64,000 bases of DNA from Roseobacter insulae. GTDB lineage: Bacteria > Pseudomonadota > Alphaproteobacteria > Rhodobacterales > Rhodobacteraceae. Shown here in pieces: positions 1-64,000 of the stretch. The stretch covers positions 372,001-436,000 of the forward strand of contig NZ_JAHXDN010000002.1 in the NCBI RefSeq assembly GCF_019375555.1, read 5' to 3'. Below the pieces are notes generated by a model that was not told where the DNA came from, ran no database searches, and worked only from the letters and a program-made list of their open reading frames with translations. Position 1 is the first letter of the stretch, and each line of letters begins with the position of its first letter. The position numbers and the translations under genes are program-made.

Positions 1-1131
1 CTGCGCGCGTTGGCCCAGAACGCCGAGCGCGCTGATCAGCTGCGCCCAGTCCTGCACCGTGCCGCCCTCGGTGGCCAGCCGTTCCGACAGGCCGGTTACC
101 ATGCTCTGGATCATCTCCAGCCGTTCCGCGGGGCTGAGGTCCTGGGCTGCTTCGACATCGGCGGCGGTGGGGCCGCGCCCGTCACCGATTTCGGGCAACT
201 GGTAGTTCACACCCGCCCGCTCTGCCATCTCTTCGATCTGGGCGACGATGGGTGCGATCCACGGCGCGTCTTCCGGTCCCTCGCGCAACAGGGCGTCCCA
301 CAGGCGGAAGGCGGTATCCGGGCGACCGGTCTGCGCCATCATCAGGCCAAGGTAATAGCGTGCTGAACCATTGGTCCGGTCCAGATTGAGCGCGGCGGTC
401 AGCGCGGTTTCCGCTTCCGGAGAGACATAGCCGCCGGCAGCCAGCACCAGCATATCGGCGTAATCCACGTAGTCGGAGGCGGAACTGTTGTCGCCCTTGA
501 TGCGCAGCACGTGGGATTGCGCGCGCGCGGCGGCGGCGAAATTGCCGAGGTTCGCTTCGTTCTGGGCCAGCAGGATATGTCCCTGCAGATCGTCCGGGCG
601 GCGGGCAACCGTTTCGCGCAGCTGCTGGACGAGAGCGACGTAATCGGGGCTTGCGGCGGGGGGCACCTGTGCTGCCGGAAGGCTGGCTTCGGCGGCGTCC
701 TGGCTGGGCCGGTTTTCGCGCGCTTGCGTGGCCATCTCGATGCGGTTTTGCAGCGCCAGATCGCCGTATCCGGGCGCGCCCAGTTGCGTGTAAAGAGCGA
801 TGCTGCCGCCCATCAGCACGACCGCCAGCACAGCGGCGACGATACCCGGCGCCCCCTTGCCGGCATCGGCGGAGATGGTATCGGCCCCCAGCGCCGCGTC
901 AGCCGCGAGGATGCGGCGCGAGACCTCGGCGCGGACGCGTTCGGCATCCGCCGCACTGACAACGCCGCGCGCAAGGTCCTTGTCGACTTCGCGCAGTTGG
1001 TCACGGTAGACCCGCAGATCGTAAGCTGCGGCAGGGTCAACCAGCCCCTTGCGCGGCGCCCGCAGACCCGCCGCCAGTGCCAGCGCCACCATCAACGCCA
1101 AGCCGCCTGCAATGATCCAGAAAATCGTCAT
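1..1131 (-). CDS. ccmI: Cytochrome c biogenesis protein CcmI, 3'-truncated by the window edge
   Basis: CcmI helps deliver apocytochrome c to the haem lyase of the Ccm system at the inner membrane. The frame runs open from ATG at 1131 to base 1, giving 377 residues with no stop, so the C-terminus lies outside the window. Visible are a first TM segment (about residues 2-22), the CcmI-typical stretch AAYDLRVYRDQLREVDKDLA (about 36-55), a second TM (about 95-115) and, from about 165, a TPR-like region followed by a periplasmic part. This order matches the family. A GGAGGGAG element lies upstream of the ATG. It is divergent from soxB. I am confident of the family; the exact C-terminal extent cannot be seen. 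Confidence 0.9.
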   Translation of the reverse strand, partial: MTIFWIIAGGLALMVALALAAGLRAPRKGLVDPAAAYDLRVYRDQLREVDKDLARGVVSAADAERVRAEVSRRILAADAALGADTISADAGKGAPGIVAAVLAVVLMGGSIALYTQLGAPGYGDLALQNRIEMATQARENRPSQDAAEASLPAAQVPPAASPDYVALVQQLRETVARRPDDLQGHILLAQNEANLGNFAAAARAQSHVLRIKGDNSSASDYVDYADMLVLAAGGYVSPEAETALTAALNLDRTNGSARYYLGLMMAQTGRPDTAFRLWDALLREGPEDAPWIAPIVAQIEEMAERAGVNYQLPEIGDGRGPTAADVEAAQDLSPAERLEMIQSMVTGLSERLATEGGTVQDWAQLISALGVLGQRAQ

Positions 1132-1213
1132 GATCGCACGCTCCCTCCGTCCCTGATGTATCCGTCAAAGCGCCGGGGCAAAAGAGACAAATGATCACGC
1201 CTGCGCGTGCAAC

Positions 1214-1239
1214 TGTCGCAATTGCGCAAGGTGTCGCAA
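1214..1239. promoter_or_regulatory. Candidate operator: TCGCAA half-sites upstream of soxB
   Basis: TGTCGCAA occurs at 1214-1221 and again at 1232-1239. Between them lies the inverted half-site, so that CGCAATTGCG (1217-1226) is a perfect 10-bp palindrome. The array ends two bases before the -35 box of the soxB promoter, a usual position for an activator or repressor site. No regulator gene is next to it, so the binding protein is unknown. Confidence 0.4.
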
Positions 1240-1241
1240 AC

Positions 1242-1270
1242 TTGTTAGAAAGCGACGCGCTCAGTATCCT
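1242..1270 (+). promoter_or_regulatory. Probable housekeeping promoter for sarcosine oxidase cluster 1
   Basis: TTGTTA at 1242-1247 is separated by exactly 17 bp from TATCCT at 1265-1270, a good sigma-70 arrangement. It lies about 80 bp upstream of the soxB ATG at 1352, which has a GGGGTGG Shine-Dalgarno-like element. Confidence 0.55.
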
Positions 1271-1351
1271 CTTTTTCAGCGAGTAACGCAGAACAGTGTC
1301 AATCTGAATGCCGGCGCGAATCCGGTTCCTTCGTCTTGGGGTGGTCTTGCC

Positions 1352-2596
1352 ATGAAACGATATTCCGTCTTTGCCGTGGCGCGGGAAGCTGCGCGGTACC
1401 ACACGGGCTGGGAACGGGCGTGGCGCAAGGCCGAGCCGAAGGCCAAATACGAAGTGATCATCATCGGGGCAGGCGGGCATGGTCTGGCCACGGCCTATTA
1501 TCTTGGCAAGCGCTTTGGCATCAAGAACGTGGCGATCCTTGAAAAAGGCTGGCTGGGCGGTGGCAACACCGGGCGCAACACCACGATTATCCGCAGCAAT
1601 TACCTGCAGGACCCGTCTGCGGCGCTTTATGAAAAGGCACGGTCGCTCTACGAAACCATGAGTCAGGACCTGAACTACAACGTGATGTTCAGCCCGCGCG
1701 GCGTGATCATGCTGGCCCAGACCCATCACGAGGTGCGGGGGTACCAGCGCACCGCCCATGCCAATGCGTTGCAGGGCGTCAAAACCGAGTTCATCAATCC
1801 GACCCGCGTGAAGGAGCTGGTGCCGATCATCAACATCGACGGGCCGCGCTACCCGGTGCTGGGCGGTCTCTGGCAGGCGCGCGGCGGCACGGCGCGGCAC
1901 GATGCGGTGGCCTGGGGCTATGCGCGGGCCTGCTCGGACATGGGCATGGATGTGATCCAGCAATGCGAGGTCACGGGCATTCGTCGCGAGGACGGCCGCG
2001 TCGTGGGCGTCGACACCTCCAAGGGCGCGATTGACTGCGACAAGCTGGGCATTGTCGTGGCCGGCAATTCGGGCCATGTGGCGGGGCTGGCGGGCTTTCG
2101 GCTGCCGATTGAATCCGTGGCGCTTCAGGCGCTTGTGTCGGAGCCGATCAAACCCTGCATGGATGTGGTGGTGATGGCCAACACCGTGCATGGCTACATG
2201 AGCCAGTCCGACAAGGGCGAGATGGTCATCGGTGGCGGCACGGATGGCTACAACAACTACACCCAGCGCGGATCGTTTCACCACATCGAGGAAACCGTGC
2301 GCGCGCTGGTCGAAACCTTCCCGATGGTCAGCCGCCTGAAGATGCTGCGCCAATGGGGCGGGATCGTGGACATCACCGGGGACCGTTCGCCGATCCTGTC
2401 GAAAACCCCGGTGGAGAATGTCTTTATCAACTGCGGCTGGGGCACCGGCGGGTTCAAGGCAACACCCGGGTCGGGCTGGGCGATGGCGGAACTGATCGCC
2501 AGAGGCCATGGGCCGCTGACGGATGCCTTCGGGCTGGAGCGTTTCGGCGAAGGCCGCTTTATCGACGAAAGCGTCGCCGCCGGGGTGGCGCACTGA
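1352..2596 (+). CDS. soxB: Sarcosine oxidase subunit beta, cluster 1
   Basis: SoxB carries the active site of heterotetrameric sarcosine oxidase, which demethylates sarcosine with THF and O2 to glycine, 5,10-methylene-THF and hydrogen peroxide. The protein has 414 residues, normal for the family. An N-terminal Rossmann motif IIIGAGGHGLATAYY binds FAD (about residues 36-50). His183 in ARHDAVAWGYA matches the histidine that covalently holds FMN in known enzymes. The C-terminal GWGTGGFKATPGSGW motif is typical of the DAO fold. It starts cluster 1, but unlike cluster 2 the next sox gene (soxD) is about 1.16 kb away, with four microprotein genes in the gap. A sigma-70-like promoter lies just upstream. 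Confidence 0.95.
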   Translation: MKRYSVFAVAREAARYHTGWERAWRKAEPKAKYEVIIIGAGGHGLATAYYLGKRFGIKNVAILEKGWLGGGNTGRNTTIIRSNYLQDPSAALYEKARSLYETMSQDLNYNVMFSPRGVIMLAQTHHEVRGYQRTAHANALQGVKTEFINPTRVKELVPIINIDGPRYPVLGGLWQARGGTARHDAVAWGYARACSDMGMDVIQQCEVTGIRREDGRVVGVDTSKGAIDCDKLGIVVAGNSGHVAGLAGFRLPIESVALQALVSEPIKPCMDVVVMANTVHGYMSQSDKGEMVIGGGTDGYNNYTQRGSFHHIEETVRALVETFPMVSRLKMLRQWGGIVDITGDRSPILSKTPVENVFINCGWGTGGFKATPGSGWAMAELIARGHGPLTDAFGLERFGEGRFIDESVAAGVAH

Positions 2597-2598
2597 TG

Positions 2599-2739
2599 TC
2601 AGGGATCGGATCCGGGGCCGCCTCCGATATTGCGCTTGTTGTTGCTCCCGTCGGGTTTGCGGCTCATGCCGCGCAAAACGACCCAGACAACCAGCAACAT
2701 CAGTCCGGCCAGGGCAATCAGATAAAACGTATCGCCCAC
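2599..2739 (-). CDS. 46-aa single-TM microprotein (GTG start), hypothetical
   Basis: This short frame starts at GTG (2739) and ends with TGA, two bases past the converging soxB stop. The protein begins MGDTFYLIALAGLMLLVVWV, a clear membrane segment (about residues 5-22), followed by a basic stretch RGMSRK and a Gly/Asn-rich polar tail. The positive charges just after the TM suggest an N-out, C-in topology or a signal-anchor. It lies only one codon (GCT) downstream of, and in the same frame as, the TAA stop of the 64-aa gene, and has no Shine-Dalgarno of its own, so translation is probably coupled. I do not recognise a family; a real gene is likely but not certain. Confidence 0.5.
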   Translation of the reverse strand: MGDTFYLIALAGLMLLVVWVVLRGMSRKPDGSNNKRNIGGGPGSDP

Positions 2740-2742
2740 AGC

Positions 2743-2937
2743 TTACGTGTCGTCGGCGCGGGTTTTGCTGCCTTCGCCTGCCGCCGAACCGAAGGCGATC
2801 AGGCTGCTCACATCCACCTCGCGCCCTCCGCGGGCGGCCTTGCGCGCGGCAACGGCGCGCCGCTCCAACACCAGCATGACGATGGCAATCACTGCAATCG
2901 CGCCGAAAACCAGAACAGCCCCCATTTCCTTGCTCAT
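2743..2937 (-). CDS. 64-aa single-TM microprotein, hypothetical
   Basis: The start is ATG at 2937, preceded by AAAGGAG at good distance; this favours it over an ATG six codons upstream. The protein begins MSKEMGAVLVFGAIAVIAIV, with one TM at about residues 6-24, then ERRAVAARKAARGG, a positively charged juxtamembrane helix, and a short polar tail. The charge pattern predicts the C-terminus in the cytoplasm. It is the first gene of a minus-strand pair with the 46-aa frame and is antisense to nothing known. The four microproteins between soxB and soxD (two on each strand) all have one TM. Function unknown. Confidence 0.65.
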   Translation of the reverse strand: MSKEMGAVLVFGAIAVIAIVMLVLERRAVAARKAARGGREVDVSSLIAFGSAAGEGSKTRADDT

Positions 2938-3071
2938 GTGACGCTCCTTTCGCATCCAAGTGTAGCGGCAGTAAACGGGTTTGGCGACAGGGCCGCCCGA
3001 AAATCAGATCGGAACCTTTTGCGCCCGCTTTTTGTTGTCTTTTCAATCGTAAAGCGAAAAGGAGCAACACA

Positions 3072-3248
3072 ATGTCCGAACAATCACAATCGAAATCCGG
3101 GAATACCGGCATTGCCTTCATCGTGGGTGGGCTTGTCGTCGTTGTCGGCATTCTGGCCTATATCATGCTTTCGGGCGGAGAAGGCCTGTCCGTCGAAGGC
3201 CCTGATACGGCCATCGAAGGTGCTGCCGAGGCCATTTCCGGTAACTGA
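3072..3248 (+). CDS. 58-aa single-TM microprotein, hypothetical
   Basis: AAAGGAG lies just ahead of the ATG, and a strong intrinsic terminator follows the stop, so this is a self-contained transcription unit. The protein has a polar Ser/Gln-rich N-terminus (MSEQSQSKSGN), a hydrophobic segment at about residues 12-34, and an acidic tail of about 24 residues (EGLSVEGPDTAIEGAAEAIS). Its plan (polar N-terminus, one TM, acidic Ala/Pro tail) is the same as that of the 67-aa protein at 3465, and the two may be distant paralogues. No domain is recognised. It sits inside the sox cluster, same strand, but its own terminator argues against it being part of the sox mRNA. Confidence 0.65.
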   Translation: MSEQSQSKSGNTGIAFIVGGLVVVVGILAYIMLSGGEGLSVEGPDTAIEGAAEAISGN

Positions 3249-3271
3249 CCCGCCCGTTTCGGGCCATTGTG

Positions 3272-3306
3272 AAACCGTCCGGATGCCGCGGCGTCCGGAC
3301 GGTTTT
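3272..3306 (+). terminator. Intrinsic terminator with 12-bp perfect stem
   Basis: AAACCGTCCGGA (3272-3283) and TCCGGACGGTTT (3294-3305) are perfect inverted repeats around a 10-base loop that itself contains CCGCGG; a short T run follows. It should end transcription of the 58-aa gene and any read-through from soxB. Confidence 0.75.
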
Positions 3307-3464
3307 GCATGTCTGGGGCCCGGATCGGCGAAATCGGCGTCTTTTGGCCGCCGCATTCGCGCCCGGGCGGCTTGGGCTTGCCGAAAACCACCGGGGTTTT
3401 CCGCCGCCCTTGCGACTGCGCACCGGCCTTCCAAACTGGCCTCCCGTAACAAGGAGACAGAACA

Positions 3465-3668
3465 ATGGCTGACTATACGACCCACAACGACGGCGTCAGT
3501 GGTAAAGGCATCTTCATCGCGCTGGTGGTTATTGGCGCATTTGTCTTCCTGCTGGCAGTGCTTGGCACCGGAACCGTCCCAACCGATCCCGAAGCCGCAG
3601 GTGACCCTGCGGCCATCGAGTCCGCGCCAGCAGCCCCTGCTGAAACAGCACCGGCTGTCGTCGAATAA
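3465..3668 (+). CDS. 67-aa single-TM microprotein with acidic Pro/Ala tail, hypothetical
   Basis: The ATG is preceded by AAGGAG, and a terminator follows at 3696. A polar N-terminus (MADYTTHNDGVSGKG) leads into one TM (about residues 16-34, rich in I, F, V, L) and then a 30-residue tail of Ala, Pro, Glu and Asp with no positive charge. By the positive-inside rule the orientation is weakly defined, but an acidic disordered tail outside the membrane is plausible. It shares its plan with the 58-aa protein at 3072. It is not conserved in the second sox cluster, where soxB is followed almost directly by soxD. Function unknown. Confidence 0.65.
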   Translation: MADYTTHNDGVSGKGIFIALVVIGAFVFLLAVLGTGTVPTDPEAAGDPAAIESAPAAPAETAPAVVE

Positions 3669-3695
3669 CTCCCACTTCATTGTGCGGACCGCCAG

Positions 3696-3725
3696 AGGCG
3701 GGCGTCTTGCGGCGCCCGCCTTTTT
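3696..3725 (+). terminator. Intrinsic terminator after the 67-aa gene
   Basis: AGGCGGGCG (3696-3704) pairs with CGCCCGCCT (3713-3721), followed by a run of five T. The soxD ATG is only 34 bp further on, so soxD either needs read-through or a promoter within this short gap. Confidence 0.75.
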
Positions 3726-3758
3726 GGTGTGTCCAGCCCGGATCGCCGGAGAGAACTC

Positions 3759-4088
3759 ATGTTGACCCTCACCTGTCCTGTCTGCGGCGTGACCGCGGAG
3801 GAAACCGAATTCCATGGCGGCGGGGAGGCGCACCTGAAGCGGTTCGGCCCGGGGGCCTCCGACGATGACTTCGAGGATTACCTGTTCATGCGGGAAAACC
3901 CGCGGGGCGTTCATTTCGAACGCTGGCGCCATGCCTACGGCTGCGGCAAATGGTTCCATGCCGCGCGCTGCACCACGACGCTTCAGGTCTTCGGGACCTA
4001 TGCCGCGCAGACCTACGAGCCCCCCAAGGAGATCTGCGACAAGATCACCGGCGAGCGGCCGGGCTGGTCATGGAGGCTCTTTAAATGA
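3759..4088 (+). CDS. soxD: Sarcosine oxidase subunit delta, cluster 1
   Basis: The small delta subunit binds a structural zinc in heterotetrameric sarcosine oxidase. The protein has 109 residues, close to the usual 90-110. The zinc ligands of the family are visible: CPVCG at the N-terminus (Cys6, Cys9) and HAYGC (His58, Cys62). The start at 3759 is chosen because GGAGAG precedes it and because family members begin with M-x-L-x-CP-x-CG. It lies just after an intrinsic terminator and 79 bp before soxA. It is longer than the second copy at 33406 (90 residues) because of a C-terminal extension. Confidence 0.93.
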   Translation: MLTLTCPVCGVTAEETEFHGGGEAHLKRFGPGASDDDFEDYLFMRENPRGVHFERWRHAYGCGKWFHAARCTTTLQVFGTYAAQTYEPPKEICDKITGERPGWSWRLFK

Positions 4089-4167
4089 GCCGTGGTCTCG
4101 TTTCTGCCGACAAGAGTTATTTCTGCCCGGGGCACATGGTGTCCCCGCGTTCCGTGAGGTCCGACAT

Positions 4168-7100
4168 ATGAGCACTCGTCTCGCCACAGGCGGTCGCCTG
4201 CTGAACAAGCAAAAAGCGCTGAATTTTTCTTTCAATGGCAAGCGGTTGCGCGGATACGAGGGGGATACGCTGGCCTCCGCGCTGCTGGCGAATGACCAGA
4301 TGCTTGTGGGGCGTTCCTTCAAGTATCACCGCCCGCGCGGTGTTGTCGCCTCGGGGGCCGAAGAACCCAATGGTCTCGTCAATCTTGGCGCCGAGGGCAA
4401 GTTCGAACCGAACCAGCGGGTCACCACGACCGAGCTGTTCGAAGGCCTGAGCGCCCAGAGCCAGAACCACTGGCCCAGCCTTGAATTCGACGTGGGCGCG
4501 ATCAACACGCACCTCAGCCGGTTTCTGCCCGCTGGGTTCTATTACAAGATGTTCATCCACCCGCGACCGCTGTGGAAACATGTCTATGAGCCAATCATCC
4601 GCCAGTCGGCGGGGCTGGGGCGTGCGCCCAAGGCGCGGGATGCCGATACCTACGAGCATTTTCACTTTTTCTGCGACGTGATGGTGATCGGCGGTGGCGT
4701 TGCCGGGTTGCAGGCGGCGAAATCCGCGGCGGCGACCGGGGCGAAGGTCCTGCTGGTCGAACAGACCGCGCATTGGGGCGGGCGGGCACCGGTGGATGGC
4801 GGCACTGTTGATGGCGTGCCTGTGGAAAACTTTGTGGACCAAACCGTTTCTGAACTGGAAACAATGCCCAATGTCATCCTGCGCAAGCGGTTGATGGGGG
4901 CGGGCGTCTACGACCACGGCTATGTGCTGGGCTATGAACAACTGCGCGACCACGCGCCGGAAAAACCGGGGCCACGCCACCGGTTATGGCGCATTCGCGC
5001 GGCCCACATTGTCACGGCCACCGGCGCGATCGAGCGCCCCTTGCCCTTTGCCGGGAACGATGTTCCGGGCGTCATGCTGGCCTCGGCGGTGCGCGATTAC
5101 GTGGTCAATTACGGTGTTGCTGCCGGCGACCGGACGGTAGTGGTCACTAACAACGACGACGCTTATCTGACCGCTTTTGCCCTTAAATATGCAGGATTGA
5201 ACGTGCCCGTCATCGTCGATGCCCGCGTGCTGCCCGAAGACAGCCCGGCGATGGAGCAGGCCAAGGCCCTGGGCATCCGGGTGATCATGGGACATGGCCT
5301 TGCCAAGGTTCAGGGGACCAAGCGGGTCACCGGGGTCGCGATCTGCAGCCAGGCTGGCGCCGGTGCCGTGCTGGAGGAAATCGCCTGCGATGCGGTTGCC
5401 ATGTCGGGGGGCTGGTCGCCGGTTGTTCACCTGTGGTCGCATTGCGGGGGCAAACTGGTCTGGGACGACGCGCAGGCGCATTTCCGGCCGGATGTGGACA
5501 AAGCGCCCACGGGGGCGGACGGACAGCCCTTTGTCACCGCCGCGGGCGCGGCCAACGGCAGCTTGCGGCTGGGCGACGTGCTGGGAGACGGCGATCAGGC
5601 GGGCAAGCTTGCCGCCTCGGCTGCCGGGTTCAAGGTCAAACAGACCGCCTGTCCGGTGGGCGAGAGCACGCAGGAGGCCCCGATGGTGCCGGTGTGGCTG
5701 ATGCCGCAGGGTGCCGGTGTCGAACTGCGCAGCAAGGCGTGGCTCGATTACCAGAACGATGTCAAAGTGTCGGATGTGCAGTTGGCCGCGCAGGAAGGCT
5801 TTGAGAGCGTTGAACATGCCAAGCGGTACACCACCCTCGGCATGGCGACCGACCAGGGCAAACTGAGCAACATCAACGGGCTGGCGACGCTTGCAGGCGC
5901 GCTGAATGCCTCCATTCCGCAGGTCGGCACCACAACGTTCCGCCCGCCCTATACACCGATTTCCATGGGGTCGATTGCCGGGGAGGCGCGCGATGCCGTG
6001 TTCCAGCCGCTGCGGCGCACACCGATGCACGACTGGCATGACGCCAACGGGGCCGACTGGGAGCCGGTGGGCCATTGGCGCAGACCTTACTGCTATCAGC
6101 GCGCGGGCGAGAGCGTGAACGACGCGGTCATGCGCGAGACGAAGAACGCGCGGGAAAACCTCGGCCTGCTGGATGCCTCGACCCTGGGCAAGCTGATCGT
6201 CAAGGGGCCGGACGCGGGCAAGTTTCTCGACATGCTCTACACCAACATGATGAGCACGCTGAAGCCCGGCAAATGCCGCTACGGGCTGATGTGTTCGGAA
6301 AACGGCTTCCTGATTGACGATGGCGTGGTGGCGCGGATCGACGAAGACACCTTCCTCTGCCACACCACGACGGGCGGCGCCGAGCGTATTCACGGCCATA
6401 TGGAAGAGTGGCTGCAAACCGAATGGTGGGACTGGCAGGTCTATGTGGCCAATGTGACCGAGCAATATGCGCAGATCGCGGTCGTCGGGCCGAATGCGCG
6501 CAAGGCGCTGGAAAAGCTGGGGGGCATGGATGTCTCCAAAGATGCGCTGGGGTTCATGGAATGGGCCGATGGGGAACTGGGTGGCTTCAGGGTCCGCGTC
6601 TACCGTATCTCCTTCTCCGGTGAGTTGAGCTACGAGATCGCCGTGGATGCAGGCCAGGGGCAGGCCTTCTGGGATGCGCTGATGGTGGTGGGCCACGATC
6701 TGGGCGTGATGCCCTATGGCACCGAAGCCCTGCACATCCTGCGCGCCGAGAAGGGCTTTATCATGATCGGGGATGAAACCGACGGCACGGTGATTCCGCA
6801 GGATCTGGGGCTGCACTGGGCGATCTCCAAGAAGAAAGAGGATTTCCTCGGCAAGCGCGCGCAGGAACGCTCTCACATGACGGACCCGGACCGCTGGAAA
6901 CTGGTCGGGCTGGAAACCCTCTCCGGTGCCGTGTTGCCGGATGGGGCCTATGCGGTGGGCGATGGCGAAAACGCCAATGGCCAGAAGAACATGATCGGGC
7001 GCGTGACCTCCAGTTATTATTCGCCCAATCTCGACAAAGGGATCGCGATGGGCCTTGTGCTGCATGGGCCTGACCGGATGGGTGATGTCATCGAGTTCCC

Positions 7101-7182
7101 GGGCACCAACGGGGCAACCTACAAGGCTCGGATCGTCGATCCGGTGTTCTACGACACGCAAGGGGAGAAGGGGAATGTCTGA
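4168..7182 (+). CDS. soxA: Sarcosine oxidase subunit alpha, cluster 1
   Basis: SoxA provides the NAD-binding and folate-binding parts of sarcosine oxidase and forms 5,10-methylene-THF. It has 1004 residues, as expected. The N-terminal ferredoxin-like region contains GYEGDTLASALLAN and FKYHRPRGV; a Rossmann motif VIGGGVAGLQAAKSA starts at about residue 173; the C-terminal third is a GcvT-like aminomethyltransferase domain. ATG at 4168 is preceded by GAGGT. The same frame is open upstream through soxD, but that part is only a shadow. A hairpin (4129-4146, GGGGCAC/GTGTCCCC with one bulge) sits in the 79-bp leader. Its last 8 bases overlap soxG. Confidence 0.96.
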   Translation: MSTRLATGGRLLNKQKALNFSFNGKRLRGYEGDTLASALLANDQMLVGRSFKYHRPRGVVASGAEEPNGLVNLGAEGKFEPNQRVTTTELFEGLSAQSQNHWPSLEFDVGAINTHLSRFLPAGFYYKMFIHPRPLWKHVYEPIIRQSAGLGRAPKARDADTYEHFHFFCDVMVIGGGVAGLQAAKSAAATGAKVLLVEQTAHWGGRAPVDGGTVDGVPVENFVDQTVSELETMPNVILRKRLMGAGVYDHGYVLGYEQLRDHAPEKPGPRHRLWRIRAAHIVTATGAIERPLPFAGNDVPGVMLASAVRDYVVNYGVAAGDRTVVVTNNDDAYLTAFALKYAGLNVPVIVDARVLPEDSPAMEQAKALGIRVIMGHGLAKVQGTKRVTGVAICSQAGAGAVLEEIACDAVAMSGGWSPVVHLWSHCGGKLVWDDAQAHFRPDVDKAPTGADGQPFVTAAGAANGSLRLGDVLGDGDQAGKLAASAAGFKVKQTACPVGESTQEAPMVPVWLMPQGAGVELRSKAWLDYQNDVKVSDVQLAAQEGFESVEHAKRYTTLGMATDQGKLSNINGLATLAGALNASIPQVGTTTFRPPYTPISMGSIAGEARDAVFQPLRRTPMHDWHDANGADWEPVGHWRRPYCYQRAGESVNDAVMRETKNARENLGLLDASTLGKLIVKGPDAGKFLDMLYTNMMSTLKPGKCRYGLMCSENGFLIDDGVVARIDEDTFLCHTTTGGAERIHGHMEEWLQTEWWDWQVYVANVTEQYAQIAVVGPNARKALEKLGGMDVSKDALGFMEWADGELGGFRVRVYRISFSGELSYEIAVDAGQGQAFWDALMVVGHDLGVMPYGTEALHILRAEKGFIMIGDETDGTVIPQDLGLHWAISKKKEDFLGKRAQERSHMTDPDRWKLVGLETLSGAVLPDGAYAVGDGENANGQKNMIGRVTSSYYSPNLDKGIAMGLVLHGPDRMGDVIEFPGTNGATYKARIVDPVFYDTQGEKGNV

Positions 7183-7750
7183 TCCCGTCACCGCGCTGAA
7201 CGGCGTTTCATCCGACAGTGGCATCGCCACGATCACCGGAGTGCCGCTTCAGGGCATGATCACACTGCGGGGCGATCTGTCTGCCGCCGCTGTCAAGAAC
7301 GCGGCCACAGGGGTGGCTGCGGTGGACATGCCGGGGCAGGGAGAGGCCAATTGCGTCGAAAACCGGGGCATCTGCTGGATGAGCCCGGACGAGTTGCTGG
7401 TGCTCTGCCCCTATGAGACCGTTGCGGCCAATATCGAGAAGATGCAACAGACGCTGGGGATCCAGCATGCGCTTGTTGCGAATGTATCGGATGCGCGCGC
7501 GTCCTTCCGCCTTGGCGGCCCGCGCGCCCGCGAAGTGCTGGCCAAGCTGTGCCCCGTCGACCTGTCCCCGGGGGCGTTCACGCCGGGCATGTTCCGGCGC
7601 ACCCGCATGGCACAGGTTCCCGCGGCTTTCTGGATGCGGAACGCGGATACGTTCCAGATCATCTGCTTTCGATCTCAGGCCCGGTATGTCTTTGATTTGC
7701 TGAAAATTTCGGCGCAGCCCGGATCAGAAGTTCACCTTTATCACGCGTGA
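7175..7750 (+). CDS. soxG: Sarcosine oxidase subunit gamma, cluster 1
   Basis: The gamma subunit completes the alpha-beta-gamma-delta enzyme; its fold resembles the folate-binding GcvT domain but it has no known catalytic residue. The protein has 191 residues. The start ATG at 7175 overlaps the soxA stop by 8 bases (ATGTCTGA) with AGGGGAGAAGGGG before it, so translation is coupled. Family features include RGICWMSPDELLVLCP, the RASFRLGGPRAREVLAKLCPVDL segment and the C-terminal FQIICFRSQARYVFDLL segment. The second copy (36604) has the same 8-base overlap. Two inverted repeats follow the stop. Confidence 0.93.
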   Translation: MSDPVTALNGVSSDSGIATITGVPLQGMITLRGDLSAAAVKNAATGVAAVDMPGQGEANCVENRGICWMSPDELLVLCPYETVAANIEKMQQTLGIQHALVANVSDARASFRLGGPRAREVLAKLCPVDLSPGAFTPGMFRRTRMAQVPAAFWMRNADTFQIICFRSQARYVFDLLKISAQPGSEVHLYHA

Positions 7751-7753
7751 GAG

Positions 7754-7813
7754 TTGACGCCAGTTAGCGTCAATGCCAAGAACGTCCGAGAAATGCCACG
7801 TGCGCGTGGCATT
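7754..7813. repeat. Two perfect inverted repeats after soxG
   Basis: TTGACGC (7754-7760) and GCGTCAA (7767-7773) form a 7-bp inverted repeat with 6-base spacer. AATGCCACG (7792-7800) and CGTGGCATT (7805-7813) form a 9-bp stem with a 4-base loop. Neither has a T run. They may act as a transcript-end processing structure for the sox mRNA or as operators for the next gene. Confidence 0.5.
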
Positions 7814-7881
7814 ATGCGTCACCCGGCCATGGCTGATGGTCTGTCCGGTTGCAAAGGCGCATGGCATGTTGCGGATGACGG

Positions 7882-8310
7882 ATGACCAAAGGCTTTTTTA
7901 CAACCGTGTTGCTTGTGCTGGCAGGTGCTGTCGGCATGCAGGCGGGCGCGACTGCGGTGAACGGGGTTCTCTACGACTGTGATATGACACAGACCAAGAG
8001 GGGCGGCGGCTATATCTCGCAAAAGATTGCCGTTGTGATCCTGCCGGACGGGACCGCGACGGTAAGTGACGCCGTCATTCTGCACGTCAACTCGGTGCCG
8101 ATCGCGGCAGACAGGGTGCGCAGGACGGATCGCAAAATCGTTGTCCACTGGACGGTGAAAGGTCTGGTGAACGGGCACAACCAGCGCACCAGCTACTTCG
8201 ACTATCAGGCAACCATCAAAACCAACGGAAAGATTTCCGTCCACGCACGGCCGGATGGCTATTCGGACCGCTTTTCAGGCACCGGCACCTGCACAACACG
8301 CACGGAATAA
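7882..8310 (+). CDS. Secreted hypothetical protein, first of a tandem pair
   Basis: The 142-residue protein starts with a typical Sec signal (MTKGFFTTVLLVLAGAVGMQ, cleavage probably near ATA at about residue 24-26), so the mature form of about 118 residues is periplasmic or outer. After it come GVLYDCDMTQ, a conserved pair QRTSYFDY/ATI, and a Cys near the C-terminus in GTGTCTTRTE, which could form a disulfide with the Cys of YDCD. About half of its residues match the next gene (8362), clearly a tandem duplication. The Shine-Dalgarno is weak. No known domain is recognised. The pair lies between soxG and sodB on the same strand. Confidence 0.8.
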   Translation: MTKGFFTTVLLVLAGAVGMQAGATAVNGVLYDCDMTQTKRGGGYISQKIAVVILPDGTATVSDAVILHVNSVPIAADRVRRTDRKIVVHWTVKGLVNGHNQRTSYFDYQATIKTNGKISVHARPDGYSDRFSGTGTCTTRTE

Positions 8311-8361
8311 TCACGAAACGCGCCGACTGACCGGCACCACGTACTCAAACTGGGATACTTT

Positions 8362-8775
8362 ATGCTACGCACCTCCATTCTCGCACTTGCACTGACATTT
8401 TTCGCGCAGGCCGCGCTGGCGCAGGGAGTGCTTTATGACTGCGATATCACCCAGAAACGCAAGGACCTGGACTGGATATCCGACAAGGTCGGTATCGTGG
8501 TCAAGGCGAACGGTCAGGTGACCGTGATCGACGCCGTTATCCTGTATTTCCACCAGAAACCGATGCAGGCGAAGGTTGTGCGCAATACCAAGGACAAGCT
8601 GGACATTCGCTGGACGATCAGGAATGCGAAAGACGATGCCAATCAGCGGGTTCCCTATTTCGACTATTCCGCCACGATCAACAAGAAGAACAACAAGTTC
8701 GCGCTCTATGCCCGGCCGGAGAATTACCCCAATCGGTTCTCGGGCAAAGGAAAATGCACCCCGCGCACACAATAA
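8362..8775 (+). CDS. Secreted hypothetical protein, second of a tandem pair
   Basis: This 137-residue paralogue of the protein at 7882 has a signal peptide (MLRTSILALALTFFAQAALA, likely cleaved after ALA at about residue 20). The shared core is GVLYDCDITQ, V-x-DAVILY/H, W-T-x-K/R, the (N/H)QR-x-(P/S)YFDY segment, and ARPENY-x-NRFSGKGKC at the end; the two Cys (in YDCD and GKC) are kept. The core is rich in Lys and Arg, so the mature protein is basic. It ends just before the sodB promoter. Function unknown; a small beta-rich secreted domain is a guess from the alternating pattern. Confidence 0.82.
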   Translation: MLRTSILALALTFFAQAALAQGVLYDCDITQKRKDLDWISDKVGIVVKANGQVTVIDAVILYFHQKPMQAKVVRNTKDKLDIRWTIRNAKDDANQRVPYFDYSATINKKNNKFALYARPENYPNRFSGKGKCTPRTQ

Positions 8776-8793
8776 TGGCCCCGCAGGAACTTT

Positions 8794-8822
8794 TTGCACC
8801 CGTTAACACTTGAACTTATAAG
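8794..8822 (+). promoter_or_regulatory. Strong sigma-70-like promoter for sodB
   Basis: TTGCAC (8794-8799), a 17-bp spacer and TATAAG (8817-8822) form a near-consensus promoter. Transcription should start near 8829, about 48 bases before the sodB ATG. Confidence 0.65.
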
Positions 8823-8876
8823 CGGGTGAGCTTCATGTCACCTCATACCCATCTCAATCACCAAAGGGGGCCCCAA

Positions 8877-9476
8877 ATGGCTTTTGAACTACCTGATCTT
8901 CCATATGCCCATGATGCACTGGCCGCAAAAGGCATGTCCGCAGAGACGCTGGAGTATCACCACGACCTGCACCACAACGCGTATGTGACGAACGGCAACA
9001 AGGCGATTGAGGGGACCGAGTGGGACGGCAAATCCCTCGAAGAGATCATCAAGGGCACCTATGACGCGTCCGCTGTGGCGCAGAACGGGATCTTCAACAA
9101 CATCAGCCAGCTGTGGAACCACAACCAGTTCTGGGAGATGATGGGGCCGGGCGACAGCGCGATGCCTGGCGAGCTGGAAAAAGCGATCACCGAAAGCTTT
9201 GGCTCGGTCGACCAGTTCAAGGCGGATTTCTCCGCTGCCGGTGCCGGTCAGTTCGGCTCTGGCTGGGCGTGGCTGGTCAAGGATACCGACGGAAGCCTGA
9301 AGGTCACCAAGACCGAAAACGGCGTGAACCCGGTGTGCTTTGGCCAGACAGCGCTTCTGGGCTGCGATGTGTGGGAACATTCCTACTACATCGATTTCCG
9401 CAACAAGCGCCCCGCGTATCTGGAAAACTTCCTGAACAATCTGGTGAACTGGGAGAACGTCGCCTCGCGGCTCTGA
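8877..9476 (+). CDS. sodB: Superoxide dismutase, Fe/Mn family
   Basis: The enzyme converts superoxide to oxygen and peroxide in the cytoplasm. It has 199 residues from ATG 8877 (AAGGGGG upstream); in-frame upstream codons are rejected because the family begins M-x-FELP-x-LPY. The metal ligands are visible as YHHDLHHNAYV (first His), NHNQFWEMM (second His) and the C-terminal DVWEHSYYIDF (Asp and His). The Gln in AAGAGQFGSGWAWL fits an iron-type enzyme, as does WNHNQFWEMM; discrimination by eye is not absolute. It has its own promoter and terminator. The sox enzymes upstream also make peroxide, but no catalase gene is seen. Confidence 0.95.
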   Translation: MAFELPDLPYAHDALAAKGMSAETLEYHHDLHHNAYVTNGNKAIEGTEWDGKSLEEIIKGTYDASAVAQNGIFNNISQLWNHNQFWEMMGPGDSAMPGELEKAITESFGSVDQFKADFSAAGAGQFGSGWAWLVKDTDGSLKVTKTENGVNPVCFGQTALLGCDVWEHSYYIDFRNKRPAYLENFLNNLVNWENVASRL

Positions 9477-9496
9477 CCGTCGCGCGCCTGAATTTC

Positions 9497-9525
9497 AAGG
9501 CCCTGCCCTTTGGCGGGGCCTTTTT
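9497..9525 (+). terminator. Intrinsic terminator of sodB
   Basis: AAGGCCCTGC (9497-9506) pairs with GCGGGGCCTT (9513-9522), ten base pairs with one G-U, followed by a T run. Confidence 0.8.
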
Positions 9526-9578
9526 GCTTGTTGGCCCGCCGATTTCGGACCACAACCGCACCAAGAAGGAGTGCGGCG

Positions 9579-10499
9579 ATGATGAGCGGGGCGGCCAGGG
9601 GGGTGGCGGCGATGGTGGCGGCCTGCACCATCTGGGGCCTCTCACCGATGTACTACAAGATGCTGTCGCATGTGCCTGCCATGGAGGTGCTGTCGCATCG
9701 GATGATCTGGTCGCTGGCGTTTTTCGGCGTGGTTCTGGCCGCGCAGGGGCGTCTGCGCGAGGTGACGCGCTCCATGAACACGTCCCGCAGTTTCGGGCTG
9801 GTCGCCGTGGCATCGCTGATGATCGCGGCAAACTGGGCGCTCTTTATCTGGTCGGTGCAGACCGGGCGCACGACGCAGACATCGCTGGGCTATTACATCT
9901 ATCCGCTGGTTGCCGTGGTGATCGGGCGGCTGGTCTTCGGCGAAAGGCTGGGGGCCGTACAATGGACGGCGGTCTGCCTTGCAACGGTGGCGGTGATGGT
10001 TCTGACGCTGGGGCTGGGCACCGCGCCGTGGATTGCGCTAATTCTGGCGCTGACATTCGGGCTTTACGGGATGATCAAGAAACAACTGGACGTGGGGCCG
10101 GTTGTCTCCGTGACGGCGGAAGTGCTGCTGCTGGTTCCCGTCGCCGGCTTCATTCTGTTGCAAACCTATCACAATACCGGGACCGTCTTTGGTGAAGATA
10201 TGCGCACGATGGCGCTGCTGATCTTTGCCGGGCCGATCACCGCGGTGCCGCTGATCCTGTTCAGTTTCGCGGCGCGCAGGCTGGCGATGACGACGATCGG
10301 ATTGCTGCAGTACATCAACCCGACCCTGCAATTCGCCTGCGCCGTTTTCGTTTTTTCAGAACCCTTCGGGCAGTGGCATCTGGTGGCGTTTGTGCTGATC
10401 TGGACGGCGCTGGCGTTTTACTCGGTATCGGCGCTGCGTCAGGACAGCGCCCGACGCAGGGCGGTCCGCGCGGCAGCGGCATCGGGGACGGTGCTGTAG
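9579..10499 (+). CDS. rarD: RarD-type EamA family membrane transporter
   Basis: RarD-like proteins are drug/metabolite-superfamily permeases with ten TM helices; the substrate is usually unknown. The protein has 306 residues from ATG 9579, which has AAGGAG seven bases upstream. Family motifs are TIWGLSPMYYKML near the N-terminus, the EVLSHRMIWSL segment, WALFIWSVQ and LGYYIYPL, and, in the second EamA half, IGLLQYINPTLQF with FSEPF. The last 61 bp overlap the 3' end of the LOG-family gene on the other strand, so the C-terminal tail (about 20 residues, Ala/Arg-rich) is antisense to a conserved coding region. Confidence 0.9.
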   Translation: MMSGAARGVAAMVAACTIWGLSPMYYKMLSHVPAMEVLSHRMIWSLAFFGVVLAAQGRLREVTRSMNTSRSFGLVAVASLMIAANWALFIWSVQTGRTTQTSLGYYIYPLVAVVIGRLVFGERLGAVQWTAVCLATVAVMVLTLGLGTAPWIALILALTFGLYGMIKKQLDVGPVVSVTAEVLLLVPVAGFILLQTYHNTGTVFGEDMRTMALLIFAGPITAVPLILFSFAARRLAMTTIGLLQYINPTLQFACAVFVFSEPFGQWHLVAFVLIWTALAFYSVSALRQDSARRRAVRAAAASGTVL

Positions 10500-10990
10500 T
10501 AGGAATGCAGAGAATTCTCCGCAAAGCCCTGTTGCGTCACATGTTGCAAGAGCAGGATGAGCGGATCCCAATAGCCATTTGTATTCACGAGGAAAACAGG
10601 CTTTTCATGCAGGCCGAGCTGGCGCCATGTCAGCACTTCAAAGAGCTCATCCAGCGAGCCTGCTCCGCCCGGTAGCACGACGACCGCATCGCAGTTCATG
10701 AACATGACCTTCTTGCGCTCGTGCATCGTTTCGGTGACCACATATGAGGTCAGATCGGTCTTGCCGACCTCCCATGCGACAAGGTGCTGCGGGATCACGC
10801 CGAAGGTCTCGCCGCCCGCGTTTTGCGCTTCTCTGGCGACCGCGCCCATCAGCCCCACGTCACCCGCGCCATAGACAAGCCGCCAGCCCTCCTGCGCCAG
10901 CCCGCGCCCCAGATCCCGGGCGTCCTTGAGGTAGGCAGGGTCAGCACCGGCGCGGGACCCGCAATATACGCAAACGGATTTCGGTCTCAT
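10439..10990 (-). CDS. LOG-family protein (nucleotide phosphoribohydrolase)
   Basis: LOG-family enzymes release free bases from cytokinin or purine nucleoside 5'-monophosphates. The protein has 183 residues, normal for the short TIGR00730-type members. The N-terminus SVCVYCGSRAG and the motif PGGAGSLDE (107-115, with the family's PGG-x-G-[TS]-x-x-E) are diagnostic, and Arg92-Lys93 in MHERK fits the other catalytic motif. The gene converges on rarD and overlaps it by 61 bp. Bacterial members are probably nucleotide-recycling enzymes; no cytokinin role should be assumed here. Confidence 0.9.
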   Translation of the reverse strand: MRPKSVCVYCGSRAGADPAYLKDARDLGRGLAQEGWRLVYGAGDVGLMGAVAREAQNAGGETFGVIPQHLVAWEVGKTDLTSYVVTETMHERKKVMFMNCDAVVVLPGGAGSLDELFEVLTWRQLGLHEKPVFLVNTNGYWDPLILLLQHVTQQGFAENSLHSYYSTVPDAAAARTALRRALS

Positions 10991-11126
10991 GTGGCTATCT
11001 CTTGCTGTTGTTATTAAAGGAAATGTGACGCTCTGGGTTTTGACCGGTGATAGAGCAGTTGTTATGTAGGCTCAACGCCTGTCCGTCTGCTCGAGACCGG
11101 CGTTCAAATAAGAAGAAGAGACGGTT

Positions 11127-12773
11127 ATGCACGAAGATGGCGCTGCCAACAAATCTGGCGGTACGGGGCTGCTGACGGCCGGGATCGTGATCGCGCTGGT
11201 GATCGCGGCGGGCACCTACATGGGGTTGCAAGACAACACGACACCCAGCCAGGAAGAGCTTGCCACTGTCGTTGCGCCCGATGCCTCGGTGCCAGCGCCG
11301 GATCAACAAGCGGCACCGGCGCCCGCCGTGCCGGTACCTGCGGCGCAAACACCGCAGGCCGCAAGCCCCGCTGCGCCGGCCGACGAGACCCCTGGGGCAG
11401 CCGCGGGCGATGACGCCGCGGACACAGCAGACACCAGCGCCGCCAAGACGCCGGAAGACTTGGGCGGGCAGACCGTGGCCGGGATTGTCCCCAGCGTCGA
11501 CGAAGTGCGGCTGGAAGAGGATGGTCTGGCCGTTATCGCCGGGCGGGCTGAACCCGGCTCCCGCGTATCGGTGCTGGTGGATGGGGTCGAAATCGCCACC
11601 GCCATCGCCGACACCCGCGGGGCCTTTGCCGCCGTTGGTGTTGTGGCGCCAAGCGACAAGGCGCAGGTGCTGACCCTGAAGGCTGAAGGTGGCAATGCGG
11701 TTGTCGCCTCGGTTGACGAGATCATCCTTGCCCCCTTGCCGGTACCGACCGCAGATGCCGGTGGTGACACAACCGGGTCCGACCCAGATGACACGCCGCG
11801 TCTTGCAGCGCGAACGGAGGATGCGTCAGGCGCAACCGTCGTGGCGCAAGCGGCGGAGGAACCGGCCGCACAGAGCAATACGCCTGTGGAAGACAGCAAC
11901 AGTGAAGCCGCCGGAGCGCGTGGTGAGGGCAATACGACCGTTGCGCCAGATGACACCCCGGCGGGCGTGGCGGACGCACCGGTGCAACAGGATACCGTGG
12001 TCATTGCGGGCGCGGCTGCACCGGATGTTGAGACGCCGCCGGGTGATGGCGGCGGCGGTCAGGTTGGTGCGACGGCCGAGGTGCCGGATGGTGACGCGCC
12101 TTCCATCCAGAAGACGCCTGATGCAACGGAGGCAGCCGAGCCATTGCAGGGGGCGGATGACACCGACACGGCAGCCCTTGAGGCGTCTGACGCGCCCGGG
12201 GCGACCGCGACACCTGAACCCCGGGTACCGGCGTCCCAGGGGGTTGCTGTCCTGAAATCCACCTCCGAAGGGGTCGAGCTTTTGCAGCCCGCCCAGCAGG
12301 AGGACACGAGCAACATCGCGATCGACACCATCGGGTATTCGGATACCGGTGACGTGCAGCTGGCCGGGCGCGCAGTGGCCGGTACGTCCGAAGTCAGGGT
12401 CTATCTCGACAATCGCATCGTCGCATCGATCCCGGCAGAGCTGGACGGCGGTTGGCGCGGGTCGGTCGAGCAGGTGGAGGCGGGTATCTACACGTTGCGC
12501 GTGGACGAGGTCAATTTCGCCGGAGAAGTGACCAGCCGCCTTGAAACGCCGTTCAAACGCGAAGAGCCTGCCATTCTCGCCGCCGCGACAGACAGCAACG
12601 GTGGGCCGGTCACAGCCGTGACCGTACAGACCGGAGACACCCTCTGGGCTATTGCACGGGACCGCTACGGCGAAGGTCTGCTTTACGTGCGCGTGTTCGA
12701 GGCCAACCGGGGGGCGATCCGCGATCCCGATCTGATCTACCCCGGCCAGATATTCGACCTGCCGGGGGACTGA
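11127..12773 (+). CDS. Membrane-anchored LysM protein with long disordered linker
   Basis: The 548-residue protein has an N-terminal TM (about residues 11-33), a first beta-sandwich-like module (about 123-200), a low-complexity Ala/Pro/Thr/Asp/Glu linker (about 201-385), a second such module (about 395-475, ending VNFAGEVTSRLETPF) and a C-terminal LysM domain (about 495-545: VQTGDTLWAIARDRYG, ending LIYPGQIFDLP). LysM binds peptidoglycan, so the protein probably spans from inner membrane to cell wall. The linker is strongly acidic and very Ala/Thr-rich, with no Cys. The start has an AGAAGAAGAGA element before it. It precedes the Atm1-like exporter, but 141 bp separate them. Confidence 0.85.
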   Translation: MHEDGAANKSGGTGLLTAGIVIALVIAAGTYMGLQDNTTPSQEELATVVAPDASVPAPDQQAAPAPAVPVPAAQTPQAASPAAPADETPGAAAGDDAADTADTSAAKTPEDLGGQTVAGIVPSVDEVRLEEDGLAVIAGRAEPGSRVSVLVDGVEIATAIADTRGAFAAVGVVAPSDKAQVLTLKAEGGNAVVASVDEIILAPLPVPTADAGGDTTGSDPDDTPRLAARTEDASGATVVAQAAEEPAAQSNTPVEDSNSEAAGARGEGNTTVAPDDTPAGVADAPVQQDTVVIAGAAAPDVETPPGDGGGGQVGATAEVPDGDAPSIQKTPDATEAAEPLQGADDTDTAALEASDAPGATATPEPRVPASQGVAVLKSTSEGVELLQPAQQEDTSNIAIDTIGYSDTGDVQLAGRAVAGTSEVRVYLDNRIVASIPAELDGGWRGSVEQVEAGIYTLRVDEVNFAGEVTSRLETPFKREEPAILAAATDSNGGPVTAVTVQTGDTLWAIARDRYGEGLLYVRVFEANRGAIRDPDLIYPGQIFDLPGD

Positions 12774-12914
12774 CGCGCTGTTGTTCCCGCAGTGCCATGC
12801 CGTGCGCGTGACGGTTTTCACCGGGCGGGCGTATTTTCATTTATTGTCCTGTGAGGCTGGCAAACAAGCGGTTGGTGCCTTACGTAGCAGGTCTGAGAAC
12901 AATCAGGACCAGTA

Positions 12915-14756
12915 ATGTCAGCCGAAACCACTGTCGATCCCGATGGCAACGCGGATGCGGGTGCCAAACAAGACGAACTGCGTGACCGCCAGTCGGGGCT
13001 GCGCACCATCCGCAAGGTCGCGCCATATCTGTGGCCGAAAGACCCCGAGTGGGTGAAACGCCGGGTGATCCTGGCCATGGCGATGTTGCTGCTGTCCAAG
13101 CTGATTTCCGTGGCCACGCCCTTCTTTTACAAGGGAGCGGTGGATGCGCTGGCGCAGGAAGGCGTGCCCATGCTGGCCCTGGGTGCCGTGGGTCTGACGG
13201 TTGCCTATGGCGTTGCCCGCCTGATGACAGTGGGGTTCCAGCAACTGCGCGACGCGGTGTTCGCGCGTGTCGGGCAGCGCGCCCTGCGGATGCTGGCGCT
13301 GGAAACCTTCCAGCATATTCACAAGCTCAGCATGCGCTATCACATCACGCGCAAGACGGGCGGCTTGTCCCGCATCATCGAGCGTGGCGTCAAGGGTGTG
13401 GATTTCCTGCTGCGGTTCCTGCTGTTTTCCATTGGTCCGCTGATGCTGGAACTGCTGCTTGTGGGGATCATCCTCGCGGTGGTGTTCGACATCTACTATC
13501 TGCTCGTCGTCGCGGTGACGATCGGGCTGTATGTCTGGTTCACCTTTGCGGTGACGGAGTGGCGCGTAAAGCTGCGGCGCGAGATGAACGACCAGGACAC
13601 CGATGCCAATCAAAAGGCCATCGACAGCCTGCTGAATTTCGAGACCGTCAAGTATTTCGGCGCCGAAGACCGCGAGGCGCGGCGGTATGATGCGGCGATG
13701 GAAGGCTATGAAGCGGCGGCGATCAAGACCAACTACAGCCTTGCGTTTCTGAACTTCGGCCAGTCGCTGCTGATCACCAGCGGGTTGATCGCGGTCATGG
13801 TGATGGCGGCCATCGGGGTGCAGAACGGCACATTGACCGTGGGCGATTTCGTCATGGTCAACGCCTATATGATCCAGATCACCATACCGCTGAACTTTCT
13901 GGGCACGGTCTACCGTGAAATCCGGCAGGCGCTGGTGGATATGGGCGAAATGTTCGACCTTCTGGAACAGCCTGCGGAGGTCACGGATGCCCCGGACGCC
14001 AAGCCACTGGTGGTGGCGGGGGGCCGGATCGAGCTCGACAACGTCCGGTTCGGGTATGATAGCGAGCGGGCGATCCTCAAGGGTGTGTCGATCACCGCGG
14101 AACCCGGCGAAATGGTTGCGATCGTGGGCTCCACCGGGTCCGGAAAGTCGACCATCGGGCGGTTGCTGTTCCGCTTCTATGACGTGGGGGGCGGTGCCCT
14201 GCGCATTGACGGGCAGGATGTCCGCTTTGTGACGCAAGACAGTCTGCACGCGGCCATCGGTGTCGTGCCGCAGGATACGGTGCTGTTCAACGACACGATC
14301 CGGTACAACATCGGCTATGGGCGCGACGGCGCAAGCCAGGCCGAGATCGAGGCGGCAGCGAAGGCAGCGCAGATACATGATTTCATCGCGCAATTGCCCG
14401 ACGGCTACGATACAACCGTCGGGGAGCGCGGCCTGAAGCTTTCAGGCGGTGAAAAACAGCGTGTTGGCATCGCACGGACCCTGCTGAAAGACCCGCCGAT
14501 CCTGTTGCTGGACGAGGCGACCTCAGCGCTCGATTCCGAGACCGAGCAGGAGATCAAGGAGGCGCTGATGCAGGCCGGTCGCGGGCGTACCGTTCTGACA
14601 ATCGCGCACCGGCTGTCGACCATTGCCGAGGCGGACCGGATCGTCGTTCTGGAAGCCGGCCACGTGGTCGAACAGGGCACGCATGATGCGTTGCTGAGCA
14701 AAGACGGGCGCTACGCACAGCTCTGGCATCGCCAGCAATCGGACGACACGATCTAG
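12915..14756 (+). CDS. Atm1/ABCB7-type ABC exporter (permease-ATPase half transporter)
   Basis: Bacterial Atm1 homologues export glutathione-linked compounds and heavy metals. This 613-residue half-transporter has a TM domain (about 45-330), the inter-TM signature RALSMRYH/TGGLSRIIERG type sequence (here HKLSMRYHITRKTGGLSRIIERGVKG region, about 135-160), and a nucleotide-binding domain with Walker A GSTGSGKST (405-413), signature LSGGE (509-513) and Walker B ILLLDEATSALD. The glutathione-contacting stretch with DTDANQKAIDSLLNFETVKYF (about 230-250) is as in Atm1 proteins. It works as a homodimer in the inner membrane. It stands alone between the LysM gene and a convergent DUF302 gene. Confidence 0.9.
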   Translation: MSAETTVDPDGNADAGAKQDELRDRQSGLRTIRKVAPYLWPKDPEWVKRRVILAMAMLLLSKLISVATPFFYKGAVDALAQEGVPMLALGAVGLTVAYGVARLMTVGFQQLRDAVFARVGQRALRMLALETFQHIHKLSMRYHITRKTGGLSRIIERGVKGVDFLLRFLLFSIGPLMLELLLVGIILAVVFDIYYLLVVAVTIGLYVWFTFAVTEWRVKLRREMNDQDTDANQKAIDSLLNFETVKYFGAEDREARRYDAAMEGYEAAAIKTNYSLAFLNFGQSLLITSGLIAVMVMAAIGVQNGTLTVGDFVMVNAYMIQITIPLNFLGTVYREIRQALVDMGEMFDLLEQPAEVTDAPDAKPLVVAGGRIELDNVRFGYDSERAILKGVSITAEPGEMVAIVGSTGSGKSTIGRLLFRFYDVGGGALRIDGQDVRFVTQDSLHAAIGVVPQDTVLFNDTIRYNIGYGRDGASQAEIEAAAKAAQIHDFIAQLPDGYDTTVGERGLKLSGGEKQRVGIARTLLKDPPILLLDEATSALDSETEQEIKEALMQAGRGRTVLTIAHRLSTIAEADRIVVLEAGHVVEQGTHDALLSKDGRYAQLWHRQQSDDTI

Positions 14757-14852
14757 ACAGCGCGCGCCGGGCGCATGGGGTGCGGAGCGGCGGCGCGCAA
14801 AGACTTTCAATTGCGATCCCGCCGTCGGCGACGGGCCATCAAGGCGACGGAT

Positions 14853-15311
14853 TTACTCGGCGGCGGTGGCTTTCGACGTCAGCTTGTTGAGCGCGCCTGC
14901 CATCTGTTGAATATACGGCGCAGTGGTGTCGATCCCGTGGGCGTCGGCCATGGCTGCGGGCGCATGATAGGCAACGATGGTTTCCCCCGCTTCATTCTCG
15001 TAGGCCAGGACACGCAGCGGCAGATCGAGGCCGGTGGATTGCACGGCCTGCATGGCGGGCGTTCCGATCCTGGGGTTGCCGAAAATCAGCAATTGCGTCG
15101 GGCGCAGTTCGGCGTCGATCTTGGCAGCGCCTGCGGCGTGATCGATCCGGGCAAAGACGGTGGCACCGGCGCCGGTCACAGCCTGTTCGAGCCGGTCCAG
15201 CGTCTCGGAGACGGAATGGGGGCTGGTGATCTTGATCATGTCGTCTGCCAGTGCTGATGTCGCGAAAAGGGTCATGCCAAGGGCAAGCCCGGTGGAGAGG
15301 GACCGTATCAT
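14853..15311 (-). CDS. DUF302 family secreted protein
   Basis: The 152-residue protein has a signal peptide (MIRSLSTGLALGMTLFATSALA, cleaved near ALA at about residue 22) and then a DUF302 domain: ITSPHSVSETLDRLEQAV, GATVFARIDHAAGA, LRPTQLLIFGNPRIGTPAMQ and GLDLPLRVLAYENEAG. These follow the family order. Function is unknown; DUF302 proteins are often next to copper or redox genes. It lies downstream of, and 80 bp from, the RND permease on the same strand, so it may be its distal operon member (inferred from position only). Confidence 0.88.
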   Translation of the reverse strand: MIRSLSTGLALGMTLFATSALADDMIKITSPHSVSETLDRLEQAVTGAGATVFARIDHAAGAAKIDAELRPTQLLIFGNPRIGTPAMQAVQSTGLDLPLRVLAYENEAGETIVAYHAPAAMADAHGIDTTAPYIQQMAGALNKLTSKATAAE

Positions 15312-15391
15312 CGTGCGCTCCTGTTGCGGAATATATGCACAACCGTAGCAAATTGCGCCGCGAGGTCAGATCACAACGCTGTGTGCCGCTG

Positions 15392-18300
15392 TCACTCGGC
15401 GGCTTTCAACGCACCCGCTGGGCGGTCGGGCGTGGCATAAAGACCGGTTTCCTCCCAGATGATCTCTCCCGAGCCGACGCGGCTGGCGTCCTTTTGCAGG
15501 GCCCAGTCCTGCGCGGCGCGCGAAGCCCGGCCCATGGACATTTTCGCCAGCAGCCGCGCGATCCAGCGAATGTAGGTGGTTGCCCAGACCCGGATCGCCA
15601 GCATTGACGGGGTGACGACCAGCGTCAGGACGGTTGCAACCCCCAGCCCCCAGACAACGGCTGTTGCCAGCTGTTTCCACCACAGCGCGGTCGGGCTGCC
15701 AATGGTGTAGCCGCCCTCGGCAAAGTTCAGGCTGAGGCCGAACATCATCGGGGCCAGGCCTGCCATCGTGGTGATGGTGGTCAGCAGGACGGGTCGGATA
15801 CGGGCCTGCGCGGTGCGGATGATCGCCTCGATCCGCGGCATATACTGGCTGTATTCCTGGTAGGTGTCGATCAGGATGATGTTGTTGTTCACGACAATAC
15901 CCGCAAGCGCCACAATGCCGGTGCCCGTCATGATGATAGAGAAGGTCTGATCCATCACCAGCATGCCGATCAGCACCCCGGTCGTGGACAGAACCACCGC
16001 CAGCAGCACCAGTATCGCGTTGTAGAAGCTGTTGAACTGCGCCAGCAGAATGATGAACATCAGGCCGAGGGCCGCGGTGAAGGCGGACGAAAGAAACGCC
16101 TGGCTCTCGGCCTGCTCTTCCTGATCGCCCGTCCATTCGTATTCGATCCCGTCGGGCAGGGGGCCGGTTTCCAGCCATTCGGTCAGAACGCCAATACGTT
16201 CGTTGGGGTTGACCGGGACAAGCCGCAGCGCGCCGCCCGAGACCTCCGCTTGCAAATCGCGATCAGCATCAACCATCCGGTCAGTCACCTTGTAGCGCGT
16301 CCGGTCGGGCGCGATAAGGTCCGCATCGGCCGCGGCCGGTCGCAACATCGCCAGCGTTTCATCCACGTCCACGCCGTTTTCGCGGCGCGTCTCGACGATC
16401 TTCATCATGCCGGGCGCCACGTCCGCCTTGACGTCGAAGTAGCGTTTCTGGTCGATCCGGTTAACTTCAGCGAGTTTCGGAACCGGGGTGCGTGTAATGA
16501 AGTTCGACAGTGGCACCAGCCCGTCCACGGTGCGCACCTTGAGCGTGTCGAGCGTGGACAGCACCCTGTTTTCCTCCGGCAGCCGCACGCGGATCTCGAT
16601 CTCCTCGTCAGATGAGTCGACCCGCATGGTGTCCAGCATCAGGCCGCGCGTGACCAGCTGCACCATCGCGCCGACGGTGGCCACATCCGCGCCGTAACGC
16701 CCGGCCTTTTCAACATCGACGTCGATCTGCCAGTCGATGCCGGGCAGGGGGCGGGTATCTTCGATCAGGGTCAGGCCGGCGGTGCGCTCGAATTCGGCGC
16801 GCGCGATGGCCGCGGCTTCTGCCAGGGTTGCGAAGTCATCAGCCTTGAGCCGCAGGTGCACGGGCTTGCCGGAGGCCGGGCCATCCGCAACCTCAAGCAC
16901 TTCGACCTTGATGCCGGGCAGCCGGTCGAGCTGTTCCGACAATTCCGCGATCACGATATTGCCGTCAAGATCGGGACGGTCGGCGCGTTCCTCCCAGGGA
17001 ATCGTCTCGAACTGGACCTGCCCGATCAGGTCCTTGGGCGTCGCGCCGCCGGAGGTGTCGGTGTTCAGCCCCCCTTCGCCCGCGAAGGAGAACGCGTTGC
17101 TGATGCCGGGATGCGCAAGCACGATGTCCTCTGCCTGACGCACCAGCGCGTCTTTCTCTTCCAGCGACAGGTTCCCGCGCGCCAGCACGTAGACGATGCC
17201 CTGTTCCGGTTCGGATTCGACGAAGAATTCCACGCCGTTGTTGTTGTTGGAGAAAAACATCAGGATGCTGCCGACGAAGACAAAGACAACACCGGCCATC
17301 ACCAGTGGCATCACCGGGTTGCCCGCGATAATCGCGATCACATGTCCGAAGCCGGAGCGCCGGTAGCCGGCGCTGATCTCTTTCGGCTCCGCCCGGAACA
17401 TCCGGCTTGCGATGTGTTTGCCGAGACGGCCCATCCGCGTCAGCACCGCAAAGAGCGACACAAGAAGCAGCAGGAAACCACCCATGGCCACGAAGAGACA
17501 GGCGGTGGCGGCCAGAACAAGCAGGAAGACCACCAGCAGCGTCGGGATTACCGAGGAGATGATTTCAAGGCTGTTCATCGCGGCAAAGCGCAGCTCGATC
17601 AGGCCAAAGATCGGACCCATCAGGCCCGACACGGCGATCATGGCGATGGCTGTCGGGAACAGTGCAAGGTGCAGGTACCAGCGCAGCGTGGCAATCGCGG
17701 TCATGTAGTCGGCCATCCAGCGTTCCAGACGGCCCGTCACCCCGCCCATCACCGGCAGGTAGATCAGCGCCACGACCAGCGAGGCCGAGAGCACGAAGAT
17801 CAGCGTGACCGGCAGCATCCCCATGAATTCCCCCGGCACACCGGGCCAGAAGAGCATCGGCAGGAAGGCGCAGAGCGTGGTGGCGGTGGAGGAGATGATC
17901 GGCCAGAACATGCGCTTGGCGGCGTCCACATAGGCCTGCATCGGGCCCACGCCCTCCTGCTGGCGCTTGTCGGCGTATTCCACCACCACGATGGCGCCAT
18001 CGACCAGCATCCCCACCGCGAGGATCAGCCCGAACATCACGATGTTGGAGATCGAGATGCCCATCAGGGCCAGAAAGGCGAAGCACAGCAGGAAAGATGT
18101 GGGGATCGCAAAGCCGACCAGCAGGGCGGCGCGGATACCAAGGGCGGCCAGCACCACGATCATCACGAGGGCAATCGCGGTGAACACCGACCCCAGCAAT
18201 TGCTGAACCATGCTGTTGACGATGCGCGACTGGTCGTTCGACGTGCCCACCTCGACCGCGGCCTGCAGCCCCTCGGGCCATTTGGCGCTGTTCTCGGCCA

Positions 18301-19204
18301 CCATTGATTTAACGAGGGCGGCAGTATCGATCAGGTTGAACCCCTTGCGTTTCACGACCTGCAGCGCGACCGAGTTTTCCCCGTTGAAACGGGCGGTGCC
18401 GGAACGGTCTTCGAAGGTCGGATTGATCTGCGCCAGATCGCCCAGCGTGACGACGCGGTCGCCGTTGGTCTTGACCGGCAGGTTATAGACGTCGCGCGCA
18501 TCGTCGAAGGACGACGGGATCTTCACCGAAAACGTACCCTGGGCGGTATCGACCTCGCCCGCCGCAATCAGCTGGTTGTTGTTTTTGACGGTGTTGATCA
18601 GCTCACTCGCCGTGACGTTATAGGCTTCCAGCCGCAGCGGATCGATCAGTACTTCGAGCAGTTCGTCGCGGCTGCCTGCAATGCCCGCTTCCAGAATGGC
18701 ATCCACCGCTTCCAGATCGTCCTGCAGATCTTTCGCCACGCGGATCATCGTGCGTTCCGGCACCGGGCCGGTCAGGTTGACGATGATGATCGGGAACTCG
18801 GAGAAATTGATCTCGTTGATCGAATACTGCTCGGCCCCTTCGGGAAAATCGGCCTCCGCCTTGCCCATCGCATCGCGAACGTCAGCGAGGATTTTGGTCT
18901 TGTCCCAACCGAATTCGAATTCCAGCGCGACGCCTGCATAGTTTTCGGCGGCGGTGCCGCTCATCGATTTCAGACCATCGAGATCGGCCAGTTCCGTTTC
19001 CATCGGTTGCACCAGCAGCGTCTCGCTGTCGGCGGCCGAGATGCCGGGGAAGGGGACGGAGACAAAGAGCGCGGGGATTTCGATGTCCGGCTCTCCCTCC
19101 TTTGGCAGGGTGGTGTAGGAGTACCCGCCGACGACCAGCGACAGCAGGATGAAGGCCATCACCATGCGTGCGCGGCTGGCGGCCCAGTCGACGATACCGG
19201 TCAT
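15392..19204 (-). CDS. RND efflux permease with extra membrane segment
   Basis: This is the inner-membrane proton-driven pump of a tripartite efflux system. It has 1270 residues, about 220 more than a usual HAE-1 pump. The N-terminal TM, the porter domain (about 40-330) and TM2-TM6 are normal; TM4 reads GMLVDGAIVVVEYAD, so the first of the two Asp of AcrB (Asp402 here) is kept but the second is Gly, as in many CusA/HAE-type pumps. Between TM6 (about 463-487) and TM7 (about 628-650) lies an insertion of about 95 residues with three hydrophobic stretches (about 511-533, 553-572, 573-592). The C-terminus has a further tail. The start overlaps the adaptor stop by ATGA. Confidence 0.92.
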   Translation of the reverse strand: MTGIVDWAASRARMVMAFILLSLVVGGYSYTTLPKEGEPDIEIPALFVSVPFPGISAADSETLLVQPMETELADLDGLKSMSGTAAENYAGVALEFEFGWDKTKILADVRDAMGKAEADFPEGAEQYSINEINFSEFPIIIVNLTGPVPERTMIRVAKDLQDDLEAVDAILEAGIAGSRDELLEVLIDPLRLEAYNVTASELINTVKNNNQLIAAGEVDTAQGTFSVKIPSSFDDARDVYNLPVKTNGDRVVTLGDLAQINPTFEDRSGTARFNGENSVALQVVKRKGFNLIDTAALVKSMVAENSAKWPEGLQAAVEVGTSNDQSRIVNSMVQQLLGSVFTAIALVMIVVLAALGIRAALLVGFAIPTSFLLCFAFLALMGISISNIVMFGLILAVGMLVDGAIVVVEYADKRQQEGVGPMQAYVDAAKRMFWPIISSTATTLCAFLPMLFWPGVPGEFMGMLPVTLIFVLSASLVVALIYLPVMGGVTGRLERWMADYMTAIATLRWYLHLALFPTAIAMIAVSGLMGPIFGLIELRFAAMNSLEIISSVIPTLLVVFLLVLAATACLFVAMGGFLLLLVSLFAVLTRMGRLGKHIASRMFRAEPKEISAGYRRSGFGHVIAIIAGNPVMPLVMAGVVFVFVGSILMFFSNNNNGVEFFVESEPEQGIVYVLARGNLSLEEKDALVRQAEDIVLAHPGISNAFSFAGEGGLNTDTSGGATPKDLIGQVQFETIPWEERADRPDLDGNIVIAELSEQLDRLPGIKVEVLEVADGPASGKPVHLRLKADDFATLAEAAAIARAEFERTAGLTLIEDTRPLPGIDWQIDVDVEKAGRYGADVATVGAMVQLVTRGLMLDTMRVDSSDEEIEIRVRLPEENRVLSTLDTLKVRTVDGLVPLSNFITRTPVPKLAEVNRIDQKRYFDVKADVAPGMMKIVETRRENGVDVDETLAMLRPAAADADLIAPDRTRYKVTDRMVDADRDLQAEVSGGALRLVPVNPNERIGVLTEWLETGPLPDGIEYEWTGDQEEQAESQAFLSSAFTAALGLMFIILLAQFNSFYNAILVLLAVVLSTTGVLIGMLVMDQTFSIIMTGTGIVALAGIVVNNNIILIDTYQEYSQYMPRIEAIIRTAQARIRPVLLTTITTMAGLAPMMFGLSLNFAEGGYTIGSPTALWWKQLATAVVWGLGVATVLTLVVTPSMLAIRVWATTYIRWIARLLAKMSMGRASRAAQDWALQKDASRVGSGEIIWEETGLYATPDRPAGALKAAE

Positions 19205-20475
19205 TGGCTGAGTTCCTTGTAGGTCGGCGCGACCTGAACGCCCGCAACGACGTATTCCTGACCCAGCACGATCACGTTTGCGGTCTGGTCCAGACCGGTG
19301 ATCCAGATGCCCTCAACCGTGTCCCGCATCAGTGTCACCGGGTGAAATTCGACTATCGCGTTGTCATCGATGGTACGGACGCCCAACGTGCCCTCATCGT
19401 TCAGGGTCAGCGCCGACTGGGGCAGCAGATGCGCGGTTGCACCCTCTGCCGAGATCTGGATTTCAGCGGTCTGCCCGTCGCGGATGTTGTTATTGGAGTT
19501 GGGCACTTCGATTTCGACGCGAAACGTGCGTGTTGTCTCATCCGCCGAGCGGGACAGGAAGGTCACCTGACCACGGACGTCCTGCCCCCTGTTCGCGGGG
19601 GCATTGGTGTTGATCGCGCCGATGCCGGACACGAGCCGAGCAACGGCCGTTGCCCCCTCGGTCACGCGCGCCACTTCGGTTTCCGGAACGTAGGCGACCA
19701 GCTTGATCGGGTCCAGCTGGATGATGGTGGCGCACAGATCACCCGGTTGCAGCAAAGCGCCAAGCTCTGCCGTGTCGCTTTCCAGCAACCCTGAGAACGG
19801 CGCCGTGATCGTCAGCCGCTCAATTTCTTTCCGCGCCGTGGCCACATTGGCCTGCGCGCTCTGGATGCCGGACTGAGAGGCCTGAAGCCCGGCGCGCGCA
19901 CTTTCAACGCCGGCCTGCGCCGTGGCCACCGCGGCTTCGGAATTGGCGACACGGGTTGTGGAGGCAAAGCCGCCCTGGCTCAGTTTCGCCGAAGCATTCT
20001 GGTTGATCAGCGCTTCGTCGAGCTGTGCAAGCGCCTGATCCAGACGCGCTTCGGCCTCGGGAACCCGCGCGCGCGCCTCGTCCAGCTGTGCCTGTGCGAG
20101 GGCCAGGGCGGTGCCGCGGGTGCCTTCGTCCAGTCTGCAAAGCGCCTGACCGGTCTCCACGCGCGCGCCCTTGCGCAGCGGTTCCGATACCACGACCGCA
20201 GACGTTTCCGCCCGGACGTCGACTTCACGCGCGGCCTTGGTTTCGCCGCGCAGGATAACCGCGGTGTCGATCTGGCGCGCCACTGATTTCTGAACCACCA
20301 CTTTGACGAGTTCAGCACCGCCTTGGGTGTCAGCGGAGATTTCAGTGGTCTCTGACCTGTCCTCCGCTTCGGGGTTGTCCCGGCCCAGCAGCGCAGTGAG
20401 CCGGGGGCGGTCCAGAATGAACAACGCCAGAACCGCCGATACCAAAATGGCAGCAATTATTGAAAAGAAACGCAT
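19201..20475 (-). CDS. RND efflux periplasmic adaptor (membrane fusion protein)
   Basis: The adaptor links the RND permease to an outer-membrane channel. It has 424 residues from ATG 20475 (GAGG upstream). It starts with a TM anchor (MRFFSIIAAILVSAVLALFI), then a biotinyl-lipoyl half (VDVRAETSAVVVSEPLRKGARV, about 85-110), a long alpha-hairpin rich in Ala/Gln/Glu (about 115-210), the second lipoyl half (ITAPFSGLLES) and beta-barrel parts. No Cys lipobox is present, so anchoring is by the TM. The stop overlaps the permease start (ATGA). No outer-membrane channel gene is in the window; DUF302 follows the permease. Confidence 0.92.
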   Translation of the reverse strand: MRFFSIIAAILVSAVLALFILDRPRLTALLGRDNPEAEDRSETTEISADTQGGAELVKVVVQKSVARQIDTAVILRGETKAAREVDVRAETSAVVVSEPLRKGARVETGQALCRLDEGTRGTALALAQAQLDEARARVPEAEARLDQALAQLDEALINQNASAKLSQGGFASTTRVANSEAAVATAQAGVESARAGLQASQSGIQSAQANVATARKEIERLTITAPFSGLLESDTAELGALLQPGDLCATIIQLDPIKLVAYVPETEVARVTEGATAVARLVSGIGAINTNAPANRGQDVRGQVTFLSRSADETTRTFRVEIEVPNSNNNIRDGQTAEIQISAEGATAHLLPQSALTLNDEGTLGVRTIDDNAIVEFHPVTLMRDTVEGIWITGLDQTANVIVLGQEYVVAGVQVAPTYKELSQ

Positions 20476-20560
20476 GTCGATCGCCTCGCACTGACCTTTC
20501 TGAGCCCCGCCCGCAGGCAAATGCACCGAAGCGCGGCGCGGAACCCATACGACAGATACA

Positions 20561-20578
20561 CTGAACTGACCAGTTCAG
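20561..20578. promoter_or_regulatory. Perfect 18-bp palindrome, TetR-type operator for the RND operon
   Basis: CTGAACTGACCAGTTCAG has two perfect 8-bp arms around a 2-base centre. Its left edge overlaps the -10 box of the RND promoter by two bases, so a bound repressor would block RNA polymerase. The shape is that of TetR/AcrR-family operators; no such regulator gene lies in the window. Confidence 0.6.
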
Positions 20579-20605
20579 ATTAGAATTTTATTGCCGCATG
20601 TGCAA
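20577..20605 (-). promoter_or_regulatory. Sigma-70-like promoter of the RND efflux operon
   Basis: On the minus strand TTGCAC (20605-20600), a 17-bp spacer and TAATCT (20582-20577) form a good promoter. The predicted start is near 20570, inside the operator, about 95 bases before the adaptor ATG. Confidence 0.6.
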
Positions 20606-20693
20606 TTGCCCGCCCGGTCACAGGCCACGCGAGGTCTTGGCTTGCCTGCCGACCCGCGTTAAGAGAGGCGGAAATTCAAGCCAGCGGGTGATC

Positions 20694-21371
20694 ATGAGCG
20701 ACACAGACAGCTTTATCAATGAAGTCAACGAGGAGGTCCGCCGCGACCGCCTGTTTGGTTTGCTCAAGAAATACGGCTGGATCGGGGTCCTCGCGGTCAT
20801 TCTGATTGTCGGCGGGGCCGCGTGGAACGAGTACCGCAAAGCCTCGATCCGCGCCGAGGCCGAGGCCCTGGGCGATGGCATGCTGGCGGCGCTCAGTGAT
20901 AGCGATGCGGCCGAGCGTCTTGACGCGTTGGAACAACTGGCCCCTGAAAGCCCGGCGGCGAGGGCGGTTGTTGCCATGTTGACGGCCTCCACCGCGCAGG
21001 AAAACGAGAAAACGGCCCAGGCCGTGGCCGAATTGACGGCCATCGCCGTGGATGGGGATGTCCCGGAAGTGTACCGCCAGATCGCGGGCTTCAAGGCGCT
21101 GACCTTGCAGGGTGACACGCTGGACGCGGAGACCCGCAAGCAGCAGTTCGAGGCTCTGGCCAATGCCGGCTCGCCGCTGCGCCTGCTGGCCCTTGAACAG
21201 ATCGCATTGATCGACGTCGCCGAAGGCGCAACCGAGGCGGCGATAGAACGCTATCAAACCATTCTGCAGGACGCTGCCGTGACCTCGGACTTGCAACAAC
21301 GCGCCTTACAGGTGATTGTGGCGCTGGGAGGCACGCCCGATCTGGAAAACCTGCCCGCAGTGGGGAACTGA
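20694..21371 (+). CDS. YfgM-like TPR membrane protein
   Basis: YfgM-type proteins are inner-membrane ancillary factors of the Sec translocon and periplasmic chaperones. The protein has 225 residues from ATG 20694. It begins MSDTDSFINEVNEEVRRDRL, then one TM (about 28-46, WIGVLAVILIVGGAAW), then a helical TPR-like repeat region to the end (for example YRQIAGFKALTLQGDT and LRLLALEQIALIDVAEG). The order YfgM-like, BamB-like, der matches the conserved yfgM-bamB-der block, which supports the identity. It is divergent from the RND operon. Confidence 0.85.
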   Translation: MSDTDSFINEVNEEVRRDRLFGLLKKYGWIGVLAVILIVGGAAWNEYRKASIRAEAEALGDGMLAALSDSDAAERLDALEQLAPESPAARAVVAMLTASTAQENEKTAQAVAELTAIAVDGDVPEVYRQIAGFKALTLQGDTLDAETRKQQFEALANAGSPLRLLALEQIALIDVAEGATEAAIERYQTILQDAAVTSDLQQRALQVIVALGGTPDLENLPAVGN

Positions 21372-21431
21372 CCTGCTGACAGGGCACGCGAGACGGGTGG
21401 CGGGTAGAATGACAGGCGAAGCGAGCAGAGC

Positions 21432-22781
21432 ATGATGCAATACTGGAAATCATCCGCGCAGCGGGGCATCGCCCTTGGGGTGCTGGCTGCCGCGACCTTT
21501 CTGACAGCCTGTTCGGAGCCTGACGTCATCCTGCCCGGCAAACGCGAAAACATCCGGTCGGTGGTGCAGGAGGACAGCGCGGCCGAACCAGCCGCTGTTG
21601 TTGAAAACGAGGCGCGCGCGATCTCTCTGCCGCCGGTGCAGTCCAATGCCAACTGGACACAGGCGCTTGGTACGCCCGCGTCCCGGGTTGCGCATCCGGC
21701 GCTTGGCTCGGCCTTGCAACAGGTCTGGAGCGTGGGCATCGGGGCAGGTGACGGGCGCAGGCAGCGGATCACAGCGGACCCTGTGGTCGCGGAAGGCCTT
21801 GTCTTTACTCTGGATTCCGAGTCGCAGGTCACCGCAACAACTGTGGCGGGTGCTGTCGCGTGGCGCACGGATCTGCAACCCTTGCGAGATGACGCAAACG
21901 CGGCGACGGGCGGCGGGCTGGCGTATAAGGACGGCACCCTGTTTGTATCGCTCGGCTACGGATCGATTGCGGCGGTGGACGCAAAAACCGGCGGTGAAAT
22001 CTGGCGGCAGCGGCTGGACGGCGTCGGGGTCAGCACACCCACGGCATTTGACAAGCTGGTCTATGTCACTTCCGGCGATGATACCGGCTGGGGGCTGCGC
22101 GCCTCCGACGGGCGGATCGAATGGCAGCTTGTCGCCTCGCCGGACGAGAACAATGTTTTGGGTGGGCCCGCACCTGCCGTAGCCGGGGATCTGGCGATTT
22201 TCGGATTTGGCTCGGGGGAGCTTCAGGCAGTGTTCAGGCAGGGCGGATTGCGCCGCTGGGACGCCTCCGCCTTCGGTGAACGCTTTGGCCGCGCGCTTGG
22301 GGCTGTCGGCGATGTGACGGGTGCCCCCGTCATCTCGGGCAATACGGTTTACGTGGGCAACCAATCCGGCCGGATCGTCGCTCTGAACCTTGAGTCCGGG
22401 GCGCGGATCTGGACCGCTCAGGAGGGCGCCGTGGGGCCGGTGGTGCCTGCGGGCGACAGCGTCTTCGTGGTGAACGAACTGGGCGAACTGCTCCGGCTGG
22501 ACGCATCCGACGGCTCCCGCATCTGGGGTGTGCAAATGCCCAACTTCGTGAAATCGAGACCGCGCCGCCGGTCTGAGGTGATTGCCCATCACGGTCCGAT
22601 CCTTGCCGGTGGCCGCATCTATGTCGCCTCCAACGATGGCGCGTTGCGCGGCTTTGATCCCGCGAACGGTGATCTGCTGGCGTCTGTCGATATCCCGGGG
22701 GGTGCCACCACCGCGCCGGTTGTCGCGGCGGGTGTTCTCTACGTTGTGTCGACCAGCGGCAAATTGCATGCTTTCCGTTGA
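21432..22781 (+). CDS. bamB: BamB-like outer-membrane lipoprotein (PQQ-repeat beta-propeller)
   Basis: BamB is the propeller lipoprotein of the BAM complex that inserts outer-membrane proteins. The 449-residue protein has a lipoprotein signal with lipobox LTAC (24-27; Cys27 lipidated), followed by Ser and Glu. Repeated blades are seen, for example TGGEIWRQRLDGV, SDGRIEWQLVASPDE, LESGARIWTAQEG and ANGDLLASVDIPGG, each with the A-x-x-G-x-x-x-W pattern. About 60 bases separate it from the YfgM-like gene and 51 from der. The context (yfgM-bamB-der) makes BamB more likely than another PQQ-repeat protein. Two adjacent ATG codons at the start are both possible. Confidence 0.87.
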   Translation: MMQYWKSSAQRGIALGVLAAATFLTACSEPDVILPGKRENIRSVVQEDSAAEPAAVVENEARAISLPPVQSNANWTQALGTPASRVAHPALGSALQQVWSVGIGAGDGRRQRITADPVVAEGLVFTLDSESQVTATTVAGAVAWRTDLQPLRDDANAATGGGLAYKDGTLFVSLGYGSIAAVDAKTGGEIWRQRLDGVGVSTPTAFDKLVYVTSGDDTGWGLRASDGRIEWQLVASPDENNVLGGPAPAVAGDLAIFGFGSGELQAVFRQGGLRRWDASAFGERFGRALGAVGDVTGAPVISGNTVYVGNQSGRIVALNLESGARIWTAQEGAVGPVVPAGDSVFVVNELGELLRLDASDGSRIWGVQMPNFVKSRPRRRSEVIAHHGPILAGGRIYVASNDGALRGFDPANGDLLASVDIPGGATTAPVVAAGVLYVVSTSGKLHAFR

Positions 22782-22832
22782 CACAAAGGTAGGGTAAAGC
22801 GCGTCTTTATCCCGGCTTCTGGAGCCTTTGAC

Positions 22833-24296
22833 ATGTCCTTTACCCTCGCCATTGTGGGGCGCCCGAACGTGGGCAAATCCACATTGTTCAACCGACTTGT
22901 CGGCAAACGCCTTGCGCTGGTGGACGATCAGCCCGGCGTGACGCGCGATTTGCGCGAGGGGGCGGCACGTCTTGCCGACCTGCGATTTACCGTGATCGAT
23001 ACAGCCGGGCTGGAAGAGGTGACAGACGACAGCCTGCAGGGCCGCATGCGTCGCCTGACCGAGCGTGCGGTGGACATGGCCGACATCTGCCTGTTCATGA
23101 TCGATGCGCGTGTCGGGATAACACCGTCTGATCTGGTCTTCGCGGATATCCTGCGCAAGCGCTCGGCGCATGTTATTCTCGCAGCCAACAAAGCCGAAGG
23201 TGCCGCCGCCGACGCCGGTGTGATCGAGGCGTATTCCCTTGGTCTGGGGGAGCCCATCCGCATGTCGGCGGAGCATGGCGAAGGGCTGAATGACCTCTAC
23301 CTGCACCTGATGCCTCTGGCGGATCAATTTGCCGAACGCGCGGTGGAAGATGCCCCCGAAACGGATGTGACCCTGGACGAAGAAGAGGGGGATATGGAGG
23401 CTGACGTCCCTGTTCCCACGGCGAAAAAACCCCTGCAGGTGGCCGTTGTCGGGCGTCCGAATGCCGGTAAATCCACGTTGATCAACCAGATACTGGGCGA
23501 AGACCGGCTGCTGACCGGTCCGGAGGCCGGGATCACGCGTGATGCGATTTCCCTGCGCACCGATTGGGGTGGCGTGCCGATGCGGATATTCGACACCGCC
23601 GGCATGCGAAAGAAGGCCAAGGTGCAGGAAAAGCTGGAAAAACTCTCCGTCGGGGATGGCCTGCGGGCGGTCAAGTTCGCCGAGGTGGTGGTTGTCTTGC
23701 TCGACGCGGCGATCCCCTTTGAGCAACAGGACCTGCGCATCGCCGATCTGGCAGAACGGGAAGGCCGCGCGGTTGTTCTGGCGGTCAACAAATGGGACAT
23801 CGAGGAGGATCGGCAGGGCAAGCTGAAAGAGCTGCGCGAAAGCTTCGAACGCCTGTTGCCGCAATTGCGGGGCGCGCCGCTGATTACCGTCTCTGCCAAG
23901 ACGGGCCGCGGGCTGGACCGGTTGCAGGCCGCGATCATGCGCGCCTACGAGGTGTGGAACCGGCGGGTCACGACGGCCCAGCTCAACCGGTGGCTGGCTG
24001 GTATGGTCGAGGCGCATCCGCCCCCCGCCCCACAGGGCAAACGCATCAAACTTCGGTACATGACACAGGCCAAGACGCGGCCGCCGGGGTTTGTGGTGAT
24101 GTGCTCTCATCCCGATAAGGTGCCAGAAAGCTACAGCCGCTATCTGGTCAACGGGTTGCGCGTGGATTTCGACATGCCGGGCACACCGATCCGGTTGTGG
24201 ATGCGGGGTCAGAATGATGCCAATCCGTATAAGGGCCGCAAGAAAGCCCCGCCCTCCAAGCTGCGCAAACACACCGAAGGCCGCCGCCGGGATTAG
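22833..24296 (+). CDS. der: GTPase Der (EngA)
   Basis: Der is an essential double-GTPase required for 50S ribosome assembly. The 487-residue protein has a first G domain beginning GRPNVGKST (9-17), a second beginning GRPNAGKST (207-215), both with DTAG and NKxD motifs ([20 protein letters not shown], then [20 protein letters not shown]), and a C-terminal KH-like domain with [17 protein letters not shown] and [17 protein letters not shown]. The acidic linker [11 protein letters not shown] separates the domains. The third to last residues are basic. Stop overlaps the 3' end of the minus-strand TspO-like gene by four bases. Confidence 0.97.
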
Positions 24297-25003
24297 GCGC
24301 GGATGGCCTTGTAGGTTGGTATCGTCAGCGCGGCCGCGCCACCGCCTGCAAGCGCGGCAACCGTCGGGTCGCTGCCGATGTTCTGAACGACGATCGCGAC
24401 CAGCGCCCAGATCGCGGCCAGCCCGTATGTGGGCGCACGTTTCACGGTGGATTGCACCGCAGATGCCAGAACGAGGGCAAGGAAGATAAAGACCAGTGCC
24501 GCTGTTTGTTCATCCAGCCAGCCGTATCCTGCCGCCAGCAGACCGAGCGAGACCGAACTGGCCGCACTCAGCCACCCGGCATAAAGCCCGACCGGCAGGG
24601 CTGCCCACAGGGTGTCGCGGCCGGGCGCGCGAAACAGGGCGACCACCGCGGTGATCAACATGGCCCAGATCAGGACCGAGGCCCAGACGGGGCTGCGCAC
24701 GGCGACCGCAAGCCAGACCGTCCCGATGGCCAGCGACAGGCAGAGCGGGCCGCGCATGGCGTGCCAACCCGCATCATCGGCGCGCCGCAAAGCGCCAAAG
24801 CCCATACCGGCAATAAGCCACAGGTAGATGACCCCCCAGATCGCGAAAGCATAGCCCGCCGGCTGCACGGCCGGGTTGTCCTGCGGTACCGGGAACTGAT
24901 CGGGATCGAAGCCATTGAAGTCTGACACCAGTATCGGAGACACGGCAAAAGTCACCGCCAGAAACACGGCAAGCAGGGCAGTCATTCTCGGGGGCATCGT
25001 CAC
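24293..25003 (-). CDS. TspO/MBR-like membrane protein
   Basis: TspO-type proteins are five-TM membrane proteins that bind porphyrins or cholesterol. The 236-residue protein has seven hydrophobic stretches and the motif [17 protein letters not shown] (about 48-65), close to the W-x-IWY/xxP signatures of TspO-family proteins, plus Trp-rich [18 protein letters not shown]. The two extra segments make it longer than usual (about 150-160 residues), so it may be only a distant relative. GTG at 25003 is chosen because AAGGA lies five bases upstream; ATG at 24997 is an alternative. It converges on der. Confidence 0.6.
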
Positions 25004-25037
25004 CTGTGTCCTTTCATCTGCAGGATCGTTCCGCGTG

Positions 25038-25061
25038 TTAAGCCAGCGCGCGCAGGCTTAA
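25038..25061. repeat. Imperfect 24-bp palindrome upstream of the DUF2235 gene
   Basis: TTAAGCC (25038-25044) and GGCTTAA (25055-25061) flank an alternating GCGCGCGC core, with one mismatched pair (A opposite A). It lies between the divergent TspO-like and DUF2235 genes. A related perfect palindrome is at 26276. Confidence 0.5.
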
Positions 25062-25113
25062 GTCTCTGCGATGATCCATCTGTCATGTGTAGTGTGCAAA
25101 AGGGGATTGGCAA

Positions 25114-26244
25114 ATGGCACATATCGCGATTTTCTGTGACGGCACGTGGAACAGCGCTGAAACCGGCTCGGCAACGCATGTGTTGCGGCTGTCGAACGCC
25201 TGCGCCCGCAGCCAGCGACAAAAAGTGATGTATTTCGAAGGCGTTGGCACTGGCACAGGCATGATGAGCCAGTTCGGCCGCAGCCTGAGCAAGATTGGCG
25301 GTGGCCTCTTTGGATGGGGGCTGAACCGGAATATCCGGGCGGCATATCTGGCGCTCTGTCAGGTGTATCAGCCCGGTGATAAAATCATGATATTCGGGTT
25401 TTCGAGGGGCGCGTACACCGCGCGGTCGCTTGTCGGGATGATCCGCAAATGCGGTATTCTGTCGGATCCGACCCGGGCCAATCTGCGCCGGGCGTTCCGG
25501 CTCTACCGGATGCGGGGCGATCACAACAAACCCGATGCGCCACATATCATCACCGCGCGCCAAAGGCTGTCGCCGGACTTCGCGACCAGCCAGGCGGATG
25601 TGATGGCGCGGGCGGATGACAGTTGTCTGGTGCGCATATCGTATCTGGGGGTCTGGGATACGGTTGGCGCACTGGGCATTCCGGCCAGCATTTTCGGAAG
25701 GGCCGCGGACTGGTGGAATGCACGGTACAAGTTTCATGACACAACCCTGTCCCATCTCGTGGAAGCCGCCCGGCACGCCGTCGCATTGGATGAACGTCGC
25801 AGTCTTTACGAACCCAGCCTGTGGGACAATCTCGAAAGCCGGGATGCGGTGCCCGGGCTCAACCTCGGGGATGAAACAGCGAAGCGCCCCTACCAGCAGG
25901 TTTGGTTTGTGGGCGATCATGGCATTGTCGGTGGCTCGGCGGAAACACGTGCGCTGAGCGAGATTACCCTCGCGTGGGTCTGGCAGGGCGCCCGGGCCCA
26001 GGGTTTGCAGCTGAAACCGGGTGTGGAAATTCCGATGGTGTCTGTCGACCCGTGCGTACAAACCAATGAAATCGATGATCCAAGTCCGATCTACCGGCTG
26101 ACCCCATGGCTCCTGCGCTGGCGCGCCGGTCCGACCCGCGCCATTGATCTGCATGATACCGTACGCTTGCGTCTGGCCAGCGTGCAGACTTATCGCCCGG
26201 GCAGCCTGCGCGCCCTGATGCCGGGGCTGTCGCACCCGCAATAG
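25114..26244 (+). CDS. DUF2235 alpha/beta-hydrolase-like protein
   Basis: DUF2235 proteins have an alpha/beta hydrolase fold; some are T6SS phospholipase effectors (Tle1-type), others are chromosomal enzymes of unknown role. This 376-residue protein starts MAHIAIFCDGTWNSAETGS, has the nucleophile elbow GFSRGAYTAR (Ser97 in G-x-S-x-G), the acidic VWDTVGALGIP strand, DERRSLYEPSLWD and WFVGDHGIVGG containing a candidate catalytic His. No signal peptide, TM or VgrG/PAAR domain is seen and no T6SS genes are near, so an effector role is unlikely. It is followed by a small membrane protein on the same strand, 81 bp away. Confidence 0.87.
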   Translation: MAHIAIFCDGTWNSAETGSATHVLRLSNACARSQRQKVMYFEGVGTGTGMMSQFGRSLSKIGGGLFGWGLNRNIRAAYLALCQVYQPGDKIMIFGFSRGAYTARSLVGMIRKCGILSDPTRANLRRAFRLYRMRGDHNKPDAPHIITARQRLSPDFATSQADVMARADDSCLVRISYLGVWDTVGALGIPASIFGRAADWWNARYKFHDTTLSHLVEAARHAVALDERRSLYEPSLWDNLESRDAVPGLNLGDETAKRPYQQVWFVGDHGIVGGSAETRALSEITLAWVWQGARAQGLQLKPGVEIPMVSVDPCVQTNEIDDPSPIYRLTPWLLRWRAGPTRAIDLHDTVRLRLASVQTYRPGSLRALMPGLSHPQ

Positions 26245-26275
26245 GGTCGATCCGTTCACCTTTGCTCTTGTGACC

Positions 26276-26291
26276 GCCTGCGCGCGCAGGC
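26276..26291. repeat. Perfect 16-bp GC palindrome between two genes
   Basis: GCCTGCGCGCGCAGGC (26276-26291) is fully self-complementary. It lacks a T run, so it is a poor terminator, and is related to the 25038 palindrome (shared GCGCGCAGGCT). Confidence 0.5.
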
Positions 26292-26325
26292 TAGGTGGCA
26301 TGTGACATCAGTGAAGGGTGATCAC

Positions 26326-26814
26326 ATGCATGACGGGCAGGATGAGGATGTGCTGGCAACGGTCGCGGCATCGACGGGCCGCCGGATCCTGGGGATCGGG
26401 CTGCTGGCCGTGCTGGGCGTGCTGGTCATCTATGTCGCCTTCGTGACGCCGCCCGGTTTCGGATGGCAGATGTTCCTGCTGGTCCTGGGTGCCGTGGCGC
26501 TGATGATCGCGGACACGATGCGGCGGTCGACCGCCCACAAGCTGGAGCTGACCGGAACGGAACTGCGCGACAGCGGCGGGGTGGTCATTGCCTATGTCGA
26601 CGACATTGCATCCATTGACCGCGGAACCTTTGCCTTCAAGCCGTCGAACGGGTTTCTGTTGCGCACAAAAAGCCCCGGCGCGCGCATGTGGCGTCCGGGG
26701 CTGTGGTGGCGGTTCGGGCGCCGGATTGGCATTGGCGGCATGACGCCGGGGCGTCAGACGAAATATATGGCCGAGATCATTGCCGTCATGCTGGCCGAGC
26801 GCGAGACCGACTGA
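26326..26814 (+). CDS. Small membrane protein with two TM, hypothetical
   Basis: The 162-residue protein has two hydrophobic segments at about 25-45 and 50-70 (RRILGIGLLAVLGVLVIYVAF, then QMFLLVLGAVALMIA), then a soluble beta-rich part: LELTGTELRDSGGVVIAYVDDIASIDRG and FKPSNGFLLRTKS, ending in a basic cluster RMWRPGLWWRFGRRIGIG. This resembles PH-like or bPH-type membrane-tethered domains, but the match is too weak to name. ATG 26326 has GAAGGG seven bases upstream; a GTG eight codons upstream is less likely. It abuts the converging tad-type gene. Confidence 0.6.
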   Translation: MHDGQDEDVLATVAASTGRRILGIGLLAVLGVLVIYVAFVTPPGFGWQMFLLVLGAVALMIADTMRRSTAHKLELTGTELRDSGGVVIAYVDDIASIDRGTFAFKPSNGFLLRTKSPGARMWRPGLWWRFGRRIGIGGMTPGRQTKYMAEIIAVMLAERETD

Positions 26815-27393
26815 TCAGGCACAGTTGGCGCTCGCGTCTTCCCATGTGATCGCGGGTGCACGTCTTGGGCGTGTGAAAATGAAATTGTGAATGTCGTGAT
26901 CCGCAATGCCGATATTGAAAGGCGCCTCATAGCGCGTCCAGGTCTCCACGACTGTGATCCGCTCGAAATTCGGCATCACGGGCAGAATCGTGTCCCAGTT
27001 TTCGACCTGAGTGATCGATGCATCGACGACCGTGCCAATGGATTCCGACCAATCACAAACGTACAGGTTGTTCGCCGCATCAAACCACACCGACGTAACG
27101 CGGACGCTGGACGGGGTCGCCGAACGAGCCAGACTGTCAAACAGGTTGCGGGTCCCGGTCATGTAGGCGGGGGTCAGCGCGCGGTCTTCACGCGACACCA
27201 TGTCGCCGATCGTATAGGCGGCTTTCTGGTTGATGCTGTGCTGGCGGTAGGCGTCAAAGATAACGAAGAGAGCCAGATAGGCCCAGAACAAGATCGGCAC
27301 GATGATCAGGGTTTCCAAAGCGATGTTGCCGTCTTCGCGCCGGGCGAAAGTGCGGAGTACACGGCGGCAACGCTTGTGCAGGGGCTGTGACAT
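26815..27393 (-). CDS. TadE-like pilus minor protein (third gene of trio)
   Basis: TadE/TadF proteins are pseudopilin-like parts of the Flp (Tad) secretion/adhesion system. This 192-residue protein has a short basic leader (MSQPLHKRCRRVLRTFARREDG), then N-I-A-LETLIIVPILFWAYLALFV: the conserved Glu (about residue 27) follows the cleavage/hydrophobic start, typical of the TadE-type prepilin-like N-terminus. The rest is an extracytoplasmic domain with four Cys. The start codon shares one base with the preceding stop (TAATG). No tadA/B/C, rcpA or cpaB gene is visible, so the trio serves a locus elsewhere or works alone. Confidence 0.8.
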   Translation of the reverse strand: MSQPLHKRCRRVLRTFARREDGNIALETLIIVPILFWAYLALFVIFDAYRQHSINQKAAYTIGDMVSREDRALTPAYMTGTRNLFDSLARSATPSSVRVTSVWFDAANNLYVCDWSESIGTVVDASITQVENWDTILPVMPNFERITVVETWTRYEAPFNIGIADHDIHNFIFTRPRRAPAITWEDASANCA

Positions 27394-27968
27394 TATTCAG
27401 GCTCCTGAACGAAGGCTGACATGGACAGCATGCGGGCCTTGCCGGCACCATCCGTTTCGAAGGCGAAGCCGAGACCGGTCGTTGGAAAGACCGGGTTAAA
27501 CTTGACGCAGGCGCGCATGATCATCAGCTCGTGTTCCGCACCATTCGTGAAACCACGCGGCGGGTTGATGGGCTCTGACACGTCGACGCAGTCTGCATCG
27601 GGGTTCAGAGCGACGTAATTGAAGGGGTCGATCGGCTCCATCTCAAGGCGCAGCGTGTTGTCGCAGTTGTTCTCGATACCCGTGTTCAGGAACCCGGAAT
27701 TGTCGCAGATCATCTGTTTTACGGTGTCGTGGTTGTAATCGTTAACCCCGTCGCCATCGAGATCAGCCCCTGTATTGAGGCGGATGGCCCGCACGGTCAC
27801 GTCCAGCCCGCGGTCAAGGAACATCTGGCGCATCGAGTAGATACCAAACTCGACAGATGCGAGGAACATACTGAAGATGGCTGGCACGATGATCGCGAAT
27901 TCGATGATCATGTGCCCTTCTTCGTCCTTGCGGAAGCGTTTGAAGCAAGAAGAAATGCGGCGGATCAT
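27393..27968 (-). CDS. TadE-like pilus minor protein (second gene of trio)
   Basis: The 191-residue protein begins with a basic leader (FKRFRKDEEGH) and the TadE signature IIEFAIIVPAIFSMFLASVEFG, one TM of about 22 residues with Glu at about residue 23. The rest is a secreted domain with paired Cys and an Asp-rich patch DLDGDGVNDYNHD (about 70-82), similar to a calcium-binding loop. The start overlaps the stop of the vWA gene by ATGA, and its stop overlaps the next start, so the three genes are translationally coupled. It would form part of a Flp pilus or a secretion pseudopilus. Confidence 0.82.
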   Translation of the reverse strand: MIRRISSCFKRFRKDEEGHMIIEFAIIVPAIFSMFLASVEFGIYSMRQMFLDRGLDVTVRAIRLNTGADLDGDGVNDYNHDTVKQMICDNSGFLNTGIENNCDNTLRLEMEPIDPFNYVALNPDADCVDVSEPINPPRGFTNGAEHELMIMRACVKFNPVFPTTGLGFAFETDGAGKARMLSMSAFVQEPE

Positions 27969-29539
27969 TGGGTCAACCTCAGTTCATTGATTTGGCGTGC
28001 AATGGTCGAAAAGGCCGCGTCGATCTCATCCTTGCCGCTGGCGCGGAAGAAATGAGAGTCGCTGGAGGCACAATACTGCATCTGTGCCTCTGGAGTGCCC
28101 GGGGCTTCGAAAGCGATGGTGTAGATCACAACGTTGCGCGCGCTTGTCTTGGCCAGGTCGCATTGCGCCTTGAAGCTTGCCACGTTCGTTGATTTCGATG
28201 TGGTGGTCTTGCGATCCGTCTTGCGCGATGTCAGGTGGCTTGTCGGGTTCAACGCGTGCATGGTTTCCTTTGGGCGCAACTGTTCGGTGATCTGACCGTC
28301 GGTCATCAGCACGATGTATTTGACTGTCTCCGGGTCGTTGAACGGCAGTGGCCGATCACTGAACTGAGGCGGCACGAGACCGTTCGCGGGCTTGGCCATT
28401 TGTTCAAAATCAGGTTGCGACGTCGGGTTCAGCAGGGCCAGCGCCCATTTCATCGCGTAATGCGTGCCCGTCCCGTCATGCATGCGCATCGTGTCGATCC
28501 GGGTTTTCAACTCGGTCGCGCTGTTGGACGCGTAGATGATCGATGTCTGATCCTGTGGGCACCAACCCCAATCCATCACGGAGCGTGTGACACCGCCGGA
28601 TTCAACCACGTTACCGTCCTCGTCGAACTGGACCGGGTCACCGTTTTCATCGGTGACGATCTCGCTTGCGATCTTCCAGTTCATGAAGTGCGCGGTCTGG
28701 TCATATGTTCCGTCGCCCGGAAGCTCGTCGTCGAGAAAGTCGCTATTGTCGATTTCAAGGCAGGAAGACACGTTGGGGTAGACGTACCGCACACCTGCAT
28801 CATCACCTGTTCCACCGGCTTCACCCTCGGGAATGGTGTTGTTGTTGAACGCTTCGTTGATGCCGCCGTCATCCTCGTCCAGGGCCTGCGCGGGATAGCG
28901 CACACCACCCAGCCGGTTGAACATGAAGGTGCCGGGATTGGTCTGTCCGGCATAGGGAATGAGGTTGATGGAGGTGGTGTTGGCCGCAGGACCAAGCAAC
29001 ACGATATCCACGAAATTCTTTGCCGCGGGACGCAGGTTCTTCATGCGGTTGGAAAACCGCATGGAGCCGGAGATGTCGAGCACGAGTGAGATTTCCACAT
29101 TCGGGACATCCTCGATCGCGCTGCTGGATGCGGGCACGGGCAGTGAGTCGACACCGAGAATGGACATGAACTGCGTGTTTGTTCGCATGAAGGCTTCGGC
29201 GGTCACGGTGCGGTAATTGAGGCCTTGGGCCGGAACAACGCTTGTCAGGTATTCGCCCAAGCCCGCCTTGTCAAAATAGTCTTCCACCACTGCCGTTGGG
29301 GGCAGGGTCTGGTCCAGGTCGGCCGCCGCCAGAACCGCGCGGTCCATCGTGTTCTGAAGCGAGGTGCGCCGCATTTCATTTTGCATCAGATCGACACCGA
29401 TACCGGCGACCATCAACATCATGAGAAGGATGAAGATCGTGAAGATCGTGACAACCCCGTCTTCTTCACGTGCAAATTGGGCCATCGAAGGCGCTGACGT
29501 CGATTGCTCTTCGGGTTTCTCCGGCGAAATGCGTGTCAT
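27965..29539 (-). CDS. TadG-like pilus protein with von Willebrand A domain
   Basis: The 524-residue protein (ATG 29539) begins with a basic leader, then REEDGVVTIFTIFILLMMLMVAGIGVDL, a TM of the TadG/TadE type, followed by an extracellular vWA domain starting at about 145: VEISLVLDISGSM contains the MIDAS motif DxSxS (Asp155-Ser157-Ser159). Later Ser/Asp-rich loops (for example MTDGQITEQLRPKE and a DENGDPVQFDEDGN repeat) complete the domain. vWA proteins in Tad loci are adhesins or assembly factors. A longer start 13 codons upstream is possible. It is the first gene of the trio; its promoter lies in the 330-bp gap to gdhA. Confidence 0.85.
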   Translation of the reverse strand: MTRISPEKPEEQSTSAPSMAQFAREEDGVVTIFTIFILLMMLMVAGIGVDLMQNEMRRTSLQNTMDRAVLAAADLDQTLPPTAVVEDYFDKAGLGEYLTSVVPAQGLNYRTVTAEAFMRTNTQFMSILGVDSLPVPASSSAIEDVPNVEISLVLDISGSMRFSNRMKNLRPAAKNFVDIVLLGPAANTTSINLIPYAGQTNPGTFMFNRLGGVRYPAQALDEDDGGINEAFNNNTIPEGEAGGTGDDAGVRYVYPNVSSCLEIDNSDFLDDELPGDGTYDQTAHFMNWKIASEIVTDENGDPVQFDEDGNVVESGGVTRSVMDWGWCPQDQTSIIYASNSATELKTRIDTMRMHDGTGTHYAMKWALALLNPTSQPDFEQMAKPANGLVPPQFSDRPLPFNDPETVKYIVLMTDGQITEQLRPKETMHALNPTSHLTSRKTDRKTTTSKSTNVASFKAQCDLAKTSARNVVIYTIAFEAPGTPEAQMQYCASSDSHFFRASGKDEIDAAFSTIARQINELRLTQ

Positions 29540-29869
29540 GATACTACCAACTCGTGCAATTAATCTGCCTTGCGGCATGGAAAACTAGCTTCCGTTTATG
29601 AACGCGGTTTGTGGCAGAAAACGGGCGGAAACGCGCCGGGGTGCCAAAAAAGGTTAAATTTTTAAGTTAAAAACAGGAACTTAAACGCGATAATGGAAAC
29701 GATGCACGCTGTGGCATGCCACTGTTTCGATTTGCGGGACTAAGGACGCGCAAACCGGTTTCATCAGCTGTTCACGGTCTGCCCAAAAAACTGGCAATGA
29801 ACGACTCACCGTCTTAGGGTGACATTGTTGTCAATAGCAGAACACTGAACTGCCAATAGGAGAAAGACA
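29540..29869. other. Divergent intergenic region between tadG and gdhA
   Basis: This 330-bp gap holds an AT-rich patch (about 29645-29690), a perfect 12-bp palindrome GTGGCATGCCAC (29711-29722) and, near gdhA, an inverted repeat TGACA-N4-TGTCA (29820-29833). It must carry promoters for both directions; no sequence matches the -35/-10 consensus well enough to call, and I see no RNA gene. Confidence 0.55.
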
Positions 29870-31303
29870 TTGAACCAGCACACTAGCGAACCGAGCTTCA
29901 GAGAAAGCGTTGACCAGATGTTCAATCGGGCCGTCAGCCTGATGGACCTGTCGCCGGGGCTGGAAGAAAAGATCCGTGTCTGTAACGCGACCTATACCGT
30001 GCGGTTCGGTGTGCGCCTGCGGGGCAAAATCCAGACCTTCACCGGTTATCGTTCCGTTCATTCCGAACATATGGAGCCGGTCAAGGGCGGTATCCGCTTT
30101 TCCCTGGGCGTCAATCAGGATGAGGTCGAAGCCCTTGCGGCCCTGATGACATACAAATGTGCTCTCGTCGAAGCCCCGTTTGGCGGTTCAAAGGGGGGGC
30201 TGTGTGTTGACCCGCGTGAATATGACGAACACGAGCTGGAACAGATCACCCGGCGTTTTGCCTATGAGCTGATCAAGCGTGACCTGATCAATCCGAGCCA
30301 GAACGTACCCGCCCCAGATATGGGCACGGGCGAGCGTGAAATGGCCTGGATCGCCGATCAGTACAAGCGCATGCATACCACGGATATCAATGGCAACGCC
30401 TGCGTGACCGGCAAGCCGCCCAATGCCGGTGGCATCGCGGGCCGGGTCGAGGCAACGGGTCGCGGTGTGCAATATGCGCTGCGCGCCTTCTTCCGTGATG
30501 CGGAAGGCCTGAAGAAAGCCGGGATGACCGGTGATCTGGAGGGCAAGCGGGTCATTGTGCAGGGGCTGGGCAACGTGGGCTATCACGCGGCGAAATTTCT
30601 GGCGCAGGAAGATGGCAGCATCATCACCGGCATCATTGAACGCGATGGCGCGCTGTTTAATCCCGATGGTCTTGATGTCGAGCGGGTGCGGGACTGGATC
30701 GCGAAACACGGCGGCATTTCCGGCTATTCGGATATGCACCACGTGAAAAACGGTGCAAAGGTGCTGGAAGAAGATTGCGACATCCTGATCCCGGCGGCGC
30801 TGGAAGGTGTGATCAACCTGCAGAATGCCGGCCAGATCAAAGCGCCTTTGATCATCGAAGCGGCGAATGGCCCGGTCACCGCGGGTGCGGACCAGATCCT
30901 GCGTGAAAAAGGGGTTGTGATGATACCCGATATGTATGCCAACGCCGGCGGTGTGACAGTCAGCTACTTTGAATGGGTCAAGAACCTGAGCCACATCCGA
31001 TTTGGTCGCATGGGGCGGCGTCAGGAAGAATCGCGGCACCAGCTGATCATCAACGAATTGGAGCGCCTGTCGCGGGACAAGGAACTGAACTGGGAACTGA
31101 GCCCCGATTTCAAGGAAAAATACCTGCGTGGCGCCGGTGAGCTGGAGCTGGTGCGTTCCGGCCTCGACGATACCATGCGCATCGCGTATCAATCGATGGC
31201 GGATGTCTGGCATTCCCGGGACGACGTCGATGATCTGCGCACCGCGGCCTATCTGGTTGCGATTGACAAAGTGGCCGCAAGCTATCGCGCCAAGGGCCTC
31301 TGA
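29870..31303 (+). CDS. gdhA: Glu/Leu/Phe/Val dehydrogenase, probable glutamate dehydrogenase (TTG start)
   Basis: The enzyme reversibly deaminates glutamate to 2-oxoglutarate. The 477-residue protein has the substrate loop GGIRFSLGVNQDEVEALA, the catalytic Lys in PFGGSKGG (Lys108), APDMGTGEREMAWI, and the Rossmann motif VIVQGLGNVGYHAAKF (GxGNxG). Start is TTG at 29870, with AGGAGAAAG seven bases before it; no ATG fits the family N-terminus. Length and sequence fit the NAD-linked short GDH type, but amino-acid specificity (Glu versus Leu/Phe/Val) cannot be read reliably. It precedes a DUF6151 gene and the second sarcosine oxidase cluster, so it could recycle amino nitrogen from sarcosine-derived glycine (inferred). 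Confidence 0.88.
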   Translation: MNQHTSEPSFRESVDQMFNRAVSLMDLSPGLEEKIRVCNATYTVRFGVRLRGKIQTFTGYRSVHSEHMEPVKGGIRFSLGVNQDEVEALAALMTYKCALVEAPFGGSKGGLCVDPREYDEHELEQITRRFAYELIKRDLINPSQNVPAPDMGTGEREMAWIADQYKRMHTTDINGNACVTGKPPNAGGIAGRVEATGRGVQYALRAFFRDAEGLKKAGMTGDLEGKRVIVQGLGNVGYHAAKFLAQEDGSIITGIIERDGALFNPDGLDVERVRDWIAKHGGISGYSDMHHVKNGAKVLEEDCDILIPAALEGVINLQNAGQIKAPLIIEAANGPVTAGADQILREKGVVMIPDMYANAGGVTVSYFEWVKNLSHIRFGRMGRRQEESRHQLIINELERLSRDKELNWELSPDFKEKYLRGAGELELVRSGLDDTMRIAYQSMADVWHSRDDVDDLRTAAYLVAIDKVAASYRAKGL

Positions 31304-31386
31304 CGTCTTTGACCGGACAGATATCGCATCACGCTGCCGGGTGGTCTGGCGGTTGGCGGCGACCCTGATCGGAGGTACCACGCGAC

Positions 31387-31977
31387 ATGTCCAGCGAGGT
31401 CAGTTTCTCCTGCCAGTGCGGCACGCTCAAAGGCGTGCTGCATGATGTCGCCCCCGCGTCCGGATGCCATCTGATCTGCTATTGCAAGGATTGCAGGGCC
31501 TTTGCCCGCCACATGGGACAGATGGAAGCGCTGGAGCCGGGAGGGGGCAGCCCGCTGGTGCAGGTTCTGCCGAATCGGATCGAGATCACGCAGGGCGCGG
31601 ATCAGATCGCCTGTCTTCGCCTGTCGCCCAAAGGATTGTACCGCTGGTACGCCACATGTTGCCGGACGCCCCTGGCCAATACTGTGGGCACATCCAAAAT
31701 GCCTTTGGCGGGTATGTGGCGCCCGAACTTTGCCGACACGGAAGCCCTTGGGCCGGTGGTGACCCATGGTTTCACCAAGTTTGCGCTGCCCGTGACCGGC
31801 GCGCCGCGCAAAGACAAGGGACTGGCGCGCATGCTGGGTGGTCTGCTGAAGAGAACGCTTGCCGCCTACTTGTCGGGCACTGCCCGCATCAGTCCTTTCT
31901 TTGATCAGGCGGGCCAGCCGGTGGCCGAACCACGAATCATATCGCTGGCGGAACGGGAAGCCGCTTATCGCGAGTGA
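31387..31977 (+). CDS. DUF6151 family protein, GFA-like zinc fold
   Basis: The 196-residue protein has Cys-rich N-terminal motifs FSCQCGTLKG (about 7-16) and LICYCKDCRAFA (about 29-40) that match the zinc-ligand pattern of GFA-type (glutathione-dependent formaldehyde-activating) proteins, and YRWYATCCRTPLANT (about 86-100) with further Cys. I recognise the family as DUF6151; function is unknown. Formaldehyde released from N-methyl groups would be a plausible substrate given the sox genes downstream, but this is speculative. GGAGG precedes the start at a long distance. Confidence 0.75.
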   Translation: MSSEVSFSCQCGTLKGVLHDVAPASGCHLICYCKDCRAFARHMGQMEALEPGGGSPLVQVLPNRIEITQGADQIACLRLSPKGLYRWYATCCRTPLANTVGTSKMPLAGMWRPNFADTEALGPVVTHGFTKFALPVTGAPRKDKGLARMLGGLLKRTLAAYLSGTARISPFFDQAGQPVAEPRIISLAEREAAYRE

Positions 31978-32086
31978 AGGCCTGACGTTGCGGATGGTCG
32001 TGCTGCGACACTATTGGTCGGTTTCTGTCGTGGCGGCGGGTTCTTTGTGTTGATAGTCTGCGCGGGAACAGCACGGAGTATCCCAC

Positions 32087-33340
32087 GTGAAATTCTCAGG
32101 CCTACGCGTCCTCAAGGAAGGGCTGACAGGCAACAGGGGCTGGACTCCGCATTGGCGTGATCCTGAACCCAAGGCAGAATATGACGCGGTGATCATCGGC
32201 GGCGGCGGGCATGGTCTGGCCACGGCTTACTACCTTGCCAGCAACCACGGCATGACCAACATCGCGGTTCTTGAAAAAGGATACATCGGCAGCGGCAACA
32301 TCGGACGCAACACAACGATCGTGCGGGCCAACTACTTTTTGCCCGGCAATTCCGAATTCTACAGCCATTCACTGAAGCTCTGGGAAGGTCTGGAACAGGA
32401 CCTGAACTATAACGTGATGCATTCGCGGCGCGGGCTGATCAACCTGTTCCATTCCGACGGTCAGCGGGATGCCTTTGTGCGGCGCGGCAACGCGATGCTC
32501 AATCAGGGCGATGACGCGGTGTTGCTCGACCGGGAGGGGGTGCGAAAATACCTGCCGTATCTGGACTTCGACAACCTGCGCTTTCCGGTTTATGGCGGCC
32601 TGCTGCATCCGCGCGGCGGCTCTGCGCGCCACGACGCCGTGGCATGGGGATATGCGCGGGGAGCCGATCAGCGGGGCGTCGACCTGGTGCAGAACTGTGA
32701 AGTGACGGGCATCGACATCGAGCGGGGCGTCGTCAAGGGGGTTCAGACCACGCGCGGCGCGATCAGGGCCCGGAAAGTGGCGATTGTCACCGCCGGGCGG
32801 TCTGGTCAGGTGGCGGCGATGGCCGGCATGCGCCTGCCGATCGAGAGCCATGTGCTGCAAGCCTTTGTGACCGAGGGGTTAAAGCCCGTGATTGATCATG
32901 TGGTGAGCTTTGGCATGGGGCATTTCTACATCAGCCAATCCGACAAGGGGGGGCTGGTCTTTGGCGGTGACCTAGACTTCTATGCGTCATATGCACAGCG
33001 CGGCAACCTGCCCATGGCCGAACATGTGATGGAGGCGGGCATGACCCTCATGCCGATGATCGGCAAGGCGAAGGTTCTGCGCAGCTGGGGCGGCATCATG
33101 GATATGACCCCGGACGGCTCCCCGATCATCGACAGGACAGATACTGAGGGATTGTTCATCGATTGCGGCTGGTGTTATGGCGGTTTCAAGGCGGTGCCGG
33201 CCTCAGGCGTCGCCTTGGCCCACCTGATGGCGACGGGGCAAAGCCACGAGATCGCGGCAGGGTTCCGCCTTGACCGCTTCCGCACCGGACGCGGGATCAT
33301 CGACGAAGAGGGCACAGGCTCTCAGCACAACCTGCACTGA
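32087..33340 (+). CDS. soxB: Sarcosine oxidase subunit beta, cluster 2
   Basis: A second, diverged copy of SoxB (417 residues, GTG start at 32087 with CGGAG upstream). It has the FAD motif VIIGGGGHGLATAYYL, covalent-FMN histidine His182 in ARHDAVAWGYA, and the C-terminal GWCYGGFKAVPASG motif, with Cys in place of the Gly of the first copy (GWGTGGFKATPG). The N-terminus and many surface loops differ strongly from soxB at 1352. Because catalytic residues are kept, it is probably active, perhaps with different N-methyl-amine specificity (inferred). It is followed after 65 bp by soxD and soxA with the normal gene order. Confidence 0.92.
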   Translation: MKFSGLRVLKEGLTGNRGWTPHWRDPEPKAEYDAVIIGGGGHGLATAYYLASNHGMTNIAVLEKGYIGSGNIGRNTTIVRANYFLPGNSEFYSHSLKLWEGLEQDLNYNVMHSRRGLINLFHSDGQRDAFVRRGNAMLNQGDDAVLLDREGVRKYLPYLDFDNLRFPVYGGLLHPRGGSARHDAVAWGYARGADQRGVDLVQNCEVTGIDIERGVVKGVQTTRGAIRARKVAIVTAGRSGQVAAMAGMRLPIESHVLQAFVTEGLKPVIDHVVSFGMGHFYISQSDKGGLVFGGDLDFYASYAQRGNLPMAEHVMEAGMTLMPMIGKAKVLRSWGGIMDMTPDGSPIIDRTDTEGLFIDCGWCYGGFKAVPASGVALAHLMATGQSHEIAAGFRLDRFRTGRGIIDEEGTGSQHNLH

Positions 33341-33405
33341 GGGGGGCGGATGATGGATGCCTCCGGCGGGGATATTTATGAACCAGAGACACAAGAGGTG
33401 GCGCC

Positions 33406-33678
33406 ATGCGGCTGACCTGTCCGCTGTGCGGTGAGCGGGATCGCCGCGAGTTTTACTATCAGGGGGACGCCGTGTCCCTGAACCGGCCATCGCCGGAGGC
33501 GGGGGTCGATGCCTGGGACGACTATGTGCATTTGCGCGACAATCCCGCCGGTGAGACCCGGGATATGTGGCAGCACGAGGGTGGCTGTGGTGCGTGGATC
33601 GTCGTGACGCGGAACACGGTTACGCATGAGGTGCTCGGTACGGCGCTTGCCGGTCCCGCGGCAGGGGCGCGCATATGA
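33406..33678 (+). CDS. soxD: Sarcosine oxidase subunit delta, cluster 2
   Basis: The 90-residue delta subunit keeps all four zinc ligands: CPLCG (Cys5, Cys8), His57 and Cys61 in QHEGGC. It is shorter than the first copy (109 residues), lacking the C-terminal tail. The TGA stop overlaps the soxA start by four bases (ATGA), so alpha and delta are coupled, unlike cluster 1 where 79 bp separate them. Its start has an AGAGGTGG element. It is needed with soxA, B and G for a heterotetramer. Confidence 0.92.
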   Translation: MRLTCPLCGERDRREFYYQGDAVSLNRPSPEAGVDAWDDYVHLRDNPAGETRDMWQHEGGCGAWIVVTRNTVTHEVLGTALAGPAAGARI

Positions 33679-36611
33679 GGGTCGATGACAAAGGTCTGAT
33701 CGACCGGTCGAGACCGGTGCGTTTCCAATTCGACACCATCGGTTATTCGGGATTTGAAGGGGACACGGTCGCCTCGGCGCTTCTGGCAAACGGCCAGAGG
33801 CTGATGGGCCGGTCGTTCAAGTACCACCGGCCGCGCGGGGTTCTGACGGCCGGCAGCGAAGAACCCAATGCCCTGGTGACCGTCGGCCGCGGTGCCGCGC
33901 AGGAGCCTAACGTGCGTGCAACGGTGCAGGAAATCCATAGCGGGTTGGACGTGCGGTCGCAGAACGCCTGGCCGTCGCTCAAGACGGATGTGATGAGCCT
34001 TAACGATCTGGCATGGCCGTTTTTGGGGGCAGGCTTTTATTACAAGACCTTCATGTGGCCGAAAGCCTTTTGGGAAAAGCTGTATGAGCCGGTCATTCGC
34101 CGTGCGGCGGGGCTTGGTGCGCTGAGTGGTCGTCACAACCGGGACAAGTATGAGCGCGCTTATGCGTTCTGTGATCTGCTGATCATCGGCGCAGGCCCCG
34201 CCGGGCTGATGGCCGCACTTGTGGCCGGGCGCGCCGGTGTCGATGTGCTCGTGGTGGACGAGGATCGGGTCATGGGCGGCAGGCTCAACGCCGAAACCTA
34301 CGTGATCGACGCTGAGCCGGGCAGCGCCTGGGCGGCTGCCGTGGTGGCGGAATTGCAGGGCATGGCCAATGTCAGGCTGATGACACGCACAACGGTGACA
34401 GGTGCCTACGATCAGGGCACCTATGCGGCGCTGGAGCGGGTGAGTTCGCATCTGCCGGAGCGCGCCGATGGCGCCCCGCTGGAGACCTTCTGGCGCATTG
34501 TCGCCAGGCGCGCGATCCTTGCCTCCGGCGCGCTGGAGCGCCCGGTTGCCTTTGCGGATAACGACCGGCCCGGCATCATGATGGCGGGGGCCGTGCGGGC
34601 CTACCTCAACCGGTGGGGTGTTGCCCCGGGGCAGCGGGTGGCGGTCTTTGGCAATAACGATGACGCGCATCGCACGGCGACGGATCTGGTGGAGGCCGGC
34701 GTCGAGGTTGCCGGCCTGATCGACAGCCGCCCCGGGGCGCAGGTCACGGGTACCGGCTTTCCGGTGTATACGAGCTCGGTGGTGGCGGGCAGCACCGGAC
34801 GTCATGGGCTGACGGGAATTGCCGTGCAGGGTCCGAATGGCCATCACAGGGTCGAGGCTGATTGTCTGGCGATGTCCGGCGGGTGGAACCCGACCGTGCA
34901 TCTGACGTGCCATATGAATGGCAGGCCGACATGGCGCGAGGATATTGCAGGTTTCGTGCCGACACCCGGTTCGGTGCCGGGCCTGGTGGCGGCCGGGGCC
35001 TGCAACGGAGACTTCAGCACCGCGGCCTGCCTGGCAGCGGGGTCTGCGGCGGCGAAGGCGGTGGTGAAGGACCTTGGTGGCAAAACGACCCGCGTGAGCC
35101 TGCCCGATGCGGAAGACAAGGCCTATCAGATCGCGCCGCTTTGGGCGGTACCGGGCAAGGGACGCGCGTGGCTGGATTTCCAGAATGACGTGACCGTCAA
35201 GGATGTGAAGCAGGCGGCGACCGAGAACTTCCGGTCTGTCGAGCACATGAAAAGATACACCACCCAGGGCATGGCAACCGATCAGGGCAAGAATTCAAAT
35301 GTCGCGGCGCTGGCAGTGCTTGCGGATGCCACCGGTCGGGCCATTCCCGAGACGGGGACAACCACCTTCCGGCCGCCCTATACGCCGGTCTCCATCGCTG
35401 CGATGGGGGCAGGCGCGCAGGGGGCCGGATTTGCACCGCAACGCTATACCACGTCCCATGCCGTCAGCGTGGAAATGGGGGCGCCGATGATCGAGGCAGG
35501 CCTGTGGTATCGCCCCGGCTACTTCCCCCGCAAGGGTGAAACCACGTGGCGGCAGGCCTGCGACCGGGAGGTTGAATATGTGCGAGAAGCGGTGGGTGTC
35601 TGCGATGTCTCCACCCTTGGAAAGATCGACATTCAGGGACCGGATGCGGCCGCGTTTCTGGATTTCGTCTACACCAACACGTTTTCCACGCTGAAAGTCG
35701 GGCGGGTCCGGTACGGGTTGATGCTGCGCGAAGACGGCCACGTGATGGACGACGGCACCACGGCACGGCTGGGCGAACAGCACTTCGTGATGACCACGAC
35801 CACAGCGGCGGCGGGCAATGTCATGCGGCACCTGGAATTCGTGCACCAGGTCCTGCGCCCGGAATTCGATGTCCGGTTTACCTCGGTGACCGAACAATGG
35901 GCGCAGTTTGCGGTAGCCGGTCCGAGGTCTCGCGAGTTGCTCAACGATATCCTTGATGCGCCCATTGACAAGGACAGCTGGCCATTCATGGCCTGCGGCG
36001 AAACATCGGTCGCGGGTATTGCTGGACGTCTCTTCCGGATATCCTTTTCGGGGGAGCACGCCTATGAAGTGGCACTGCCGTCGCGATATGGCGAAAGTTT
36101 GTTCCGGCTCTTGGTTAAACGGGCTGAGAGCCTGAGCGGCGGGGCATACGGTATGGAAGCCCTGAACGTGCTTCGGATCGAGAAAGGGCACATCACCCAC
36201 GCTGAAATCCATGGCCGGACCACCGCGTTCGACATCGGTTTTGCACGGATGATCAGCACCAAGAAGGATTGCATCGGCAAGACGATGGCGGCCCGCGAAG
36301 GGATGGTAGACCCCATGCGAGAGCGGTTGGTGGGGTTGAAACCGGTGGGGCCGGTCAAACAGCTGACAGCGGGCGCACATGTGTTTGAAAGGGGTGCAGC
36401 AGCGATCCGGGAAAACGATCGGGGATATGTGACATCGGTGGCGTTTTCGCCGACCCTCGGCCATTCCATCGGTCTGGCTTTTGTGCGCGGCGGGCCGGAA
36501 CGGCTGGGCGACGTGATGCGCGTGGTCGATCACCTGCGTGATATCGAAACGGATGTGGAGATCTGCGCGCCGGTATTCGTGGACCCCGATGGAGGACGTA
36601 CCCGTGGTTGA
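33675..36611 (+). CDS. soxA: Sarcosine oxidase subunit alpha, cluster 2
   Basis: This 978-residue alpha subunit has the N-terminal GYSGFEGDTVASALLAN and FKYHRPRGV, the Rossmann motif IIGAGPAGLMAALVAG (about 173-188), and a C-terminal GcvT-like domain with MEALNVLRIEKG and TVTGAY/LGHSIGLAF type blocks. It is clearly homologous to soxA at 4168, but the identity is modest: 26 residues shorter, with many changes in the central region. The last eight bases overlap the GTG start of soxG, as in cluster 1. It would form the folate-binding part of the second enzyme. Confidence 0.94.
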   Translation: MRVDDKGLIDRSRPVRFQFDTIGYSGFEGDTVASALLANGQRLMGRSFKYHRPRGVLTAGSEEPNALVTVGRGAAQEPNVRATVQEIHSGLDVRSQNAWPSLKTDVMSLNDLAWPFLGAGFYYKTFMWPKAFWEKLYEPVIRRAAGLGALSGRHNRDKYERAYAFCDLLIIGAGPAGLMAALVAGRAGVDVLVVDEDRVMGGRLNAETYVIDAEPGSAWAAAVVAELQGMANVRLMTRTTVTGAYDQGTYAALERVSSHLPERADGAPLETFWRIVARRAILASGALERPVAFADNDRPGIMMAGAVRAYLNRWGVAPGQRVAVFGNNDDAHRTATDLVEAGVEVAGLIDSRPGAQVTGTGFPVYTSSVVAGSTGRHGLTGIAVQGPNGHHRVEADCLAMSGGWNPTVHLTCHMNGRPTWREDIAGFVPTPGSVPGLVAAGACNGDFSTAACLAAGSAAAKAVVKDLGGKTTRVSLPDAEDKAYQIAPLWAVPGKGRAWLDFQNDVTVKDVKQAATENFRSVEHMKRYTTQGMATDQGKNSNVAALAVLADATGRAIPETGTTTFRPPYTPVSIAAMGAGAQGAGFAPQRYTTSHAVSVEMGAPMIEAGLWYRPGYFPRKGETTWRQACDREVEYVREAVGVCDVSTLGKIDIQGPDAAAFLDFVYTNTFSTLKVGRVRYGLMLREDGHVMDDGTTARLGEQHFVMTTTTAAAGNVMRHLEFVHQVLRPEFDVRFTSVTEQWAQFAVAGPRSRELLNDILDAPIDKDSWPFMACGETSVAGIAGRLFRISFSGEHAYEVALPSRYGESLFRLLVKRAESLSGGAYGMEALNVLRIEKGHITHAEIHGRTTAFDIGFARMISTKKDCIGKTMAAREGMVDPMRERLVGLKPVGPVKQLTAGAHVFERGAAAIRENDRGYVTSVAFSPTLGHSIGLAFVRGGPERLGDVMRVVDHLRDIETDVEICAPVFVDPDGGRTRG

Positions 36612-37149
36612 GCTGGTTGCCAAAAGCCCCTGTGCGGGCCTTCTACCGATGACCGTGGGCGAGGTCACGCTGAGCGAGGTCGACCTGGGTGTTTTGACAT
36701 CTGTCGCGCCCTTCAAGGGCCAGCGAAAGGCGGCGTCCGAGGCGCTGAAAGAAGCGCATGGCATGGCGTTGCCCGCACCCAACCGCGCGACGGGCAGGGA
36801 ACAGGCCCGCGCTATCTGGTTCGGGCGCGACATGGCGCTTCTGGCCGGGCCCTTGCCGGATACGTCCCTGACCAGGACCGCCGCCCTGACGGACCAGTCG
36901 GACGCGTGGGCCTGTGTGACGCTGGCGGGCCGTCCGGCGGAAGATGTTCTTGCCCGTCTCGTGCCGGTCGACATGCGCGCGGCGCATTTCAAACGTGGTC
37001 ACACGGTGCGCACTCAGATCATGCACATGAACGGGTCGATCACCCGCATTGGGGCGGAAAGCTTTCTGATCCTCGCGTTTCGCGCCATGGCCGCAACGCT
37101 GGTGCACGATCTGAAACAGGCTATGGAAGGTGTTGCAGCCCGCGGGTAA
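36604..37149 (+). CDS. soxG: Sarcosine oxidase subunit gamma, cluster 2 (GTG start)
   Basis: The 181-residue gamma subunit shows the family end MHMNGSITRIGAESFLILAFRAMAATLVHDL, comparable to FQIICFRSQARYVFDLL of copy 1. GTG at 36604 is preceded by GGAGG eight bases upstream, and overlaps the soxA stop by exactly eight bases (GTGGTTGA), repeating the arrangement of cluster 1. An in-frame ATG five codons upstream has no such element. It is the last gene of cluster 2; a small secreted protein follows after 34 bp. Confidence 0.85.
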   Translation: MVELVAKSPCAGLLPMTVGEVTLSEVDLGVLTSVAPFKGQRKAASEALKEAHGMALPAPNRATGREQARAIWFGRDMALLAGPLPDTSLTRTAALTDQSDAWACVTLAGRPAEDVLARLVPVDMRAAHFKRGHTVRTQIMHMNGSITRIGAESFLILAFRAMAATLVHDLKQAMEGVAARG

Positions 37150-37183
37150 GATGCCTCCGAGTCGTCCCAGGTGGAGTATCCGG

Positions 37184-37486
37184 ATGTTGCGTTTTGTTCT
37201 GACCGTTGCCCTTGCCGTTATCGCCGTGCCCGCGGTGGCACAATCTGAAAAAGAGGTGAGCTGCGGGTATCAGGCCGACGTGGTCGAGGCCATCAAACAG
37301 GCGCGTCTTGACCGGGTTGCTGAACGCAAGCTGCCGGAGGTGCTGGCGCAAAATGCGACGTGGCCGGAGAAGTACAACAACATCATCCCGATCATTGCAC
37401 CATCCATTTACGAAAAGAAGCGCAGCGACCTGCGCGAAGAAGACCTTGCCACATGGTGGCGCGAACAATGTATGGCGCTGAAATAG
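37184..37486 (+). CDS. Small secreted protein, hypothetical
   Basis: This 100-residue protein has a clear signal peptide (MLRFVLTVALAVIAVPAVA, cut after AVA-QS) with AGGTGGAG upstream of ATG 37184. The mature part of about 80 residues is helical and charged, with two Cys (SCGYQ near the N-terminus and REQCMALK at the end) likely forming a disulfide. No domain is recognised. It lies 34 bp after soxG and on the same strand, so it may be co-transcribed with cluster 2, then 99 bp before dnaG. Confidence 0.7.
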   Translation: MLRFVLTVALAVIAVPAVAQSEKEVSCGYQADVVEAIKQARLDRVAERKLPEVLAQNATWPEKYNNIIPIIAPSIYEKKRSDLREEDLATWWREQCMALK

Positions 37487-37585
37487 CAACAGGCACGCCG
37501 CCGCGGACACCGGCGTTGCCGTTGCCGGATGTGAAGCTTGCGCTCGGCTATGGACTCTGTGCAGGTGCGCGCCGATATATAGAAC

Positions 37586-39544
37586 ATGAGCCTGCCACCC
37601 GGATTTCTTGACGAATTGCGCACCCGAAGCAGCCTGTCTCAGGTGGTTGGGCGCAAGGTCATGTGGGACCAGCGCAAATCCAATCAGGGCAAGGGCGACA
37701 TGTGGGCACCATGCCCCTTCCATCAGGAAAAATCCGCCAGCTTCCATGTCGATGACCGCAAGGGATTTTATTACTGCTTTGGCTGTCATGCGAAGGGTGA
37801 TGCGATTTCCTTTGTCCGGGAAACCGAAAACGTGGGGTTCATGGAGGCGGTGGAAATCCTTGCGCGCGAAGCAGGCATGCCAATGCCGGAGCGCGATCCG
37901 CAGGCGCAGCAGAAGGCGGACAAACGCAGCCAGTTGGCCGAGGTCATGGAACAGGCGGTCAGGTTTTTTCGCCTGCAGTTGAATACGGGTGCTGCCGTCG
38001 ATGCCCGTGGATATCTCGAGCGCCGGGGCCTGGATGCCGCGGCGCTGGAGCGTTGGGAGATCGGCTTTGCCCCCGACCAGTGGCAGGCGCTTTGGGACCA
38101 CCTCAAAGCAAAGAACGTGGAAGACCAGCTGATCCTCGAGGCCGGTTTGGCCAAGCCATCCAGCAAGGGTGGCAAACCCTATGATACTTTTCGCGGGCGG
38201 ATCATGTACCCGATCCGCGATGCACGGGGGCGGGCGATTGCCTTCGGGGGCCGTGCGATGGACCCCAATGACAACGCCAAGTATCTGAATTCGCCGGAAA
38301 CCGAGCTTTTTGACAAGGGGCGCAGCCTTTACAATCAGGGACCTGCGCGGACTGCTGCGGGCAAGGGCAAGCCGCTGATCGTGGCCGAGGGTTACATGGA
38401 CGTGATCGCGCTGGCCTCGGCCGGATTCGAAGCAAGCGTCGCCCCGCTGGGCACCGCCATCACCGAAAACCAGCTGCAGATGCTGTGGCGCATCGCGCCG
38501 GAACCGATCATCGCGCTGGATGGCGATACTGCCGGTCTGCGCGCCGCCATGCGGCTGATCGATCTGGCCTTGCCGTTGCTGGAGGCGGGACAGTCCCTGC
38601 GGTTCGCGATCATGCCCGCCGGAAAGGACCCTGATGACCTGCTGCGCGAACAGGGTGCAGCGGCGCTGCAGAAGCTGCTGGATGACGCCATGCCAATGGT
38701 GCGGTTGCTCTGGCAGCGCGAGACCGAAGGCCGGGTCTTTGACAGCCCGGAGCGCAAGGCGGCCTTGGACAAAACACTGCGCGACAAGATCATGACGATC
38801 AGGGATGCGTCAATTCGAAGCCACTACGGACAGGAGATCAAGGATCTGCGCTGGCAGCTGTTCCGACCGCAACGCACGCCGGGTCGCCCGGCGCGATCGG
38901 GCGGACAGGGGCGGTGGCAAAAGGCGCCGGCGTCGGCACTGCCAACGACCAAATCGTCGCTGCTGGCGAGCACGGATAGCGCCGGAAGCGCGGAACATCT
39001 GCGCGAAGCGGTCATTCTTGCAGCGCTGGTGACCTGTCCGGATGTGATCGAGGGTTTTGAGTCCGGTATCGAGCAAATGCGCTGCACCGACCCGTTCCAC
39101 AGCGATTTACGCCGGCTTTTGCTGCAGAACATGCATATTGATGCAGACGGGCTGAAAACCCGTCTTTCCGATGCTTTGGGCGCAGAAGCACTTGAAAACC
39201 TGCTGTCGCAGCGCCATGTCGCGATTGTGCCCTGTATTCGCGCGCCGGGTGATCAGGACAAGGCACGCATGACAGTTGCCGAAGAACTAGCAAAACTACA
39301 TAGCGCCCGAGGGCTGGATGCGGAGATTGCCGAGGCCGTCGAAGACCTCGATGGTGTTGCTGACGAAGGCCTGACATGGCGATTGTCCGAGGCGGCAAAA
39401 GCCGCGGACCTTGCGCGACGCAGCGGCCAGGAGGACAAGGCAGAATACGATCTGGGCGAAAACGGCGCGCGAATCAGTCGGGATGAGCGCAGCGCTCTGG
39501 ACGCGTTACTTGATGCCATTAAGCATCAGAAACCGCGCGGTTAA
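37586..39544 (+). CDS. dnaG: DNA primase DnaG
   Basis: DnaG makes RNA primers for replication. It has 652 residues. The zinc-binding domain has CHC2 ligands Cys43, His46, Cys64, Cys67 (CPFH...YCFGC), followed by the Toprim core with Glu268 in VAEGYMDVI, and ALDGDTAGLRAAM for the DxD. A C-terminal helicase-interaction region (about 450-650) contains QKLLDDAMP earlier and the Ala/Asp-rich end. The start ATG has no strong Shine-Dalgarno, although a TATATA element is only about 10 bp upstream, so it may be nearly leaderless. rpoD follows after 123 bp. Confidence 0.96.
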   Translation: MSLPPGFLDELRTRSSLSQVVGRKVMWDQRKSNQGKGDMWAPCPFHQEKSASFHVDDRKGFYYCFGCHAKGDAISFVRETENVGFMEAVEILAREAGMPMPERDPQAQQKADKRSQLAEVMEQAVRFFRLQLNTGAAVDARGYLERRGLDAAALERWEIGFAPDQWQALWDHLKAKNVEDQLILEAGLAKPSSKGGKPYDTFRGRIMYPIRDARGRAIAFGGRAMDPNDNAKYLNSPETELFDKGRSLYNQGPARTAAGKGKPLIVAEGYMDVIALASAGFEASVAPLGTAITENQLQMLWRIAPEPIIALDGDTAGLRAAMRLIDLALPLLEAGQSLRFAIMPAGKDPDDLLREQGAAALQKLLDDAMPMVRLLWQRETEGRVFDSPERKAALDKTLRDKIMTIRDASIRSHYGQEIKDLRWQLFRPQRTPGRPARSGGQGRWQKAPASALPTTKSSLLASTDSAGSAEHLREAVILAALVTCPDVIEGFESGIEQMRCTDPFHSDLRRLLLQNMHIDADGLKTRLSDALGAEALENLLSQRHVAIVPCIRAPGDQDKARMTVAEELAKLHSARGLDAEIAEAVEDLDGVADEGLTWRLSEAAKAADLARRSGQEDKAEYDLGENGARISRDERSALDALLDAIKHQKPRG

Positions 39545-39592
39545 CCATTTTTGAACGGGAAACCCGCAGAAAAAGAAGGTAAACGGGTGGCC

Positions 39593-39643
39593 GAATCACC
39601 CAAAAACGCTAGATGATTCCCAAGTGATTCGGGCGAGCGAATC
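39593..39643. promoter_or_regulatory. Cluster of four GANTC sites (CcrM methylation sites) upstream of rpoD
   Basis: GAATC (39593-39597), GATTC (39615-39619), GATTC (39626-39630) and GAATC (39639-39643) lie within 51 bp of the rpoD leader. The last two form an inverted pair TGATTC-N8-GAATCA. GANTC is the target of the alphaproteobacterial methyltransferase CcrM. By composition, one site per roughly 280 bp is expected. Confidence 0.6.
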
Positions 39644-39667
39644 AATGGGACCGCTGAGGAGCAGTGC

Positions 39668-41650
<1,983 letters not shown>

Positions 41651-41664
41651 CGCTTTTGCTGTTG

Positions 41665-41691
41665 CCCTCGCGATCATTGGTGTCGTGAGGG
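41665..41691 (+). terminator. Possible terminator of rpoD
   Basis: CCCTCGCGA (41665-41673) pairs with TCGTGAGGG (41683-41691), nine base pairs with one G-U. The nearest T run (TTTTTT) is about 13 bases later, so it is imperfect. Confidence 0.4.
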
Positions 41692-41871
41692 ACTCAACGC
41701 CCGATTTTTTCATCCGCAGCACGCTGGTCGGGCCGATACCGGTCCGGCAAATGCCCGTTGCAATTGTGTCGCGGTGAAGGGCGTTTGAGAACGGGGCCGC
41801 CATGCGTGATTTTGGTTCGCATGGTTCCCGGACTATGATCGCCGCGATGGTGATTGTTCCGGAGATTCCCA

Positions 41872-42288
41872 ATGCGATTGTTCGTCCCCCTCGTTCTCAG
41901 CGTCATCGTCGCGCTCCCGACCCTTGCGGCGCAACCGTTTCGCGCCGTCAACCGGCTCTATGTCTATCCGCTGACGGCGGATACATTCGAAGTCATTGAG
42001 GACCGCGGGGCCGGGGCGCGTGGCATTTGGTGCGCGGCATCCGATTACACCAAATCCGCCGGCCGCGACGGTCCGCGCAAACGTATGTACATTCTTGAGC
42101 CGCGCCGCCCGTCGAAAACCGTACCGGGCCGCAACGGGGTCGTTTTCACGCTGAACCCGGATGAAAGGCTGCGCAACACACCGAGTTCCTACTCCGTTTC
42201 CGTGAACCGCAAGGGGGAGAACCTGCCAGTGGGGCATGCCTATCTGTTCTGCGATGCGATTATCGACGATCTGTTCGATCGTTTCTGA
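41872..42288 (+). CDS. Secreted protein, hypothetical
   Basis: The 138-residue protein begins with a signal peptide (MRLFVPLVLSVIVALPTLAA, cut near ALPTLAA-Q) and ATG 41872 is preceded by CGGAG. The mature part is a compact domain with YVYPLTADTFEVIEDRGAGARGIWCAASDYT (about 30-60), three Cys, and a basic RKRMYILEPRRPSK segment. The pattern RGIWCAASDY recurs in small secreted proteins of the family, but I do not recognise a named domain. It is on its own, between rpoD and yjbQ. Confidence 0.72.
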   Translation: MRLFVPLVLSVIVALPTLAAQPFRAVNRLYVYPLTADTFEVIEDRGAGARGIWCAASDYTKSAGRDGPRKRMYILEPRRPSKTVPGRNGVVFTLNPDERLRNTPSSYSVSVNRKGENLPVGHAYLFCDAIIDDLFDRF

Positions 42289-42332
42289 TTGGTGATCGGG
42301 ATGGACGGTCGGGCAAGCAAACGGGCGGGCAT

Positions 42333-42752
42333 ATGAACACCGAACTCAGCATCTCGACCTCCGGGGCCGGGCTCTACGAATTTACGGACAGCTTGCAGGG
42401 ATGGCTGCGCGGCAAAGGGGATGGCGTGGTGGTCCTGCTGGTGCGTCATACCTCTGCCTCGTTGCTTGTTCAGGAAAACGCCGATGCTGACGTTCAGACC
42501 GATCTGAGGGCATTTTTCGACCGGCTGGTGCCGCCCTCCGACCATCCGGACATGGCCTACCTGCGCCACACCTACGAAGGCCCCGACGATATGCCTGCGC
42601 ATATCAAGGCCGCCATGATGCCTGTCAGCCTGTCGATTCCGGTGCAGGAGGGGCGGGCTGCCCTGGGCACATGGCAGGGGGTGTACCTGTTCGAACATCG
42701 CGCGCAACCGCACCGGCGCCGCGTGGCGGTGTCGTTTCTGGGTACTCGCTAA
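42333..42752 (+). CDS. yjbQ: YjbQ family protein (UPF0047, secondary thiamine-phosphate synthase)
   Basis: YjbQ-type proteins were shown to have weak thiamine-phosphate synthase activity; the physiological role is not fully clear. The 139-residue protein has the conserved HTSASLLVQENADADVQTDLRAFFDRLVP, HPDMAYLRHTYEGPDDMPAHIKA and LGTWQGVYLFEHRAQPHRRRV, with the His residues of the active-site cluster (HTS, H in YLRHTYEGPDDMPAH, EHR). It is short, single domain, cytoplasmic. It stands about 130 bp before nrdR on the same strand. Confidence 0.9.
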   Translation: MNTELSISTSGAGLYEFTDSLQGWLRGKGDGVVVLLVRHTSASLLVQENADADVQTDLRAFFDRLVPPSDHPDMAYLRHTYEGPDDMPAHIKAAMMPVSLSIPVQEGRAALGTWQGVYLFEHRAQPHRRRVAVSFLGTR

Positions 42753-42885
42753 GCCGCGAATGAACATACCAGATGTGGGTGCGCATTTCCCCCCTACCCA
42801 AAACCTAGCCTCTCCCCTATAAGTGTGGATAAGTGGGGCGGCGATCCCACAAATGAGGCAGAGAACTGAAAGAGGGGGACGGCCC

Positions 42886-43353
42886 ATGCGCTGCCCGTTT
42901 TGCGGAAACATTGACACTCAGGTAAAAGACAGCCGACCCGCCGAGGACCACGTATCCATCCGGCGTCGTCGCTTTTGCCCGGCTTGTGGAGGGCGGTTCA
43001 CCACGTATGAGCGCGTGCAGCTGCGCGATCTGGTGGTGATCAAATCCAACGGCAAACGTGAAGACTTCGACCGGGACAAGCTGGAACGGTCCATCCGCAT
43101 TTCGATGCAGAAACGCCCGATCGACCCTGAGCGCATTGACCAGATGATCTCCGGCATCGTGCGGCGTTTGGAAAGCATGGGTGAGACGGACATCGGTTCC
43201 AAGCAGATCGGCGAGATCGTGATGGAGGCCCTGGCGCGGATCGATACAGTTGCTTACGTGCGATTTGCCAGCGTTTACAAGAATTTCCAGGCCGCGGATG
43301 ATTTCGACAAATTCGTCAGTGAACTGCGGCCCGACGTTCCAACAGAAGAGTGA
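42886..43353 (+). CDS. nrdR: Transcriptional repressor NrdR
   Basis: NrdR represses ribonucleotide reductase genes in response to dNTP/ATP. It has 155 residues. A zinc ribbon (Cys3, Cys6, Cys31, Cys34; CPFC...CPAC) is followed by an ATP-cone domain (about 46-136) with [27 protein letters not shown] 42886 is supported by GAGGGGG upstream and by the typical MRCPFC start. Its stop overlaps the GTG start of ribD (GTGA). nrdR-ribD linkage is common in alphaproteobacteria; no nrdA/B gene or NrdR box is visible in the window. Confidence 0.96.
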
Positions 43354-44447
43354 CCGGGGCGTCGCGGTACATGTCGCTGGCGCTGTCCCTGGGGCGGCGC
43401 GGGCAGGGCAGGACGTGGCCGAACCCCGCCGTGGGCTGCGTGATCGTGAAAGACGGGCGCATCGTCGGGCGCGGGTGGACCCAGCCGGGCGGCCGACCAC
43501 ATGCGGAAACCGAAGCTCTGGCGCAAGCCGGCAGTGCCGCCGCCGGCGCAGATGTCTACGTGTCTTTGGAACCCTGCGCGCACCACGGTGAGACCCCGCC
43601 CTGTGCGCAGGCACTGATTGATGCCAAAGTCGCCCGGGTCATCATCGCGGTGCCGGATATCGACCCGCGCGTCGGTGGCAAAGGGTCGCGGATGCTGAGC
43701 GATGCGGGCATTGCAGTCGAAGTTGGCATGCTGGAAGAGGAGACGCTTTATGACAACGCCGGTTTTTTCACCCGGCTGGCGCATGATCGCCCCTTTGTGA
43801 CGCTGAAACTTGCCAGTAGCTTCGATGGTCGGATCGCCACGGCGACGGGTGAAAGCAAGTGGATCACCGGGCCGGGTGCGCGCCGCTTCGTGCATGCCAT
43901 GCGCGCGCGGCACGATGCGGTAATTGTCGGCGGCGGGACAGCGCGCAAGGATGATCCAAGCCTGACGGTGCGCGATCTGGGTATCGAGCGGCAGCCGGTG
44001 CGTGTTGTTGTCAGTCGCCGCCTTGACCTGCCGCTGATCAGCACGCTTGCGCGGACGGCAAAAGAGACCCCCGTAATCCTGTGCCACGGGCGTGACGCCG
44101 ACCCGACACTGATGCAGACATGGCGTGACCTGGGTGCGGATCTGCTGACTTGTGAAGCGTCCAACGGGCAACTCGACGCGCGCGATGTCATGCGCCAACT
44201 GGCAGAGCACGGGCTGACGCGGGTGTTTTGTGAAGGTGGCAGCGCCCTTGCGGCCAGCCTGATCGAGGCCGGTCTCGTGGATGACCTCGTCGGCTTCACC
44301 GCCGGTCTGACCATCGGCGCGGAAGGCTTGCCGTCGGTTGGCGCGCTCGGGCTCAGTCATCTCGAAATCGCCCCCAGGTTCGCCCTGCAGGAGACACACA
44401 GACTGGGTAACGACGTGGTGCATGTCTGGCGCTCCGTGCCGCGCTGA
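43350..44447 (+). CDS. ribD: Bifunctional deaminase/reductase RibD (GTG start)
   Basis: RibD carries out the deaminase and reductase steps of riboflavin synthesis. It has 365 residues. The N-terminal deaminase has the zinc motif HAETEAL and [14 protein letters not shown]; the C-terminal reductase has [22 protein letters not shown] and the [19 protein letters not shown] glycine-rich segment. The GTG start overlaps the nrdR stop by four bases. The rest of the rib genes start at 49179, separated from it by the minus-strand capsule cassette whose last stop is nine bases after the ribD stop. Confidence 0.95.
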
Positions 44448-44456
44448 ACCCCCTCG

Positions 44457-46475
44457 CTACCGCCGCCAGAACCTTGCCCGACCCGAGAACAGTATCTGGA
44501 GTCTGGACAGCAGGCGGTTGCCGCTGGTGCGACGCGGGGCGTCCTCCTGTGCCAGCCGGTGAACGGCAACCTCGGCAGGGCAGGGCAAGCCGGTCTGCGG
44601 GTCGAGATAGCGCGCGTAGTCTATCAGGACCGCGTGAACGAGACCTGCAAGGCCGGGCCGGGCGCGGCGGCGTGGCGGCACGTCGGCAAGATCGGTGGTG
44701 AGGCCCCACCCGGCATAGAACGGCACGCCCAGCGTAGTCACTGGTATGCCGCGCAGAAGCGCTTCGAACCCCAGAAGCGATGTCATGGTCCAGACCTCCT
44801 GAACCTGATCCAGAAGGGCCAGCGCGTCGGCGTTTTTTGCCACATGGTCTGCCAGATCCGTGGTCTCGCAGGCCCCGTCACGCAAACCTGCCTCGACGTC
44901 GGGATGCGGTTTGTAGATCAGTATCGCCTTAGGGTTTGCATCTCTCGCCGCCCGGAGCAGATCGAGATTGCGCCGCACGGCGCCACCTCCTGATGTCAGC
45001 GACGCGTCATCCTCCACCTGGCCCGCAACCAGAATGCGGTGGCCTTCGGGCAGGGCAGGTCGGTCGCCGCCGATGTTGTACTTGGTGATGCGCTGGCGCA
45101 CTATTTGCGTCATCACGGCCTGCGCGCGCTGTTCCTGATCCGGGCGCAGGTCCTCGCGGTCGGCAATCAGATGTTCGAGGCGGCTGGCCCTGGTCGGATC
45201 GTAGTAGATCCCCACATCGTCGGTAACCAGGGACAGGGCAGGCACAAGCGCCGCTCCCAGACCGCGCGACCGCAGAAAGCCGTCTTCAACACGGATGGCA
45301 TCCGACTGGCCCACGGTCGCCTTGCTGGCCCAGACCATCCACGGGCGCCCGGTTGTGCGGGCTGTGGCCGGGTTTTCCTCGAAAATGACGGCGTCATGCT
45401 GGCCGAAAAACTGTTGCAAATGGGGACGTTTCCACAGGCTCATGCCCGAGGCCACCCACCCGAAACGATCCTCGCGCCACGCACGGGCCTGCGCCGCGAT
45501 GATTTCCACGGCGGTCTGGAAATCGCACAGCCTGTCGTGAAACGGATCGTACCATTTGGGATAGAGCATCATGGCGGCAGCGAACATCTGAGCGCGGGTC
45601 AGCCGGCGTTGGCGTCGTTGCACCGGAAACTCGTCATCGGACAGGCCCCACCCGGCATAAAAGGGTTGTCCGAAAACACGCGGTCTGTGACCGGCGAATA
45701 TCGCTTCGAACCCGAGTTGCGAGGAGACCGTGTAGACACCGACAGCCCCTTCGAACAACACCCATGGGCTGATCGGATCAGTAACGAAACTGACGCGGTC
45801 GGAGACATCCTGCGCGTCAAAGTATCCCTTGCGGAACCCGGCAACGGTTTCCGGATGGGTCTTGATGAGGATGGGCGCGCCGGGATGCTCTTCCTGTGCG
45901 ACAAAGAGCATCTCCAGAAAGCGGTTGCGGTCGGCGCCGCAGGCCGCAACCGATGCGTCCCCAAGGGTCTGATCCAGGACCAGAACGTACCCGGGTGGCA
46001 GGGGCGGCATATCGGGATCGACCGCGCTGAATTTTGTCAGATGTGCCTCTTGCAGGCGTTCAATGGCGTTTCGGGCCCGGTCGAGCAAAGCCGTGTCGTC
46101 CAGCGGATGGGTGCTGAGCAGCGTTTCGAGATCAGAGGGTCTCGCCGGGTCGTAGTGAACCCCCGCGTGATCGATCAGCAGCCCCAGGGGCGGCTCACCG
46201 GAACGTCCCGGATGCAGGGACCGCAGCCATGCATCTTCAACCCGGACAAGGCCCGCGCCCTTGAAGCCTGCCACGGCTTCACCCCTGTGCGATGTCGGGC
46301 TGTTGCCCCAGACCCCAACCAGATCGTCAGGGCCGGGCGCACCGATTTTCACGTCGTAACCGCTGAGCGTCAGGATGCGCCGAATGCGTTTTTGTGTCAG
46401 GAAACCGCCGTTGTAAACGTAAAGCCGCCGGGCAGTTTCCTGTCCGGCGGTGTCTAGGTCACGTGATGTGGCCAT
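44457..46475 (-). CDS. kpsC: KpsC-type beta-Kdo transferase for capsule
   Basis: KpsC makes the oligo-Kdo linker on which group-2-type capsules are built. The 672-residue protein has two similar glycosyltransferase modules: one around 30-330 (GVYTVSSQLGFEAIFAGHRPRVFGQPFYAGWGLSD, about 265-300) and one around 335-670 (EVWTMTSLLGFEALLRGIPVTTLGVPFYAGWGLTTD). Each has the HPDVE/HPETV-like Kdo-site motif KTHPETV and KPHPDVE and an LGFEA-x-x-P...FYAGWGL motif. E. coli KpsC is similar in length and duplication. ATG 46475 is eight bases past the upstream stop. The gene ends nine bases after the ribD stop. Confidence 0.92.
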   Translation of the reverse strand: MATSRDLDTAGQETARRLYVYNGGFLTQKRIRRILTLSGYDVKIGAPGPDDLVGVWGNSPTSHRGEAVAGFKGAGLVRVEDAWLRSLHPGRSGEPPLGLLIDHAGVHYDPARPSDLETLLSTHPLDDTALLDRARNAIERLQEAHLTKFSAVDPDMPPLPPGYVLVLDQTLGDASVAACGADRNRFLEMLFVAQEEHPGAPILIKTHPETVAGFRKGYFDAQDVSDRVSFVTDPISPWVLFEGAVGVYTVSSQLGFEAIFAGHRPRVFGQPFYAGWGLSDDEFPVQRRQRRLTRAQMFAAAMMLYPKWYDPFHDRLCDFQTAVEIIAAQARAWREDRFGWVASGMSLWKRPHLQQFFGQHDAVIFEENPATARTTGRPWMVWASKATVGQSDAIRVEDGFLRSRGLGAALVPALSLVTDDVGIYYDPTRASRLEHLIADREDLRPDQEQRAQAVMTQIVRQRITKYNIGGDRPALPEGHRILVAGQVEDDASLTSGGGAVRRNLDLLRAARDANPKAILIYKPHPDVEAGLRDGACETTDLADHVAKNADALALLDQVQEVWTMTSLLGFEALLRGIPVTTLGVPFYAGWGLTTDLADVPPRRRARPGLAGLVHAVLIDYARYLDPQTGLPCPAEVAVHRLAQEDAPRRTSGNRLLSRLQILFSGRARFWRR

Positions 46476-46483
46476 GGAGGGTG

Positions 46484-47617
46484 TCAGTTCGCCAATTGGT
46501 CGATGGAGGCTGCCGGTCCGACGAGAGATCCGAATACGGCCGACACGGCCTTGTTCCACTGTGCGAGCGGTGCTTCGGTGACATATAGGGTGTCCCCGTC
46601 GCGAATAACAAAGTCGCGCGCAACGAACATGCCGTTGGGTTTGGTGAGGTCCAGCAGGTAGATCATGCGCTGTGCGCCGATCAGGTCGTCACGCCCCAGT
46701 ACCTGCGCTGCCACTTCGGGTGGCTCGTTGCGGAAGATGAAAACGCCGGTTGCGTCGGAGGTTGCCGATACCAGACCACCAACCTGTGCGATCGCTTCAA
46801 GCGCCGACAGGTTCTGAGACCGGAAGGGAACGCGTGCCTGGGCGCCCGTCGCACCGAGCGAGACGAAGGACCGGGTGTCTTCCTCGACCAGAATGCGGTC
46901 GCCGCCCCGGAGGGCGATGTCAAGTTCGGGGTGATTGTAGAGATCCTGGAACCAGATGCGGCTGCGCTGGTTGCCGCGAATCACGGTGATCTGTGCAACC
47001 TCGGGTTCGATGGTCACGCCCCCGGCCCGCGCCAGCATGGTCGACAGCGTGCGGGTGGGGCGTTCAATGGCATAGACCCCTTGTCCGCCCACAGACCCGA
47101 TGAGGGATACGGTCGAGCCGTCGCCCGCTTGTCTGCGGACTTCGACCTGCGGGTCGGGGGTCTGTTGTTCAAGCTTGGAGGTGATGATCCGGCGGATGGC
47201 TTCGGGCGAATTTCCCGCCGCCCGGATACGCCCGGCATAGGGCACGAAGATAAAGCCGTCGCCATCGACCTGAACGGTTTCAAGCAGGGTGGCATTGCTG
47301 GCTTCGCTTGCCAGCAGGCCATCGTCAACGTTTTCCCAGATCGTCAGGCCCAGAACGTCCCCGGGCTGAATGGTGTCCGATCCGATCCTGGCGGAGTTCT
47401 TGAACGTCTCGGAGAAACCGAGCGCCGGGACCACCGCAATGGCGCGGGTCACGCGGTCATTCACCGTTATGACGAAAGCATCGCCTTCCTTCTGGACGGA
47501 GCCTGCGTAGATCTGCCTTTTGTTGGGGCCGACGTTGGGCAAGCCACATGACGTCAAAACGGCCAGAGCCGTCACGAGAGCGATGGGCCTTGCCCATCGA
47601 AAGCCGGAAGTAATCAC
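46484..47617 (-). CDS. Polysaccharide export protein, Wza/OPX-like lipoprotein (GTG start)
   Basis: Outer-membrane polysaccharide exporters form the channel for capsule or exopolysaccharide. The 377-residue protein has a lipoprotein signal ending LAVLTSC (lipobox LTSC, lipidated Cys about residue 24), a Poly_export domain (DTIQPGDVLGLTIWENVDDG, about 78-97, and LETVQVDGDGFIFVPYAGRIRAAG), SLBB repeats (about 170-250: VSLIGSVGGQGVYAI, GGDRILVEEDT) and a C-terminal soluble end. GTG at 47617 has GAGGAG eight bases before it. Neighbours kpsC and kpsS suggest a capsule function; the KpsD/KpsE, KpsM and KpsT genes are not in the window. Confidence 0.88.
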   Translation of the reverse strand: MITSGFRWARPIALVTALAVLTSCGLPNVGPNKRQIYAGSVQKEGDAFVITVNDRVTRAIAVVPALGFSETFKNSARIGSDTIQPGDVLGLTIWENVDDGLLASEASNATLLETVQVDGDGFIFVPYAGRIRAAGNSPEAIRRIITSKLEQQTPDPQVEVRRQAGDGSTVSLIGSVGGQGVYAIERPTRTLSTMLARAGGVTIEPEVAQITVIRGNQRSRIWFQDLYNHPELDIALRGGDRILVEEDTRSFVSLGATGAQARVPFRSQNLSALEAIAQVGGLVSATSDATGVFIFRNEPPEVAAQVLGRDDLIGAQRMIYLLDLTKPNGMFVARDFVIRDGDTLYVTEAPLAQWNKAVSAVFGSLVGPAASIDQLAN

Positions 47618-47733
47618 TGCTCGGTCTCCTCGACCTATTCGAAATCTGCCTCGTATCGCCAGCTTTTCGTGGCGTATTTTGTGTTAACCTATCGGCTATT
47701 CTTCCAAAAATCTACTGTTTGCATACAGGTAGA

Positions 47734-49029
47734 TCATTGCACGACCCGCAACTGTTGCGCGATGGCCGCGGTTTTGCGGTTGACGATTTCGTAAGGATCC
47801 GAGCCTGCCAGCATCAGATCGACCACTTGACGCAGCAATTGCCGTCGTCCCCGTCCGGCGTAAAAGCTGCCGGGCAACTGGCTGGTTTCCAACAAAAACT
47901 GCCTGAAATCGCGGTAGGCTTCGATGTCGGCCCGGGCCGGGTTGGCGTAAAACTCGGCCAGCGGCTGACTGGAGACGAGCTCCGGCTTGCCGTACACCGC
48001 GTCGCCAAAGGTCTTCAGGGGAATGCCGCGCCACAGGGCTTGCTGACCTGAAGTTGAATTGACGGTGACCGCGCTGCGCGCTTCCGCGAGGATACCGGCA
48101 AGCTTGCCGCCGCGCTGATAGTGGACGCGGTGCCCAATGCCATGCGCGCGGGCAAACCGCCGGATGTCGCGGCGCAGCGGGGCGCGGCCGTCTTCAAGCG
48201 GGTGCGCCTTGAAGACGAGGTGGTGGTGTTGCGGTGCGCCCTGCGCAAACTGCGAGATGACCAGATCCAGAAACTCGGACTGATCCGCAAATGGCGCGTG
48301 CGTCTGAAAGGCGCTGTCATGTTCCAGCTGCAAAAGAGCGATGTGGTAGGGAAAGCCGCCCTGCCTGAGCCGAAAGGTAGCGACCCGCCTTTCCAAAGCC
48401 TGGAAGGGCATCAAGAAAAGCCGACGGAGGTAGAGACGAAACTCCTGCCCGACGTTCAGGTCACGATGGGGGTGAAACTGTTTATACCTTTGGTTACAAC
48501 ACATTACGAACCAATGATAAAGTGCCCCATAGAACACGTGCTGACGCATGTCTCCCCAGTGACCGGGGGGGACGGGCGGTTCGGGGTCGGCCTGTTCGCG
48601 GGCGTCCCGCATCGCGCTTAGCGGCATGTCCATCAGGGCGGAGTGGCCGTTGGCGCCGCCAAGCTCGTAGCTTACCCAATAGGGGCGCAGGTATCCCTCT
48701 TCGAACACATGAACGCGGATGTTCTGCGCTTTGGCTTCCGCGACGGCCTCGGCATGCATCCATCGCGTGTCGCCGTAAAGCACCACGTCGGTCACGCCTT
48801 TCCCGGCAAAAACCTCTTGCAGGAAGGGTTGCCACCTGTCCCGCGGCGCGCGAAACGGCAGATAGGATGCCCGACGGGGCCAAAACGCGCGGTCACCTGC
48901 ATTGAATCCCACCCGCCAGACCTGCGCACCGGCAAGGCGCAGTTGATGGCCCAGTTGATAGAAAAACGGGCCGTGAGGTCCCTGCAGAAACAAGAACACG
49001 CGTTGGCCGGAATCAGGCGCAGGTGTCAA
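47734..49029 (-). CDS. kpsS: KpsS-type beta-Kdo transferase for capsule (TTG start)
   Basis: KpsS starts the Kdo linker on phosphatidylglycerol in group-2-type capsule synthesis. The 431-residue protein has FLQGPHGPFFYQLGHQLRLAG near the start, EEGYLRPYWVSYE (about 110-123), LVFKAHPLEDG (Kdo-site HP motif, about 270-280), VNSTSGQQALWRGIPLKTFGDAVYG and SSQPLAEFYANP. These are typical of the capsule polysaccharide export (KpsS/LipB) family. The TTG start is at 49029 with GAGAGG upstream; no ATG gives the family N-terminus. It is the first gene of the cassette; its gap to the next gene is 116 bp. Confidence 0.9.
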   Translation of the reverse strand: MTPAPDSGQRVFLFLQGPHGPFFYQLGHQLRLAGAQVWRVGFNAGDRAFWPRRASYLPFRAPRDRWQPFLQEVFAGKGVTDVVLYGDTRWMHAEAVAEAKAQNIRVHVFEEGYLRPYWVSYELGGANGHSALMDMPLSAMRDAREQADPEPPVPPGHWGDMRQHVFYGALYHWFVMCCNQRYKQFHPHRDLNVGQEFRLYLRRLFLMPFQALERRVATFRLRQGGFPYHIALLQLEHDSAFQTHAPFADQSEFLDLVISQFAQGAPQHHHLVFKAHPLEDGRAPLRRDIRRFARAHGIGHRVHYQRGGKLAGILAEARSAVTVNSTSGQQALWRGIPLKTFGDAVYGKPELVSSQPLAEFYANPARADIEAYRDFRQFLLETSQLPGSFYAGRGRRQLLRQVVDLMLAGSDPYEIVNRKTAAIAQQLRVVQ

Positions 49030-49178
49030 CGTCGGAGCCTCTCACAAGTCTTGCGTCACTTCCACCAAACAAACCCGCCACAAATATGGCAGGATATCCC
49101 CGTTGCGGCAAGGTGGGGGTCTTGTCAGCGCAAAGCCGCACAGCTAGGTCAGGGACACGATTGATCGAAAGGCACGCG

Positions 49179-49778
49179 ATGTTCACCGGCATCATTACCG
49201 ACATTGGCACCATTACCTCGCTTGAGCAGGAAGGCGATCTGCGGGCACGCATCAAAACCAGCTACGATACGCAGACGATCGATATGGGAGCCTCTATCGC
49301 CTCCGACGGCGTCTGCCTCACTGTCGTGGATCTGGGTCCGGATTGGTACGAGGTGCAGATCAGCGCGGAGACGGTCCAGAAAACCAATATCGGGCGCAAC
49401 AACTGGGCAGTTGGAAAACGCGTCAATCTCGAACGCGCGCTGCGGGTGGGAGACGAATTGGGAGGCCATATCGTATCAGGGCATGTGGATGGCGTGGCCG
49501 AAGTGATCGCCGTCGAGGACGAAGGGGACAGCACCCGCGTGATCCTGCGCGCGCCCGAGGGTCTGGCCCGCTTCATCGCGCCCAAGGGGTCGGTTGCGCT
49601 GAATGGCACGTCGCTGACCGTGAACGAGGTGACCGGTACCGATTTCGGGGTCAATTTTATTCCCCACACAAAGACAGCCACCACGTGGGGCGAGGTCGCC
49701 GTGGGCGATATGGTCAATCTGGAGATCGACACCCTGGCGCGTTACGTTGCGCGACTGGCTGAAATGCCTGCGGCCTGA
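49179..49778 (+). CDS. ribE: Riboflavin synthase (alpha subunit type)
   Basis: The enzyme dismutates two 6,7-dimethyl-8-ribityllumazine molecules to riboflavin. The 199-residue protein has the duplicated lumazine-binding fold: FTGIITDIGTITSLE with the CLTV motif (residues 1-90) and GHIVSGHVDGVAEV with LNGTSLTV (about 95-180). ATG 49179 (GAAAGG upstream) is the family start; an upstream in-frame stretch is not homologous. It begins the ribE-ribB-ribH-nusB run, cut off from ribD by the capsule cassette. I see no FMN riboswitch consensus in its 149-bp leader. Confidence 0.95.
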   Translation: MFTGIITDIGTITSLEQEGDLRARIKTSYDTQTIDMGASIASDGVCLTVVDLGPDWYEVQISAETVQKTNIGRNNWAVGKRVNLERALRVGDELGGHIVSGHVDGVAEVIAVEDEGDSTRVILRAPEGLARFIAPKGSVALNGTSLTVNEVTGTDFGVNFIPHTKTATTWGEVAVGDMVNLEIDTLARYVARLAEMPAA

Positions 49779-49852
49779 CCGTGTGGCGCGTCTGGTCAAG
49801 GCGCTGTCGCTGGGCTAAGAGCCTGCCAAGCTGAATGAAAGGCACGCGCGCC

Positions 49853-50977
49853 ATGAGTTTTGAAACGCCCGGACCGGTTGAGACAGATCTGCGCAGCAGC
49901 ATCTCGCCGATTGAAAAGATTATCGAGGATGCGCGGCAGGGCCGGATGTTCATCCTCGTGGATCATGAAGACCGTGAGAATGAAGGAGACCTGGTGATCC
50001 CGGCACAATTCGCCGATGCGGCGGCGATCAATTTCATGGCCACCCACGGGCGTGGCCTGATCTGCATGCCGCTGACCGCCGAGCGGATCGAGACGCTGGG
50101 GCTGCCGATGATGGCGGTCAACAACTCCTCGCGCCATGAAACCGCCTTTACTGTGTCCATCGAGGCGCGCGAGGGCGTCAGCACAGGCATTTCCGCGGCG
50201 GATCGTGCATTGACCGTTGCCGTGGCCATTGACGAGAGCCGCGGCCAGGCGGATATCGCCACACCGGGCCACGTCTTCCCGCTACGCGCGCGGCAGGGCG
50301 GCGTCCTGGTGCGCGCTGGCCATACGGAGGCCGCCGTGGATATCAGCCGGCTCGCCGGGCTGCACCCTTCCGGCGTGATCTGCGAGATCATGAAACCCGA
50401 TGGCGAGATGGCGCGCCTGCCGGATCTGGTAACCTTCGCGGCAGACCACGGGCTGAAGATCGGTACCATCAGTGATCTGATTGCGTATCGCCACAAACAC
50501 GACAATCTTCTGCGCCTGCGCGACGAGCGCAAGGTGTCCTCGGCCTATGGGGGCGAATGGCACATGCGTGTGTTCGCCGATGAGATCACGGGCACCGACC
50601 ACGTGATGCTGTCGAAGGGGGACATTTCTTCCGCGGAACCGGTACTGGTACGCACGCATGCGCTCAACGCGCTCGAAGACGTTCTGGGGCTGGGGCCCAG
50701 CCCGGCCGATGAATTGCCGCGCGCAATGGAGATCATCGCCGAAGAGGGGCGCGGCGCTGTTCTGCTGTTCCGCGAGCCGCATCCCAAACTGCGGCTCGAC
50801 GAAGACGACGACGATGGCCCGCGGACCATCAAGCGAACGGGCGTCGGCGCGCAGATCATGTCCACACTTGGGCTAAGCGATCTGATCCTGCTGACGGACA
50901 GCCCGCAAACCAAATATCTTGGGCTTGACGCCTACAACCTGTCCATCGTGGGCACGCGCCCCATCACCAAGGAGTGA
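49853..50977 (+). CDS. ribB: RibB with degenerate RibA domain (3,4-dihydroxy-2-butanone 4-phosphate synthase)
   Basis: RibB makes the four-carbon precursor of riboflavin from ribulose 5-phosphate. The 374-residue protein has an N-terminal RibB domain (about 20-220) with the DHEDRENEGDLV acidic motif and TGISAADRA, HVFPLRARQGGVLVRAGHTEA. The C-terminal half (about 225-374) is homologous to GTP cyclohydrolase II but lacks the zinc-binding Cys-X10-Cys-X-Cys motif (here VRTHALNALEDVLGLGPSP without Cys), so this domain is probably inactive, as in the RibBX proteins of rhizobia. GTP cyclohydrolase II must then be elsewhere. ATG 49853 has AAAGG upstream. Confidence 0.93.
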   Translation: MSFETPGPVETDLRSSISPIEKIIEDARQGRMFILVDHEDRENEGDLVIPAQFADAAAINFMATHGRGLICMPLTAERIETLGLPMMAVNNSSRHETAFTVSIEAREGVSTGISAADRALTVAVAIDESRGQADIATPGHVFPLRARQGGVLVRAGHTEAAVDISRLAGLHPSGVICEIMKPDGEMARLPDLVTFAADHGLKIGTISDLIAYRHKHDNLLRLRDERKVSSAYGGEWHMRVFADEITGTDHVMLSKGDISSAEPVLVRTHALNALEDVLGLGPSPADELPRAMEIIAEEGRGAVLLFREPHPKLRLDEDDDDGPRTIKRTGVGAQIMSTLGLSDLILLTDSPQTKYLGLDAYNLSIVGTRPITKE

Positions 50978-50980
50978 ATC

Positions 50981-51532
50981 ATGGCGGCTAATGAACAGCA
51001 TTACGTCCTGCCGCGCCCGACCTTCGACAAGCCGGTCAAGGTCCTGATTGTCGTGGCGCCCTACTACAAGGACATCGCGGATAATCTGGTGGCTGGCGCA
51101 AAAGCGGAGATCGAAGCCGCGGGCGCCACATGGGAGCTGGTGGAGATGCCCGGCGCGCTTGAAGTGCCGACGGCGATCGGAATTTCCGATCGGCGCAGCA
51201 ATTTCGACGGATATGTGGCGCTCGGCTGCGTGATCCGGGGGGAGACCACGCATTACGAAACGGTCTGCAATGACAGTTCCCGCGCTTTGCAGTTGCTGGG
51301 GCTTCAGGGGCTCTGCATCGGCAACGGCATCCTGACCGTGGAAACCCGGGCGCAGGCAGAGGTTCGCGCCGAGGTGGCGGGGCAGAACAAAGGGGGCGGG
51401 GCGGCGGCAGCGGCCTTGCATCTGATCGCAATGGCCCGTAAGTGGGCGTCCCAATCCAAGGGCATCGGGTTCAAGCCAGCAGGGCAGGACATTCTGATTG
51501 CCGGTTCAAACGATGGATCCCCAACCGCATGA
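50981..51532 (+). CDS. ribH: 6,7-dimethyl-8-ribityllumazine synthase
   Basis: RibH makes 6,7-dimethyl-8-ribityllumazine, the riboflavin synthase substrate, and forms cage-like multimers. The 183-residue protein has VLIVVAPYYKDI near the N-terminus, ELVEMPGALEVPTAI, YVALGCVIRGETTHYETVCND with the conserved catalytic His, and GNGILTVETRAQAE. It is about 25-30 residues longer than the usual minimal form because of the N-terminal MAANEQHYVLPRPTFDK and a Lys/Ser-rich C-terminal tail. It starts three bases after ribB and its stop overlaps nusB (ATGA). Confidence 0.94.
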   Translation: MAANEQHYVLPRPTFDKPVKVLIVVAPYYKDIADNLVAGAKAEIEAAGATWELVEMPGALEVPTAIGISDRRSNFDGYVALGCVIRGETTHYETVCNDSSRALQLLGLQGLCIGNGILTVETRAQAEVRAEVAGQNKGGGAAAAALHLIAMARKWASQSKGIGFKPAGQDILIAGSNDGSPTA

Positions 51533-52011
51533 CAACGCTTCACGGCAACCTTTCCGGCAACCAGCGTCGCAAGATGAAATCGGCGGCGCGCCTCTATGCC
51601 GTGCAGGCGCTGTTCCAGATGGAGCATTCGGCCCAGACCGTGGAAGCCGTGCGCGCGGAGTTTCTCGATCACCGGTTCGGCGCGGTCTATGATGGCGAAG
51701 AAATGCTGGACGGCGATATCGAATTGTTCGAAGGCGTGCTTGAGGGCGCCGTGAACCTCCAGGCGCCGATTGATCAGATGACAGACCGCGCCCTTGTCGC
51801 AAGATGGCCACTGGGACGGATCGATCCAACGCTCAGAGCGTTGTTTCGCGCGGCAGGTGCGGAGCTGAGCGCACGGCAGACGCCGCCGAAGGTGGTGATC
51901 ACCGAATATGTTGATGTGGCGCGGGCATTCTTCGCGGATGGCAAGGAGCCACAATTCGTAAATGCCGTGCTGGACCATATGGCACGTGAAACGCAGCCCG
52001 AAGCTTTCTGA
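51529..52011 (+). CDS. nusB: Transcription antitermination factor NusB
   Basis: NusB with NusE (S10) and NusG mediates rRNA antitermination. It has 160 residues, all helical. Recognised parts are KMKSAARLYAVQALFQMEH near the N-terminus, the R-WPLGRIDPTLRALFRAAGAEL region and KVVITEYVDVARAFFADGKEPQFVNAVLDHMARE, the typical NusB C-terminus. ATG 51529 overlaps the ribH stop (ATGA), so it is translationally coupled to riboflavin genes, as often in bacteria. It ends about 140 bp before the next small ORF. Confidence 0.94.
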   Translation: MTTLHGNLSGNQRRKMKSAARLYAVQALFQMEHSAQTVEAVRAEFLDHRFGAVYDGEEMLDGDIELFEGVLEGAVNLQAPIDQMTDRALVARWPLGRIDPTLRALFRAAGAELSARQTPPKVVITEYVDVARAFFADGKEPQFVNAVLDHMARETQPEAF

Positions 52012-52150
52012 CACTGTTTCGATTGCCGCAACGTTATGCCGGTCGGCACAGGGAAATTTGCGCGGTTTTGTCAGATTTTGCCGTTTTTCCCGGGTCTGGC
52101 ACTGGACTCTGTCGAATAAAATGCCATCTTGAGAACAGAGGAGAAGACCA

Positions 52151-52267
52151 ATGCTTGACCTGATCGAAAGTATCATTCGCACCGTCTTTCCGGGCGTTCG
52201 CCCGCAGCCCCAGCTGATCCCTGTCCGAGCCACGCGCAAGCGCAAGCTGACGGAGCGCCGTAAGTAA
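52151..52267 (+). CDS. 38-aa basic microprotein, hypothetical
   Basis: ATG 52151 is preceded by GAGGAG at ideal distance, and a TAAAAT -10-like box is about 30 bp upstream. The protein starts MLDLIESIIRTVFPGV, an amphipathic N-terminal helix, then PQPQLIPVRA and a highly basic tail (TRKRKLTERRK, 7 positive charges in 11 residues). A helix plus basic end fits a nucleic-acid- or membrane-binding microprotein. It lies between nusB and the minus-strand RNA gene, and its 3' end is about 40 bp from the RNA's terminator. No known family is recognised. Confidence 0.5.
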   Translation: MLDLIESIIRTVFPGVRPQPQLIPVRATRKRKLTERRK

Positions 52268-52304
52268 CCTTAGGGTCGCTGCGCAAAATCTTGAAAATCT
52301 TGTG

Positions 52305-52482
52305 GAAAAGCGGGTTCAAAGTGATGGGCCCGCTACAGCCGTTTTGGTATTTATTCCCGAGGACCTGTATATACAGGTGGGCGCCAGGTAACCAGGCCAG
52401 GGCCAGGACAGAGCCAGCTCCCTCGGATTTGCTTAAGGCCACTGGAATGTAACCAGTCACGCGCAGAGCAGCACCCATCAGC
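52305..52482 (-). ncRNA. ssrS: Structured small RNA, possibly 6S RNA (SsrS)
   Basis: On the minus strand a promoter, about 178 transcribed bases and a terminator (AGCGGG/CCCGCT followed by TTTT, 52334-52306) fit a small RNA the size of 6S RNA. Near the 5' end GATGGGTGC (52479-52471) can pair with GCGCCCACC (52384-52376), a closing stem with one G-U and one mismatch. Inside are ACTGG-N7-CCAGT (52457-52441) and CCGAGG/CCTCGG (52426-52421 with 52362-52357). A perfect palindrome ACCTGTATATACAGGT lies at 52363-52378. The 3' CGCCCACCTGT...AGGTCC pattern fits my recollection of alphaproteobacterial 6S RNAs, but I cannot check. A 105-codon open frame here is not conserved-looking. Confidence 0.5.
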
Positions 52483-52487
52483 TCAAG

Positions 52488-52516
52488 CACTTAGGCTCAC
52501 TAGGCCGCGCGGACAA
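52488..52516 (-). promoter_or_regulatory. Promoter of the 6S-like RNA
   Basis: On the minus strand TTGTCC (52516-52511), a 17-bp spacer and TAAGTG (52493-52488) predict a start at about 52482, just before the 5' closing stem. Confidence 0.5.
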
Positions 52517-52547
52517 GGGGCAAACTGCATCACCTGCGTGATTACCC

Positions 52548-52576
52548 TTGTCAGATGTTCTTGATATGTTCATATT
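52548..52576 (+). promoter_or_regulatory. Promoter of mmcB, possibly leaderless
   Basis: TTGTCA (52548-52553), a 17-bp spacer and CATATT (52571-52576) form a good promoter. The mmcB ATG begins at 52583, about 7 bases after the -10 box, so the mRNA may start at the start codon itself; no Shine-Dalgarno is present between them. Confidence 0.55.
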
Positions 52577-52582
52577 TGCGGC

Positions 52583-53041
52583 ATGGTGCATGATGACCTC
52601 GTGACTTTTCAACCCGGGCAGCTTCTCGCGCGTGGTGCGGCGCGGCTGCTCACCAGCTACGGGTTTGTGAGTGTTGAGGAGTTGATCCCCTCGCGCGGCC
52701 TGCGTGTCGACCTGATGGCGCTTGGGCCAAAAGGTGAAATCTGGATCGTTGAGTGCAAATCAAGCCGCGCCGACTATCAGTCCGATCACAAGTGGCAGGG
52801 GTATCTGGAATGGTGTGACCGGTTTTTCTGGGCGGTCGATGAGCATTTCCCGACTGATCTGCTGCCGGAGGAAACCGGCCTGATGATCGGCGATGCCTAT
52901 GGGGCGGAAATCATTCGCATGGGGCCGGAAGACAAGCTTGCTGCCGCGCGGCGCAAATCCATGGTGCAAAAGCTGGCGATCACCGCGGCACGCCGCCTGC
53001 TTTTCTTGCGCGACCCGGAGGCGGGCGCGGACTGGGGTTAA
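52583..53041 (+). CDS. mmcB: MmcB family DNA repair protein (putative PD-(D/E)XK endonuclease)
   Basis: MmcB of Caulobacter is an SOS-related DNA-repair protein with a PD-(D/E)XK nuclease fold. The 152-residue protein has the active-site pattern in RVDLMALGPKGEIWIVECKSSRADY (Asp at about 43, Glu and Lys at about 56-58), then SDHKWQGYLEWCDRFFWAV, DLLPEETGLMIGDAYGAEIIR and MVQKLAITAARRLL. These match the family well. The start has no Shine-Dalgarno and a promoter at 52548 suggests a leaderless mRNA. No LexA box is recognised upstream. It converges on and overlaps the DUF6324 gene by four bases. Confidence 0.9.
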   Translation: MVHDDLVTFQPGQLLARGAARLLTSYGFVSVEELIPSRGLRVDLMALGPKGEIWIVECKSSRADYQSDHKWQGYLEWCDRFFWAVDEHFPTDLLPEETGLMIGDAYGAEIIRMGPEDKLAAARRKSMVQKLAITAARRLLFLRDPEAGADWG

Positions 53042-53235
53042 CGCCGGGCCGGCTTCATTGCACGGGCACGGTTGGCGGCCGCAGCAATCTCCTCGGCAAT
53101 TTCATCGGCATCGTCAGGTGCGAAATCCATTGGAATTTCAACGCCGTCCGCTTCGACGTAAATGCGCACCATACCCTTGTCGGTGGGGCCGATCTGCAGA
53201 TTTGCTTCAATGTCGCGTTCAGTGTCGATGCCCAT
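53038..53235 (-). CDS. DUF6324 family small protein
   Basis: The 65-residue protein begins MGIDTERDIEANLQIGPTDKGMVRIYV, then DGVEIPMDFAPDDADEIAEEIAAAANRARAM. I recognise it as a DUF6324-type small protein common in Rhodobacteraceae; function unknown. It is beta-alpha in pattern with an acidic C-terminal helix. ATG 53235 has AGGAG seven bases before it. It converges on mmcB with a four-base overlap and has no other operon neighbour. Confidence 0.75.
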   Translation of the reverse strand: MGIDTERDIEANLQIGPTDKGMVRIYVEADGVEIPMDFAPDDADEIAEEIAAAANRARAMKPARR

Positions 53236-53315
53236 TGTGGTCTCCTGAGTGAAGTGGATGCATCGCTAGCGTGCACGGGCTTGAAACGCAAGCTGGCATG
53301 CGGTCTTCTGCGGCA

Positions 53316-53798
53316 ATGGAACAGGTTAAGATACGCAACTTTACGTCCGGTGACCGCGACTGGCTGGTCGATCAGCACGGGACGCTATATGCGCAAGGCG
53401 AGGGGTTTGACGACAGCTTCGGAGCGCTTGTCGCAGAGATTCTGGACGCTTTCCTGTCAGGCCACGACCCTGCCCGCGAGGCCGGGTGGATCGCCGAAGA
53501 AGACGGGCACAGGCTTGGGTCGATTTTTTGCGTGAAGCTGACAGAGACAACGGCGAAGCTGCGGTTGTTTCTTCTGGTTCCGCAAGCGCGTGGTAGGGGT
53601 TTGGGAAAGCAGTTGCTGAGGACCTGCATGGATTTTGCAAAAGGCAATGGTTACACGGATATGCAGCTCTGGACCCACGAAAGTCACGCCGCGGCATGCG
53701 GCCTTTACAGATCAGCCGGCTGGCAGATGGTCAGCAGCAAACCGGTTCATTCCTTTGGACAGGATCTGGTGGAACAGAGCTGGATCTATCGCTTTTAA
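53316..53798 (+). CDS. GNAT family acetyltransferase
   Basis: GNAT proteins transfer an acetyl group from acetyl-CoA to an amine. The 160-residue protein begins MEQVKIRNFTSGDRDW; the acetyl-CoA pyrophosphate loop is LVPQARGRGLGKQLLRTCMDFA (Q/RxxGxG/A), followed by MQLWTHESHAAACGLYRSAGWQMV, typical GNAT motif A-B order. An upstream start (GTG at 53271 or ATG at 53298) is possible; none has a good Shine-Dalgarno. The SHAAACGLYRSAGW segment resembles MarR-associated GNAT enzymes, but the substrate is unknown. It precedes tRNA-His. Confidence 0.85.
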   Translation: MEQVKIRNFTSGDRDWLVDQHGTLYAQGEGFDDSFGALVAEILDAFLSGHDPAREAGWIAEEDGHRLGSIFCVKLTETTAKLRLFLLVPQARGRGLGKQLLRTCMDFAKGNGYTDMQLWTHESHAAACGLYRSAGWQMVSSKPVHSFGQDLVEQSWIYRF

Positions 53799-53803
53799 GC
53801 CTC

Positions 53804-53832
53804 TTGCAATCTGCATACCGGACGGATAAATC
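53804..53832 (+). promoter_or_regulatory. Promoter of tRNA-His
   Basis: TTGCAA (53804-53809), a 17-bp spacer and TAAATC (53827-53832) lie 9 bp upstream of the mature tRNA 5' end. Confidence 0.6.
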
Positions 53833-53841
53833 CAAGCCAGT

Positions 53842-53918
53842 GCCGCCTTAGCTCAGTAGGTTAGAGCGCCTGATTGTGGATCAGGAGGTCCCTGGTTCGA
53901 GCCCAGGAGGTGGTACCA
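53842..53918 (+). tRNA. tRNA-His (GUG anticodon), lacking G-1, with A73
   Basis: A cloverleaf of 77 bases is visible: acceptor GCCGCCT / AGGTGGT (two G-U pairs), anticodon arm CTGAT-TGTGGA-TCAG with anticodon GTG, T arm with GGTTCGAGCC, and encoded CCA at 53916-53918. Base -1 is T, not G, and base 73 is A, not C. Universal tRNA-His has G-1:C73; the lack of G-1 with A73 is the documented alphaproteobacterial exception. It has its own promoter and no obvious terminator. Confidence 0.95.
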
Positions 53919-53946
53919 CCCCACGCAACGCCGACATCACAGCGCG

Positions 53947-54255
53947 CTAGTTGATTGTAATGCTTTGGCGCAACTGCCCGGTGATGCGGTCGTAGATTAG
54001 GATCTCATCCGCATCGGTGACCACGGCAAACCAGCCCGGCCCCTGGGTGAAAGAAATCGCCTTGGCACCACCTGGCAGGGCAATCTCGGCGGGTAAGTCG
54101 GGGGGCGCGTCATTGAAGCGGGTGACAATCAGCGCAATGATCAATAGAAGACCGCCGATCATCGTTGCTGTCAGCACCGTCACCAGCCGCCGCAGAAACC
54201 GCAGGTTCGCGGGCTCTGCCACTTCTTCTTCGGGTCTCATATCGGGATTTTCCAT
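53947..54255 (-). CDS. DUF6476 family membrane protein
   Basis: The 102-residue protein begins MENPDMRPEEEVAEPANLRF, one TM follows at about residues 25-46 (VTVLTATMIGGLLLIIALIV), and then a periplasmic beta-rich part: IALPGGAKAISFTQGPGWFAVVTDADEILIYDRITGQLRQS. I recognise it as DUF6476; function unknown. ATG 54255 has GGAG before it, and overlaps the start codon of the divergent pseudouridine synthase gene (CATG). ATG at 54240 is an alternative start. Confidence 0.75.
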   Translation of the reverse strand: MENPDMRPEEEVAEPANLRFLRRLVTVLTATMIGGLLLIIALIVTRFNDAPPDLPAEIALPGGAKAISFTQGPGWFAVVTDADEILIYDRITGQLRQSITIN

Positions 54256-55288
54256 GCCGCTCCGCCAGATACAGTTCTTCATCGACGCTACACCGCCGCA
54301 GCGCCTTGATAAGGCGCTTGCCCGCGATGTGCCAGTGGCGGCTGCTCTGTCACGCACCCGTCTGGGCCGGTTGATTGAAAGCGGCGCCGTGACCGTGGAC
54401 GGAACAACGGTCACCGACCCCAAGGCGAAAGTCGCAGCGGGGGCGGATGTGACAATCGAGGTGGAAGAGGCACGCGAAAGCCACATCCTGCCGGAACCCA
54501 TCCCTTTGGACATCGTGTTTGAGGACGCACACCTCATCGTTGTGAACAAGCTGGCCGGCATGGTGGTGCATCCGGCACCAGGAACGCCCACGGGTACACT
54601 AGTGAATGCCCTGTTGGCACATTGCGGCGATGATTTGTCGGGTGTCGGGGGGATGAAACGCCCCGGTATCGTGCACCGGATCGACAAGGAAACCTCCGGT
54701 CTCTTGGTTGTTGCGAAGTCGGATGCCGCGCATCACGGCCTCGCGGCCCAGTTCGAGGCGCATTCGGTCGAGCGCTATTATCAGGCGTTAGTTTACGGCG
54801 TGCCGGACGCGAACGACCCGCGGCTCCGGGGGGTGAGAGGCACCAGTTTCGAGCCGGGTAATATTCTCAAGATCACCACGCAACTGGCGCGTCACCGGAC
54901 CGATCGCCAGCGGCAGGCAGTATTATTCGATGGCGGGCGGCACGCGGTCACACGGGCCCGCACGATCGAGCGTTTTGGCACGCCGCCGGCGCTGGCGCTG
55001 ATGGAATGCTGGCTGGAGACGGGTCGCACCCACCAGATCAGGGTCCATCTGGCGCATGCCGGTCACGGGTTGGTCGGCGATCCGACTTACGGCGGCAGGC
55101 GCACGCTGGCACGTGCAGCCCTGCCTGAGGCCGCAGGCGACGCAATTAAGGCCTTTGCGCGACAGGCACTGCATGCGGCGGTGTTGGGGTTTGATCATCC
55201 GGTCACGGGCGAAAAGATGCGTTTTGAGGCGCCTTTGCCTGACGATATGGCGCAGTTGCTCACGGTATTGCGTTCCGGTCTGACATAA
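54254..55288 (+). CDS. RluA-family 23S rRNA pseudouridine synthase (RluD-like)
   Basis: The enzyme isomerises uridines in 23S rRNA. The 344-residue protein has an N-terminal S4 RNA-binding domain (about 15-72; QRLDKALARDVP, SRTRLGRLIESGAV), then the catalytic domain with HRIDKETSGLLVVAKS (Asp144) and RTHQIRVHLAHAGHGLVGDPTYG. Length and S4 domain favour RluD over RluA/RluC, but the exact target cannot be read. The ATG at 54254 is followed by the family N-terminus and overlaps the divergent DUF6476 start; a perfect 8-bp inverted repeat lies at codons 16-22 (54300-54318). Its promoter must lie inside the DUF6476 gene. Confidence 0.85.
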   Translation: MPLRQIQFFIDATPPQRLDKALARDVPVAAALSRTRLGRLIESGAVTVDGTTVTDPKAKVAAGADVTIEVEEARESHILPEPIPLDIVFEDAHLIVVNKLAGMVVHPAPGTPTGTLVNALLAHCGDDLSGVGGMKRPGIVHRIDKETSGLLVVAKSDAAHHGLAAQFEAHSVERYYQALVYGVPDANDPRLRGVRGTSFEPGNILKITTQLARHRTDRQRQAVLFDGGRHAVTRARTIERFGTPPALALMECWLETGRTHQIRVHLAHAGHGLVGDPTYGGRRTLARAALPEAAGDAIKAFARQALHAAVLGFDHPVTGEKMRFEAPLPDDMAQLLTVLRSGLT

Positions 55289-55403
55289 ACAGCAAGCCTG
55301 CGTGAACGCACTGACATGTGAGGTGTTAACACTGGCGCTTTGTGTCAGTATTTCATTAATCCAAAGATTGTAGTGGTTCTGTTAACAATTCTGGCTTTGC
55401 TGA

Positions 55404-55431
55404 CTTGAACCGATCAGTTTAGACCCCATAT
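55404..55431 (+). promoter_or_regulatory. Sigma-32-like heat-shock promoter of rpoH
   Basis: CTTGAA (55404-55409), a 14-bp spacer and CCCCATAT (55424-55431) match the RpoH consensus CTTGAA-N11-16-CCCCAT(T/A)T closely. It lies about 33 bases upstream of the rpoH ATG, suggesting RpoH autoregulation. Confidence 0.6.
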
Positions 55432-55464
55432 TCATGTTAAGCCCTTAAACATTGGGAGGCGCTC

Positions 55465-56361
55465 ATGGCTAATTATGCAAATCTACCGGCCCCGACACCG
55501 GAAGGCGGACTGAACCGCTACATGCAGGAAATCCGGAAATTTCCGTTGCTGGAGCCGGAAGAGGAGTACATGCTGGCAAAACGCTGGGTTGAGGAGCAAG
55601 ATACTGAAGCTGCTCATAAAATGGTGACATCGCACCTGCGTCTGGCGGCGAAGATCGCGATGGGGTACCGCGGATACGGCTTGCCACAGGCTGAGGTCAT
55701 TTCCGAGGCAAACGTCGGCCTGATGCAGGCGGTAAAGCGGTTTGATCCGGAAAAGGGTTTCCGCCTTGCCACCTATGCGATGTGGTGGATCAGAGCGTCG
55801 ATTCAGGAGTATATCCTGCGCAGCTGGAGCCTCGTGAAACTAGGCACGACCTCCGGACAGAAGAAGCTTTTCTTTAACCTGCGCAAGGCCAAAAACCGCA
55901 TCGGCGCGTTGGAAGAAGGCGATCTGCGCCCGGAGAACGTGACTCGGATTGCGACAGATCTTGGCGTGACAGAAGACGAGGTGATCTCGATGAACCGGCG
56001 CATGTCCGGTGGCGATGCGTCGCTGAACGCGACGGTCGGGTCCGATGGCGAGGGCGCCATGCAGTGGCAGGACTGGCTGGAAGACGAGGACGCCGACCAG
56101 GCCGGGGACTACGAGGCGCGCAACGAGCTGGAGGCGCGGCGCGAACTTCTGGGCGAGGCGATGAGCGTTCTGAACGACCGCGAGAAGGATATCCTGACCC
56201 AGCGCCGCCTGTCGGACAAAACGGTGACGCTGGAAGACTTAAGCTCGGAATATGACGTGAGCCGCGAACGTATCCGCCAGATCGAGGTGCGCGCTTTTGA
56301 GAAGCTGCAGAAAAAGATGCGCGACCTGGCCAAGGAAAAAGGCATGCTCGCCAGCGCCTGA
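55465..56361 (+). CDS. rpoH: RNA polymerase heat-shock sigma factor RpoH
   Basis: RpoH directs transcription of chaperone and protease genes. The 298-residue protein has region 2 with AEVISEANVGLMQAVKRFDPEKGFRLATYAMWWIRASIQEYI and the diagnostic RpoH box QKKLFFNLRKAK (about 132-142), plus region 4 with [24 protein letters not shown]. The start has GGGAGG upstream. It has a sigma-32-like promoter and a terminator, so it is a one-gene unit. It has the plain RpoH1 architecture; alphaproteobacteria often have a second rpoH copy not seen here. Confidence 0.97.
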   Translation: MANYANLPAPTPEGGLNRYMQEIRKFPLLEPEEEYMLAKRWVEEQDTEAAHKMVTSHLRLAAKIAMGYRGYGLPQAEVISEANVGLMQAVKRFDPEKGFRLATYAMWWIRASIQEYILRSWSLVKLGTTSGQKKLFFNLRKAKNRIGALEEGDLRPENVTRIATDLGVTEDEVISMNRRMSGGDASLNATVGSDGEGAMQWQDWLEDEDADQAGDYEARNELEARRELLGEAMSVLNDREKDILTQRRLSDKTVTLEDLSSEYDVSRERIRQIEVRAFEKLQKKMRDLAKEKGMLASA

Positions 56362-56387
56362 ACTTGATACATGGCTGAAGGAGAATC

Positions 56388-56414
56388 CCCGTGCCGAAAG
56401 GCGCGGGTTTTTTT
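56388..56414 (+). terminator. Intrinsic terminator of rpoH
   Basis: CCCGTGCC (56388-56395), GAAA tetraloop and GGCGCGGG (56400-56407) with one G-U pair are followed by seven T. A classic strong terminator. Confidence 0.9.
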
Positions 56415-56560
56415 GTTCTCAGAGAAATCGCCTTCCAAAATCTTGCCTGTCACATGCCCTAACTTTGCCGCTTTCCTTTGGGATTTGTGGAAACAGTCTA
56501 TCCGCGGAACGACGACAAAAACGTAAACGTCGGCCCTTAACACAAAGGCAAAAGCAGGTC

Positions 56561-57862
56561 ATGAAACCAACCTCGGTCGCGAGCAATGTCTCAACAGTCA
56601 TCGGAGTCCTGGCACTGACGACCGGCGTAATCATTCAGATTGGGAATCCCTCAGAGACGAAGGTTGCGGCGGCATTGTTTCTTGTTTTCTGTTATGTCAT
56701 TCCCGTCGCGCTCTACGAAACGCTGGTGTTGAAAGTGCATAAACGCGCTTCAACCGGCTTGGATTGGTCGAAACCACGCGCGGGTGATCCGGGGCGCGTT
56801 GCGCTGAAGCTTCTCGGGTTTGTCGCGGTCATCGCAGCCATAATGGCCATTCACTCGGTCTTTCGCATCTATTCCGTGCGCCGATTGATGGACCCCATGG
56901 TCGCGATGATTATGCTTGCGCCTTTCGTCATTCCGATGATCGTTCTGTACTTCTGGCATGTGGATCGCCGCATGGTGTCTCCTCGCGATGGCTATTGGCA
57001 TATGGGTGCGTGGATCGTAGGACGCAATCGTGATCCCGACTGGCCTTTGATGAAGAATTTCGTACTGGGCTGGGTGATTAAAGGATTCTTTTTGCCAGTT
57101 ATGTTCGCCTATCTCGCGGCCAACATGCCTGGCTTGAGCGCCCGTGCTGGGCAGATGACCGAAGGTCCGGTGATGGCGGTAGCCTACTTGGCCAAGGTCA
57201 TGGTGGTCATGGAACTGACCATCGTGGTCGTCGGCTATACCATGACTGCGCGCCTCTTCGACGCTCATATTCGCTCGCCAAACGGGTATCTCGCTGCGTG
57301 GGTTGTCACGATGATCTGCTATGAACCGTTCAACAAGGTTACGTCGGGGCGCATTTACGCCCGGCATACCGGGCAATCATGGAGCGATGTCATCGGTGAC
57401 TACCAACTGCTTTTCTGGCCGTGGCTGGTCCTCATTATCGCCTCCTTCTTTGTCTGGATGTGGTCGACTGCGATCTTCGGGCTGCGCTGGTCCAATCTGA
57501 CCCATCGGGGAATCATAACAAATGGCCCATATGCCTTGTCTAAACACCCTGACTACGTCGCCAAAAGCACCTTCTTCTGGTTAACGGCTGCGCCCTTTCT
57601 CACTGCCGTCACGGCTTGGACAGCAATTACGGCGACTCTTGCTCTCGTTGTGACCAACCTTGTCTATTTCGGACGCGCCAGGATGGAGGAAAAGCATCTT
57701 TCCGAAGACCCCGACTACGTGGCCTACGCGTTGGAAATGAACCGCCGCAGCATCTTTCGACCCTTGGCGCGGTGGGTACCTTACCTCATTTACACAGCCC
57801 CGGATGGGCGCAACGGTCTTGAACCAGAGCACCCAGGTGGGCTGGCCCACCCGGCTGAGTAA
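56561..57862 (+). CDS. Membrane methyltransferase of the ICMT/PEMT family
   Basis: ICMT/PEMT-type enzymes methylate carboxyl groups or phospholipids in the membrane. The 433-residue protein has about nine TM segments; the C-terminal part has the cofactor-domain signature ITNGPYALSKHPDYVAKST and RMEEKHLSEDPDYVAYALEMNR, as in isoprenylcysteine carboxyl methyltransferase family proteins. The large N-terminal half (about 300 residues) is unusual for the family and is not recognised. AT content is visibly higher than in its neighbours, with many TTG/CTT codons, which hints at acquisition. The start ATG has only a weak AGGT element. It converges on pepF. Confidence 0.75.
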   Translation: MKPTSVASNVSTVIGVLALTTGVIIQIGNPSETKVAAALFLVFCYVIPVALYETLVLKVHKRASTGLDWSKPRAGDPGRVALKLLGFVAVIAAIMAIHSVFRIYSVRRLMDPMVAMIMLAPFVIPMIVLYFWHVDRRMVSPRDGYWHMGAWIVGRNRDPDWPLMKNFVLGWVIKGFFLPVMFAYLAANMPGLSARAGQMTEGPVMAVAYLAKVMVVMELTIVVVGYTMTARLFDAHIRSPNGYLAAWVVTMICYEPFNKVTSGRIYARHTGQSWSDVIGDYQLLFWPWLVLIIASFFVWMWSTAIFGLRWSNLTHRGIITNGPYALSKHPDYVAKSTFFWLTAAPFLTAVTAWTAITATLALVVTNLVYFGRARMEEKHLSEDPDYVAYALEMNRRSIFRPLARWVPYLIYTAPDGRNGLEPEHPGGLAHPAE

Positions 57863-57870
57863 GCGCTGAC

Positions 57871-59691
57871 CTAGTTTTCCATCGCTTCCAGTTCGTCAAT
57901 AAGTACGGAGATCATCGACAAGCCCTTGTCCCAGAAGGAGGGGTCAGATGCATCCAGCCCAAATGGCGCCAGAAGCTCCTTGTGGTGCTTCGACCCGCCC
58001 GCCTTAAGCATGTCGAAGTATTTGTCTTCAAAGCCCGCGTCACCTTCCGTATAGACCGCGTAGAGCGCATTCACCAGCCCATCGCCGAAGGCATAGGCGT
58101 AGACGTAAAAGGGCGAATGCACGAAATGCGGGATATAGGCCCAGAAGGTCTCATACCCGTCCATGAAGTCGAAGGCAGGCCCGAGGCTTTCCGCCTGAAC
58201 GGACATCCACAGCGCATTGATGTCATCGGGTGTCAGCTCGCCGCCGCGTCGCGCGGCGTGAAGCTTGCATTCAAAGTCGTAAAACGCGATCTGGCGCACG
58301 ACCGTGTTGATCATATCCTCGACCTTGCCCGCCAGAAGCACCTTGCGCTGCGCATCGTCCCTGGCCTTGTCGAGCATTTTGCGGAAAGTGAGCATCTCAC
58401 CGAACACGCTCGCGGTTTCAGCCAGCGTCAGGGGCGTCGATGACAGCATTTCGCCCTGCTCGGCGGCCAGCACCTGATGCACCCCGTGGCCCAGCTCATG
58501 GGCCAGGGTCATAACGTCGCGCGGCTTTCCAAGGTAGTTCAGCATCACGTAGGGGTGCACGTTGGTGACTGTCGGATGCGCGAAAGCACCAGGCGCCTTG
58601 CCCGGCTTTACCGCCGCATCGATCCATCCCTTGCGAAAGAACGGCTCGGCAATCTGGCCCATGCGCGGATCAAAGGCGTTATAGGCCTCCATCACGGTCT
58701 TCTCGGCCTGCTCCCACTCCACGATGCGGGTGTCTTCCATGGGCAGCGGCGCGTTACGGTCCCAGACCTGCATCCTGTCGAGGCCCAGCCACTTGCGTTT
58801 CAGCTCGTAGTAGCGATGGCTGAGCCTGGGGTAGGCGGCGACGACCGCGTCGCGCAGCGCCTCGACAACTTCCGGCTCCACCTGGTTGCTGAGGTGTCGG
58901 CCCAGTTGCGCGCTTTCCATGCCGCGCCAACGGTCGATGATCTCCTTTTCCTTGGCCTGCGTGTTGTGCACACGTGCGAAGGTTTTGATGTTTTCGGCAA
59001 AGACATCCGCCAACTCGCGGCTTGCGGCCTCACGTTTCTCGCGATCAGGATCGGTCAGCAGGTTGAGCGTGCCTTCGATATTCAGCGTCTCGCCATCCAC
59101 CTCGAAGGACAGCCCTGCGATGGTCTCATCGAACAGGCGCTCCCAGGCATCGCCCACAACCCCAAGGTCATGGAGGAATTTTTCCAGCTCATCGCTCAGT
59201 TGGTAGGGCTTCATCGCGCGGATGCGGTCAAACACGGGCTTGTACCGTGCCAGATCGGCGTTCTGCGCATACAGGCCATCCAGATGGTCGTCGGCCAGCC
59301 TGTTGATCTCGAGCGTGAAAAACACAAGCGGCGTGGTGAAGTTGGTGATCTTCTCCTGCAAGTCGGACATGAATTTCGCGCGGTCTGCGTCGGTTGTCAG
59401 CTGGTAGTAGCGCAAGCCGGCAAAGGACATGATGCGGCCGGCAATCTGGTTGATCTTTTCGTTGCGCAACACGCAGTCCAGAAATCCGGGTGCGTCGAGC
59501 TCGGCCAGTTTACCCTCGTAATCCGTGGCGAAACTGGCGCAGGCCTGTTCCAGCCAGTCGAGGTCGCGCTTCAGTTCGGCCGCGTCCTCGCCGGTATAGA
59601 GATCATCAAGGTTCCACTCCGGCAAGTCGCCAAGCGGGGCGGCGGCACCGGTGGCATTGGCATCGTGAAGCGGGAAGGGGAGCTGAAACAT
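57871..59691 (-). CDS. pepF: Oligoendopeptidase F (M3 family)
   Basis: PepF is a cytoplasmic zinc peptidase that cleaves short peptides. The 606-residue protein has an N-terminal helical region (EWNLDDLYTGED, about 25-36) and the M3 zinc motif HELGH (398-402) in MTLAHELGHGVHQVLAAEQGE; the third ligand Glu lies about 25 residues later in TLAETASVFGE. The start ATG at 59691 has GAGG six bases upstream; an upstream ATG four codons before is less well placed. It is not obviously in an operon: about 70 bp follow to the next gene on the same strand. Confidence 0.94.
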   Translation of the reverse strand: MFQLPFPLHDANATGAAAPLGDLPEWNLDDLYTGEDAAELKRDLDWLEQACASFATDYEGKLAELDAPGFLDCVLRNEKINQIAGRIMSFAGLRYYQLTTDADRAKFMSDLQEKITNFTTPLVFFTLEINRLADDHLDGLYAQNADLARYKPVFDRIRAMKPYQLSDELEKFLHDLGVVGDAWERLFDETIAGLSFEVDGETLNIEGTLNLLTDPDREKREAASRELADVFAENIKTFARVHNTQAKEKEIIDRWRGMESAQLGRHLSNQVEPEVVEALRDAVVAAYPRLSHRYYELKRKWLGLDRMQVWDRNAPLPMEDTRIVEWEQAEKTVMEAYNAFDPRMGQIAEPFFRKGWIDAAVKPGKAPGAFAHPTVTNVHPYVMLNYLGKPRDVMTLAHELGHGVHQVLAAEQGEMLSSTPLTLAETASVFGEMLTFRKMLDKARDDAQRKVLLAGKVEDMINTVVRQIAFYDFECKLHAARRGGELTPDDINALWMSVQAESLGPAFDFMDGYETFWAYIPHFVHSPFYVYAYAFGDGLVNALYAVYTEGDAGFEDKYFDMLKAGGSKHHKELLAPFGLDASDPSFWDKGLSMISVLIDELEAMEN

Positions 59692-59760
59692 CAAGGACCT
59701 CATATGTGTTTGGCTATACCTAGGGCGGGCGTGCAGCGGGAACAAGCCGGACCCCGTGCC

Positions 59761-60645
59761 TTATCCGGTGCTGAACCCGAAAATTTCAGCGGGATTGTCG
59801 ACAAGGATGCGATGCCGCGTCGCGTCATCGGTGACCACGCGGTCAAAGGCGTTCAGCAGATCGGCTGCTTGCGGCATCTGTGCATCCGCCAGCATCAGAT
59901 GCGGCCAGTCCGATCCCCAAAGACAACGTTCCGGATTGGCAGCGATCAGGGCGGCCACAAGGGGGTCGGCATCGCCGTAGGGGGCCGCGCACATCCGGTA
60001 CAGTGCGGAGAGCTTGACCCACACCTTACCTTCGGACAGCAGGGCGCAGAGTGTTTCGAACCCCGCGCTCTTTGCAGTCAGCGCGTCGCGTGGCCAACCG
60101 ATGTGGTCAAAAACCACGGGAACAGCCAGATCCCGAATATCGTCTGCAAGCGCGCCCATATGCTGGTCGGCGTGACAGAGCATCTGGATGTGCAGCCCGC
60201 GCTCGGCGAGCGCCGGTGCCATTGCCCTGGCGCCCTCCCAGCTCAGGACGCCACCATGCACGTAGTTGAGCCGCACGGCGGTCATGTTCCAGTCAACAAA
60301 CTGGTCCAGTTGTTTGTCATTCGCACCGTCCGGCAGCAGACCCACGCCTTTGAACCCATGGCCCATCCGGCGCACCGCTTCGACGGTCACGCTGTTGTCC
60401 GTGCCATAGAGGATCGAATGCACAATGATACCGCGCGCAAACCCCAGCGTGCCCAGTTGCGCGCGAAACTTGTCCAGCCAGCCTTCGAGATCAGGGCCGG
60501 GGGCCGGGTTCTCTGCGCGCCCGTGCCACAAGGGATACTCATTGGCGCCCGCAACAAGGTGCACATGGGCGTCACAGGCGCCCTGCGGTGCCCGTCTGGC
60601 GGGCTTTTGCGGCGCGGGTGGCATGCGCGCGTCCGGCTTATCCAT
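59761..60645 (-). CDS. Amidohydrolase family protein, LigI-like lactonase type
   Basis: The 294-residue protein belongs to the amidohydrolase-2 family, which includes 2-pyrone-4,6-dicarboxylate lactonase. Metal/catalytic motifs are visible: CDAHVHL (His27, His29), HADQHMG, FDHIGWP and LWGSDWPHL (Asp). The start overlaps the DNA-ligase stop by eight bases (ATGGATAA), so it is the third gene of the exonuclease-ligase operon, yet the family has no DNA-repair link. The substrate cannot be inferred. It has no signal peptide. Confidence 0.85.
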   Translation of the reverse strand: MDKPDARMPPAPQKPARRAPQGACDAHVHLVAGANEYPLWHGRAENPAPGPDLEGWLDKFRAQLGTLGFARGIIVHSILYGTDNSVTVEAVRRMGHGFKGVGLLPDGANDKQLDQFVDWNMTAVRLNYVHGGVLSWEGARAMAPALAERGLHIQMLCHADQHMGALADDIRDLAVPVVFDHIGWPRDALTAKSAGFETLCALLSEGKVWVKLSALYRMCAAPYGDADPLVAALIAANPERCLWGSDWPHLMLADAQMPQAADLLNAFDRVVTDDATRHRILVDNPAEIFGFSTG

Positions 60646-62236
60646 AAATCCTCAGCATATCGTTCAAATCATCCAGCGTGTTGGCTTCCTGAAGTGGCTT
60701 GTCCTGCCGCCAGCGTGACATGCGCGGAAAGCGCAGGGCGACGCCGGATTTGTGGCGCGGGCTGGCCTGAATTCCTTCGAATGCGATCTCGAAAACGTGG
60801 TGCGGTGTCACCTGACGTACCGGGCCGAAACGCTGCAGAGTATTCTTACGCACCCATCTTGTGATGTCGCGAAATTCCGCATCCGTCAGGCCGGAATAGG
60901 CCTTGGTGAAAGGGACGAGGTCATTGCCGTGCCAGACCGCGAACGTGAAATCAGTAAACAGGTTGGCACGGCGCCCGTGCCCGGCCTGTGCGTAGATCAT
61001 GACCGCGTCAATGGTCAGCGGATCAAGCTTCCATTTCCACCAGTCGCCCTTTTTCCTGCCGACAAGATAGGGGCTGTCGGCGCGTTTCAGCATGAGCCCC
61101 TCCGCGTTCTCGTCACGCGCGACGGAGCGTAGTTCCGCCAGGTCCTCCCATTCGTCAAAAGCCAGTTGCGGTGACAATCTGACCGGCGCATCGGCTGGCA
61201 AGGTCCGGCAGGCCTGCTCCAGCAACCTGCGGCGAGTGGCAAAGGGGGTCTGGCGGATGTCTTCTCCCTGCCACTCCAGAAGGTCATAGGCATGCAGGAC
61301 AACCGGTGCTTCGGCCAGTAATTTTTTCGGCACGGTTTTGCGACCGATGCGCTTTTGCAGAACATTGAAGCTGGCAGGGCCGTCGGAGGCCGCGTGCCAG
61401 ACGAGCAGTTCGCCATCCAAAACGGTGCCGGGGGGCAGAAAATCCACCGCGCGCGCCAATTCCGGAAAGCGGTCCGTCATCAACTCTTCACCGCGGGACC
61501 ATACAAAGTGCCCGCCATCTCTCAGGATGAGCTGCCCGCGAATGCCATCCCACTTCCACTCCGCCCGCCAAGCCGCTGTTTCTCCGAGGCTTTCCGGGCT
61601 GCCGTCAAGGGCATAGGCGAGGTAGAAGGGATAGGGCCGTGACGCGTCGGCAGAGGCGTCTTCCGCCTCGATCAGCGCTTCCCACGTGGTGTCGTCGGGG
61701 TGCCAGTTGCCCATCAGCCGATGCGCAAGCTCGGCCTCCGGTTTGCCGGTGGCACGTGCCAGCGCCCGCGTCATCAGTTTTTGGCTCACACCCATGCGAA
61801 AGCCGCCGGTGATCAGCTTGTTGAAAACGAACCTCTCGGTTCCGCCCAGCTGCGACCACGCGGTTAACACAAACTCCTTCCGCGCCTCTTCTCCAACTTG
61901 AGAAAGATCGCGAAGTGCATTGATCCAATGAGATAAACTCAAATCGTTGGACGTATCAGCCGGCGGCAGTACAAGGGCAATCGTTTCGGCAAGATCGCCC
62001 ACGATGGGATAACATTCCTCGAACAGCCACAGCGGAATCTCGGCCGCTTCCGCCGCCCATTCGCGCAGTTTTGTCGTGGTCACAACCCGCTTTGGCCGCC
62101 GACCGGAAAACAGCGCCATCGTCCACATGCGGTCCTCATCGCGGGCTGTCTGGAAGTACTCGGCCAATGCGGCGACTTTGACGTTGGTCTTCGTGCTTTG
62201 GTCAATGGCGTTGAACAGCCGGGCAAACCGATTCAT
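60638..62236 (-). CDS. ATP-dependent DNA ligase (LigB-like), ligase-exonuclease pair
   Basis: ATP-dependent bacterial ligases seal nicks in repair. The 532-residue protein has a DNA-binding N-terminal domain (about 1-200), the adenylation motif EWKWDGIRG (Lys228, motif I KxDGxR) and the OB domain (about 430-530). Motif V-like RKKGDWWKWKLDP is visible. ATG 62236 overlaps the stop of the upstream exonuclease gene (ATGA), the arrangement known for ligase-associated DNA exonucleases. DNA-ligase-associated helicase (Lhr-like) and PdeM genes are not next to it. It ends by overlapping the amidohydrolase start. Confidence 0.92.
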   Translation of the reverse strand: MNRFARLFNAIDQSTKTNVKVAALAEYFQTARDEDRMWTMALFSGRRPKRVVTTTKLREWAAEAAEIPLWLFEECYPIVGDLAETIALVLPPADTSNDLSLSHWINALRDLSQVGEEARKEFVLTAWSQLGGTERFVFNKLITGGFRMGVSQKLMTRALARATGKPEAELAHRLMGNWHPDDTTWEALIEAEDASADASRPYPFYLAYALDGSPESLGETAAWRAEWKWDGIRGQLILRDGGHFVWSRGEELMTDRFPELARAVDFLPPGTVLDGELLVWHAASDGPASFNVLQKRIGRKTVPKKLLAEAPVVLHAYDLLEWQGEDIRQTPFATRRRLLEQACRTLPADAPVRLSPQLAFDEWEDLAELRSVARDENAEGLMLKRADSPYLVGRKKGDWWKWKLDPLTIDAVMIYAQAGHGRRANLFTDFTFAVWHGNDLVPFTKAYSGLTDAEFRDITRWVRKNTLQRFGPVRQVTPHHVFEIAFEGIQASPRHKSGVALRFPRMSRWRQDKPLQEANTLDDLNDMLRIYG

Positions 62237-63246
62237 TCGATGCCCTCCGTGTCCAGGGTTTCGCCCTCGAATTCCGTCGGGACAACCTGTGCATTCCAAC
62301 CGTTTTCATTCAGGTAACGCGTGAATATATCCGTGTAACCATGTGTTACATATATGTTTTCAGCCTCAGTGAGTTTGATTGTATCCAGCAGGCCGTTCCA
62401 ATCGGCGTGGTCCGAGATCACGAAGCCACGATCACCCGCACGCCTTCGCCGGACGCCGCGCAACTGCATCCACCCGCTGGCGAATGCGCTTTCCTGCGGA
62501 CCGAATTTGCGCGCCCATTTGCTGCCCAGGGCAGAGGGCGGCGCCAAGACCAGGGCGCCTGCATACGCCTTGGGGTCGGTCTGCGGGGTAACGGGAATGG
62601 TGTCGGGTAAATCCATACCTTGTCCGCGCAGAACGACATTCGTGGCTTCCACCGCGCCATGGGTCAGGATCGGGCCGATTTCCGGGTCCAGCATGTGCAT
62701 CAACCGTTGCGCTTTGCCCAAGGCATACGCGCCGAGAAAGGCCGTCTTGCCCGCTGCCGCGCAGGCCGACCACCATCTGTTGACATCAGCCGCCACAGCT
62801 GACTGCGGCTGCCAGTGAAACACCGGCAGGCCGAAAGTGGATTCGGTGATGAAGTGATGGCAGCGCTGCGGCTCGAAGGCCTCGGTCAGCCCGTCATTTT
62901 CGGTTTTGTAATCCCCCGAAGCGACCCAGACCTCGCCCGCCACCTCCACCCGTATTTGCGCGGACCCGGGCACATGTCCAGCCGGGTGAAAGGAAACCAA
63001 GGCACCGCCGATGGCAAGGGTTTCGCCAAAGGACACGCCCTGTGCCGTGATCTCACCCAACCGGTGCCGCATGACGGGCAGGGCGGCGTGGGTTGCGAGA
63101 TACGAGCGGTGACCGCTGCGGGCATGGTCTGCATGCCCGTGCGTGATCAGGGCCTTATCCACCGGCCGCCACGGATCGATATAGAAGTCACCTGCCGCAC
63201 AATAGATGCCGCGGTCGGTGAAAGTCAGGGCGGGGTTGTTGTTCAT
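62233..63246 (-). CDS. Ligase-associated DNA exonuclease (MBL/beta-CASP)
   Basis: These enzymes have a metallo-beta-lactamase fold with a beta-CASP part and accompany ATP-dependent DNA ligases in a repair pathway. The 337-residue protein has the HGHADH zinc motif (36-41), GDYKTENDGL, an ITESTFGLP strand and, near the end, VISDHADWNG with a catalytic His, typical of TIGR04122-like proteins. ATG 63246 is chosen; TTG at 63255 is possible, as GAGG is close. It starts the three-gene operon (exonuclease, ligase, amidohydrolase). Confidence 0.92.
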   Translation of the reverse strand: MNNNPALTFTDRGIYCAAGDFYIDPWRPVDKALITHGHADHARSGHRSYLATHAALPVMRHRLGEITAQGVSFGETLAIGGALVSFHPAGHVPGSAQIRVEVAGEVWVASGDYKTENDGLTEAFEPQRCHHFITESTFGLPVFHWQPQSAVAADVNRWWSACAAAGKTAFLGAYALGKAQRLMHMLDPEIGPILTHGAVEATNVVLRGQGMDLPDTIPVTPQTDPKAYAGALVLAPPSALGSKWARKFGPQESAFASGWMQLRGVRRRRAGDRGFVISDHADWNGLLDTIKLTEAENIYVTHGYTDIFTRYLNENGWNAQVVPTEFEGETLDTEGIE

Positions 63247-63285
63247 GAGCCTCAATCTAGAGGACGCCCGCAGATTGCCCAGCCC

Positions 63286-64000
63286 CTAGCCGTGCCCGCC
63301 GCTGAGAAAAAGCGCGGTCATCCGATCGAAAAGCGGACCTGCAACCGCGTCGCTTTCCATCAGCACTTCGTGTTCGCCCTCTTCGACAAGCTCCAATGCG
63401 CCGCGTTTCCACCCTTCCATCCGTCGATGGATCGCCGAGACATCAACGATGCGTTCGTTGGTGCCCAAGAAAGTCACACAAGGCAGGTTCGGGGCCGGTC
63501 GGCCCGCCAGATGCCGGGTTTCGGTCAGCGCCTCGCGCAGCCAGACAAAGCTGGGGCCGCCAAGCGCCAGTTCGGGATGCTTTTCAAGCTGGGTTTTCAT
63601 CTGCGCAAATTGCGTGGTGTCGCGGGTCAGCAGGTTTCCCTCGAAACCGTCGACGAGCACGTGATGTTCGACTTTCGTGCCGGGCGGCAACCGGTGGCCC
63701 TGACCGACACGCGGCATCAACTGGCTGCTGATCCAGGCCACGGGGCGCAAGTGCGGTGCGAGATAGATGCCCCACATCGGCCCGGTGAAAGCGGTCGCTT
63801 GTACCGGCAGACCTTCCATGGCCGCCCGCAGGCCGATCGCGCCCCCCATGGAGTGACCGAGCAGAAAGAAGGGCCGTGGCATGTTCAGGTCACGGGCTGC
63901 GCGCACCAGGCGGTCAACGTCTTTCTGGTAATCCGGAAAGTGGTCTACATGACCGATGAGCGGGTTTTCGAGCAGCCTGTCCGCCAGCCCCTGACCGCGC
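63286..64000 (-). CDS. Alpha/beta hydrolase (lysophospholipase-like), 5'-truncated
   Basis: The frame runs open to the window edge (minus strand, so the N-terminus is missing); 237 residues are visible. The nucleophile elbow is GHSMGG (Ser), then IGLRAAMEGLP; the catalytic Asp/His area is VTFLGTNERIVDVSAIH and GEHEVLMESDA (His). This pattern is of the Hydrolase_4/lysophospholipase (monoacylglycerol lipase-like) type. It ends 39 bp from the exonuclease gene start, same strand, so it may be upstream in the same transcript. The substrate is unknown. Confidence 0.87.
   Translation of the reverse strand, partial: RGQGLADRLLENPLIGHVDHFPDYQKDVDRLVRAARDLNMPRPFFLLGHSMGGAIGLRAAMEGLPVQATAFTGPMWGIYLAPHLRPVAWISSQLMPRVGQGHRLPPGTKVEHHVLVDGFEGNLLTRDTTQFAQMKTQLEKHPELALGGPSFVWLREALTETRHLAGRPAPNLPCVTFLGTNERIVDVSAIHRRMEGWKRGALELVEEGEHEVLMESDAVAGPLFDRMTALFLSGGHG

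Follow-up and report, generated by a model that had tools for sequence, protein, structure and literature searches.

A conserved array of GANTC methylation sites in the rpoD leader of Rhodobacteraceae, a candidate target of CcrM and GcrA

Methylation-dependent promoters that are read by GcrA are already known in the Caulobacterales. At methylated promoters, GcrA recruits the sigma70 polymerase, as described in a review (PMC7403470), and TGATTCG, more broadly YGAKTCK, has been reported as its activation motif in Caulobacter, while the GcrA-activated genes of Brevundimonas showed no extension of the motif beyond GANTC (PMC7987155). According to PMC4287350, a GANTC between the -10 and -35 positions goes with S-phase activation in Caulobacter, the site of ctrA P1 lies at -28/-29, and 11 of 96 cell-cycle starts carry more than one GANTC. 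In the Rhodobacteraceae, the CcrM of Paracoccus aminophilus methylates GANTC (PMC3925955). A survey of the Rhodobacterales found GANTC in only 45% of ctrA promoters, and suggested a minor rather than a major role for methylation in this order because these promoters often lack the site (PMC8116508). As for rpoD itself, the Brucella abortus promoter is bound by CtrA, as cited in PMC2877005.

The rpoD leader of Roseobacter insulae resembles the GcrA/CcrM promoters of Caulobacter crescentus (ctrA P1, mipZ, podJ P2) in having GANTC near a promoter core, which is tentative here, in its extended motif TGATTCG, and in that both CcrM and GcrA are encoded. It differs in that the target is rpoD itself, in another clade, and in that Rhodobacteraceae leaders have at least three sites with a preferred spacing, compared with mostly one site in C. 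crescentus. The Caulobacter ftsZ and mipZ promoters are likewise core-gene promoters with a GANTC conserved among relatives; their activation by methylation was proven with mutants and reporters, whereas for rpoD such activation is predicted from sequence comparison. Conservation spans four relatives for ftsZ/mipZ and about 100 genera for the rpoD leader, and the conserved motifs are CGACTC and TGATTCG, respectively (PMC3708114). No earlier report of rpoD as a conserved CcrM/GcrA target was found in the open-access literature searched, which is not proof of novelty, and the conserved leader array is not described in those of the open-access papers that mention both GANTC and rpoD.

A GANTC cluster between dnaG and rpoD

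The window, that is the whole stretch of DNA analysed, comprises 64,000 nt of Roseobacter insulae contig NZ_JAHXDN010000002.1 (positions 372,001–436,000 of the forward strand, assembly GCF_019375555.1), and contains dnaG and rpoD in tandem. The original prediction placed four GANTC sites in 51 bp upstream of rpoD, two of them as an inverted pair, and both observations were borne out. The four sites (39593–39643) lie 25–75 bp upstream of the rpoD ATG, within the 123-bp gap between the dnaG stop (39544) and this start codon (Table 1). Relative to F0, which is the anchor site of the family, the additional forward site begins at +11 and R2 at +24. The extended motif TGATTCG is found at three of the four sites on either strand; the exception, TGATTCC, is at F0, where the family consensus is TGATTCG. 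The copies at 39625–39631 and 39638–39644 form an inverted repeat of 7 bp without mismatch, separated by 6 bp. A further flanking GANTC is present at 39713, inside rpoD; neither this site nor the one at 39471 (Table 1) was part of the original prediction.

Table 1. Features at the dnaG–rpoD junction of Roseobacter insulae, in window coordinates
Feature	Position	Strand	Evidence
dnaG, DNA primase, directly preceding rpoD; serves as the coding control in site-density comparisons	37586..39544	+	NCBIfam TIGR01391 above cut-off
Outlying CGAATCA at the dnaG 3' end; array membership uncertain	39471..39475	-	sequence; putative
A-rich stretch AGAAAAAGAA, possible UP element (putative function)	39568..39577	+	sequence and family column table
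GTAAACGGGTGGCC, conserved block adjoining R1 on its upstream side, where the -35 region would lie (putative role)	39579..39592	+	
Site R1, GANTC in CGAATCA (39592-39598), TGATTCG on the - strand	39593..39597	-	GAATC in 19/19 same-genus genomes
GCTAGAT, tentative weak -10, overlaps the F0 motif start (putative)	39608..39614	+	family consensus GCTAWT, -6 to -1
Site F0, GANTC in TGATTCC (39614-39620), 22 bp after R1	39615..39619	+	18/19 same-genus genomes
Additional site F1, GANTC in TGATTCG (39625-39631)	39626..39630	+	19/19 same-genus genomes
Site R2, GANTC in CGAATCA (39638-39644)	39639..39643	-	same-genus genomes: 18 GAATC, 1 GATTC
rpoD, primary sigma factor, 660 aa	39668..41650	+	NCBIfam NF004208 above cut-off, E 2.6e-275

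Across the whole window, GANTC is about fivefold below the level predicted from dinucleotide composition, with 55 sites seen and 262.5 expected (mean of dinucleotide shuffles). Its density is 0.85–1.08 per kb over 1.25 Mb of the Roseobacter insulae genome, and about 1.55 per kb when only intergenic sequence is counted. The one site in 280 bp assumed in the original prediction was thus about right for composition (one in 244) but not for the real background (one in 1164), and the cluster is therefore rarer than had been assumed. When the 55 sites were placed randomly within the window, four of them fell within 51 bp in 0.05% of trials. Simulation at the intergenic GANTC rate, over the whole intergenic DNA of the genome, gave such a cluster in ~4% of runs, a probability that speaks in favour of chance or base composition as its origin. 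In the 1.25 Mb examined of the 4.88-Mb genome, the only cluster of four in 51 bp is that in the rpoD leader, and a pattern search for GAATC-N8..24-TGATTC-N4..24-GAATC returned one match in the whole genome, also at this leader.

Some occurrences of these motifs at other places were noted. Intergenic TGATTCG is found only a few times in the 1.25 Mb; the gene that starts ~220 bp from one copy (L199, contig C13, ~156881) encodes an apparent quorum-sensing regulator of the LuxR type. One genome of the family, G102, an assembly of 870 contigs, matches the array pattern 20 times, compared with 0–3 times in the others, and its contig C223 (1018–1668) contains repeated GAATCACC..GGTGATTCG units at ~145-bp spacing.

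Conservation of the array across Rhodobacteraceae

The proposal that the sites be compared among rpoD leaders of Rhodobacteraceae was followed using 110 genomes of the family, in essence one per genus. At least three GANTC sites were found within 150 bp of the rpoD ATG in 98 of the 110 genera, so that the sites are conserved, and at least two in 104 leaders; one genome that scored zero (G042) nevertheless has the cluster further upstream. Genera bearing the array include Ruegeria, Sulfitobacter, Phaeobacter, Cereibacter, Paracoccus, Salipiger and Mameliella. The site density is 24.1 per kb in the rpoD leaders and 1.2 per kb in the dnaG coding DNA of the same 110 genomes. At least two sites within 75 bp are present in 106 of the 110 leaders, compared with the 45% of ctrA promoters having a site in the earlier survey (PMC8116508), which covered the same order with the same kind of upstream site count. 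Among 20 genera examined over 20 kb each (400 kb in total), 19 have three or more sites within 75 bp at rpoD, and only three such clusters were found elsewhere.

No comparable cluster was found in the rpoD leaders of 28 genomes from other alphaproteobacterial families, and the array is therefore a trait of the Rhodobacteraceae. In one of the genomes from other families (G147), three sites do fall within 75 bp, but they are situated over 300 bp upstream and are arranged differently. The rpoD leader of the deep branch Rubrimonas (G083) is without the cluster.

Within the genus, the fixed letters of the GANTC sites are 98.7% pairwise identical among 19 genomes, compared with 73.8% for the rest of the leader. 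In one of these genomes GAATC has changed to GATTC at R2, and the methylation site is therefore kept. Conservation of the cluster removes chance as its explanation: 98 of the 110 genera have it in this position, with a preferred spacing, and within the genus it is kept against diverged flanks, and we regard an origin by chance or base composition as hardly credible.

The arrangement of the sites is also recurrent. Among 70 pairs of R1 and F0 spaced 18–26 bp apart, the distance is 21 bp in 51 and 22 bp in 13. Family leaders may have an optional forward site 13 bp before F0, and a peak of reverse sites is found 13–15 bp after it; in part of the family, spacing and orientation vary (FFF types). 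TGATTCG is matched exactly by 272 of 414 leader sites and by 6 of 100 coding sites (odds ratio 30). By sequence comparison, a dense, oriented array of fixed spacing, made up mostly of TGATTCG, is thus kept in nearly all Rhodobacteraceae leaders while the surrounding DNA diverges.

The flanks of F0 (T 92%, G 94%) are nearly as conserved as GANTC, and the constrained unit is therefore 7 bp long. This would be expected if a methylation-independent regulator bound TGATTCG in the leader, the GANTC inside it being incidental. However, flips in orientation and changes in the flanks keep GANTC, as in the 41 leader sites reading CGAATCG, the 30 reading CGATTCG and the same-genus substitution at R2; the 7-mer is the same as the motif already reported for GcrA; and GANTC is strongly avoided genome-wide. 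Such a regulator is accordingly given a low probability.

A role in the leader transcript was considered as well, in which RNA hairpins with alternative stems (R1:F0 and F0:R2) would control translation or termination. The sequence at 39625–39644 forms a perfect 7-bp hairpin and the last 53 nt fold more stably than shuffled sequences (z -2.8), but the full leader does not stand out (z -0.55), nor do three homologous leaders (z 0.35, 1.43 and 0.50). Leaders whose sites all point the same way (FFF, FFFF; for example in Cereibacter) cannot pair, yet keep the sites. With homologue z-scores near zero and pairing broken in same-sense arrays, RNA secondary structure was rejected as the conserved feature, and control through hairpins appears very improbable.

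Promoter elements and candidate readers of the array

In its layout the leader looks like a promoter preceded by an A-rich element, in which weak -35 and -10 elements and the placement of the core promoter are putative. An A-rich block is conserved from -47 to -41 relative to F0 across the family (A 45–91%), and a block resembling GTAAACGGGTGGC stands directly before R1 in family leaders; GGTAAACGGG is present in 21 of 110 leaders and in none of 110 control stretches. The four bases preceding F0 tend to TA(A/T)T in the family, and GCTA was found in 15 of 50 leaders. TTG at -26, considered as a -35 element, was found in none of 50 leaders, and therefore no clear -35 is claimed. A promoter scan found no consensus sigma70 promoter in the rpoD leader, as is expected of an activator-dependent promoter. 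If the tentative -10 is right, the position of R1 would be comparable to that of the Caulobacter sites between -10 and -35.

A CtrA site in the leader was rejected: TTAA-N7-TTAA is found in none of the 110 rpoD leaders and TTAACCAT in only 2 of the 110. The copy of TTAACCAT in Roseobacter insulae, which we take to resemble a CtrA-type octamer, is at 39541–39548, where it overlaps the dnaG stop codon, and is the only one in the window; it is kept in much of the genus, yet is present in only those two genera. The Brucella abortus rpoD promoter (cited in PMC2877005) offers a parallel, in that a cell-cycle master regulator, in the present case a proposed one, acts on an alphaproteobacterial rpoD, but both the regulator and the site are different.

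The link to CcrM made in the original prediction is well supported by sequence, in that CcrM and GcrA homologues are encoded, the sites are conserved family-wide and the extended motif is present. The prediction took no account of GcrA, its extended motif, the spacing of the sites or the avoidance of GANTC across the genome. The CcrM homologue of Roseobacter insulae aligns near end-to-end with Caulobacter CcrM (6PBD, E 9.8e-165) and has a RAMA domain over the cut-off; with the NCBIfam CcrM model it scores 633.7 bits, under the cut-off of 830. The GcrA homologue is over the cut-off for Pfam GcrA and aligns with 7YE1 in both the N-terminal DNA-binding and the C-terminal sigma-binding parts, scoring 164.5 bits with the NCBIfam GcrA equivalog, under the cut-off of 280. 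Pfam GcrA was found in 120 of 120 Rhodobacteraceae genomes, and genomes with leaders lacking the cluster (G008, G017, G029) still encode it. Since GcrA is present in every genome of the family tested, gain or loss of the sites cannot be tied to gain or loss of GcrA.

Taken together, the conserved and uniquely arranged sites suggest that rpoD is switched on through the CcrM/GcrA cell-cycle methylation system, and we consider it probable that the leader is a sigma70 promoter at which GcrA reads an array of CcrM methylation sites. CcrM would methylate the GANTC sites of the leader, and the N-terminal domain of GcrA would bind the methylated TGATTCG sites, while holding RNA polymerase via domain 2 of sigma70. 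GcrA would then raise open-complex formation at a promoter whose -35 and -10 elements are weak. Methylation could instead act without GcrA, if N6-methyladenine in the -10 or spacer altered melting, or blocked or admitted another methyl-sensitive protein. F0 overlaps the tentative -10 region, and the Caulobacter ftsZ and mipZ promoters require GANTC methylation for full activity (PMC3708114), but why TGATTCG is so strongly preferred to other forms of GANTC, and why at least three spaced sites form an array, would be left unexplained, and we think this mechanism unlikely.

Cell-cycle timing and meaning for the family

With GcrA as the reader, passage of the replication fork could leave the sites hemimethylated, and output from rpoD might then change through the cell cycle, as is possible also for the synthesis of the primary sigma factor tracking replication state. 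In 14 genomes of the family with long chromosome contigs, the distance between rpoD and dnaA was 0.01–0.81 of a replichore, the middle half being 0.48–0.63. The gene tends to lie at mid-replichore (median 0.60 from dnaA), apart from exceptions such as G101 (0.01). The distance of rpoD from the origin thus varies among genera, and a role in timing is therefore no more than possible. The data are matched equally well by an activator site that depends on methylation but shows no strong swing over the cell cycle.

Synthesis of sigma70 driven by sigma70 together with its own methyl-reading cofactor would constitute a feedback loop. We tentatively propose, as a reading open to considerable doubt, that rpoD is a flagship CcrM/GcrA target of the Rhodobacteraceae, with a self-driven promoter methylated at several sites, by which total transcription capacity would be coupled to methylation state and therefore to chromosome replication.

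As a conserved candidate target present in nearly every genus, the rpoD leader argues strongly against the minor role suggested for methylation in the Rhodobacterales (PMC8116508). This candidate target encodes the partner protein of GcrA, which suggests feedback between a sigma factor and its cofactor. The leader offers a single, well-defined promoter for testing what CcrM and GcrA do in a large family of marine and photosynthetic bacteria.
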